DNA of 44,852 nt, taken from NCBI GenBank assembly GCA_007124045.1, contig SLFX01000023.1:1-44852 (forward strand), written 5' to 3'. Positions within the stretch are counted from its first letter, which is position 1. The number at the start of each line of letters is the position of its first letter. Shown one piece after another: positions 1-44,852 of the stretch. The translations under genes and the position numbers were made by a program. Under the pieces are notes generated by a model. The model saw nothing but the letters and a program-made list of their open reading frames with translations, searched no databases and was not told the DNA's origin. Origin of the DNA: Candidatus Delongbacteria bacterium (GTDB taxonomy: Bacteria > UBA4055).

Positions 1-828
1 GCATATCATAAACTTGATGGATTTTTTGCACATTTACCTAAACATTCTTCTGGAAAATTTTTAAGTAGATATGGAAGTGAAGAAATTAATTATGGTTTGT
101 TTCCTGAATGGAATCAAATTGCTGTTAAAGATACAATTCCAGATGTTTATATTACTGAAGCAGATGTTATTGCTGAACAAAATGCTCTTGGAAATGCTAT
201 TGACAAAATAAGAAATTTATATTATATTGCTGGGAGAACAAATAAAACTTCTTATTATTCTAGAGAAGATATTCCGTTACCGATTTATTTTCTTCCTAAA
301 AGTGTAAATGACACTTATGGTTTTACTGATAGTGAAATTGCTTTGGGGAAAGAATATTTACTTCAAGCGAGTATGGTTGAACAAGGTATGACAAGAGAGG
401 AAGCACAAAGTTTTCCAGATGGATTTGGTGGAAGATATAAAATTATAACTGAAGACCCAATGGGAGGAGCACCCGATGCAGGATTACATGTTAGAGACGG
501 ACCAAATCAGTATGTTGCTAGAGAAATTTCTGATAATCCATCTGAAGGATACAATCTTATTTATCTTGATCATGGTCATACTGCTGAAACCTATCTTGAT
601 TGGGCTAATAAAGCTGCTGCGCAAAAAGAAATGACTTCTCGTATTACAAGAGATTTAACTACTTTTACTATTGGGATGTCTAATGCAACTTCTGCTGGTT
701 TTAAGAAAGTTGATCAAATGTTTATTCCTATGGAAACAAAATTTTATAGAGCACAAAAAAGTGGAGATAATAATGCAACTATAAATGATTTTATTGGAAA
801 CTTTTATGGAATTGATTATACTAAATAG
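1..828 (+). CDS. Hypothetical protein, truncated at left window edge (frame open from base 1)
   Basis: Frame 1 is open from position 1 (AYHKLDGFFAHLPKHSSGKF...) through the listed 97-828 ORF to TAG; no family recognised; AT-rich codon usage unlike the rest of the window. Confidence 0.6.
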   Translation, partial: AYHKLDGFFAHLPKHSSGKFLSRYGSEEINYGLFPEWNQIAVKDTIPDVYITEADVIAEQNALGNAIDKIRNLYYIAGRTNKTSYYSREDIPLPIYFLPKSVNDTYGFTDSEIALGKEYLLQASMVEQGMTREEAQSFPDGFGGRYKIITEDPMGGAPDAGLHVRDGPNQYVAREISDNPSEGYNLIYLDHGHTAETYLDWANKAAAQKEMTSRITRDLTTFTIGMSNATSAGFKKVDQMFIPMETKFYRAQKSGDNNATINDFIGNFYGIDYTK

Positions 829-847
829 GCTGTTGAGGCTTGACAGA
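814..847 (+). repeat. 34-bp direct repeat, copy 1 (overlaps stop codon of the left-edge ORF)
   Basis: gattatactaaataggctgttgag[g]cttga[c]aga; 32/34 identical to 2833-2866. Confidence 0.85.
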
Positions 848-861
848 AGTTGGTTAATCAA

Positions 862-893
862 AAAACCGCCGGAAAAACGGCGGTTTTTTTTGG
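862..893 (+). terminator. Rho-independent terminator
   Basis: AACCGCCG-gaaaaa loop-CGGCGGTT followed by a T run. Confidence 0.85.
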
Positions 894-911
894 AGACGGA
901 TTCAAATATAA

Positions 912-972
912 GCCAATAAATGAGAAAATTGGCAAATGTTTGATTGACTTTATGGGGAATATTTCTTATTTT
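912..972 (+). promoter_or_regulatory. Putative abiE promoter with upstream inverted repeat
   Basis: Inverted repeat GCCAAT-N10-ATTGGC (912-933), then TTGACT (944-949), 17 bp, TATTTT (967-972), upstream of the TTG start at 992. Confidence 0.4.
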
Positions 973-991
973 TCATCAAAAAGGTTGAAGC

Positions 992-1744
992 TTGAAGTAT
1001 ATAAGAGAAGATTTCTACAAGACATTTAAAGCCGGTTATTGTTTTTCCAGGGAAGACCTGTATGAATATTTTACGCAATATGAAAAAGATCTGAATAAAA
1101 ATACTTTCACTTGGAGGATTTTTGAACTAAAAAAGAAAAATATCATCCGGACTGTCGGTAATAATATGTATTCGATCAGCGATAAACCTGAGTATAAACC
1201 TCTTCTTAATAAGGAAGTAACAGACACAGCAAAACTGCTGACAGCTAGTTATGAATCTATAGAATACTGCATATCGGAGACCGGCTGGCTTAACGAGTTT
1301 ACGGTCCATCAGGCCTTTAAAAGTCACATAATCGTAGAAGTAGAAAAAGACATAGTCGAGTCTGCATATTATTATCTTAAAGACAATTCAGATTTTGAAG
1401 TATTTTTTGAACCGGATAAAAAAATAATTGATTATTATGTAACTGAAAGCAATAATGCAGTAATTGTAAAAAAACTGATCACAAGATCGCCTGTGCATTT
1501 ATTAAAAAATATAGCTACACCAGTTTTGGAAAAGATCCTTGTTGATCTGTATCGCTGTCCGGAATTGTATTACATGTATCAGGGTTCTGAGATGGTGAAT
1601 ATTTTTAGAAATTCGTTACAGAAATATCCCGTAAATTTTACTTTATTGCTCAGCTATTCACAGCGTCGCGGCGCAAAGAACGGCCTTAAAGAATTTCTGA
1701 AAGAAAATTTTTCTGATCTGACACAAGGACTTATAAATGATTGA
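992..1744 (+). CDS. AbiEi-like antitoxin (type IV TA, DUF6577-like)
   Basis: N-terminal wHTH-like KYIREDFYKTFKAGYCFSREDLYEYF; directly upstream of and overlapping an AbiEii-type nucleotidyltransferase. Confidence 0.7.
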   Translation: MKYIREDFYKTFKAGYCFSREDLYEYFTQYEKDLNKNTFTWRIFELKKKNIIRTVGNNMYSISDKPEYKPLLNKEVTDTAKLLTASYESIEYCISETGWLNEFTVHQAFKSHIIVEVEKDIVESAYYYLKDNSDFEVFFEPDKKIIDYYVTESNNAVIVKKLITRSPVHLLKNIATPVLEKILVDLYRCPELYYMYQGSEMVNIFRNSLQKYPVNFTLLLSYSQRRGAKNGLKEFLKENFSDLTQGLIND

Positions 1745-2843
1745 CGAAAAAAGCTTTAGCCCCGAATGGATCAATTCTTTCAGGCTCAAACCTGAGTACA
1801 GCCATATACAGACGAATATTCTTGAAAAAATGATACACTCCCTTTATCTCGTACGGTTACTTAAAATATCCGGGCTTGATTTTGTTTTTAAAGGGGGAAC
1901 ATCTCTTATCATTATTCTTGACGATGACAACCGTTTTTCAATTGATGTTGATATAATCTGCAGAGAAACAAGAGATACTTTAAAAGAGGTTTTCGACAGA
2001 ATAATCAAAAATTCGAAATTTATTTCTTACAGCCTTGATGAAAAAAGGAGTTACGGGCCGGGAGTTCCGAAAGCCCATTATATTTTTAACTACAGATCCG
2101 TTATTGACCCGCACACAGATTCTTCTATTCTGCTTGATATACTCGATGAAGTTATAGTTTATCCGGACATTCAGGAGTGCATAGCGGAATCAAAATGGAT
2201 TAAAGCAAATGAACCGGTGTATATAAAAACTCCGACAATAGATTCCGTTACGGGAGACAAATTAACTGCTTTTGCTCCAAATACTATCGGAATACCATAT
2301 TTCAAAGGCAAGATAGGTTTCGGACTGGAGATTACTAAACAGATTTATGATCTGGGAAAACTGTTTAACAGCGTATCAGATTTCAAAAAAGTCAGTGAAA
2401 GCTTTCATTCTTTTGCTCAGAAAGAGATCGGCTACAGGAAAATTACCGATCCGGACATTAAATTGACTCCCGAAAAGGTTCTTTGGGACATCATTATTAC
2501 ATGCAGAATTATAGCAAAAAGGGACGCTAATAAAACTGAGCCGGATAAAACTCATTTCAGGATGCTTCAGGAAGGGATCAAATCTTTTGGGGCCGCTTAT
2601 CTGATAAAAGGGAAATACAGACTGGAAGAAGCGATAACATCATCAGCACATATAGCCTATTCAGCCTCAAAAATACTTTTAAATGACCTTAGTCCGTGCA
2701 AAGTTTACGACGGAGAAGATGTATCGGATCTATTGATCTCTGATCCTGAGTGGAATTTTTTAAATAAGCTTAAGAAGCTGAATGATAAATCGGCTTTTTT
2801 TTACTGGTATAAAGCCATAGAATTACTTGGAAGATTATACTAA
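1737..2843 (+). CDS. Nucleotidyltransferase AbiEii/AbiGii toxin family protein
   Basis: FVFKGGTSLIIILDDDNRFSIDVDII motif typical of PF08843; 8-bp overlap with the upstream antitoxin. Confidence 0.88.
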   Translation: MIDEKSFSPEWINSFRLKPEYSHIQTNILEKMIHSLYLVRLLKISGLDFVFKGGTSLIIILDDDNRFSIDVDIICRETRDTLKEVFDRIIKNSKFISYSLDEKRSYGPGVPKAHYIFNYRSVIDPHTDSSILLDILDEVIVYPDIQECIAESKWIKANEPVYIKTPTIDSVTGDKLTAFAPNTIGIPYFKGKIGFGLEITKQIYDLGKLFNSVSDFKKVSESFHSFAQKEIGYRKITDPDIKLTPEKVLWDIIITCRIIAKRDANKTEPDKTHFRMLQEGIKSFGAAYLIKGKYRLEEAITSSAHIAYSASKILLNDLSPCKVYDGEDVSDLLISDPEWNFLNKLKKLNDKSAFFYWYKAIELLGRLY

Positions 2844-2866
2844 ATAGGCTGTTGAGTCTTGATAGA
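2833..2866 (+). repeat. 34-bp direct repeat, copy 2 (overlaps stop of abiEii)
   Basis: gattatactaaataggctgttgag[t]cttga[t]aga; 32/34 identical to 814-847. Confidence 0.85.
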
Positions 2867-2887
2867 GCCGTATTTATTATGTATATT
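2859..2887 (+). promoter_or_regulatory. Sigma70-like promoter for the DUF6364/PIN pair
   Basis: TTGATA (2859-2864), 17 bp, TATATT (2882-2887); the -35 lies within repeat copy 2. Confidence 0.6.
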
Positions 2888-2914
2888 AGTACGGACAAAA
2901 GCAAAGGAGAAACT

Positions 2915-3154
2915 ATGAATACGAAACTGACCATCAAACTCGATAAAGAGGTGATCGAAAAAGCCAAAGATTATGTTAAAAAGGAAAAGACGAGCCTTTC
3001 GAAAATGATCGAGAATTACCTGCTGTCCGTCGTGGGTAAAAAATCTAATATTGAGATCACTCCGCTTGTAAAGAGCCTTTCCGGCGTAATAAAACCTCCT
3101 GCCGATGATTATAAAAAAGACTATACTGACTATCTCGCGGAGAAATACAAATGA
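2915..3154 (+). CDS. DUF6364-family antitoxin (ribbon-helix-helix-like)
   Basis: MNTKLTIKLDKEVIEKAKDYVKKEKTSLSKMIENYL; RBS aaaggaga upstream of the ATG; overlaps the start of a PIN remnant. Confidence 0.75.
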   Translation: MNTKLTIKLDKEVIEKAKDYVKKEKTSLSKMIENYLLSVVGKKSNIEITPLVKSLSGVIKPPADDYKKDYTDYLAEKYK

Positions 3155-3287
3155 AAGACAAAGTGCTTGTGGACACGAATATCGTAATAGATCTGTTGTT
3201 ATCGTCACGCGTAATCTGAAAGACTTTAAAACTTCAGAATTGCCTGTTATGACTGCAAAGGACTATCTTTGTGCGGAGAAACCATGA
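3151..3287 (+). pseudogene. PIN-domain toxin remnant with internal deletion
   Basis: N-terminal MKDKVLVDTNIVIDLLL is fused out of frame to the C-terminal VIVTRNLKDFKTSELPVMTAKDYLCAEKP; the middle of the domain is missing. Confidence 0.75.
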
Positions 3288-3301
3288 TCGAATAACAAAA
3301 T

Positions 3302-3625
3302 TCAGGAAATATCTTTCTTGAGTTTTGGAATGTCGTTTTGAATAATTCCCCAAACGACATCAAAGTTTATTCCTGAATAGTGATGTATAAGCCTGTCTCT
3401 TAATCTTGATATTTCCCGCCATGAAGTTTCGGGTTTTTGCATTTTGAATGTGTCTGACAGATTTTTTGCGGCTTCCCCAATAATTTCAAGATTTCTTACA
3501 ACTGCGTCCTGAGTTTTGATATCTTTCAAAAACAGATCATAATCCATTTCCGAAGTGAATTCTTCAATTCTGCGAATGCATTCCATTATGTCCAGAATTC
3601 TTATATTATCACGCTGTTCTGACAT
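3302..3625 (-). CDS. hepT: HepT-like toxin (DUF86, HEPN)
   Basis: RX4HXY motif present as RDRLIHHY; paired with MntA. Confidence 0.88.
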   Translation of the reverse strand: MSEQRDNIRILDIMECIRRIEEFTSEMDYDLFLKDIKTQDAVVRNLEIIGEAAKNLSDTFKMQKPETSWREISRLRDRLIHHYSGINFDVVWGIIQNDIPKLKKDIS

Positions 3626-3920
3626 ATTCTATCGAACTCATAATATTATCTTTAACAGATTCGACCCTGATGCTTTTTAAACCGTCGGGAGTTATGACAT
3701 CAACTTTTTTGTTCAGAGTTTCTTCGAGAAAATCACATAACCTGATAAAATCAAGGCCGGGCGGTGAATTAAATTCGATTATAAGATCAATATCACTTGA
3801 TTCATCAGCAGTATTCTGAACATAAGAACCAAAAAGCCCGATCTTTTTTACACCGAACATTACACTCAGTTGCGGCATCAAGCACTCTAGATTACTCATT
3901 ATCTGTTCTTTGCTTAACAT
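3609..3920 (-). CDS. mntA: MntA-like minimal nucleotidyltransferase antitoxin
   Basis: GSX10DXD motif: GSYVQNTADESSDID; overlaps hepT. Confidence 0.88.
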   Translation of the reverse strand: MLSKEQIMSNLECLMPQLSVMFGVKKIGLFGSYVQNTADESSDIDLIIEFNSPPGLDFIRLCDFLEETLNKKVDVITPDGLKSIRVESVKDNIMSSIEYVRTA

Positions 3921-4010
3921 TTAAAGGTTCCTGTTTTATCCAAATATAACAAAATTCAGTCGCAAATTCAACTCAAATTTTTCTGATTCTAAATTATACA
4001 GAAGCGGCAA

Positions 4011-4048
4011 AATGATACCAATCGGTATTAATACCTATTGGTATCATT
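4011..4048. promoter_or_regulatory. 38-bp near-perfect nested palindrome in the divergent intergenic region
   Basis: aatgataccaatcggtattaatacctattggtatcatt; 18/19 arm pairs match; also two 14-bp ATACC-N4-GGTAT palindromes at a 16-bp period. Confidence 0.85.
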
Positions 4049-4123
4049 GTTAAAATATTATCATTATGAGAGAAAGGGAATTGACGCATGAAGAATAAGT
4101 CTGCATTCCGGCAGAAAATCTTC

Positions 4124-4166
4124 TTGACAAATCGAATAAATTGGAGTATATTCCAATAAATTTATT
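4124..4166 (+). promoter_or_regulatory. Promoter of the AAA/DUF4143 ATPase with palindrome over the -10
   Basis: TTGACA (4124-4129), 17 bp, TATATT (4147-4152); attggagtatattccaat (4140-4157) is an 8/9-pair palindrome; aataaatttatt (4155-4166) is a perfect palindrome. Confidence 0.7.
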
Positions 4167-4187
4167 AAAAAATGGGAGTGTGTTCTA

Positions 4188-5399
4188 ATGATAGACGAAA
4201 TTATTCAAACATACAGAAGGCTTCTTGACGAAGTTGATTTCGACAAACACAGATATTTATTCGATCAGTTCAGTTTGAAAAACAGGCTTACCGGACTGGT
4301 CGGTCCCAGAGGTTCGGGAAAGACAACTATGTTATTACAATATATTAAAGAAAAAATCGATAATAAAGACGAATGTGTTTACGCATCTTTAGACAGTATT
4401 TACTTTCTTCAAGTCAATCTGTTGGATTTTGTGAAAGAATTATACGAAAAGAAAGGAGTGAAATACTTTTTCTTTGACGAGGTGCACAAATACAGGAACT
4501 GGAGCCATGAATTAAAAAATATCTATGATTCATTTCCAAAGATAAAGACGGTCTTTTCAGGCAGTTCAAGCCTTGATCTGATAAAAGGCAATTACGATCT
4601 TTCCAGACGGGGAAAAATATTCAGGCTTCGGGGACTTTCTTTCAGAGAATATCTCTATTTTAAAGACGGGATCATTTTCGAACCCGTAAAATTTGAGGAT
4701 ATAATCAAAACGCCTAACAAGATCTGCGAGATCATAGCTAAAACAGAAAAGCTGAAAGGTTATTTTGAGGATTATATGAATAGCGGTTACTATCCGTTCG
4801 TATTAGAGGATGAGGAAAGCTATCACGAGAAAATTCTTAACATAATTGACAAGACCATTTATCAGGATATTTCCGAATTTTACAAACTGAAAACGGAGAA
4901 TCTGATAATATTCAAAAAAATACTCTCATTTCTCGCAACAATACCGCCGGGGGATCTTAACAGAAATACGATCTCAAAGCTGACAGGCACGGATAATAAA
5001 ACGGTTCAGGCATATTTGAACATTCTTGCCGAAACCGGCCTTGCACACCTTGTTTCTGAGAATAAATCAGGCAGTAATCTGTTAAAAACAAAAGAAAAAT
5101 TATTTTTAGAAAATCCGAATCTCTATAAAGCAATATCCAAAGAAGCGGGTCAGGATCACAAAACCGGAACCATGCGGGAAATATTCTTCATAAAAATGAT
5201 TGAAAATTCAGGCAGAAAAGTGTTTTACGGCAATGTCGGGGATTTCGTTGTGGACGGATTAAACTTTGAGATCGGAGGCAAAAGTAAAGATAAAAAGCAG
5301 ATTAAAAATGATTTAGCTAATTCCTTTGTTGTAAAAGATGACATTTTGTACGGATCAAAGGGCGAGATACCGCTCTATCTGTTCGGATTTTTATATTAA
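4188..5399 (+). CDS. AAA-family ATPase with DUF4143 (AAA_14-like)
   Basis: Walker A GPRGSGKTTML; YFFFDEVHKYRNW Walker B; FSGSSSLDL; C-terminal DUF4143-like region. Confidence 0.85.
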   Translation: MIDEIIQTYRRLLDEVDFDKHRYLFDQFSLKNRLTGLVGPRGSGKTTMLLQYIKEKIDNKDECVYASLDSIYFLQVNLLDFVKELYEKKGVKYFFFDEVHKYRNWSHELKNIYDSFPKIKTVFSGSSSLDLIKGNYDLSRRGKIFRLRGLSFREYLYFKDGIIFEPVKFEDIIKTPNKICEIIAKTEKLKGYFEDYMNSGYYPFVLEDEESYHEKILNIIDKTIYQDISEFYKLKTENLIIFKKILSFLATIPPGDLNRNTISKLTGTDNKTVQAYLNILAETGLAHLVSENKSGSNLLKTKEKLFLENPNLYKAISKEAGQDHKTGTMREIFFIKMIENSGRKVFYGNVGDFVVDGLNFEIGGKSKDKKQIKNDLANSFVVKDDILYGSKGEIPLYLFGFLY

Positions 5400-5413
5400 A
5401 TCATGGAGTTAAA

Positions 5414-5989
5414 ATGAAAAATCGCTGTCAATGGTGCCAGAATAACGGCGAAATATACATAAATTATCACGATACTGAATGGGGAGTTCCGGTTCATGAC
5501 GACAGGCATTTTTTCGAGCATATCGTACTTGAGGGAGCTCAGGCAGGTCTTTCGTGGATCACTATTTTAAAGCGCAGGGAGAATTACCGCAAGGCTTTCG
5601 ATAATTTCGATGTGAAGAAAGTGGCGAATTACGATGAAAAGAAGATCGAAGAACTTGTTCAGGATGCGGGTATAATCAGGAACAGGCTGAAGATCAGGTC
5701 GGCCGTCAAGAATGCGAAGATCTTTATTGAGATACAGAAGGAGTTCGGGTCGTTCGACAAGTATTTCTGGAGCTTCACTGACGGGAAAGTGGTAGATAAC
5801 AAGATAAAGACTATGAATGATGTTCCCGCAACGATCGAACTGTCCGATATTATTTCGAAAGATATGAAAAAAAGGGGAATGAGCTTTATCGGTTCGACTA
5901 TCATTTATGCGATGATGCAGTCTGTCGGCTTGGTGAACGACCATGAAATGAGCTGTTTCAGGTACAAAGAACTTAAAGGACAAAAATGA
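5414..5989 (+). CDS. tag: DNA-3-methyladenine glycosylase I
   Basis: RCQWCQNNGEIYINYHDTEWGVPVHDDRHFFEHIVLEGAQAGLSW. Confidence 0.93.
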   Translation: MKNRCQWCQNNGEIYINYHDTEWGVPVHDDRHFFEHIVLEGAQAGLSWITILKRRENYRKAFDNFDVKKVANYDEKKIEELVQDAGIIRNRLKIRSAVKNAKIFIEIQKEFGSFDKYFWSFTDGKVVDNKIKTMNDVPATIELSDIISKDMKKRGMSFIGSTIIYAMMQSVGLVNDHEMSCFRYKELKGQK

Positions 5990-6870
5990 AATTAAGATAT
6001 CTCGGCTATGCCTGCATAAATATGTCGCTGGAAAAAACTACGAACAAGACTTTCAGGCTCTCGAATCTGAACCGAGAAAAGTATTTAGAGACTGTCAGCT
6101 ACAATCTGAAGTCGCTTGAAGATATTATAAGATGGAATTTTGAAAACGGCATTCACTTTTTCAGGATAGGTTCTGAACTGATCCCTTTTGCTTCGCACCC
6201 TGAGTTTGAGTTTGACTGGAAAAAGGATTTTGCGGATGAGTTTGCAAAGCTGAAAAAGCTCGGTAAAAAATATAAAATGCGATTTTCGATGCACCCCGGC
6301 CAGTATACCGTGCTTAATTCGCCCGATGAAAAAGTTGTCGAAAATGCCGTGAATGAGGTTGATTATCACGCGGAAGTTCTGAGCTTGCTCGTGCCTGATG
6401 ACGGAAAAATCGTCATTCATGCAGGCGGAGTCTATGGTGATAAAGTTTCTGCAAAGAAGAGGTTTATACAGAATTTCATAAGACTGTCGGCTAGTGCTAA
6501 AAAAATGCTAATCCTGGAGAATGACGATAAATCTTACGATGGTGCCGATGTGCTTGAAATATGCAGGGAGTTAAAGATGCCCGCGGTGTTCGATATTCTT
6601 CATCATGACTGTAATCCGGCAGAAGGCGATTTGAATGATCTGCTTTCTGAAGTTGTAGGAACATGGGGTGATGATGTGCCTAAATTCCATATTTCCTCAA
6701 GAAAAGGTAATACAGGGTGTTCTCATACCGATTATATAGAGCAGAATGATTTTTTCAGATTTAAAAAAATAATAGACCGCTTGCCTTTTGACAAAGAATA
6801 TGATATAATGATAGAGGCAAAAATGAAGGATAAAGCCGTGCTTAAACTGATGGAAGAAAATTATGTATGA
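5986..6870 (+). CDS. uvsE: UV DNA damage repair endonuclease UvsE/UvdE
   Basis: MKLRYLGYACINMSL, NGIHFFRIGSELIPFASHP, SMHPGQYTVLNSP. Confidence 0.93.
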   Translation: MKLRYLGYACINMSLEKTTNKTFRLSNLNREKYLETVSYNLKSLEDIIRWNFENGIHFFRIGSELIPFASHPEFEFDWKKDFADEFAKLKKLGKKYKMRFSMHPGQYTVLNSPDEKVVENAVNEVDYHAEVLSLLVPDDGKIVIHAGGVYGDKVSAKKRFIQNFIRLSASAKKMLILENDDKSYDGADVLEICRELKMPAVFDILHHDCNPAEGDLNDLLSEVVGTWGDDVPKFHISSRKGNTGCSHTDYIEQNDFFRFKKIIDRLPFDKEYDIMIEAKMKDKAVLKLMEENYV

Positions 6871-7993
6871 CCTGATAAAAATAAGAAAAGAACTGCACTC
6901 GATCGCCGAGCTGTCGGGAAAGGAAGTTAGCACGAGGGCGTACCTGAAAAGCCTGCTTGAACCGCTAAAGCCCGATGAGCTCTTCGAGCTGTCAGGTTCG
7001 CTGATCGCGGTCTTTGATTCAAAGGCCGGAGGCGAAACAATCGCCTTCAGAGCGGACATTGACGCTCTGCCGATCAGCGAGGCGAACGGGTTCGACCACC
7101 GGTCGAAAGACCCGCTGGTTTCTCACCTCTGCGGACACGACGGCCACAGTGCGATCCTTTTGGGGCTTGCGGAGCACATTTCTGTGAACAGGCCGGAGTC
7201 AGGGAAAGCAGTGCTGATATTCCAGTCCGCAGAGGAGACAGGTGAAGGCGCGAAAGCTCTTGTGAAAGAGGAGCGATTCAGAGAGCTCGGCATAAATGAA
7301 ACTTTCGGTCTGCACAATCTGCCGGGTCTTGAGGAAGGCAAAATTTATCTCAGGCACAAGAGTTTCGCTTCAGCCTCGGTCGGGCTGGAGGTGAAGTTTA
7401 AAGGGAAAACATCACATTCGTCCCAGCCCGAAAACGGAATAAGCCCGGTGCCGGCTATGACAAGACTCATTGATTTTGCCGAAAAGCTCAAAAGTGATCA
7501 GAGGGATATTTTCGGCTCAAAAATACTCATAACCGCGGTCGGGATGAAAGCCGGCAACAAAGATTTCGGGATTTCTCCAGATAAAGGCGAACTTTATTTG
7601 ACAATCAGGGCTTATTCCAACAGCGATATGGATAAAATATCATCGCTGATCGAGGCTGAAATAAAAAGCATTTCAGCTGATCAGGGCATCATTTCTGAAT
7701 ACGATTACTTTGAATACTTCCCCGCTGTCGAGAACTGCGGAGTTATGGTAAATTCTCTCGAGAAATTATGCACTGAAAAAGCCTTCGCATACGAATACCT
7801 CCCGGAACCGTATTTCTGGTCTGAGGATTTCGCATTTTACGGTGAATTGTCCCAGATCTGCTTTTTCGGTTTAGGATCGGGCATAAAACAACCTCATCTT
7901 CACGCGCTCAACTACGATTTTAACGATAATATCATCAAAACAGGTGTAGAAATGTATAAAACGATCTATAATTCAAATTTTAAAGGAGATTGA
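6863..7993 (+). CDS. M20-family amidohydrolase / metallopeptidase
   Basis: AFRADIDALPI, HLCGHDGHSAILLGLA, SAEETGEGA. Confidence 0.9.
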   Translation: MYDLIKIRKELHSIAELSGKEVSTRAYLKSLLEPLKPDELFELSGSLIAVFDSKAGGETIAFRADIDALPISEANGFDHRSKDPLVSHLCGHDGHSAILLGLAEHISVNRPESGKAVLIFQSAEETGEGAKALVKEERFRELGINETFGLHNLPGLEEGKIYLRHKSFASASVGLEVKFKGKTSHSSQPENGISPVPAMTRLIDFAEKLKSDQRDIFGSKILITAVGMKAGNKDFGISPDKGELYLTIRAYSNSDMDKISSLIEAEIKSISADQGIISEYDYFEYFPAVENCGVMVNSLEKLCTEKAFAYEYLPEPYFWSEDFAFYGELSQICFFGLGSGIKQPHLHALNYDFNDNIIKTGVEMYKTIYNSNFKGD

Positions 7994-8937
7994 TCTCTAT
8001 GGTTGAAATTTTTACAAAAGATTACTGGCTGATTTTGGCTAATGACCTTCTCGACTGGTTTATTAAAGAAGTGCCTCTGCTTCTGCTAATCATAATAATA
8101 TTTGTCCTTCTTCTGAAAGCTGAATGGCTTGCAATGGATAAATTCAAAGAAGTTATGCTTAAAAGGGCGGGTTCTAACAGTAGCGATCTCAAAAAAACAG
8201 AGATCGAAAAACGCATCAATACTCTTATGGGCATAATTAAGAGGATCGGCAGGCTCGTGATCTGGATAATATTTTCAATGATCATACTCAGGCAGATAGG
8301 AATAGACATCGCTCCTATTCTGGCAGGTGCGGGGATTATCGGTCTGGCTATCGGTTTCGGTGCTCAGGAACTTGTAAGAGACTTCATATCAGGATTCTTT
8401 ATTCTTCTCGAGGATCAGGTAAGAAGGGGAGATGTTGCGAGTATTAATGGTATTACAGGGCTTGTTGAGAAGATCGAGCTTCGAACCATAATCATGAGGG
8501 ATTTTGCGGGAGCTGTCCATGTATTTCAGAACGGAAAGATCAATTCAATATCAAACCTGACAAAAGAATGGTCGGCTATAGTTTTGGATATAGGAGTAGC
8601 TTATAAAGAGGATGTTGATACTGTTATGAGAATCATGAAAGAAGTTGGGGAAGATCTTCAGAATGACGAGAATTTTAAGGATAAACTGGTCGAACCGGTG
8701 GATGTACTTGGCCTTAACGAGTTCGCCGACAGTGCTCTTGTCATAAAAGTCAGAATAAGAACAGTTCCGCTTTCACAGTGGCTGGTGGGCAGAGAATACA
8801 GAAGAAGGCTGAAATACGCTTTCGACAAAAACCGCATCGAAATACCTTTCCCGCACAGAACAATATACTGGGGAGAAGCCGTAAAACCTCTCGATATAAA
8901 TTTTAAAGACGGAGCAAAGAAAAATGAGATCTCATAA
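7990..8937 (+). CDS. MscS-family mechanosensitive ion channel
   Basis: GIDIAPILAGAGIIGLAIGFGAQELVRDFISGFFILLEDQ. Confidence 0.93.
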   Translation: MISMVEIFTKDYWLILANDLLDWFIKEVPLLLLIIIIFVLLLKAEWLAMDKFKEVMLKRAGSNSSDLKKTEIEKRINTLMGIIKRIGRLVIWIIFSMIILRQIGIDIAPILAGAGIIGLAIGFGAQELVRDFISGFFILLEDQVRRGDVASINGITGLVEKIELRTIIMRDFAGAVHVFQNGKINSISNLTKEWSAIVLDIGVAYKEDVDTVMRIMKEVGEDLQNDENFKDKLVEPVDVLGLNEFADSALVIKVRIRTVPLSQWLVGREYRRRLKYAFDKNRIEIPFPHRTIYWGEAVKPLDINFKDGAKKNEIS

Positions 8938-9724
8938 GCAGATCGCGATGGACGAAAGACTTTCGGCGAAATATGTGGGAAAGCTCAAAACAGCCGCTGA
9001 TTTTCTCTTATCTGATCCTGAGATAAAGATACTTCAGGATTATGCCAATACAGTTTCGATAACGAGGCTTAATTATAACGATCACGGCCCCGTCCACATG
9101 CGAAAAGTGGCATCGAACGCGGTGAAAATAATGGATATTTTAGACAAAGCCGGTATCAAATTCAATCTCGAAGAAGAAGAACTCGGCAATATAGAAGATT
9201 CTAAAGTAGCCGTTTTTACCGCCTCCTTTCTTCACGACATAGGCATGAGCATAGGCAGGGACGGGCACGAAAGGATGACGATCACGCTGACGCAGGAAAA
9301 GATCGACGGCCTGATGAAACTGATCTATCCCGACGATCTAAAAATGCAGCTTATCATAAAATCTTTGGTGTTCGAAGGAATCATAGGGCACATGGGAACC
9401 CAGAAAATTCACTCCCTTGAGGCCGGAGTAGTTCTTGTAGCCGACGGCTGCGACATGGAGGGCGGAAGGTCAAGGATACCTCTTATCATGGAGTCCGGTT
9501 CGAAAGTCGGCGACATTCACAAATATTCTTCCGCGGCGATAAAAAAAGTCTATATTGAAAAAGGAAAAGATCTGCCTTTGAGAATACAGGTCGAGATGAG
9601 TGAGTCTGCCGGATTTTTTCAGATAGAGGAAGTACTGATGAAGAAAATAGGCATGAGCCCAGTAAAAAAATATATAGAACTCTACGGCGGTGTGATAGGT
9701 CAGGATCTGAAAAGATATTTATAG
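8924..9724 (+). CDS. HD-domain metal-dependent phosphohydrolase
   Basis: YNDHGPVHMRKV ... FLHDIGMSIGRDGHE. Confidence 0.85.
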   Translation: MRSHKQIAMDERLSAKYVGKLKTAADFLLSDPEIKILQDYANTVSITRLNYNDHGPVHMRKVASNAVKIMDILDKAGIKFNLEEEELGNIEDSKVAVFTASFLHDIGMSIGRDGHERMTITLTQEKIDGLMKLIYPDDLKMQLIIKSLVFEGIIGHMGTQKIHSLEAGVVLVADGCDMEGGRSRIPLIMESGSKVGDIHKYSSAAIKKVYIEKGKDLPLRIQVEMSESAGFFQIEEVLMKKIGMSPVKKYIELYGGVIGQDLKRYL

Positions 9725-9733
9725 GAGGTTATT

Positions 9734-11611
9734 ATGGACGCATTTTTAAAAGTTCTGCTGGTTGATGCATCGAACGGCTTTTATAAGATCAGGCGATATA
9801 AAGTAGGAGATTATTTCGGTCCGGTTGATCTCGGAATACACATGTCCGATAATTACAGATCTTTGAACATCGGGACAGGGCTTTTTGCAGGATCAATTTT
9901 CCCCGGATCGAACAGACTTGTTTTTACCGGTTATTCGCCGTGCTGGAGAGGTTTTTATATTTCTTCCATGGGAGGAGCAGGGCTGGTTTTCGACAACCTC
10001 GGTATCAATATGGTAAGTATCGTGGGAAAAGCACCGTCTCCGTCTGTCCTGTATCTAAACAGGAATCACGGCGAGGAGATCGAGGTTGAGATAGCTCCTT
10101 TGGATATAGAGAGTGTCTGGAAAAGCGGAAGAAAAGGTATATATTCCCTTATGGACCATACATTTGAAAAATTCGCGGCAAGGTACGAGATTGACCCTAG
10201 GATACTTGCGACCGGTCCGGCAGCAAAAAATACCGATTTCGGAGGTATCTGCTCGGTGCCGGTGGTTAAAGGCAGGATTACTTATGTGGATACTTGGGCG
10301 GGCAGGGGAGGCTTCGGGTCCAAACTCTTTCAGGACTACGGCATAGCTTCAATCATCTACGGGGGAACTACTGTTGATGAGGATTTCAGGGACAGAAAAG
10401 TAGCTGACGAATGGTTCGGTCAAAAGTATCAGCAGAAGCTTGCGGCAAAGGATTTTGAGAGTACGACGAAATACCGGTTCGATCCCAAATTCGGTACCGG
10501 AGGAACTTTTGGGGTAAATTACGCCACTGTGAAAGGAAAGATCATAGCTTTCAACTACAAAACTATATATTCATCGGAAAAAGAGAGGCTTGAACTGAAT
10601 GAAAAACTCGTTTCGCAGCACTATTTAAAGCAGTTCAACGAGGAGACAATAGAGAAAAAACAGCAGGCTACATGCGGCGAACCGTGCTCTGCAGTATGTA
10701 AAAAGATGAACGGCGTTTATAAAAAGGATTACGAACCCTACCAGACAATGGGGCCTTTATGCGGGATCTTCGATCAGAGGGCCGCTGAAAAGCTTAACCA
10801 TTACTGCGATTCAATGGGTTTCGACGCTATAAACTGCGGATGTATTCTTTCGTGGTTCATGGAGCTGTTAGATGAAAAAATTCTGACAAAAGAAGAGCTC
10901 GGAGTAACGAAACTGCCCAGATTTTCGCCTGAGGGATTTGATGTAATAAATGATTCTATGCACAACGCCGAACTCGGAATAGAGCTGATCGATTCCATAC
11001 TCGAAGGCAAAGGAGATATTGACTTGTCCGAAGGAGTGAGGAAATGGGCACGCAGAATGCATAAAATGACAGGAAAAAAGATAATTGACAGATTCGTCTT
11101 CTCATCGAACGGAAGAAGAGGCTGGATGGCTCCGAACCAGTATTGGACTCCCGGCGTTCTTGCCCCGATGGCGATCATGGGTAAGTATTATATGTATTAC
11201 GGAAATGATTTTGTTCCTCCGAGAGACCTTGGAAGGTTCTGCGCGGAAAGACTGAAGCAGGAACTTGTTCTTGACAATGCCGGTATCTGCAGGTTCCACA
11301 GGGCGTGGGCAGAGGAAATGATGCCCGAGATCATCGGTTCTATCTACGGAATGAAGGATAAATTCAACTCTTCAGTATCATTCACCGCGAGCAGGATAAA
11401 TTCAAGGAACGCCTCAGTATTTCTCGAATCAGAAAGAAATATTGATCTCATTCATACTTTTCTGAAAAGAAAAAGTGACGAAGAGAAAGAGAACAGGCAG
11501 GAACTTCTTGACTGGATCGAACAGTTCGATAAGAACAAGTATGAGGCGGCTTTGAACTTCTGGTTCGAGATAAGGAAAGGTATAGACGAATCATTAAGAG
11601 ATTTTCAGTGA
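9734..11611 (+). CDS. Aldehyde:ferredoxin oxidoreductase family (tungsten-dependent type)
   Basis: MGGAGLVFDNLGINMVSIVGKA; GTGGTFGVNY; CX3CX3C cluster motif CGEPCSAVC with later SMGFDAINCGC. Confidence 0.88.
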   Translation: MDAFLKVLLVDASNGFYKIRRYKVGDYFGPVDLGIHMSDNYRSLNIGTGLFAGSIFPGSNRLVFTGYSPCWRGFYISSMGGAGLVFDNLGINMVSIVGKAPSPSVLYLNRNHGEEIEVEIAPLDIESVWKSGRKGIYSLMDHTFEKFAARYEIDPRILATGPAAKNTDFGGICSVPVVKGRITYVDTWAGRGGFGSKLFQDYGIASIIYGGTTVDEDFRDRKVADEWFGQKYQQKLAAKDFESTTKYRFDPKFGTGGTFGVNYATVKGKIIAFNYKTIYSSEKERLELNEKLVSQHYLKQFNEETIEKKQQATCGEPCSAVCKKMNGVYKKDYEPYQTMGPLCGIFDQRAAEKLNHYCDSMGFDAINCGCILSWFMELLDEKILTKEELGVTKLPRFSPEGFDVINDSMHNAELGIELIDSILEGKGDIDLSEGVRKWARRMHKMTGKKIIDRFVFSSNGRRGWMAPNQYWTPGVLAPMAIMGKYYMYYGNDFVPPRDLGRFCAERLKQELVLDNAGICRFHRAWAEEMMPEIIGSIYGMKDKFNSSVSFTASRINSRNASVFLESERNIDLIHTFLKRKSDEEKENRQELLDWIEQFDKNKYEAALNFWFEIRKGIDESLRDFQ

Positions 11612-11612
11612 T

Positions 11613-11641
11613 TTGATTTAGACTGATTTTTTTCGTATATT
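11613..11641 (+). promoter_or_regulatory. Putative promoter upstream of pcm
   Basis: TTGATT, 17 bp, TATATT. Confidence 0.5.
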
Positions 11642-11679
11642 GTTTTCTGTGACAGGACTAATAATTACAGGAGACCGCA

Positions 11680-12360
11680 ATGAAAACAATACTTATGATA
11701 ATGATAGCATCATCATTTCTAAACTTTCTAACAGCCTTACCTGCGAGGGAAAATATGGTAAATGCACAGCTTATCAGAAGGGGGATCAGCCACCCTTCAG
11801 TTCTTTCCGCAATGAGAAAGGTCGAGAGGCATAAACTTGTGCCCGATAACATGAGAAGGCGGGCTTACGATGATTCGCCTCTTCCTATTGGCTACGGTCA
11901 GACGATCTCGCAGCCGTATATAGTGGCATTCATGACTGAAGCGATCCTCCCGGAAAAAAACCACAGGGTGCTCGAGATCGGAACAGGATCGGGCTACCAG
12001 GCAGCCGTTCTCGCCGAGATCGTGTCCGAGGTCTATACGATCGAGATCGTAAAAGAACTCGGTGAAAGGGCTAAAAAAGACCTCGGCGAACTTGGGTACG
12101 GGAACATTCATGTTAAGCTCGCTGACGGCTATTACGGCTGGTCGGAGCACGCTCCGTTCGATGCGATAGTCGTGACAGCCGCCGCCGAATATATTCCGCC
12201 TGCCCTTGTCGAGCAGCTTAAAACAGGCGGAAGAATGATAATACCGGTCGGCTCGAATTTTATGGTCCAGCAGCTCGTTCTCGTTGAAAAAACGGAGGAT
12301 GGGGTAAGGACCCGCAGTCTCATGCCCGTCAGGTTCGTTCCATTCACCAGAGAAAAATGA
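11680..12360 (+). CDS. pcm: Protein-L-isoaspartate O-methyltransferase
   Basis: PIGYGQTISQPYIVAFMTEAI; VLEIGTGSGYQAAVLAEIV. Confidence 0.95.
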   Translation: MKTILMIMIASSFLNFLTALPARENMVNAQLIRRGISHPSVLSAMRKVERHKLVPDNMRRRAYDDSPLPIGYGQTISQPYIVAFMTEAILPEKNHRVLEIGTGSGYQAAVLAEIVSEVYTIEIVKELGERAKKDLGELGYGNIHVKLADGYYGWSEHAPFDAIVVTAAAEYIPPALVEQLKTGGRMIIPVGSNFMVQQLVLVEKTEDGVRTRSLMPVRFVPFTREK

Positions 12361-14732
12361 TGAAGAGAGTCCCGCAGGCACTTTTTCTCCTGTCGCTTTC
12401 GATCATAGGTTTTCAGATAATTCTGATGCGGATACTCTCTGTAAACCAGTGGGATAATTTCGCGAATCTGATCATCAGTACAGCGATGCTCGGTTTCGGT
12501 TCGGCTGGATCCTTTCTCGCTGTCTTCAAAAAAAGACTGCTTAGGCGTGCGGACACTCTTATACCCCTTCTAATGATACTGTGTCCTGTTTTCATGCTGT
12601 CCGCTTACAGGGTGTCGCAGGCAGAAGCGTTCAGGTTCGACACCTATCTTGTTTTCTTTTCAGCCGGACATCTTCTGAGACTGGGCGGATTTATTCTGCT
12701 CTACTTTCTGCCGTTCTTTTTGTGTGCTCTTTCGATAGGACTGATCTATGTCCGGAATATCGGCAGTATAGGCAGATTGTATTTTTCTAATCTCGCGGGT
12801 TCAGGAGCAGGCGGGTTCGCGGCTCTGGTCTTGTTAAAATATTTGTTCCCGCACCACGCTCTGACTGCAGCCGCTTTTTTCCCGTTCGCTGCAAGCATTC
12901 TTCTGATCCCCGAAAAAGGGAGGCGGATATATTTCACGGCTCACGCGCTCTTCGCGGCACTGATAACTCTTTCGATAATCTCGCCACTGCCGCCGTCAAT
13001 GTCGCAGTATAAACCGCTTGCAAGAACGAAACTGATAGATGACGCGGAAGTGACCGTGAAAAAAAGCGGGCATCATTCGCTGGTGCATATTATCGAGTCC
13101 GGCCGGCTCAGGCACGCACCCGGTATCAGCCTGAACTATGCGGGACATATCCCTGCAAGGCCGGCTGTTTTTGTCAACGGCAACGCGGCGGGCTCAATTC
13201 CGGGGTATCACGGAGACTCTGATCCGCTTTTTGAGAACTCGATCTTCATTCTGCCTTATCTCATTTCAGATCGTCATAAGGTTGCCGTAATTTCTTCGGG
13301 GACAGGAACTTTCGTATCTCACGCGATAAACGCCGGAACTTCAGAAATTGACGCTTTCGAGCATAATGCAGATCTTCTTGTAGCTATGGAAAAATGGCAT
13401 AAATCTAACTATCCGTCAGTGTATAGCCACGGATCGGTCAGTCTTTACAATATTGAGGCAAGAGCTTTTCTCCGGAACACGGATAAGAATTATGATCTTA
13501 TATACTTGCCTTCAGCAGGAAGTTTCGGAGGAAGTTCCGGACTTGACGCTCTCAAAGAAAATTTCAACACCACAAAAGAGGCACTCGCCATATATTGGAA
13601 CAGCCTGAATGAAAACGGCAGTCTTGCAGTCACTGTTTATACGGATTTTCCTCCCAGGGCAACACTCAAGACGGTCTATATGCTTTCAGAAATGCTGAGA
13701 AGCAGCGGTATAAGCGATCCGGAACAACATATGATCGGGGTCAGAAGCTGGAATGCTGTCAACTTTGTCGTCTCGAAGCGGCCGGTCTGTCGTGAAACGA
13801 TAAAAAATGTAATAGAATTTTGCCGCAATAACTCATTCGATCCTTTCATACTTTCGGGCATAAGCCATGAGGAAAAGGTTTACTTCAATTATATCCCCGG
13901 CACAGAACTTTTCGATCTGACAGAAAAAATACTGAAAGGCGATACCTCCGAGGCTGACGACTATCTTTTCTACATACGCCCGGCTACGGACAACAGACCT
14001 TATTTTTCCAGATATCTCAGGATATCAAAATTTAAAGATCTCATGCAGAAATTTCCCATAAATGAGATCCCGTTCCTTGAGCTCGGATATTTGATCGTAT
14101 GGCTGACACTGATCTTCTCGATCATCTTTTCGGCCGTTCTGACGATACTGCCGGTCGCGATACATAAAAGCGGAGGTAAGAAGATACCCGTATTACTTTA
14201 TTTCGGATCAATAGGACTCGGTTACATGCTGATAGAGATAATATTCATACAGAGGTTCGTGCTGTATCTCGGAAAACCGCTTTACGCAGTAACAGCAGTT
14301 CTCGGAATACTGCTTGTATCTTCAGGCGCGGGAAGCTATTTTTCAGACAGGATCGCTCCCGGAGGAAAAAAGCACGCTTACGCACTCGCCGCAATATCAT
14401 CCGTACTGATATTTTACCTTTTCGCCCTCACACCGGTACTTAATCTCACTTCAGGCGCGAATATTGGGGTAAAATCTGTCATAACGCTGTTCACGGTCGC
14501 TCTGCCCGGCTTCTTTATGGGAATGCCTTTTCCGCTCGGGCTCAAAGCTGTCGGAAATTCCGATGAGGATTCAGTACCTTGGGCCTGGGGTATAAACGGG
14601 TTCTTTTCGGTCATCGCCGCGCCCCTCGCACTCATAGTCGCAGTCGAGGCAGGATCTTTCGCAGTATTTTCAGCCGGAGCAGCCGCGTACCTTACCGCTC
14701 TGGTGTCGGTTAGAAAAATAAAAATCAGATGA
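12357..14732 (+). CDS. Spermidine-synthase-like multi-pass membrane protein
   Basis: Membrane helices flank a central methyltransferase-like region (VAVISSGTGTFVSHAINAGTSEIDAFEHN); N-terminal FQIILMRILSVNQWDNFANLIISTAMLGFGSAG. Confidence 0.75.
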   Translation: MMKRVPQALFLLSLSIIGFQIILMRILSVNQWDNFANLIISTAMLGFGSAGSFLAVFKKRLLRRADTLIPLLMILCPVFMLSAYRVSQAEAFRFDTYLVFFSAGHLLRLGGFILLYFLPFFLCALSIGLIYVRNIGSIGRLYFSNLAGSGAGGFAALVLLKYLFPHHALTAAAFFPFAASILLIPEKGRRIYFTAHALFAALITLSIISPLPPSMSQYKPLARTKLIDDAEVTVKKSGHHSLVHIIESGRLRHAPGISLNYAGHIPARPAVFVNGNAAGSIPGYHGDSDPLFENSIFILPYLISDRHKVAVISSGTGTFVSHAINAGTSEIDAFEHNADLLVAMEKWHKSNYPSVYSHGSVSLYNIEARAFLRNTDKNYDLIYLPSAGSFGGSSGLDALKENFNTTKEALAIYWNSLNENGSLAVTVYTDFPPRATLKTVYMLSEMLRSSGISDPEQHMIGVRSWNAVNFVVSKRPVCRETIKNVIEFCRNNSFDPFILSGISHEEKVYFNYIPGTELFDLTEKILKGDTSEADDYLFYIRPATDNRPYFSRYLRISKFKDLMQKFPINEIPFLELGYLIVWLTLIFSIIFSAVLTILPVAIHKSGGKKIPVLLYFGSIGLGYMLIEIIFIQRFVLYLGKPLYAVTAVLGILLVSSGAGSYFSDRIAPGGKKHAYALAAISSVLIFYLFALTPVLNLTSGANIGVKSVITLFTVALPGFFMGMPFPLGLKAVGNSDEDSVPWAWGINGFFSVIAAPLALIVAVEAGSFAVFSAGAAAYLTALVSVRKIKIR

Positions 14733-14755
14733 TATCAGATGATAGAGGTAATATT

Positions 14756-15076
14756 ATGGCAACAGATAGACATTTCGCGGATCATGTGCTCGAGCAGCTT
14801 GAAGGCGCAGGCGAAGTGACCGCAAAAAAAATGTTCGGAGAATACGGAATATTTCTCAACCGTAAAATGATCGCGATACTTGCCGATAACCAGATGTTCG
14901 TCAAGCCCACCGAGGCAGGCAGAAAATACATCGGAGAGCCGGAAGAAGCGCCGCCCTATACCGGAGCAAAGAACTACTATCTCATAGACAATATAGACGA
15001 CCCTGACTGGCTTTGCGAACTGATAAAGATCACCGAAAAAGAACTACCGGTGCCCAAGCCGAAGAAAAAGAAATAA
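14756..15076 (+). CDS. TfoX N-terminal domain protein
   Basis: FADHVLEQLEGAGEVTAKKMFGEYGIFLNRKMIAILADNQMFVKPTEAGRKYI; internal ATG with a good RBS chosen. Confidence 0.85.
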   Translation: MATDRHFADHVLEQLEGAGEVTAKKMFGEYGIFLNRKMIAILADNQMFVKPTEAGRKYIGEPEEAPPYTGAKNYYLIDNIDDPDWLCELIKITEKELPVPKPKKKK

Positions 15077-15133
15077 TGACCTTGATATATAACGCGTGTG
15101 ATACAATTTTATAAACCTAAACGGAGGTGTGTT

Positions 15134-15421
15134 ATGAACAAAAAAATAATGATAGCTCTTAGCGTGATTGCTCTACTTCTGCTGGCCGGATGCGCTGCAA
15201 GTCCGAATGATGCGCTGGAGTTTTCAGAAATGGCACAGGAACCGGCAGGTTTTCTGCTCGGTATATGGCACGGTATGATATCCCCGATCACTTTCGTGAT
15301 CTCGCTTTTCAATGAAAATGTGGGGATGTATGAGATATACAATAACGGCGGCTGGTATAACTGCGGATTTCTTCTCGGAGTTGGTGGCGTATTCGGCGGC
15401 GGCGTAAAGGAAATTTTCTGA
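15134..15421 (+). CDS. Small membrane lipoprotein
   Basis: MNKKIMIALSVIALLLLAGCAAS lipobox; RBS acggaggtg; C-terminal NNGGWYNCGFLLGVGGVFGGG. Confidence 0.75.
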   Translation: MNKKIMIALSVIALLLLAGCAASPNDALEFSEMAQEPAGFLLGIWHGMISPITFVISLFNENVGMYEIYNNGGWYNCGFLLGVGGVFGGGVKEIF

Positions 15422-15442
15422 AGATTTTTAAAATCTAACTCC

Positions 15443-15503
15443 TTGTATTAAGTATAAATTTTCATTATATTACCTGTGTGATACTATCATATGATACTAT
15501 CAT
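15443..15503 (+). promoter_or_regulatory. fic promoter with paired operator boxes
   Basis: TTGTAT (15443-15448), 17 bp, TATATT (15466-15471); then two TGATA-C-TATCA boxes at 15479-15489 and 15492-15502. Confidence 0.65.
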
Positions 15504-15521
15504 GATCCTAAATGGAGGTAT

Positions 15522-16502
15522 ATGAAACCGCCTTATGATATTACACCGGAGATTTTAAATCTGATAGCTTCGGCTTCTGAAAAACTCGGCGAGATCAACG
15601 CTTCTCATCTTTACAGACCTTCGCCTCAGCTCAGGCGCGAGAACAGGATCAGGACGGTTCAGTCCTCCGTAGCTATTGAAGGAAATTCTCTTTCGCTTGA
15701 TCAGGTTACGGCTATATTTGACGGCAAAAAGGTCACCGGCCCTAAGACAGATATTCTTGAAGTTAAAAACGCGATTGAACTTTATAAAAGGATTTCTGAG
15801 TTTGATCCTTATTCTCTATCTTCATTTCTGAAAGCTCATTCTGTGCTTATGAAAGGGCTGGCGGGCGATCCGGGAAAATTCAGAAGCGGTTCTCTCGGGA
15901 TAGTCAAAGGGGCAGAGGTAATGCACATAGCTCCGCCGGGCGACAGAGTCAAATTTTTGATGAGTGATCTGTTCAAGTATCTGAAAAATGTAAAAGATTC
16001 AGTTTTAATTAAAAGCTGCGTATTTCACTATGAAACAGAGTTCATTCATCCATTTAGTGACGGTAACGGCAGAATAGGCAGATTCTGGCAGACTTTGATA
16101 CTCTGCGGTAAGTATCCTGTTTTCGAGTATCTGCCGATAGAAAGCATTATAAAGGAAAAACAACAGCGTTATTATGATGTTCTTTCTGCCTGCGATAAGG
16201 AAGGAAAGTCAACAAAATTCATAGAGTTCATGCTCGGGATTATTGTTTCTGAACTTGAGAAAATACTGATCAACGAAACAAAAGTAATGAGTTCTGAAGA
16301 CAGATTATGTGCGGCTAAACAGAAATTTGGAGAAAAAGAGTTTTCGAGAAAAGAATATCTGCGTTTATTTAAGAACATATCCCCGGCAACTGCAAGCAGG
16401 GATCTGAAAGCGGGCAGTGTTTCAGGTCTGCTTTTGAAAAAAGGTGACAAGAATAGAGCAGTTTATCTGTTTGATGATGATTTGTTTGAATATATGACAT
16501 AG
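15522..16502 (+). CDS. Fic family protein (class II, N-terminal inhibitory motif, C-terminal wHTH-like)
   Basis: HPFSDGNGRIGR Fic motif; inhibitory SVAIEGN ([S/T]xxxE[G/N]); C-terminal FSRKEYLRLFKNISPATASRDL HTH-like. Confidence 0.93.
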   Translation: MKPPYDITPEILNLIASASEKLGEINASHLYRPSPQLRRENRIRTVQSSVAIEGNSLSLDQVTAIFDGKKVTGPKTDILEVKNAIELYKRISEFDPYSLSSFLKAHSVLMKGLAGDPGKFRSGSLGIVKGAEVMHIAPPGDRVKFLMSDLFKYLKNVKDSVLIKSCVFHYETEFIHPFSDGNGRIGRFWQTLILCGKYPVFEYLPIESIIKEKQQRYYDVLSACDKEGKSTKFIEFMLGIIVSELEKILINETKVMSSEDRLCAAKQKFGEKEFSRKEYLRLFKNISPATASRDLKAGSVSGLLLKKGDKNRAVYLFDDDLFEYMT

Positions 16503-16556
16503 AGCATTGTTGGAAAGTGTATAACTGCTTATTCTTAAAAGAAAAAGGAGACTGTG

Positions 16557-17324
16557 ATGTACAAAGTATCCTGTTTCATGTATTATCTGATGTTTGTTTT
16601 ACTGCTTCCGTTCATGTTCGCTTATGCAGACAGACCTGAGATTGATTTTGATCACGGTATGTTTGATTCTGTACTTAATAAATATGTCAGTAACGGACTT
16701 GTTGATTATAAGGCACTCAAATCGGACAGAAAAGAACTTGATGAGTATTTGAATAAATTGGCAGGTCTGGGCGCGAATGATTTTAAAAAAATGACGGAGA
16801 CGCATCAGCTTGCATACCTGATAAATCTATATAACGCCGAAACCTTAAGGCTGATAATTGATAACTATCCCGTTAGAGGTATCAGAAGCATCGGAGGTTT
16901 TTTCAAAAGTCCGTGGAGTTTGCCTGTTGTTTCGCTTTTCGGCAAGAAAATCAGTCTGGACGATCTGGAGCACGAGATTATCAGGGTAAATTATGATGAG
17001 CCCAGAATTCACGCTGCCCTTGTCTGTGCTGCAATAGGATGTCCGGAGCTGAGGAATGAAGCATACAGAGGCGGCGATTTGGACAGTCAGCTTGAATCTC
17101 AGATGAGAGGCTTTATGGGAGATTTAAACAAAAACAGCCTCGATATGTCTAAAAGGACTGCTAATCTTTCTCCGATATACAAGTGGTATTCCGAGGATTT
17201 CGAGAAAAAGACAACACTGCTTGACTATTTAAGAAACTACTGGCCTTTTGATGTTTCTGAAGTGAATTTTAAGGGCTGGAGGATCAGATATACTAAATAC
17301 GACTGGAGTCTTAATGAAAAATAA
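16557..17324 (+). CDS. DUF547 domain-containing protein, secreted
   Basis: Signal peptide; VDYKALKSDRKELDEYL ... HAALVCAAIGCPELRNEAY. Confidence 0.88.
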   Translation: MYKVSCFMYYLMFVLLLPFMFAYADRPEIDFDHGMFDSVLNKYVSNGLVDYKALKSDRKELDEYLNKLAGLGANDFKKMTETHQLAYLINLYNAETLRLIIDNYPVRGIRSIGGFFKSPWSLPVVSLFGKKISLDDLEHEIIRVNYDEPRIHAALVCAAIGCPELRNEAYRGGDLDSQLESQMRGFMGDLNKNSLDMSKRTANLSPIYKWYSEDFEKKTTLLDYLRNYWPFDVSEVNFKGWRIRYTKYDWSLNEK

Positions 17325-18036
17325 ATTTAAGGTCATCGCATGGGTGCTTGTACTTGCGGTCGTTATCATCCTCTTTCGCGTGTTTAACATACAGGATCAT
17401 CTCGCTAACATTCTTTCACGGATAGAAGATCTCGGGGTCGCAGGATATTTTGTATATATCCTTTTGTATATTGCTGCATGCGTTTTTCTGCTTCCCGGAT
17501 CGGTACTGACTTTAGGTGCAGGTTTTATATACGGTGTGGGCAAAGGGTCTGTTCTTGTTTCAGCAGCCTCAACTCTCGGGGCATCAGCGGCTTTTATCAT
17601 TGGAAGATATTTCGCCAGAGATATGGTAAGAAAAAAGATAGATTCTAAAAAGAGTTTCAAAGATATTGATGAAGCTGTTTCCAAAGAGGGCAGTAAGATA
17701 GTATTTCTTCTGAGGCTTTCTCCGGTTTTTCCTTTTAATATTCTCAATTATTCTCTCGGGCTTACAGGCATCAGATTCAGAGATTATTTTTTCGCTTCGT
17801 GGATAGGCATGATACCGGGAACAATGATGTTCGTTTATCTCGGTTCCCTCGCAGGCAGTCTTGCGTCTGTCGGTACGGATCAGGGCAGCGGACGGTCTGC
17901 TGCGGAATGGACACTTTACGGAGCCGGACTTGCAGCTACTGTCGCAGTGACTGTTTTTATAACTAAGATCGCACGAAATGCTTTAAATAGAAAATTACCG
18001 TTAAAGGACGGGGGAATGAATGAAGAACGGGTATGA
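17314..18036 (+). CDS. TVP38/TMEM64 (VTT) family membrane protein
   Basis: LPGSVLTLGAGFIYG, LRLSPVFPFNILNYSLGLTGIRFRDYFFASWIGMIPGT. Confidence 0.9.
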   Translation: MKNKFKVIAWVLVLAVVIILFRVFNIQDHLANILSRIEDLGVAGYFVYILLYIAACVFLLPGSVLTLGAGFIYGVGKGSVLVSAASTLGASAAFIIGRYFARDMVRKKIDSKKSFKDIDEAVSKEGSKIVFLLRLSPVFPFNILNYSLGLTGIRFRDYFFASWIGMIPGTMMFVYLGSLAGSLASVGTDQGSGRSAAEWTLYGAGLAATVAVTVFITKIARNALNRKLPLKDGGMNEERV

Positions 18037-19456
18037 TTATGATGTTGCGGTAATTGGCGGAGGCGGCGCGGGTCTTTCAGCTGCTCTTACAGCTTCCGGA
18101 TTCGGGAAAAAGACTGTTATCATCGAAAAGAACAAAACCGGAGGCGAGTGTACATGGTCGGGATGCATACCGACCAAGTCTCTTATCCATATTGCTCGTG
18201 GAGTTTCAGATTTCCGTACTCTTACTAAATTCTACGGACTTTCGGAAGAGTTTCTGAACAAAAAACCGGAAGGCGTACTCGATGAGGTCAGAAAGATCAT
18301 TTACAGGGTGTATTCCGGAGAAGATCCTGAAGCTCTTAAACAAAAAGGTATTGATGTAATACAAGAGGAAGCGCTTTTAAAAGACAGCACAACGATCTCA
18401 GTAGGCAACAAAACAATAAAAGCAAAAAAAATAATTCTCGCACTGGGGTCTTCACCGATCATACCCCGACTTAAAGGTCTCACATCAAATGACTGCCTGA
18501 CCAATGAGAATTTTTTTATGCAGAAAGAACTCCCTTCTTCGCTTATAATTCTGGGTGGAGGGCCTATCGGATCGGAACTTGCCCTTGCATCTTCAAGGCT
18601 CGGATGCAAAGTTACGATTGTTCAGTCGGGTCAATCTATACTTGCCCGTGAAGACAGAGAGCTTACCGCTTTACTGATGAAAAGGTTCATTGAGGAAGGT
18701 ATAGTTATCGAAACCGACTCCAGAGCATCGGAATTTCGAAAGAACGGCGATGAAGTCGAACTTGATATAAAAACATCATCAGGCGTAAAAAAGACATTGA
18801 AAGCCGATGCCCTTTTGTGCGCAACGGGAAGGTCGCCCAACACATCGGGAGCAGGACTTGATGAAGCGGGAGTAAAATATTCCAGAGACGGTATAATAAC
18901 AGATAAGTTTCTCCGTACATCTGTTCCCGGAGTATTTGCATGCGGGGATGTCGTCGGTCCGTACAGATTCAGTCATGTCTCAGGCAAAGAAGGTGTTACA
19001 GCCGCTCTGAACGCAATTCTTCCCTTCAAAACAGCAATGGATTATTCATCTGTGCTTTGGACAACCTTCACCGATCCGGAATTGAGCCGGTTAGGTTTAA
19101 CTTTTGAGGAAGCTTTAGAAAAATTTGGAAACAGGATCAGGCTTATTAAAATACCGTTTTCAGATATAGAGAGGGCAGTTACAGAGAATAGAACGGAAGG
19201 CATTGCCAAGTTCGTGCTTGACAGAAAAAACATGATACTCGGGGTTCACATACTCGGAGTTTCGGCGGGTGAGATCATGCACGAAGCCGCTCTTTTAAAA
19301 AGATCCGGAAAGCCGCTTTCATACGCAAGAAAATATATGCACGCATATCCCGGATACTCCGATATTATTGCCAAAGCGGCACAAAAAGCTTATATTGAGA
19401 GTATAAATGACAATCTGATCGTAAAAATTATCAAGTATCTCAAAAAAGGAGTATAA
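18020..19456 (+). CDS. FAD-dependent pyridine nucleotide-disulfide oxidoreductase (mercuric-reductase-like)
   Basis: GGGGAGLSAAL; redox-active GGECTWSGCIPTK (CX4C); VFACGDVVG. Confidence 0.9.
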   Translation: MKNGYDYDVAVIGGGGAGLSAALTASGFGKKTVIIEKNKTGGECTWSGCIPTKSLIHIARGVSDFRTLTKFYGLSEEFLNKKPEGVLDEVRKIIYRVYSGEDPEALKQKGIDVIQEEALLKDSTTISVGNKTIKAKKIILALGSSPIIPRLKGLTSNDCLTNENFFMQKELPSSLIILGGGPIGSELALASSRLGCKVTIVQSGQSILAREDRELTALLMKRFIEEGIVIETDSRASEFRKNGDEVELDIKTSSGVKKTLKADALLCATGRSPNTSGAGLDEAGVKYSRDGIITDKFLRTSVPGVFACGDVVGPYRFSHVSGKEGVTAALNAILPFKTAMDYSSVLWTTFTDPELSRLGLTFEEALEKFGNRIRLIKIPFSDIERAVTENRTEGIAKFVLDRKNMILGVHILGVSAGEIMHEAALLKRSGKPLSYARKYMHAYPGYSDIIAKAAQKAYIESINDNLIVKIIKYLKKGV

Positions 19457-20482
19457 ATGGGCGAAGGATCTTGTAAGCAGGATACGGTTAAATGCGTAAT
19501 TGACAGGGCGCAATTCAATGCGGGTGAAATGCATTTTAAACAAACGCTCGAATCAAATTCGGTGATCATAGATAAGTCGGATAAAATAGAAATACTTCAG
19601 CTGAACATCACCCGGAAATGCAATCTTAATTGCAATCACTGCCATGTAAGATCGGGGCCTGACAGGACAGAAAATATGAGTGATGAAGTTTTAGAAAAAT
19701 GCATAGAGCTGGCTCACTGCTCTTCCGTGGGAACAATAGACATAACCGGCGGATCACCTGAAATGCATCCGGGTATAGAATTTCTGATAAAAGAACTGTC
19801 AAAAACTAAAAAGCGGCTTCTTGTAAGATCGAACCTTGCTATTCTCACCGAACCGGGATATGAAAGGTTTTATGATATTTATAAAGACAATAGAGTCGAA
19901 ATAATCGGTTCTTTCCCTCACTATTCAAAGGAAGAATTCGAAAGTCAGAGAGGCCTCAGGGTTTTTGATAAGTGTATTGAAGCTTTGAAAATGCTGAACA
20001 GTATCGGGTACGGCCAAAAAGGTTCAGGTCTTATTCTTGATCTTGTTTACAATCCTTCCGGGGCTTTCATGCCCGGTGATCAAAGTCTGTTAGAAAACGA
20101 ATTCAAAATGAGGCTGAAAGAACAGTTCGATCTTAATTTTAATAATCTTTTCTGCATGACCAATATGCCTGTAGGAAGATTTCTTGACTCTCTTACCGAA
20201 AACGGAAATTATGAAGACTACATCGCAGAACTTGTTAACTCTTTTAATCCGGCAGCCGCACAGGGAGTAATGTGCAGGAATACTTTGAGCGTTGGTCCTG
20301 ATGGGGGAATATACAATTGCGACTTCAACCAGATGATGGAATTAGGTACTTCAGTAAAGGGAGCGAGAAATGTGTCCGGGCTTGAATGCGGCGATCTTGA
20401 AAATGTCAGAATTATTACCGCAAATCACTGTTACGGCTGTACGGCAGGCAGTGGATCAGGCTGACAGGGATCAGCTTCATAG
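19457..20482 (+). CDS. arsS: ArsS-like radical SAM/Cys-rich (rSAM-selenodomain type) protein; probable selenoprotein with TGA at 20462-20464 read as Sec
   Basis: Radical SAM CNLNCNHC; C-terminal CRNTLSVGPDGGIYNCDFNQMMELG and HCYGCTAGSGSG-[TGA]-QGSAS-TAG; the ORF track stops at the TGA (20464). Confidence 0.75.
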
Positions 20483-20490
20483 TTATGAAA
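20465..20490 (+). promoter_or_regulatory. Candidate bacterial SECIS hairpin just 3' of the in-frame TGA
   Basis: UUCAU (20476-20480)-AGUU loop-AUGAA (20485-20489); apical loop starts 17 nt after the TGA (16 nt between) with G as second loop base. Confidence 0.5.
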
Positions 20491-21792
20491 AGAAAAATAA
20501 TATTGATAACGAGATACCCCGAGCCGGGAAAATGCAAGCAGAGACTGTCAATTCTTGCTGGAGAAGCAAATGCCGCGCATATTCAGAAGATTATGATCAT
20601 GACAATACTCGAATCCTGCAGGGAATACCTTTCAACAGATCCGGCGGCCTTAGAGGTTTGTTACACGGGGGCGTCAGAGGAAAAAATGAGGTCAATATGC
20701 GGAGATGCTCTTTACAAAGAACAGACTGAAGGAGATCTCGGATCTAAACTGAGTACAGCATTCGAAAGATCCTTCGATGAAGGATATTCTGAGGTTCTGG
20801 CAATAGGAACAGATATTCCTGATATTTCATTAGCTGTGATCCAATCGGCTTTTGATTCTTTAAAAACAAATGATATTGTTGTCGGACCTGCTTATGACGG
20901 CGGATACTATCTTATCGGAATGAAATCGGGCCATCCGAAACTGTTTACGCAAGAAATTCCATGGGGCGGAGACAGAGTGTTTGAAAAAACGCTCAGGATC
21001 GCAGGAAAAAGGTCACTTTCGGCAGGTGTTTTAAAAAAATTACTAGATATTGACCGTCCCGAAGATATATTCAGGATAAATAATCCGAAGATCGTAAATG
21101 ATCTTCCAAATCCGCTGATCTCTGTTATAATTCCGGTGCTGAACGAGGAAAAATACCTGGCAGGAACTCTCGAATTTTTCAGAGACAGAAAAAATATTGA
21201 GGTCATAGTTTCAGACGGGGGCAGCACTGACGGTACTGTCGGGATTGCCGAGAGATTCAGCTGCAAAGTTATAAGATCAGATAAGGGCAGGGCCGTTCAG
21301 CAGAATTCAGGAGCTGCTGCCGCAGGCTCATCCGTACTGCTTTTTCTTCATGCAGATACAATTCTGCCGCAAGATTTCGAATACGAAGTGTTTAAAACTC
21401 TTTCGGCGAAAAAAACAGCCTGCGGGGCCTTTAACTTGAAGATAAGCGGTAAAAAGAAACACCTTCTATTTGTAAGTCTTCTTATTAACATCAGAAGCAC
21501 TTTGTTCGGATCTCCATATGGAGATCAGGCACTATTTATGACGAAAAGGACATTTGAAAAAGCAGAAGGATTCAAAGAACTTTTTATTATGGAGGATTAC
21601 GAATTTGTTTCAAGGTTAAAAAAGACCGGCAGGATAAGAATATCGAGGAAAAAAGTGATAACATCAGGCAGAAGATGGGATACTGTTGGTTTGTTGAGGA
21701 CATTTTTTATCAATATGAAGATGAGAATATTGTTTCATGCGGGAACAGATTCCGAAAAACTCCGTAGAATTTACTATAAACAAAGGATTTGA
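20485..21792 (+). CDS. Fused rSAM/selenodomain-associated transferase 1 (TIGR04282-like) and transferase 2 (TIGR04283-like glycosyltransferase)
   Basis: N-terminal ITRYPEPGKCKQRL...GTDIPDIS...DGGYYLIG; C-terminal ISVIIPVLNEEKYLAGTL...VSDGGSTDGT...FLHADT. Confidence 0.88.
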   Translation: MKRKIILITRYPEPGKCKQRLSILAGEANAAHIQKIMIMTILESCREYLSTDPAALEVCYTGASEEKMRSICGDALYKEQTEGDLGSKLSTAFERSFDEGYSEVLAIGTDIPDISLAVIQSAFDSLKTNDIVVGPAYDGGYYLIGMKSGHPKLFTQEIPWGGDRVFEKTLRIAGKRSLSAGVLKKLLDIDRPEDIFRINNPKIVNDLPNPLISVIIPVLNEEKYLAGTLEFFRDRKNIEVIVSDGGSTDGTVGIAERFSCKVIRSDKGRAVQQNSGAAAAGSSVLLFLHADTILPQDFEYEVFKTLSAKKTACGAFNLKISGKKKHLLFVSLLINIRSTLFGSPYGDQALFMTKRTFEKAEGFKELFIMEDYEFVSRLKKTGRIRISRKKVITSGRRWDTVGLLRTFFINMKMRILFHAGTDSEKLRRIYYKQRI

Positions 21793-21793
21793 G

Positions 21794-22354
21794 ATGCCGA
21801 GAATAAAAGTTATTGAACATGAAGATGCGCAGGGAGATTTAAAAGAAGTATATGATAGCCTGTTAAAAAGCAGAGGAAAGCTCGCGGCCGTTCATAAAAT
21901 CCAGAGCCTGAGGCCGAAAAGCATCACTGCACACATGGACCTTTACATGGAAATTATGTTTTCGCGTTCTGAGCTTTCGAGGGCACAGAGGGAAATGATA
22001 GGGGTAGTAGTATCATATGCGAACGGATGCAAATACTGCACAAGGCATCATGCTCATGCGCTGAACTTCTACTGGAAAGATGATATCAAGACGGAAAAGC
22101 TCATAAACGGCAATTTTACAGATATTCTGTCTGAAAGCGACAGAGTCCTCTGTGATCTTGCGTTAAGTCTGACCCTTGAACCGGGTAAACATGAAAAAAA
22201 CGATTTTATAGAGGTACTCAAAGAGCGTGGATATAGCGATGAGGCTGTTCTTGATGTAGTTCTGGTGATATCGTATTTTAATTTCGTGAACAGAATAGTC
22301 CTTTCACTTGGTGTTGCTTTTGATGAGAATGAAGCCAAGGGATATAATTACTGA
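21794..22354 (+). CDS. AhpD/carboxymuconolactone-decarboxylase-like peroxidase-related protein
   Basis: SRAQREMIGVVVSYANGCKYCTRHHAHAL (CxxC...H). Confidence 0.85.
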   Translation: MPRIKVIEHEDAQGDLKEVYDSLLKSRGKLAAVHKIQSLRPKSITAHMDLYMEIMFSRSELSRAQREMIGVVVSYANGCKYCTRHHAHALNFYWKDDIKTEKLINGNFTDILSESDRVLCDLALSLTLEPGKHEKNDFIEVLKERGYSDEAVLDVVLVISYFNFVNRIVLSLGVAFDENEAKGYNY

Positions 22355-22376
22355 TGAATAAATCAAGGGGTGAATA

Positions 22377-22814
22377 ATGAGAGCATTGAGATCTGCTGTG
22401 CTTATAGTTATGTGGTCGGCATCGGTTCTTTTCGCAGTTTGCGGCAATGAAAAAGGTACGGAGCCTTACGGGTTGAGTGTTGAGGAGTTCGCATTAATCC
22501 TTTCGGCGCAGGAAAGTATTCCCAACGACAGTATTTTTGTTATGGATTTCCGTACGCCGCAGGAGTTTATGGCCGGAACGGCAATAGGGGCTGTAAATAT
22601 GCCCGTTCAGATACTGGACAGATATATTCCCGAGCTGATAGAAATGAAAAATGAAAAACCGAAGCTTAATTTTATAATATTCTGCAGGACGAACAACCGT
22701 TCATGTCATGCCGCTCAGGTCATGCTGAAGGCCGGGCTGAAGGACATCTACGTTGCTCCGGGATGGCATTTCTGGACAGATGAGAATATGGGCGATCTAG
22801 TGGTAAAAACGTAA
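22377..22814 (+). CDS. Rhodanese-like domain protein, exported
   Basis: Signal-like N terminus; VMDFRTPQEFMAGTAIGAVNMP; active-site FCRTNNRS. Confidence 0.85.
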   Translation: MRALRSAVLIVMWSASVLFAVCGNEKGTEPYGLSVEEFALILSAQESIPNDSIFVMDFRTPQEFMAGTAIGAVNMPVQILDRYIPELIEMKNEKPKLNFIIFCRTNNRSCHAAQVMLKAGLKDIYVAPGWHFWTDENMGDLVVKT

Positions 22815-22829
22815 TAAAGAAAGTATTTT

Positions 22830-23786
22830 ATGGGAAGAAAAAGAATAAAACTCGGATTTTTTCCGACACCAGTCCTGGAAATGAAAAGGCTTTCTGATCA
22901 TCTTGGAGGACCGAAGCTGTTTGTTAAGAGAGACGATCTTACCGGACTCGCTTTAGGCGGAAACAAGACCCGAAAGCTGGAATATCTTTTCGCTGAAGCC
23001 GTTGCATCAGGATGCGATTCTGTAATAACGGCCGGAGCGGAGCAGTCTAATCACTGCAGGCAAACAGCGGCTGCAGCTGCAGTCTGCGGGCTGGAATGCC
23101 ACCTTGTACTGGGCGGAGCGGAGCCCAATTCTTTAAAAGGTAATCTTCTTCTTGACAATCTTCTGGGAGCAGTTATTCACTGGACAGGAGAGTACAGAAA
23201 AGGCGAGAAGATTCCTGAAATAGTCAAAAACCTTCATAATTCGGGCAAAAAACCGTATGTTATCCCTTACGGAGGTTCAAATCCAACCGGTGCTCTCGGT
23301 TTTGTTGAAGCTGTAAGAGAACTTTCCGCTCAGTGCGATGAATATGAACTTTCATTCTCGCATATCGTTTTTGCATCAAGTTCAGGCGGCACACAGGCGG
23401 GACTTATGGTTGGAAAAGTTCTCTATGATCAGAGATTTGAAATTATCGGGATAGGTATAGACAAAACTGATTCAGGTAACAATTTTTCAAAAAAAATTCT
23501 TGATCTCGCGAATGACTCCGCTAAATTGATTGCTGAAGATATAAGCTTCGTTTCATCCGATGCAACAGTCATCAATGATTATCTCGGAGAAGGTTACGGC
23601 ATAGTTGGTCAGGCCGAAAAAGAAGCGATAAAGCTTCTCGCTGAAAAAGAGGGTATTATTCTTGATCCGGTTTATACAGCAAAGGCTATGGCTGGTCTTA
23701 TCGCTATGATAAACAAAAGAGTTTTCAGTCAGAATGACACTGTTCTTTTCTGGCATACGGGTGGCACTCCGGCTCTATTTACATAA
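22830..23786 (+). CDS. D-cysteine desulfhydrase / ACC deaminase family PLP enzyme
   Basis: PTPVLEMKRLSDHLGGPKLFVKRDDLTGLALGGNKTRKLEYL. Confidence 0.9.
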   Translation: MGRKRIKLGFFPTPVLEMKRLSDHLGGPKLFVKRDDLTGLALGGNKTRKLEYLFAEAVASGCDSVITAGAEQSNHCRQTAAAAAVCGLECHLVLGGAEPNSLKGNLLLDNLLGAVIHWTGEYRKGEKIPEIVKNLHNSGKKPYVIPYGGSNPTGALGFVEAVRELSAQCDEYELSFSHIVFASSSGGTQAGLMVGKVLYDQRFEIIGIGIDKTDSGNNFSKKILDLANDSAKLIAEDISFVSSDATVINDYLGEGYGIVGQAEKEAIKLLAEKEGIILDPVYTAKAMAGLIAMINKRVFSQNDTVLFWHTGGTPALFT

Positions 23787-23810
23787 TTTTATAACAAATC
23801 AGGAAGATTT

Positions 23811-24575
23811 ATGAAAAACAGATCAGAGATCACGAAAGATTTAAACAAACTTATGTACGCCGAAGAAAAAGTAATTGCTGTATGGGAGGGTGGTTCTGTT
23901 GCTACCGGATTTGCGGATGAATACTCCGATCTGGACATTGTTATTGTATGCGAGGATGATGCGGTTGAAGAAATATTTTCACTAATTGAATCTCATCTTG
24001 AAAAAAGTTACGGGATAATTAAAAAATACAGAGTTCCCGAGCCGGCCTGGCACGGTTTTTCCCAGTGTTTTTATAAAACCGGTAATGTGCCCGGATATTT
24101 CTATTTCGATGTGGCTGTTATCAGAAGGTCTGTTCCTGATAAGTTCACGGCAAAAGACAGACACGGTGATCCAGCGGTGTGGTTTGATAAGGAAAAAATA
24201 ATAGATACTTCGCCTACTCCTGAAGAGAAGGTTATAGAAAAAGGCAAAGAATATTTCAGACATATATTTGATTCAGACTTTTTAATGGAAACAGAGCTTA
24301 AGAAAGCGATCGCGAGAAAGAATTTTACTGAGGCTTTCCAGTCATACATCAGAGTTATGAACGGATGTCTTGGAATACTTCTTAATCTTAAATACCGTCC
24401 GTCCAGAGTTGATTTTGGCCTCAGGTACGCATACAGGGATTTTCCGGAAGACGAGGTTAAGCTTCTGACTGATTCTTATAAAATTAACTCGATTGATGAT
24501 ATTGAGTTTAAAGCCAGTAAGGTACTTAACAGGATAAATGAACTGAAAAGCGAACTCAAACCCGAATGGTACTGA
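23811..24575 (+). CDS. Nucleotidyltransferase domain protein
   Basis: GGSVATGFADEYSDLDIVIV (GSX10DXD). Confidence 0.75.
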   Translation: MKNRSEITKDLNKLMYAEEKVIAVWEGGSVATGFADEYSDLDIVIVCEDDAVEEIFSLIESHLEKSYGIIKKYRVPEPAWHGFSQCFYKTGNVPGYFYFDVAVIRRSVPDKFTAKDRHGDPAVWFDKEKIIDTSPTPEEKVIEKGKEYFRHIFDSDFLMETELKKAIARKNFTEAFQSYIRVMNGCLGILLNLKYRPSRVDFGLRYAYRDFPEDEVKLLTDSYKINSIDDIEFKASKVLNRINELKSELKPEWY

Positions 24576-24673
24576 AAACGATCTGAGTAACTTAAACCTA
24601 TGTTAAATCTATTTGACTAAATTCCGTAATTTTTTATTTGCTTTTCCACTCAGGATAACTTAATTTTAGCCCC

Positions 24674-25693
24674 ATGGAAAAAATCGGGTTTTCAATACTG
24701 ATAATTGTTTTTTTGCTGCTTTTTTCCTGCGAAAAAAACAACAATCTCCGGATAAGCGGTTCGTTCAGCGAATTTACGACCGATATATCTGTCATAATTT
24801 ATGATGTAAGTCCCAAAGATACCGCAAAGGCATTCGAAGCTCTGGAAAAAGCAAGAGGCATTTTTTCATACTTCAACTCTGAGATGAATTCCTATGACGA
24901 AAGTTCGGCTCTCTCAAAGCTAAACATGGCTGAAGCGGGTGTTAAAACAGAAGTACCTGTATCTTTAAGGAGAATCCTTGATATCTCCAGAAATATTCAT
25001 GAATATACTGACGGGGCTTTTGATGTTGCGGTTCTTCCTCTGGTAGATCTCTGGAGAAAAAGCATAACAGAAACCGGAAGCATTCCTTCGAAAGAAGAGA
25101 TATCCCGAATCCTTTCCATATCAAACCTTGAATGCTATGTTTTTGAAAACGATTCTTTCACAGTAGCTGACCCTTTATGCAGGATCGGTCTTGGAGGAAT
25201 AGCAAAAGGTTACGCCGCCGATTCTGTTTCCGCTTACCTGAAAAGCCGAGGTTTCAGCGACCATATAGTTGATGCGGGCGGAGACATGACAGTTTTTTCA
25301 AAAACTCCCAGAATGATAGGCATAGTTCATCCCAGAAGAAACGGTGAGATGATCGACACCTTATTTGTCTCGGCGGGGTCTGTGGCTACATCAGGTGATT
25401 ACGAGAAGTATTTTGATTATGAAGGCGTCAGGTATTCACATATTATAAATCCATTTACGGGATACGGCATATCTGACTGCGCGGCCGTTACGGTCGTTTC
25501 CGAAAAAGCGTATCTGAGCGACGCTTTCGCTACAGCCGTTATGGTCATGGGAAGGGAAAAAGGCAGGATTTTAATAAAAGACAACAACCTTTCGGGTATT
25601 ATATATTATCTTAACGAAGCAGGCGAAGTTGAAAGCGAAAGGATCAATATGTCCGGGTATATGAAGACAAACTGCGGAGGCGGAGCTAAATGA
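24674..25693 (+). CDS. apbE: FAD:protein FMN transferase (ApbE), lipoprotein
   Basis: Lipobox LLFSC; AFDVAVLPLVDLW; GLGGIAKGYAAD; AYLSDAFATAVMVMG. Confidence 0.92.
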   Translation: MEKIGFSILIIVFLLLFSCEKNNNLRISGSFSEFTTDISVIIYDVSPKDTAKAFEALEKARGIFSYFNSEMNSYDESSALSKLNMAEAGVKTEVPVSLRRILDISRNIHEYTDGAFDVAVLPLVDLWRKSITETGSIPSKEEISRILSISNLECYVFENDSFTVADPLCRIGLGGIAKGYAADSVSAYLKSRGFSDHIVDAGGDMTVFSKTPRMIGIVHPRRNGEMIDTLFVSAGSVATSGDYEKYFDYEGVRYSHIINPFTGYGISDCAAVTVVSEKAYLSDAFATAVMVMGREKGRILIKDNNLSGIIYYLNEAGEVESERINMSGYMKTNCGGGAK

Positions 25694-26496
25694 AAACCGG
25701 AATATATTTTGAGACCGAAGCCGAAATCGTAAGCCGGAAAGTAGAAGCTGAGGATATTGTTTCCTGCGTTCTTAAAGCGGAAAAAACCGCTGATACTTTC
25801 AAACCGGGCCAGTTCATTACTGTCCAGGTGACCGCAAAAAACCTTTCCGTTCCCGTACTTAGAAGGCCATTCGCAATATCGTCAGTTGACGGCGATAAGA
25901 TCGAGTTTATTTTTCATGTAGCGGGAAGAGGCACTGATATTCTTAAGGAGAGTATAAAGAACGGCAGAACTCTTAAGATACTAGGGCCGCTCGGGAACGG
26001 TTTTGATACAGGAGACCTGTCGAAGAAGAAACTTCTGATAGCCGGAGGAATAGGGATTGCACCCATTAAAAGCCTTCTTGAGTATTATGACGCCAAAGGA
26101 AAGCCGGCGGTGCTTTTATGGGGCAACAGGACAGCCGGGGGATTTTTCGACACTGATCATTATTCATCAAGATCATCTAAGTTCGTAAAAGCGACAGACG
26201 ACGGATCGGAAGGATTTTCCGGTAATGTTGTGGACGCTCTCGAATCGGGCGAAGTTACTTCGGGAAGCGACCTGTCAGAATTCGATATTTTCGCAGTCGG
26301 TCCCGAACCTATGATGAGAGCCGTTTCGTCATACCTTGACGGAATGGGCCTTGAGTGCCAGGTGTCGCTTGAGACGCCTATGGCGTGCGGCATGGGAGTT
26401 TGTCAGGGATGCGCCGTTCAAAAAAAGGACGGTTCGGGTTACCTGCTCGTATGTAAGGACGGGCCGGTTTTTTTCAGCAGTAAAGTGAAGTTATAA
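25690..26496 (+). CDS. PyrK-like FAD/2Fe-2S electron transfer protein
   Basis: RRPFAISSV; GGIGIAPIKSLLEYY; CGMGVCQGCAV...CKDGPVF cluster motif. Confidence 0.88.
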   Translation: MKTGIYFETEAEIVSRKVEAEDIVSCVLKAEKTADTFKPGQFITVQVTAKNLSVPVLRRPFAISSVDGDKIEFIFHVAGRGTDILKESIKNGRTLKILGPLGNGFDTGDLSKKKLLIAGGIGIAPIKSLLEYYDAKGKPAVLLWGNRTAGGFFDTDHYSSRSSKFVKATDDGSEGFSGNVVDALESGEVTSGSDLSEFDIFAVGPEPMMRAVSSYLDGMGLECQVSLETPMACGMGVCQGCAVQKKDGSGYLLVCKDGPVFFSSKVKL

Positions 26497-26517
26497 ATTT
26501 CGGAAAATGATCAGTTT

Positions 26518-27534
26518 ATGGAAGAGAACATTAAAATAAAGACCATCCTCAGCGGAATAAAACCGACCGGACAGCTTACTATCGGAAACTATATCGGCGC
26601 GATGAAGAATTTTATTAGGCTTCAGGACGATTATGACGCGCTTTATATGGTGGTGGACCTTCACGCGCTGACGGTGCCTCAGGATCCTAAAGAGCTCAGG
26701 CAGAAAACACTGTCGGTTATCGCTCAGTACATAGCTGTGGGGCTTGACCCGGAAAAAAGCACGCTTTTTATACAGTCGCATGTTACTGGGCACACTGAGC
26801 TCGCATGGGTACTCGGATGCCTGACCGGGCTCGGCGAACTGAGCAGAATGACCCAGTTCAAAGATAAATCGGCAAAACCGGGCGCGAACATCAACGCTGG
26901 ACTTTACACCTACCCAATACTTATGGCTTCCGACATTCTGCTCTATAACGCCGACCTTGTACCTGTAGGCGATGACCAGAAACAGCATGTTGAGCTCACA
27001 AGAGATATCGCCATCAGGTTCAATCACAGATACTCTGACACATTTACTGTTCCCGAACCCGTCATACCAAAAAGCGGGGCGAGGATAATGGACCTTCAGG
27101 ACCCTTTGAGCAAAATGGGAAAAACAGATTCGGGAGAAAGCGGAAGAATAGCTCTAATCGACGATCCGGCTGTAGTCGCCAAAAGAATCAAGAGCGCGGT
27201 TACTGATTCGGGAACTGAAATAATCTATTCCGATAAAGACGAAAAGGCCGGGATAAGGAATCTGCTTACGATCTATTCGAATCTGTCAGGCATACAGGTA
27301 GCTGATCTCGAAGCTAAATATGCCGGAAAAGGTTACGGCGAATTTAAAAAGGATCTTGCCGACATTGTTACTCAGTCACTCAGTCCCATAAAACAGAAGC
27401 ATGACGAGCTTATGAAAAACAAGGATTATCTTGACGAAGTCTTGAGAAACGGAGCCGAAAAAGCTCAGAACAAGGCATGGAAAATGCTGAGCAAAGTTTA
27501 CAGAAAGACCGGACTCGTGCAGTTGAAAAGATAG
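26518..27534 (+). CDS. trpS: Tryptophanyl-tRNA synthetase
   Basis: SGIKPTGQLTIGNYIGAMKN; VDLHALTVP; PLSKMGKT. Confidence 0.95.
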   Translation: MEENIKIKTILSGIKPTGQLTIGNYIGAMKNFIRLQDDYDALYMVVDLHALTVPQDPKELRQKTLSVIAQYIAVGLDPEKSTLFIQSHVTGHTELAWVLGCLTGLGELSRMTQFKDKSAKPGANINAGLYTYPILMASDILLYNADLVPVGDDQKQHVELTRDIAIRFNHRYSDTFTVPEPVIPKSGARIMDLQDPLSKMGKTDSGESGRIALIDDPAVVAKRIKSAVTDSGTEIIYSDKDEKAGIRNLLTIYSNLSGIQVADLEAKYAGKGYGEFKKDLADIVTQSLSPIKQKHDELMKNKDYLDEVLRNGAEKAQNKAWKMLSKVYRKTGLVQLKR

Positions 27535-27549
27535 AATAACGGAGGCGTT

Positions 27550-28920
27550 ATGAACGAAAATATTTTCAGGGAATACGACATAAGAGGAGTAGTTGAAAAA
27601 GACTTCACGAACGGTGTAGTTGTGAACATCGGCAAAGCCTTCGCGACCTATATCAGGAAGGAGGGGCTCAGGAACTGCGTGGTCGGTTTCGATGCCAGGC
27701 TTTCTGCTGATTATCTCTTTTCAACCTTCACCAACGCCTTGAGGGACTGCGGAATTGATGTTACATGCATAGGGCAGTGTACTTCGCCGATCCTCTATTT
27801 TGCTCAGATACACCTTAATGCCGATTCTGCTGTCATGATAACGGGCTCACACAATCCTTCGGATATGAACGGATTTAAGATGCTTACAAAAAATTCCGCA
27901 CTTTACGGAGAAAAAGTCCAGCAGCTTAAAAGAACGATACTTGAAGGTTCCTACGCACAGAGGAGCGAATTTGAGGCCGCCGGAACACTGAAGAACATTT
28001 CGGTCACAGATGCCTATCTCAATTTTTTGAAAAGCAATATAAAGATGGGTGACAGAAAGCTTAAGGTTGTAATTGATGGCGGCAACGGAACGGGCGGAGA
28101 GGTCGCGGCGGAGATAATAAAGAATATCGGGCACGAAGTGACAGAACTTTACACTAAACCTGACGGCACTTTTCCAAACCATCATCCCGATCCCACTGTT
28201 CCTGACTATATGACAGACCTGATCGCGAAGGTAAAAGAGACCGGCGCAGACCTCGGTATAGGATACGACGGAGATGCCGACAGGATCGGCGTTGTCACCG
28301 AAGACGGCAGGCTCATATTCGGCGACAGCCTGATGGCTATTTTCGCCAAAGAGATCCTTTCGAGGAAACCCGGAGCCGTGATCGTGGGCGAGGTCAAGTG
28401 TTCAAAAACCCTCTATGACGAGATCGAAAGACTCGGCGGTAAAGGGATCATGTGGAAAGCGGGCCATTCGCTTATCAAGGCGAAAATGAAAGAAACGGCC
28501 GCAGAACTCGGCGGCGAGGTCAGCGGGCATATATTCTTCAAAGACAGGTTCTTCGGCCACGACGATGCTCTTTACGCTTCCCTAAGGCTTCTCGAAATTC
28601 TTTCGAATACCGATAAGAGCGTGACGGGGCTTCTGTCTCATTTGCCGAAAATGATAATGACTCCTGAGATCAGGCTTGAATCGTGCGATGAGAAAAAATT
28701 CGCTATTGTTGAAAAAGTCACTGAATATTTTAAACGCGAAGGTTATGATGTGTGCGATGTTGACGGCGTAAGAGTCATATTCGATGACGGTTTCGGACTT
28801 ATAAGAGCATCCAATACACAGCCTGCTCTCGTACAGAGATATGAAGCTTCGACACAGGAAAGACTCGATGAAATAATGGACCTTATGCAGACTAAATTAA
28901 AAGAATTTGAACAGTTATAA
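27550..28920 (+). CDS. Phosphomannomutase/phosphoglucomutase
   Basis: FREYDIRGVV; VMITGSHNPSDMNGFKM; GYDGDADRIGVV; GGEVSGH. Confidence 0.95.
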   Translation: MNENIFREYDIRGVVEKDFTNGVVVNIGKAFATYIRKEGLRNCVVGFDARLSADYLFSTFTNALRDCGIDVTCIGQCTSPILYFAQIHLNADSAVMITGSHNPSDMNGFKMLTKNSALYGEKVQQLKRTILEGSYAQRSEFEAAGTLKNISVTDAYLNFLKSNIKMGDRKLKVVIDGGNGTGGEVAAEIIKNIGHEVTELYTKPDGTFPNHHPDPTVPDYMTDLIAKVKETGADLGIGYDGDADRIGVVTEDGRLIFGDSLMAIFAKEILSRKPGAVIVGEVKCSKTLYDEIERLGGKGIMWKAGHSLIKAKMKETAAELGGEVSGHIFFKDRFFGHDDALYASLRLLEILSNTDKSVTGLLSHLPKMIMTPEIRLESCDEKKFAIVEKVTEYFKREGYDVCDVDGVRVIFDDGFGLIRASNTQPALVQRYEASTQERLDEIMDLMQTKLKEFEQL

Positions 28921-28939
28921 GAAAATAAAGGAGAAGAAG

Positions 28940-29242
28940 ATGGCAAAGAAAAAGATGACGAAATTCGACATCATTAAAAAAGTGCATGAGATAACCGGCA
29001 TATCCTACAAGGAAACAGGAAGCGTTATCAACAATGCTATTGAAGTGATAAAAGAAGGTTTAAAACAGGATTCTGTCATTGAATTGAGAGGATTCGGCAC
29101 ATTCAGGGTAGCTGAAAGAGCTGCGAGAATAGCCTATAAACCGAAAGGCAGAGAAAAACTTGAAATACCTGAGAAAAGAGTTCCGGTTTTCAAGCCTGTC
29201 AAGAGCCTGAAAGATAAAGTTGATAAAAATTCAAAAAAATAA
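28940..29242 (+). CDS. HU-family DNA-binding protein
   Basis: ATG preceded by aaaggagaagaag; RGFGTFRVAERAARIAYKPKGREKLEIPEKRVPVFKPVKSLKDKV. Confidence 0.93.
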   Translation: MAKKKMTKFDIIKKVHEITGISYKETGSVINNAIEVIKEGLKQDSVIELRGFGTFRVAERAARIAYKPKGREKLEIPEKRVPVFKPVKSLKDKVDKNSKK

Positions 29243-29254
29243 GGGAGGGCTTAA

Positions 29255-29344
29255 ATGCCAAGCGGAAAGAAAAGAAAGAGACACAAGATCAATACTCATA
29301 AAAGAAAAAAGAGACTGAGAAGAAACAGGCATAAAAAGAAATAA
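29255..29344 (+). CDS. 29-aa AURKAIP1/COX24-domain protein (mS38/bS22-like small ribosomal protein); missing from the ORF track
   Basis: MPSGKKRKRHKINTHKRKKRLRRNRHKKK*; RBS gggagg upstream; followed by a terminator. Confidence 0.85.
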   Translation: MPSGKKRKRHKINTHKRKKRLRRNRHKKK

Positions 29345-29346
29345 GT

Positions 29347-29377
29347 AAAAAAAAGCGGGTCAATCCCGCTTTTTTTA
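29347..29377 (+). terminator. Rho-independent terminator
   Basis: aaaAGCGGG-tcaat-CCCGCTttttttt. Confidence 0.88.
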
Positions 29378-29382
29378 TGCCG

Positions 29383-30051
29383 CTATTTTATTGATATTAG
29401 ACTGAGTGATCTTATTATAGTGTGACCGAGTTTACGGATATCATCCGAAGGTTCAGTCAAATCAGGTATCTGAACAACTGTCATTCCTGCATTCAGTGCT
29501 GATCTTACACCGTTGTCAGAATCCTCGAAAGCGATGCATTTTACAGGTTCAACTTCTGCTTTTACGGCAGCTTGAATATATATAGTCGGATCCGGCTTTG
29601 AGTTTTTCACCTGATCCCCTCCGGTGATCACAGAAAAATAGTCTTTAAGACCCGAATTGACCAGTTTTTTTAAAGCGAGCTGAGTATCGGTTGAAGTAAC
29701 TACTGCCATATATGCATTTTTGGATTTAAGAGTTTTTAATAGTTCAAAGACTCCGTCTTTTATATCTACAGGTTCGTTCCCGATCTTATTTCTGTAAAGT
29801 GTGTTCCATTTCAGGTTCACTTTATCATAAGGAATAAATTGCGAGAAACCGTTTTTCAGTATTACATTTCCCTCATCTGTACCTCTGCCTATACATCTTC
29901 TGTAAATACTGAAATCAGGATCGTATCCGTATTCTAAACACACATCTCTGAAGCAGTTCCAGCAAAGTTTTTCTGTATCGAGCAGAAGTCCGTCCATGTC
30001 AAAAAAGAACGCTTCGAAAAAAGCCGTGTCAATTATGATCTTATCATTCAT
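29383..30051 (-). CDS. HAD-family hydrolase (beta-phosphoglucomutase-like)
   Basis: FFFDMDGLLLDTEKL; VVTSTDT; NSKPDPTIYI; FEDSDNGVRSALNAGM. Confidence 0.9.
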   Translation of the reverse strand: MNDKIIIDTAFFEAFFFDMDGLLLDTEKLCWNCFRDVCLEYGYDPDFSIYRRCIGRGTDEGNVILKNGFSQFIPYDKVNLKWNTLYRNKIGNEPVDIKDGVFELLKTLKSKNAYMAVVTSTDTQLALKKLVNSGLKDYFSVITGGDQVKNSKPDPTIYIQAAVKAEVEPVKCIAFEDSDNGVRSALNAGMTVVQIPDLTEPSDDIRKLGHTIIRSLSLISIK

Positions 30052-30190
30052 GTCAATGCCTCCAGATTTAAGCTAAATTTAAGAAAAAATAAGTGTAAAA
30101 AAAATATAAATATATATTGTATGAATTATTCCTAAAGCTTATCATTATGCTGTATTGGCTGCGATGAGTATAATTAGTGTGTTTGATAAT

Positions 30191-31492
30191 ATGAAAAAAA
30201 TAAAGATAGTGACCCTGGGATGCGACAAAAATCTGGTTGACAGCGAAATGCTCGCCGGCAGACTTTCGGAAAAATTTGAGTTATCGCCTGATTTTGAGGA
30301 CGGTGAAGCCGTTGTTATAAATACATGCGGTTTCATAGGCGATGCGAAAAAACAATCCGTTGAGGCGATCTTTTCAGCCGTAAGAGAAAAAAATGAGGGA
30401 AAGTTCAGAAAAGTTCTTGTTACAGGATGTTTGATAGAAAGGTATTACGATGAAATGAAAAAAGAGATTGAGGAGGTTGACGGTTTCTTCAGGCTGGGTG
30501 ATTTTGAGGAGATGGCAAAATTTTTCTCAATAGGATCACCTGCTCCGGTTGAGCCTTACCGTGAAAGGATCGCTCTTGAAAGCTCCCATTATTCGTTTAT
30601 CAAAATATCGGACGGCTGCAACCAGAAGTGTTCCTACTGCGCTATTCCGGGTATCAGGGGCAGGTACATATCACGGACAGTTGAGTCGATCTGTTCCGAA
30701 GCGGAATTCATGATCAATTCGGGCGTAAAGGAGGTTATACTCGTAGGTCAGGAAATTTCATCCTACGGTAAAGATTTATACAAAAAACGGATGATATCCC
30801 ATCTGTTGAAAGAACTCTCTAAAATATGCGGAAAAAAAGCATGGATCAGGCTGCTTTACACACATCCTTATCTTGTTGACAGAGAGTTTATTGAAACAGT
30901 GGCTCAACATGAGAATATATGTAACTACATAGATCTTCCTGTTCAGCATACAAGGACAGAAATACTCAGGTCGATGGGCAGAAGAGATACTACAGATTCT
31001 CTATATACAAAGATCCGGATGATAAGAGAAATCATTCCCGATATTGCAATAAGGACTTCGATAATAACAGGATTTCCCGGCGAGACCGTAAAGGTTTTTA
31101 ACTGTTTAAAGAAAGACATCTCTGAATTGCGTTTTGACAGGCTCGGAGTTTTTCCCTTTTCAAAAGAGGAGGGCACAAGAGCTTTCGGCATGCAGGGACA
31201 GATAAGCAGAAAGACCGCCGAAAAAAGAGCGTCCGGGGTAATGGATATTCAGAGAGAAATATCTTATGAGAATAATTCAAAACTGGTCGGAACTGTACAG
31301 ACGGTGCTTATCGACAGGATCGAAGGTCAGTATTCGGCGGGAAGAACATACAGAGATGCTCCCGATGTTGATAATGAAGTGTTTTGTGAAAAAAAACTCA
31401 AACCCGGAAAATTCTGCAGAGTAAAAATTGTTAGAGCTGACGATTATGATCTTTACGGCGAGTTTTTGAGCGAGATGACCTTTCCGTTCTGA
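30191..31492 (+). CDS. rimO: Ribosomal protein S12 methylthiotransferase RimO
   Basis: KIKIVTLGCDKNLVDSEMLAGRL; radical SAM KISDGCNQKCSYCAIPGIRGRYISR; C-terminal TRAM. Confidence 0.93.
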   Translation: MKKIKIVTLGCDKNLVDSEMLAGRLSEKFELSPDFEDGEAVVINTCGFIGDAKKQSVEAIFSAVREKNEGKFRKVLVTGCLIERYYDEMKKEIEEVDGFFRLGDFEEMAKFFSIGSPAPVEPYRERIALESSHYSFIKISDGCNQKCSYCAIPGIRGRYISRTVESICSEAEFMINSGVKEVILVGQEISSYGKDLYKKRMISHLLKELSKICGKKAWIRLLYTHPYLVDREFIETVAQHENICNYIDLPVQHTRTEILRSMGRRDTTDSLYTKIRMIREIIPDIAIRTSIITGFPGETVKVFNCLKKDISELRFDRLGVFPFSKEEGTRAFGMQGQISRKTAEKRASGVMDIQREISYENNSKLVGTVQTVLIDRIEGQYSAGRTYRDAPDVDNEVFCEKKLKPGKFCRVKIVRADDYDLYGEFLSEMTFPF

Positions 31493-31803
31493 ATCCTGAT
31501 CAGTACCCTGTCTCCTTCATAATACAGATCATGTGAAAGATATTCGTAAACCCCGCCATCTTCGGTTCTGAGAACAAGGTGAAAGCCCTGCCATGTAAGT
31601 ATTTTTTCCGTTATGTTTCTGTCAATTATTTGAGGGCCGTCCTCAAACTCTCCGACAAGAACGCCTCTCTGCGACAAGACTGTAGCAACAGCTGTTCTGA
31701 CCGAAGGTGTTCTTTCCTCCTCAACGATAACAGCTTTTGAACAACCGGCTATAATAAGGAAAATGGTCAATCCTGTTAATAAAGCATTGGTAAATTTTTT
31801 CAT
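31453..31803 (-). CDS. Small lipoprotein of unknown function
   Basis: MKKFTNALLTGLTIFLIIAGCSKA lipobox; the longer ORF start would run into the tRNA gene. Confidence 0.7.
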   Translation of the reverse strand: MKKFTNALLTGLTIFLIIAGCSKAVIVEEERTPSVRTAVATVLSQRGVLVGEFEDGPQIIDRNITEKILTWQGFHLVLRTEDGGVYEYLSHDLYYEGDRVLIRIQNGKVISLKNSP

Positions 31804-31834
31804 GATTAATTCCTCTGTAAAAGATAGATCCAAG

Positions 31835-31909
31835 TCGGGATGGCGAGATTTGAACTCGCGACCTTTTGCCCCCCAGACAAACACGCTAACCGGACTGCGC
31901 TACATCCCG
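31835..31909 (-). tRNA. tRNA-Pro (anticodon GGG)
   Basis: Complement CGGGATGTAGCGCAGTCCGGTTAGCGTGTTTGTCTGGGGGGCAAAAGGTCGCGAGTTCAAATCTCGCCATCCCGA folds as a cloverleaf; anticodon loop CTGGGGG; C1-G72, A73. Confidence 0.92.
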
Positions 31910-31944
31910 AACTGGAAAAGTGAGATTATTTCAAACTGCTTTAG

Positions 31945-32019
31945 TCGGGGTGAGAAGATTCGAACTTCCGACTTTTACGTCCCGAACGTAACGCGCTAAC
32001 CGGACTGCGCTACACCCCG
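31945..32019 (-). tRNA. tRNA-Pro (anticodon CGG)
   Basis: Complement CGGGGTGTAGCGCAGTCCGGTTAGCGCGTTACGTTCGGGACGTAAAAGTCGGAAGTTCGAATCTTCTCACCCCGA; anticodon loop TTCGGGA. Confidence 0.93.
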
Positions 32020-32148
32020 AATAAAACGGACTGAAAGGTAATAATTAAAATCGTATATTTCAAGTAAAAAATCCGGCATGAAGATTTTGTTTTATTTTGC
32101 CTTTATTGTCAGGAATTCATATATTTAGCCAAATTAATCCGGATCGTT

Positions 32149-33132
32149 ATGTTTGTTGATTATGTGAGTATATCGGTAAAGGCCGGCAACGGCGGAAAGG
32201 GAAGAGTCGCATTCAGAAGGGAAAAATTCGTTCCTCACGGAAATCCGAACGGAGGTGACGGCGGAAGAGGCGGTGATATTATTTTCAGAGGCGATCCCAA
32301 TATGAATACGCTTCTCGATTTCACTCTTAACAGAAGATTCTTTGCTGAGAACGGTCAGGACGGCGGACTGAATGATATGACTGGTAAAAGCGGGAAGTCC
32401 CTTGTTATTAAAGTACCATTGGGCACACTCGTAAAAGACCAGGATACCGGCGAGATCTGTCTTGATATTACGGAACCGGATAATGATTACCTTTTTCTTG
32501 CGGGCGGAAAAGGGGGCAAAGGGAACGCGCACTATAAAACAGCTACCAGACAGGCCCCGAGATACGCACAACCCGGCATCAAAGGCGAGGAAAGAAATTT
32601 AACCCTTGAACTGAAGATCATGGCTGATGTCGGTCTTGTCGGATTCCCGAATGCAGGTAAATCAACCCTGCTGTCCTCATTATCGAACGCAAGGCCCAAG
32701 ATCGCTGATTATCCTTTCACTACTCTTTTTCCGAACCTCGGTATTGTAAAATATGATAATTACAGGAGTTTTGTAATGGCCGATATTCCCGGACTGATCA
32801 AAGGAGCTAGCGAAGGCAAAGGACTGGGATTGAGATTCTTAAAGCATATAGAAAGAACAAAAGTACTTGTATATATGATAGATTCAGGATCGGAAAACTA
32901 TGAAAAGGATTTTGATACTCTTCAGAACGAACTATTTACATTCAGCAGTGACATGCGGGAAAAGCCTTTCATCAGGGTTATGACCAAGAAAGATGTACTT
33001 GCCCCGGAAAAAATATATAATAAGCAATATTTTGACCTTGAAATATCGTCATTTTCGAACGAAGGTCTGGAAGAGTTAAAACTGCTTATAGCGGAAAAAA
33101 TCATAGAGACCGAAAAACAGCTTCCTTTCTAA
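32149..33132 (+). CDS. obgE: Obg-family GTPase (without C-terminal OCT domain)
   Basis: FVDYVSISVKAGNGGKGRVAFRREKFVPHGNPNGGDGGRGGD; GFPNAGKSTLL; ADIPGLIKGASEGKGLG. Confidence 0.95.
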   Translation: MFVDYVSISVKAGNGGKGRVAFRREKFVPHGNPNGGDGGRGGDIIFRGDPNMNTLLDFTLNRRFFAENGQDGGLNDMTGKSGKSLVIKVPLGTLVKDQDTGEICLDITEPDNDYLFLAGGKGGKGNAHYKTATRQAPRYAQPGIKGEERNLTLELKIMADVGLVGFPNAGKSTLLSSLSNARPKIADYPFTTLFPNLGIVKYDNYRSFVMADIPGLIKGASEGKGLGLRFLKHIERTKVLVYMIDSGSENYEKDFDTLQNELFTFSSDMREKPFIRVMTKKDVLAPEKIYNKQYFDLEISSFSNEGLEELKLLIAEKIIETEKQLPF

Positions 33133-33153
33133 AAAAAAATCTCATTTTTTACC

Positions 33154-33180
33154 AAAGGCTCACTATATGAGCCTTTACTT
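33154..33180 (+). terminator. Hairpin after obgE, likely terminator
   Basis: AAAGGCTCA-ctata-TGAGCCTTT, weak T tract following. Confidence 0.6.
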
Positions 33181-33206
33181 TTCGTATTTTTCAAAAAAAA
33201 CGGAGA

Positions 33207-34331
33207 ATGAAAATGAGTGAGTATTTTAGAGACATTTTAAGACTGTCATCTGTAAAACAGATAGGCGAAGGGTCCGTCATTAAGCTTTTATACAAATTCG
33301 GTAACTCAAAGGATTGCAGGGATGCAAATGAATCTGATCTGTCTGAATGCGGGATCAGTCCAAAAGCGATACGAAACCTCAAGGAAAAAGAATTCGATGA
33401 CGGTTTGTATGCATCTCAAATGAGACTTCTTGAAAAAATGCCCGATGTAAGTATTACGACGATATTAGAAGACGATTATCCTCCTCAGCTGAAAAATATT
33501 TACGACCCGCCGCCTTTTCTTTTTTATCAGGGAGAGTTGTCGGTCGAAGATGAGATATCTGTCGCTGTTGTGGGCTCAAGGTCGCTTTCAAGGTCGGGAA
33601 AATATACAGTCGGGAGAATATCAAGAGAACTGGCTCTTGCGGGATTTGTAATAATAAGCGGACTTGCAATGGGAGCGGATACAATAGCGCACTTAGGAGC
33701 AATTGAAGTTAACAAAAGAACTGTTGCTGTTCTCGGCTCAGGAATAGATATTGATGTTAATGTTGCGAGCAGATGGGCAAGGAGAAAGATAGTTGAGAAA
33801 GGAGGGGCGGTTATATCTCCGTTTTTGATCGGAACAGATCCCACAGTTTACACTTTTCCGGCACGAAACAGAATTATAAGCGGCATGAGTTTAGGCGTGC
33901 TTGTCGGCGAAGCTAAAAAAGAGTCAGGGTCACTGATAACAGCAAATTTTGCTCTTGAGCAGGGAAAAGAGGTTTTCGCTCTTCCGAATGAGATCTACAG
34001 GGACAAGTTCGAAGGAGGTAACAATCTGATAAAGACAGGTCAGGCAAAGCTGGTGATGTCCGTCGATGATATAATCGATGAAATGCCGGAGAGAGTAAGG
34101 AACAGGATATCTCCTTCTGCTAAAAATATTGAGAAGCGCATTGTTGATTTTGATGATGAGTCAGAACGGTTGATTTTCAATCTTCTAATTGAAAATTCGA
34201 TGAGCGTTGATGAATTGAGCGAGGTGACAGGAATTGGCACGGGAACTTTAATGGGAAAACTATTTTTGCTTGAAATGAAAAAACTGATCACCAGAGAAGC
34301 GAACAATATTTTCTCGATCTATAGGAAATAA
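33207..34331 (+). CDS. dprA: DNA-processing protein DprA
   Basis: VAVVGSRSLSRSGKYTVGRISRELALAGFVIISGLAMGADTIAHLGAI; KKESGSLITANFALEQGKEVFALP. Confidence 0.93.
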   Translation: MKMSEYFRDILRLSSVKQIGEGSVIKLLYKFGNSKDCRDANESDLSECGISPKAIRNLKEKEFDDGLYASQMRLLEKMPDVSITTILEDDYPPQLKNIYDPPPFLFYQGELSVEDEISVAVVGSRSLSRSGKYTVGRISRELALAGFVIISGLAMGADTIAHLGAIEVNKRTVAVLGSGIDIDVNVASRWARRKIVEKGGAVISPFLIGTDPTVYTFPARNRIISGMSLGVLVGEAKKESGSLITANFALEQGKEVFALPNEIYRDKFEGGNNLIKTGQAKLVMSVDDIIDEMPERVRNRISPSAKNIEKRIVDFDDESERLIFNLLIENSMSVDELSEVTGIGTGTLMGKLFLLEMKKLITREANNIFSIYRK

Positions 34332-34403
34332 TTCATAAAACAACTTGATTTTAGACATAAATATACATAACTTGCATGAAAAGTTTACGAGTGGGGGGGT
34401 AAC

Positions 34404-35291
34404 ATGAAAAAACGCTTAGTTCCCATCTTAATTGCTCTGATTTCGGTTTTTCAGGCTTTGAGCGCGGGTGTTGACGATGTGCTGTCATTCATTTCAGAAG
34501 AAAATGCCGAAGGATACCTGAGACCTTTAGTCACTTCACTCGGACTGGGACTGAACTCGGGTTTGTATCATACTGCCGCCGTGAGTGAAAAATTCAGTTT
34601 CGGGATCAGTTTAAGGGCTTCGGTAATGCTTATTCCCGAAGATCATAAAAGTTTTAAACCCTCTACACCTGCAGGGTATGTCTCAGGAACTACAAGCACG
34701 GTTTTCGGAGGAGAGCCGGGATATTCATACGGACCGGACGGTTATGTAAGCTATCCGGGAGGTTTTGATGTCGCTCATATGCCTATTGCTTTTCCCCAGA
34801 TATCTTTGGGATACAGGGGATTTGAGCTTACCTCCAAATTCATTCCGAAACAGGAGATCGGAGAAGGTAAATCTGAGTTTTACTTCTATTCATTCGCTCT
34901 TAAACATGAAGTGAGTCGTTATTTTAGATTTTTACCTCTGAACGCGGCTTTGCAGATCGGAACAGGTAAAATTAAATTTTCTGACCAGCTTGAGTTCAAC
35001 AATATGGTATTTAACGCCATTGCCAGCAAAAGATTCGGAATAGCAACTCTTTACGGAGGTCTCGGATATCAGCACACCGCTGTGGATGTGAACTATACCA
35101 CTAAAGGAGATCCCGACAACGCCGATCCTTTGCTACATGAATCACGGGATATCAATCTGAATATTAGAGGGGATAACGGTGTCGGAGTAACACTCGGTAC
35201 AATGATAAAGCTAACTTACTTTGTGTTAAATATCGACTACACCTATAATTCGCAGTCTGTGCTGTCAACAGGCCTGAGTCTTGAATTCTGA
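34404..35291 (+). CDS. Outer-membrane-like protein (DUF6588-like)
   Basis: Signal peptide; PQISLGYRGFELTSKFIP; alternating beta-barrel pattern; C-terminal aromatic Phe. Confidence 0.65.
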   Translation: MKKRLVPILIALISVFQALSAGVDDVLSFISEENAEGYLRPLVTSLGLGLNSGLYHTAAVSEKFSFGISLRASVMLIPEDHKSFKPSTPAGYVSGTTSTVFGGEPGYSYGPDGYVSYPGGFDVAHMPIAFPQISLGYRGFELTSKFIPKQEIGEGKSEFYFYSFALKHEVSRYFRFLPLNAALQIGTGKIKFSDQLEFNNMVFNAIASKRFGIATLYGGLGYQHTAVDVNYTTKGDPDNADPLLHESRDINLNIRGDNGVGVTLGTMIKLTYFVLNIDYTYNSQSVLSTGLSLEF

Positions 35292-35316
35292 AATTTAATA
35301 AAACGGGAGAAGTAAA

Positions 35317-35859
35317 ATGAAAATTCTAAAGATCATAATAACCTTTGGGGTTCTGGCCTCCATGTTTTTTATGACAGGCTGTGATCAGTTCGAAAATTTT
35401 TCTGTGAATGTGCCGCTTACAATAACTTTTAACGAATCTACACAGAACAGCACCATTAATAGGGTGGAGAGTTATGATCTCGACAACAATTCGGTTTATA
35501 ATGAGTATAAAGACAGGATCGAAAATTTCGAGTTCGTTGAGGCCAGATATGTGGTTACCGAGATAGATCCTGCCGACCTCACAGGAGATATTGTACTTAC
35601 TGTAAGGCGTGACGATGAGGATGGGCATGTTCTGTTCACTGCAGAGCGCACATTCGATCCTGAGACCGATCTGAATACCTCATACGATTTCGTTTTGACA
35701 GCCGAAGAAATAAGTTTCTTTAACAGTTATCTCATGGCGACAGGCGGAAGTAAGGTTTTCTGGGGAGAGGCTGATATTACAAATATAGAAGGCAGTTCAG
35801 AAACAAAAGAGGTTACCGTGAAGGTTCATCTTCTCTTAAAAGCAAAAGGAACATTGTAG
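35317..35859 (+). CDS. Hypothetical lipoprotein
   Basis: MKILKIIITFGVLASMFFMTGCDQF lipobox. Confidence 0.7.
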   Translation: MKILKIIITFGVLASMFFMTGCDQFENFSVNVPLTITFNESTQNSTINRVESYDLDNNSVYNEYKDRIENFEFVEARYVVTEIDPADLTGDIVLTVRRDDEDGHVLFTAERTFDPETDLNTSYDFVLTAEEISFFNSYLMATGGSKVFWGEADITNIEGSSETKEVTVKVHLLLKAKGTL

Positions 35860-35862
35860 GAT

Positions 35863-36549
35863 TTGTTTAAGCAAAAGAAAAAAGCAGTTGTACTTCTTTC
35901 GGGAGGTATCGATTCAACGACCTGCATGGCGGTCGCAGCGTCTGAAACTGATGAGATCTATGCACTTTCATTCGATTACGGACAGAAACATTCAGCAGAA
36001 CTTGAATTCGCAAGGTTTAATGCTGAAAATTTCGGTGCGACAGTCCACAGAATACTAAAACTTGACAATATTTTTTTTCAGAACTCAGCACTTACAAATA
36101 AAGATATAGCTGTTCCGAAATACAGTCCGTATTCTGCGGGAATTCCGGCAACTTATGTCCCTGCGAGAAATACGGTGTTTCTGAGTTATGCACTTTCATG
36201 GGCTGAGACGGTACGAGCGGAAGCTATCTATATAGGTGTCAACAGTATAGATTATTCAGGATATCCCGATTGCCGGCCCGAATTTATTTCTGCATTTGAA
36301 AAAATGGCTAACTTAGCAGTAAAAGAAGCTGTGGAAGGCAGAATATCAATAAAGATAAAAACACCTCTAATCTCCATGACAAAAGCTGAAATAATCAGAA
36401 AGGGAAAAGAACTGGGAATTGATTATTCAAAAACCATATCGTGTTATAACCCTTCCGAAGGCAGGGCCTGCGGTTGTTGCGACAGCTGCATTATAAGAAA
36501 AAAGGGATTTGAAAAATCAGGGTTTGCAGATGAAACCATTTATGTTTAA
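35863..36549 (+). CDS. queC: 7-cyano-7-deazaguanine synthase QueC
   Basis: VVLLSGGIDSTTCMAVA; YVPARNTVFLSYAL; Zn ligands C...CGCCDSC; TTG start. Confidence 0.93.
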   Translation: MFKQKKKAVVLLSGGIDSTTCMAVAASETDEIYALSFDYGQKHSAELEFARFNAENFGATVHRILKLDNIFFQNSALTNKDIAVPKYSPYSAGIPATYVPARNTVFLSYALSWAETVRAEAIYIGVNSIDYSGYPDCRPEFISAFEKMANLAVKEAVEGRISIKIKTPLISMTKAEIIRKGKELGIDYSKTISCYNPSEGRACGCCDSCIIRKKGFEKSGFADETIYV

Positions 36550-36569
36550 AAAGTGAAGGTTGAATAATT

Positions 36570-37490
36570 ATGAAATTGATTAGACCAACAATTCTTATGG
36601 TCATGTTGGCAAGTCTGATTCAGGCGCAGGACTTAAGGTTTTCAAAAAGACAGGATTTCCATACTCAGTTCACTTCCCGTTTTCGAGATTATGAAGCATT
36701 GATGCTGGTTGATATGAACGGAAAGGAAATACTTTTCGAGAAGAATGGATTTGAGATTAAAGAGATTGCTTCACTGACAAAAATGATGTCAACACTTCTG
36801 GTGGTTGAAGAAATAAATAAAGGCTATTTATCACTTGACGATACTTTAAGAACTTCAACACACGCATCAAAAATGGGAGGATCTCAGATATATCTTAGAG
36901 AGTTCGAGAGAATGAGAGTTGACGACCTTTTGAAATCCACTGTCATAAAATCAGCTAACGATGCTACAACTGTGCTTGCCGAAAAAGTCGGCGGAGAGGG
37001 CGGGTTACCGCTCTTTATCAAAATGATGAATTCCAGAGCTAAACAACTGGGTATGGCAAACACGGCTTTCTACTTTGCCCACGGACTTCCTCCTTCCAGA
37101 AGAAACATTATGAATAATAAACAGGCCAACACCTCTACCTGCTACGATCTTGTTCTTCTGGCAGAAGAAATGCTCAAACATCCTTTAATAATGGAGTACA
37201 GTTCCATCTGGCTTGACTATGTAAGACAGGATACCAGGCCTTTTATGTTGAGGAATACAAGCAGGCTTATCATTGATTATCCCTATTTTGACGGGCTGAA
37301 AACCGGTTACTACAGAGCCGCCGGATTCAATATTGTTGCCACTGCGAAAAAAGATGATATGAGACTTGTTGCGGTTGTGCTCGGCACACGAAGTATGAGA
37401 GGCAGGGATAAGTTCGTTAATGATCTTGTGAGTTGGGGGTTCCGCGAGCTTGAGGCCGACAAAATGCTCCTGGTAGAAAAATCAGAATGA
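36570..37490 (+). CDS. D-alanyl-D-alanine carboxypeptidase (peptidase S11)
   Basis: SLTK, SAN and GLKTGYY motifs. Confidence 0.92.
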   Translation: MKLIRPTILMVMLASLIQAQDLRFSKRQDFHTQFTSRFRDYEALMLVDMNGKEILFEKNGFEIKEIASLTKMMSTLLVVEEINKGYLSLDDTLRTSTHASKMGGSQIYLREFERMRVDDLLKSTVIKSANDATTVLAEKVGGEGGLPLFIKMMNSRAKQLGMANTAFYFAHGLPPSRRNIMNNKQANTSTCYDLVLLAEEMLKHPLIMEYSSIWLDYVRQDTRPFMLRNTSRLIIDYPYFDGLKTGYYRAAGFNIVATAKKDDMRLVAVVLGTRSMRGRDKFVNDLVSWGFRELEADKMLLVEKSE

Positions 37491-37599
37491 TTTTTTAACA
37501 GTTTTGGTGTTATAATTGCGATCTTTTTTATCTTGAAATTTTACTGATAATATCATAACATTAGTTACAGTAGAATATAAAGGTAAAGGCTGTTAATTT

Positions 37600-38763
37600 A
37601 TGTTTTATAAACCTGATTACAACGGAAACAGCATAGTAAATCTGATGAGTTCGATATCAGAATGCTTTGGGGTCAAATCTGTTTATATGCCTCTTAAGCT
37701 TCTGAACTCAAAATGCCTTAAGGATTACTCTAACATTATAAACATCGTGATAGACGGCCTCGGTTATAACTATCTTCAAGAGAAAGGAACAGATTTTCTC
37801 AAAAAAAATACACTGGGAAAGATAACTTCGGTATTTCCGACAACTACAGCTGCATGTATTACAAGTTTCGCTACAGGTCTTGCCCCCAAAGAACATGGAG
37901 TAACGGGCTGGTTCGTGAGATTGAAAGGCAAAGGTGAGTATGTACCTGCAGTTTTATTGCCGTTTTCCGATCGGCGGAATGGAGAATCTCTTTTAGAACG
38001 CCGGATTCATCCGGAAGATGTTTTTATTGACAGCAGACTTTCAAGAAAGATCAGGAATTTAAAGATAGTTCTGCCGGAAGTTCTTAACAATACAGTGTAT
38101 ACAAATTACATATTGGAAAGTGCCGATAAACTGACTTACAAAGGACTTGATGATTTTTTTGAAAGTATAGCTCTGACAACAATTAATGATAAGAATGATC
38201 AGAGTTATATATACGGTTACCTGCCCGATCTCGATGCCATGATCCACAAAACAGGAAGTACTTCGCCGGAACTTTCAGACCTTTTCTATTCGATATCAGA
38301 AAAAATTGAAGGGCTGGTCAATAAAATAAAAGGTACCAATTCTATCATAATAATTACGGCTGACCATGGACTTGTTGACGGTGATGTTAAAAAAAGGATC
38401 AATATTAATGAATTTCCTGAAATCCATAATATGCTGGATTTTCCGCTTTGCGGAGAACCGAGAGCAGCGTACTGCTATGTAAAGGAAAGATACAAAAAGG
38501 ATTTTATCAGAATTGTCAGTGACCGGATCGGTTTCGCAGTAGAGGTTCTCACAAAAGAGCAAATGATGAGGGAAGATTATTTTGGTTTATTCAGTCCTCA
38601 TCCTGATCTGAGCAACAGAATAGGTGATTTTGTTCTTGTATGTAAGGAGAATTATGTAATAAAAGACTTTTTGGACAATGAAGATGTGGACTTCCATTTA
38701 GCTGATCACGGGGGATTAAGTTCGGATGAAATGTTTGTACCTCTGATCGTAATTGAAACATAA
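37600..38763 (+). CDS. Alkaline phosphatase family / nucleotide pyrophosphatase-like protein
   Basis: NIVIDGLGYNYL; FPTTTAACITSFATGLAPKEHGVTGW; ADHGLVDGD. Confidence 0.88.
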   Translation: MFYKPDYNGNSIVNLMSSISECFGVKSVYMPLKLLNSKCLKDYSNIINIVIDGLGYNYLQEKGTDFLKKNTLGKITSVFPTTTAACITSFATGLAPKEHGVTGWFVRLKGKGEYVPAVLLPFSDRRNGESLLERRIHPEDVFIDSRLSRKIRNLKIVLPEVLNNTVYTNYILESADKLTYKGLDDFFESIALTTINDKNDQSYIYGYLPDLDAMIHKTGSTSPELSDLFYSISEKIEGLVNKIKGTNSIIIITADHGLVDGDVKKRININEFPEIHNMLDFPLCGEPRAAYCYVKERYKKDFIRIVSDRIGFAVEVLTKEQMMREDYFGLFSPHPDLSNRIGDFVLVCKENYVIKDFLDNEDVDFHLADHGGLSSDEMFVPLIVIET

Positions 38764-38775
38764 ACGGAATAAATC

Positions 38776-39636
38776 ATGAAACTGCATTATGTACCTCTCA
38801 TCACAAAAGCGATTGAAGAAGACCTCGGAAAGCATGGAGATATTACTTCTGACTCTGTACTTGACAGAAAACAGAAAGGTTCGGCAGTTCTAATATCGAA
38901 AAGCAGAGGTGTGTTGTGCGGACTCGAAGTGTTTGAGGATACTTTTTTTTATATTGACAAGGATCTTAGGATAGAAACTTTTTTCAAAGATGGTGATATG
39001 GTTCAGTCCGGAGATAAGATCACTATAATATCAGGCAGTTTGAATTCAATTTTGAAGGCTGAAAGAACTGCTTTGAATTTCATACAGAGGCTGTCGGGAA
39101 TAGCTTCTATGTCATATGAATTCGTAAGAGAAATTGAGGGTACGAAAGCGAAGATCCTGGATACGAGGAAAACTCTTCCGGGTTTTAGGGTTCTTGACAA
39201 GTATGCAGTAATGACCGGAGGAGCCGAGAATCACAGAACGGGTCTTTATGATATGTTTCTGATCAAGGATAATCATATATCTGCTTCAGGAGGAATCGGG
39301 AAAGCAGTCAGTGCGGTACTTGAATACAAGCAAAAACGCGGCATCAATTCACCTGTAGAGATTGAAGTGAAGAGCGTTGAAGAGTTTAAAGAGGCCATGG
39401 AGCTGAGTGTTGACAGAATTATGCTGGACAACATGGACATGATTGAAATTGAAAAATGCGTTGAACTCAACAAGTCATTAAAAGAACCCAAAAAGATTGA
39501 AGTGTCCGGAAATGTGAGTCTTCTCACAGTCAGAAATATAGCAGAGACAGGAGTTGATTTTATTTCCGTAGGTTCACTTACTCATAGCGTGAAAGCGATG
39601 GATTTTAGCCTTCTTGTGAGAATGGAGAAAAATTGA
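38776..39636 (+). CDS. nadC: Nicotinate-nucleotide pyrophosphorylase
   Basis: AERTALNFIQRLSGIAS; DTRKTLPGFRVLDKYAVMTGGAENHRTGLYDMFLIKDNH. Confidence 0.95.
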   Translation: MKLHYVPLITKAIEEDLGKHGDITSDSVLDRKQKGSAVLISKSRGVLCGLEVFEDTFFYIDKDLRIETFFKDGDMVQSGDKITIISGSLNSILKAERTALNFIQRLSGIASMSYEFVREIEGTKAKILDTRKTLPGFRVLDKYAVMTGGAENHRTGLYDMFLIKDNHISASGGIGKAVSAVLEYKQKRGINSPVEIEVKSVEEFKEAMELSVDRIMLDNMDMIEIEKCVELNKSLKEPKKIEVSGNVSLLTVRNIAETGVDFISVGSLTHSVKAMDFSLLVRMEKN

Positions 39637-41282
39637 GAGTTATTGGTTTAATAGTTGTATGCTTTATTATTTTTTTTATAGTCTCCTGTGCCAGTGACTA
39701 CAAAAGAGCTCCTCACGGAGGACCTGAAGACAGAGTCAGCCCCCGGGTCATTTCTTCTTCAATTGCGCATAATTCACTTAACATTCCTTCAGATGTCACT
39801 CTTTCTATAAATTTTTCAAAATTCATAGACCGTAACTCAGGAAGAAATGCAATCCATATATCTCCCCGTTCTGCTGCACGGAGAGCGAGGATCCTATGGT
39901 ACGACAGAAGTGTAAAGATATTTTTCAGAGATCTGGGAAAGGACCGTACAGTGGTAATATCAATTGGATCATCGCTGAAGGATTTGCGCGGAAACTCTTT
40001 GCTTGAACCCTACACTCTATCTTTTTCGACAGGAGAAAGTATAGACAGAAAAAGTATAACGGGAAAGATTCACGGGGCCATATCAAAAATAGAACCTGTG
40101 AAGATTGATCATACAAGACTGAGAGTTAATCTTTACGATGTTTCATCAGATGAAAAGATCGATTTTAGCCGTGTTGAGCCTGAGTATAGTTCGGGAGTTT
40201 CAAAGAATTATGAATTTACGCTCAAGAATCTGAGTGGCGGAGTATATCAGATAATTGTTTTCAACGACTTGAACAATGATTCCCGTCCGCAGTTCGATAG
40301 TGAAATGATATCTCACACCGAAAAACCTATAGATCTTGTAAACAACGACAGTCTCAGTTACGGGTTTACACTGGGATGGAATCATGACAGGTCACCGGTG
40401 ATTGAAAATGTATCATTCCCGGGCAGAAATATTGTAAAAATAACATTTAATGAAGAGATCCGCAGAGAATCGGGTAAGGTCGATTCTGTCCTTATTAACG
40501 ATGCAGCAACGAATTTTACAGAGTATTTTACAGAAAAGAATACAAAAACAATATACCTTAAGATCGGGAATGAACTTAAAAACGGAGACAGAACGGAAAT
40601 ATTCCTCGGAGATATCAAAGATGTATTCGGTAATAAAATAGAAGATCAGTTGAAGAAAAAGAGTGATTATGTTACCGGAGATTTTAAAAAAAATCCTTTT
40701 GATCTGACCAAAAGACTGCCTCAAAGAATTTCATTTGACAGGACTCTTTTCATACACACAAACAGGTTTATAAACGACTCTCTTCAGGCAGTTTTGATGT
40801 CCCTTGCCGACAGCGTGTACTCAAATCTCATACCTTTTGATGCAGCAGAGCCTTTCTTGCAGAAATACGACCTGAGCGAAAAACAGATCCTGCCCGGTGA
40901 TTATGAGCTTCATCTGAAATGGAGTGAGGAAGAGCCGGTAAGGTACAGGTTGAAAATTGATGAAACAGAAGGATCGGGGCATATTTCCGGAGAACTGACC
41001 GGTATAGAAAACAAGAAGTATATTCTAATATTCAAAAATGTGGCAAATAACGAAAATTTTGCGATATCTTCCAAAAGAGGGCCGTACACAAAAGAACTTA
41101 GACCGGGTAAATATGTATGTGCAGCTTTTGAGAGATTAGAAGATTCCGATGTTTTCAGGTATGATATCTACGGTTCAAGATCTGTTCAAAATGTGGTGTT
41201 TTTCCCCGATACTGTTCTTGTCAGAAGGAACTGGGAGAGCACGGATGTAGATTTTAATTTCAATATACACAGGGAGTTGTAA
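39633..41282 (+). CDS. Ig-like (Big_5/SbsA-type) domain lipoprotein
   Basis: Lipobox FIVSCAS; APHGGPEDRVSPRVI; VTLSINFSKFID; TTG start. Confidence 0.78.
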   Translation: MRVIGLIVVCFIIFFIVSCASDYKRAPHGGPEDRVSPRVISSSIAHNSLNIPSDVTLSINFSKFIDRNSGRNAIHISPRSAARRARILWYDRSVKIFFRDLGKDRTVVISIGSSLKDLRGNSLLEPYTLSFSTGESIDRKSITGKIHGAISKIEPVKIDHTRLRVNLYDVSSDEKIDFSRVEPEYSSGVSKNYEFTLKNLSGGVYQIIVFNDLNNDSRPQFDSEMISHTEKPIDLVNNDSLSYGFTLGWNHDRSPVIENVSFPGRNIVKITFNEEIRRESGKVDSVLINDAATNFTEYFTEKNTKTIYLKIGNELKNGDRTEIFLGDIKDVFGNKIEDQLKKKSDYVTGDFKKNPFDLTKRLPQRISFDRTLFIHTNRFINDSLQAVLMSLADSVYSNLIPFDAAEPFLQKYDLSEKQILPGDYELHLKWSEEEPVRYRLKIDETEGSGHISGELTGIENKKYILIFKNVANNENFAISSKRGPYTKELRPGKYVCAAFERLEDSDVFRYDIYGSRSVQNVVFFPDTVLVRRNWESTDVDFNFNIHREL

Positions 41283-42352
41283 TGTATGCACTTATAATGG
41301 CCGGAGGGGCAGGGTCAAGATTCTGGCCCAAAAGCAGAATGAAAACACCCAAACATCTTCTGTCTATTGTTAACGAAAAGACAATGCTGGAAAACACAAT
41401 AAACAGGGTGGAAAGTATTATTGAGCCGCAAAACTGTTACATTGTGACCAATAAGGAACAAAAGGAAAAAATTCTAAAAAATGTAAAAGCTGTTAATAGT
41501 GAAAATATTCTGGAAGAACCTGTAGCCAGGAATACAGCTGCAGCTATAGGCTACGGTGCAGTTAAACTTCTGACGAGGGATAAGGATGCTGTGATGGTGG
41601 TGTTGCCGGCGGATCATTACATAAAAAATGTCCAAAAGTTTATCAGGACAATAAATAAAGCCGTAGAATACTGCAAAAAAGATCCTGAATCTCTTGTCAC
41701 GATCGGTATTGAGCCGACTCATCCGGAAACGGGTTACGGTTATATCCAGACAGGTAAAGAAATTTCGAAAGGAGTGAGAGAAGTTAAGTCATTCGCAGAA
41801 AAACCGAATTTTGATACTGCTGTCAGATTTGTAAACAGCGGAGAATTCTTATGGAACAGCGGGATTTTTATATGGCGTGCGGATACAATTATGGAGAACA
41901 TAAAAAAATATATTCCCGATCTGTATGACAGTTTAACAGAGATAAAGAAAATACTGCAGTCAGGCAAATCACAAAACAGCCTGGATAGAATCTATTCTGA
42001 AATGCGATCGATATCCATAGATTACGGCGTTATGGAAAGTGCTCTCAATGTAAAAGTTTTATCGGGGGATTTCGGATGGTCGGATGTCGGCAGCTGGTTA
42101 GAAATATACAAACTCAAAGAAAAGGATGACAAAAGAAATGTTGTTGAGTGTGAGAGGTTCATTTCAATAGACACGGAGGGATGTCTGATATCGTCTGACA
42201 GTAAAGATAAGCTGATAGCATGTATAGGATTAAGGGATTTCTCTGTGATAGACACAAAGGACAGTTTGCTTATAACACCACTGTCAAGATCACAGGATGT
42301 AAAAGATATTGTGGAAAAACTTAAGATAGTAAAACATAATGACCTTTTGTAG
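41282..42352 (+). CDS. Mannose-1-phosphate guanylyltransferase
   Basis: MAGGAGSRFWPKSRMKTPKHLL; EPVARNTAAAIGY; SIDYGVME; GDFGWSDVGSW. Confidence 0.95.
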   Translation: MYALIMAGGAGSRFWPKSRMKTPKHLLSIVNEKTMLENTINRVESIIEPQNCYIVTNKEQKEKILKNVKAVNSENILEEPVARNTAAAIGYGAVKLLTRDKDAVMVVLPADHYIKNVQKFIRTINKAVEYCKKDPESLVTIGIEPTHPETGYGYIQTGKEISKGVREVKSFAEKPNFDTAVRFVNSGEFLWNSGIFIWRADTIMENIKKYIPDLYDSLTEIKKILQSGKSQNSLDRIYSEMRSISIDYGVMESALNVKVLSGDFGWSDVGSWLEIYKLKEKDDKRNVVECERFISIDTEGCLISSDSKDKLIACIGLRDFSVIDTKDSLLITPLSRSQDVKDIVEKLKIVKHNDLL

Positions 42353-42376
42353 CAATAATTAATTACGGGGTGTGAT

Positions 42377-43075
42377 ATGATAACTGAAAAAAAGATAGAT
42401 TTTTTAAAATCGATTTCCCTTTGTGAAGAAATGACTGACAAAGATGTTATAAATTTTTCTCAACATTGTCTTTTGAAGAGATGCCCCAAAAGAAACATAA
42501 TATTTCTTGAGCAGGATCCGGGAAATATGTTCTATATTATATATGACGGAAAAATAAAAATCACCAAGATAAGTAATGAGGGCAATGAAGTTATCCTTTC
42601 GATCCTTGGTCCCGGTGATTTCTTCGGAGAGATGTCTCTTTTGGATAATCACCGACGAAATGCCAACGCGATCGCTCTTGAGGATGTTGAACTCTTCACA
42701 ATATCCAGAAATGAATTTCTGGATCTGTTACATAACAACACAGCATTTACTTTCAATCTTCTGAAGACTTTTGCTATCAGGCTCAGAACGACAGATATAC
42801 GGGTTAAAAGTTTTTTTTTGGATGATGCACAGCAGAAAGCTCTTATAATGCTTTTTGACATGAGCGAGAAAATGGGGATAGTAAAAAACGGAGATATGGT
42901 ATTGAAAGATATGCCGAGTCAGACAGACCTTGCAAATCTCACGGGCATTTCGAGAGAAACCCTTTCAAGGATAATCAAAAAATTTGAAATGAACAACATC
43001 ATAAAAAGGGACGGTAAAAATATTATAATTCCTGACTACAGAGACTTTGTGGAAAAATTCATTAATGAAGAATAA
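42377..43075 (+). CDS. Crp/Fnr-family transcriptional regulator
   Basis: Cyclic-nucleotide-binding-like domain; HTH SQTDLANLTGISRETLSRIIKKFE. Confidence 0.93.
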   Translation: MITEKKIDFLKSISLCEEMTDKDVINFSQHCLLKRCPKRNIIFLEQDPGNMFYIIYDGKIKITKISNEGNEVILSILGPGDFFGEMSLLDNHRRNANAIALEDVELFTISRNEFLDLLHNNTAFTFNLLKTFAIRLRTTDIRVKSFFLDDAQQKALIMLFDMSEKMGIVKNGDMVLKDMPSQTDLANLTGISRETLSRIIKKFEMNNIIKRDGKNIIIPDYRDFVEKFINEE

Positions 43076-43904
43076 ATCAGCCGATCTGCATATTCATACG
43101 AGGTATTCGGACGGAACATACAGAGTTCCGGAGGTTTTCAGGATAGCGAAAAAGAGTCGGTTAGGTGCGATATGCATTACAGATCATGACAGTACAGATT
43201 CATATACGGAAGCAACAGAACTTTCCCGTAATTACGGTATAGAGATCATATCAGGAGTAGAATTATCGAGCTGTTATATGGACCATGATATTCATATCCT
43301 GGGCTATTTTATTGATGTGGAAAATGAGGTTCTTAAAAAATATCTGAAAGAATTTAAAGAATCAAGGATAAAAAGGGCTGAAAGAATGATCGAACTGATG
43401 CGCATGGACGGTCTTAATATCGGATATGAAGATATTATCAGACTTTCGCCCCGGGGAACAATTGCAAGACCCCATATCGCACAGATACTTGTGGAAAAGG
43501 GTTACTGCTACAGTTTTCAGGATGCTTTTGCAAGGTATATAGGGAACGGATCAAAATACTATGTGGATAAATACAAAATTACGCCGGGAAAAGCAATTGA
43601 ACTTATTCATCAGAGCGGCGGACTCTCTTTTGTTGCTCATCCTTCATATCTGAAAGAAGATCCTTCTATTCTTGATCAACTTGTAAAAGACAATCTGGAC
43701 GGTATTGAGACGATACATTCATCCTATGATGAAGAAACATCAGGTTATCTCGATGCGCTTGCCCGGGAGAACGGGCTTTTGAGATCGGGCGGAAGCGACT
43801 GTCACGGTAAAAGGAAGCTCGGAAAAAAACTGATGGGGCAGTATTTTGTGCCTTACTCTTATGTTGAAGCTATGAAAGATAAATTGAACGGAGCGGTTAA
43901 ATGA
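43065..43904 (+). CDS. PHP domain phosphoesterase (RNase AM-like)
   Basis: ADLHIHTRYSDGTYRVPEVF; ICITDHDST; GIEIISGVEL. Confidence 0.9.
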   Translation: MKNKSADLHIHTRYSDGTYRVPEVFRIAKKSRLGAICITDHDSTDSYTEATELSRNYGIEIISGVELSSCYMDHDIHILGYFIDVENEVLKKYLKEFKESRIKRAERMIELMRMDGLNIGYEDIIRLSPRGTIARPHIAQILVEKGYCYSFQDAFARYIGNGSKYYVDKYKITPGKAIELIHQSGGLSFVAHPSYLKEDPSILDQLVKDNLDGIETIHSSYDEETSGYLDALARENGLLRSGGSDCHGKRKLGKKLMGQYFVPYSYVEAMKDKLNGAVK

Positions 43905-44852
43905 GAATATGTGTTCTTGGTGCAGGGGCATGGGGATTGGCTATAGCGGATCTTCTTGTTACAAAAGGTTATAATGTTGCTGTCTGGGAATTCGACAGTT
44001 CAGTATGTGAAAAACTGAAGTCAGAGAGAAAAATATTCTCAAAGCTTCCGGGCTATAAGATCCCCGATGAGATATCAATTTCAAACGATATTTTTAAGCT
44101 TGTTTCTGAAGCTGAAATTGTAGTGAATGCGGTACCGACTCAGTTCATAAGAAGTTATTTTGACATAATCAGAGATATAAATTTTTCAGAAAAAATAATT
44201 GTAAATGTCTCGAAAGGAATGGAAGTCTCTTCGGGTAAGGATATCCGCGAGATGTTCCTTTCGGAATTCGAAACGGTTACGGATGATAATTTCGTAATTG
44301 TTGCGGGACCTTCTTTCGCCATCGAGGTGGCGCTCAATAAAACTCCGACGGCTGTAGTTGCAGCCTGCAGGAACATGGAAACCGCCAACAGAATAAGAGA
44401 TATTTTCTCCAATGAATACTTCAGGGTATATTCGAACGACGATGTTATCGGGGTCGAGATAGGCGGAAGTGTCAAGAACATTCTCGCCATTTCGTCGGGA
44501 GTAGTTGACGGGCTCTGCCTCGGCAATAACACCAAAGCAGCTCTTCTTACCAGAGGGCTTGCGGAGATGATAAGGTTCGGTTTGGAAATGGGAGCGAAAA
44601 GAGAGACTTTTTCCGGTCTCTCGGGTATAGGGGATATGATACTTACATGCAACTCGAACCTTTCCAGGAACTGGCAGGTCGGAAGCAGGCTTGCTAAAGG
44701 GGAGAGCCTCGATCATATAATCAGAAGCATGAACATGGTCGCTGAGGGTGTTGAGACATGCCGGGTAGTCAACAGAATAGCCTGCGAAAGAAATATTTCC
44801 ATGCCTATCGTATCAATGGTACACGAAGTGCTTTTCGGAGGCGTTGAGATCA
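43901..44852 (+). CDS. gpsA: NAD(P)-dependent glycerol-3-phosphate dehydrogenase, truncated at right edge
   Basis: ATG at 43901: MRICVLGAGAWGLAIADLL; VAGPSFAIEVA; GGSVKNILAISSGVVDGL; LSGIGDMILTCNS; absent from the ORF track because it runs off the window. Confidence 0.95.
   Translation, partial: MRICVLGAGAWGLAIADLLVTKGYNVAVWEFDSSVCEKLKSERKIFSKLPGYKIPDEISISNDIFKLVSEAEIVVNAVPTQFIRSYFDIIRDINFSEKIIVNVSKGMEVSSGKDIREMFLSEFETVTDDNFVIVAGPSFAIEVALNKTPTAVVAACRNMETANRIRDIFSNEYFRVYSNDDVIGVEIGGSVKNILAISSGVVDGLCLGNNTKAALLTRGLAEMIRFGLEMGAKRETFSGLSGIGDMILTCNSNLSRNWQVGSRLAKGESLDHIIRSMNMVAEGVETCRVVNRIACERNISMPIVSMVHEVLFGGVEI

Follow-up and report, generated by a model that had tools for sequence, protein, structure and literature searches.

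An in-frame UGA at the last invariant cysteine position of an arsS gene from Candidatus Delongbacteria is very probably read as selenocysteine

Does the arsS-like gene of this locus end at the TGA where its open reading frame was called, or is that codon read as selenocysteine (Sec), so that the protein continues to a second stop just ahead of the next gene? The window, that is, the whole stretch of 44,852 nucleotides that was analysed, carries a forward-strand ORF at 19457-20464 ending NHCYGCTAGSGSG-TGA, and its letters and coordinates match those reported in the earlier note. Translation past the TGA gives, as was also claimed there, the end ...GSGSG-U-QGSAS and a TAG at 20480-20482, 2 nt before the ATG of the next gene at 20485. 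Two features are central to the argument:

19457-20482, forward strand: arsS read to its full length, 341 aa including Sec336 and ending at the TAG at 20480-20482
20462-20464, forward strand: UGA codon very probably read as selenocysteine (residue 336), in a column that is Cys in the homologues

Protein family and the cysteine column

The product is a member of the ArsS family, in agreement with the earlier assignment: the truncated ORF matches TIGR04167 with 389.1 bits (cut-off 300) over profile positions 4-298 of 303, and the read-through protein, with Cys written for Sec, scores 397.8 bits over positions 4-302 of 303. Matches to Radical_SAM and DUF3641 (Pfam) were also obtained. The radical SAM motif CxxxCxxC is present, as are the further family-invariant cysteines 273, 288, 325 and 328, and the UGA occupies position 336. 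A search of PDB sequences with ArsS returned distant radical SAM proteins as the only matches and no ArsS structure; an AlphaFold2 model made from a two-row alignment has a mean pLDDT of 45, too low to be of use.

Selenoproteins are already known in this family. The NCBI name of TIGR04167 is 'arsenosugar biosynthesis radical SAM (seleno)protein ArsS' (rSAM_SeCys), with AAR34688.1 as the selenoprotein example, and the family listings in PMC9312934 and PMC13188914 (motif GxxU) trace such proteins to a prediction by Zhang and Gladyshev 2005. The window protein resembles them in having Sec near the C terminus and, three positions ahead of it, a Gly (GxxU, in the window protein G333-S-G-U336), in a family where most homologues have Cys; it differs from them in coming from a small phylum with no other ArsS among the genomes examined, and in its long branch.

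The comparison was made with 31 distinct homologues, which comprise the protein of Sporomusa malonica, six plasmid copies (Hymenobacter, Acinetobacter, Cupriavidus, Pseudanabaena, Thiodictyon and Burkholderia thailandensis) and 24 loci from genomes of Sporomusa's phylum. A single-sequence scan of genome contigs gave one locus; the other homologues were gathered by searching genomes around it and from plasmids. The set spans Bacillota, Bacteroidota, Pseudomonadota and Cyanobacteriota, and every member is of the Cys form, with no Sec-bearing ArsS among them. The claim that the TGA sits on the conserved C-terminal cysteine is borne out by the alignment, where every one of the 31 homologues has Cys in the UGA column; none of the 31 stops ahead of this last Cys, an arrangement that the earlier note had named as evidence against its reading. 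Eight cysteines are invariant in the family, the UGA position being the last of them, and on either side of it no homologue departs from G333, S334 or G338 (31/31). Judged from the alignment, this pairing of TGA with Cys is far beyond chance. The Cys-form proteins of S. malonica and of the Hymenobacter, Acinetobacter, Pseudanabaena and Thiodictyon plasmids are 39-45% identical to the window ArsS; they share all eight invariant Cys positions and have similar neighbours, and the difference lies in the last position, Cys in these proteins and predicted Sec in the window copy.

The window ArsS forms the longest branch of the family tree, where its placement is not firm; nevertheless, of the 44 residues that are invariant in other members it retains 42 and departs at two (L205M and S335G), so that the gene is constrained and not decaying. 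Residue 335 (GGC, 20459-20461), just before the predicted Sec, is Gly in the window copy versus Ser in all 31 Cys-form homologues, and its GGC codon is also part of a hairpin that contains the UGA. Viral contigs searched for ArsS homologues yielded none, and a search of plasmids by DNA similarity to arsS gave no match.

Selenocysteine machinery and the candidate SECIS

The source genome (1.99 Mb, 184 contigs, 95% complete) contains selA, selB, selC and selD, the complete set that the earlier note had proposed to look for. The tRNA-Sec (selC) has a UCA anticodon and scores 60 bits against a cut-off of 47; in the family search of the genome, SelB scored 361 bits, SelA 531 bits and SelD 348 bits, the last with one in-frame TGA that needs read-through (VKAAG-U-AGK).

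Source genome, contig C172, 12068-12988: selD, itself a selenoprotein gene, with the in-frame TGA and the strong hairpin AGGUCC-GGA-GGACCU

The same in-frame TGA is found in SelD of 11 of 12 other genomes of the phylum, the twelfth being a fragment that starts past the site, and Sec decoding thus appears to be needed for SelD. The SelD hairpins of these 11 relatives are similar and lie at the same distance from the TGA, with a GUCC core conserved in nearly all. Several relatives also have a Sec-containing formate dehydrogenase alpha subunit (FdhA), for which no match (TIGR01591) was found in the source genome; ArsS and SelD may therefore be among the few reasons for Sec decoding being kept there. 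A genome-wide reassignment of UGA was considered and rejected: TGA ends 16 of the 34 window genes checked, which makes it an ordinary stop in an unchanged code, and the tRNA-Trp anticodon is CCA.

Two overlapping structures can be drawn around and behind the UGA of arsS, with one base in common:

20476-20489, forward strand: candidate bSECIS hairpin TTCAT-AGTT-ATGAA, with a stem of 5 bp and the loop AGUU
20459-20476, forward strand: alternative hairpin enclosing the UGA, GGCUGA-CAGGGA-UCAGCU, -6.4 kcal/mol

The first of these had been described as fitting the bSECIS consensus, a description that holds for its presence and geometry and is overstated for its stability. The published bSECIS model sets limits on loop length (3-9 nt), stem length (4-16 bp), distance from the UGA (16-37 nt) and energy (-7.5 kcal/mol or lower), and requires G at one of the first two loop positions (PMC13188914). 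From the UGA it is 11 nt to the stem of the candidate and 16 nt to its loop, in which G is the second base, but its folding energy of -0.7 (eval) to -1.7 (fold) kcal/mol misses the energy cut-off. This miss weakens the claim about the SECIS more than the claim about Sec, since a subset of putative bSECIS elements falls outside the model (PMC13188914).

How often such a hairpin follows a TGA was estimated from 3,835 TGAs in sequence from the source genome. By the generic bSECIS rule, a hairpin equal to or better than that of ArsS follows 26% of them, so the hairpin alone says little and is not beyond chance. With limits derived from the phylum's SelD and FdhA elements (loop start at 16-19 nt, loop of 3-5 nt, stem of 5 bp or more), the share of TGAs that pass is 3.3%, and 1.9% have a hairpin as stable as that of ArsS; these figures are somewhat flattering because the ArsS hairpin was already in view when the limits were chosen. 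A stricter null, in which the loop G had to lie exactly at base 18, is passed by 0.6% of TGAs; it was set aside as too favourable, given that the loops of the FdhA elements of relatives start 18-19 nt after the UGA. The SelD elements of the phylum have stems starting about 10-11 nt after the UGA and a loop G at the 18th base, the very position of the loop G in ArsS. The likeness does not extend to strength: the SelD and FdhA elements range from -2.5 to -9.7 kcal/mol, and the SelD stems are conserved and GC-rich (GUCC-GGA-GGAC), whereas the ArsS stem consists of five mostly A-U pairs.

The UGA could, alternatively, be read as Sec with SelB recruited by some other structure, for instance the hairpin at 20459-20476 or a larger fold. 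This is a possible but distinctly less probable arrangement. The hairpin enclosing the UGA is far more stable (-6.4 versus -1.7 kcal/mol), and elements outside the bSECIS model exist, as already mentioned. In RNAfold, which the earlier note had suggested as a check, the 20476-20489 hairpin can form and a longer stretch favours the UGA-containing one, which may compete with it before the ribosome arrives. On the other hand, this latter hairpin would be melted with the UGA in the A site, and the downstream candidate places its loop G as this genome's SelD does, in a clade-calibrated geometry matched as well by about 2% of TGAs. The hairpin at 20476-20489 is thus likely, though unproven, to be the SECIS.

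The TAG of arsS provides the last base of the 5' arm and the start of the loop of this hairpin, and the AUG of the next gene lies in its 3' arm. With both codons inside one structure, it is conceivable that SelB binding couples Sec insertion in ArsS to the translation start of the glycosyltransferase that follows; such coupling is improbable, and if it were true, the arsenosugar pathway would be selenium-responsive.

A genuine stop, a base error or selenocysteine

Two readings in which no Sec is inserted have to be weighed. The TGA might be a genuine stop, with ArsS six residues shorter and its last Cys lost by mutation or adaptation, and the weak candidate SECIS and the position of the window copy on the longest branch of the family would be in agreement with this. 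Nevertheless, the loss would have to strike exactly the codon of a Cys kept in all 31 homologues, in a genome whose Sec machinery is complete, and the tail behind the TGA is in frame for the xG(S/A) end of the family and terminates at the usual place; a genuine stop is very improbable. Less probable still is a base error in the metagenome assembly turning a Cys codon (TGC or TGT) into TGA, as could be suspected from a single genome with no other ArsS among the phylum genomes examined for comparison, since such errors are rare, this one must fall, in a Sec-decoding organism, on the codon that is Sec in other family members (PMC9312934), and the hairpin behind the codon, though weak, is in the right place.

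Decoding of arsS with Sec, the ORF call being that of a truncated selenoprotein, is thus the best explanation and very probably the correct one, because the TGA falls on an invariant Cys, the homology continues beyond it (with G338 invariant and a higher profile score), the Sec machinery is present and TGA is otherwise an ordinary stop in the window. Against it stand the weakness of the candidate SECIS and the more stable hairpin that overlaps it, the Gly at residue 335, the purely Cys-form set of homologues and the lack of an arsenite methyltransferase match over cut-off in the genome. The earlier proposal that the call is short by six C-terminal residues, including Sec, is upheld on the same grounds. 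SelB and tRNA-Sec would decode the UGA at 20462-20464 as Sec, with the short hairpin at 20476-20489 as the probable guiding element, and translation would terminate at the TAG at 20480-20482. Sec336, in place of the last invariant Cys of a C-terminal Cys-rich domain, would presumably act as an arsenic or iron-sulfur ligand or as a redox residue.

Operon context, arsenic pathway and meaning

The gene stands in an operon context with the following forward-strand neighbours:

16554-17324, forward strand: DUF547 protein (PF04784, 5.5e-23)
17314-18036, forward strand: TVP38/VTT-domain membrane protein (PF09335, 2.5e-32)
18020-19456, forward strand: FAD/NAD disulfide oxidoreductase, MerA/lipoamide-dehydrogenase-like (Pyr_redox_2, 3.4e-62; MerA profile 323.6 bits, below its cut-off)
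20485-21792, forward strand: fused TIGR04282 and TIGR04283 arsenosugar-biosynthesis glycosyltransferase (183.9 and 240.6 bits, both over cut-off)
21737-22354, forward strand: AhpD/peroxidase-related protein, CxxC form (TIGR01926, 129.9 bits)

Overlapping sets of glycosyltransferases, VTT protein, FAD oxidoreductase and DUF547 protein occur at the ArsS loci of Acinetobacter, Pseudanabaena and Thiodictyon plasmids. The genomic company of arsenosugar genes is present at the window arsS: TIGR04282 and TIGR04283 are fused in the next gene, and the plasmid loci examined carry one or the other as a separate gene. That ArsS adenosylates arsenic in oxo-arsenosugar synthesis is established for the family (Cheng et al. 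2021, as cited in PMC12159101); the window protein would probably join the 5'-deoxyadenosyl group of SAM to methylated arsenic(III), an early step towards arsenosugars. A search for the arsenite methyltransferase ArsM found nothing over the NF008823 cut-off in this approximately 95% complete genome (best score 25.9 bits; a known arsenosugar ArsM scores 121 bits with the same model).

Elsewhere in the window, the gene at 9734-11611 encodes an aldehyde/glyceraldehyde-3-phosphate ferredoxin oxidoreductase-like protein (NF040818, 331 bits, below the cut-off of 1300), which is probably a tungsten or molybdenum enzyme.

Among 13 genomes of the phylum, ArsS was found in the window genome and in none of the 12 others, a restriction that may reflect horizontal acquisition. 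The family of Sec-containing ArsS is already known, and what is new is this instance in a small phylum; it adds another lineage to the distribution of Sec-ArsS and leaves the understanding of the family unchanged. The locus also offers a test case for a SECIS with a weak stem, which can be compared with the strong SelD and FdhA elements of the same clade. Finally, standard gene calling drops six residues from this protein, including one that is invariant in the family and probably functional, and the annotation should be corrected.
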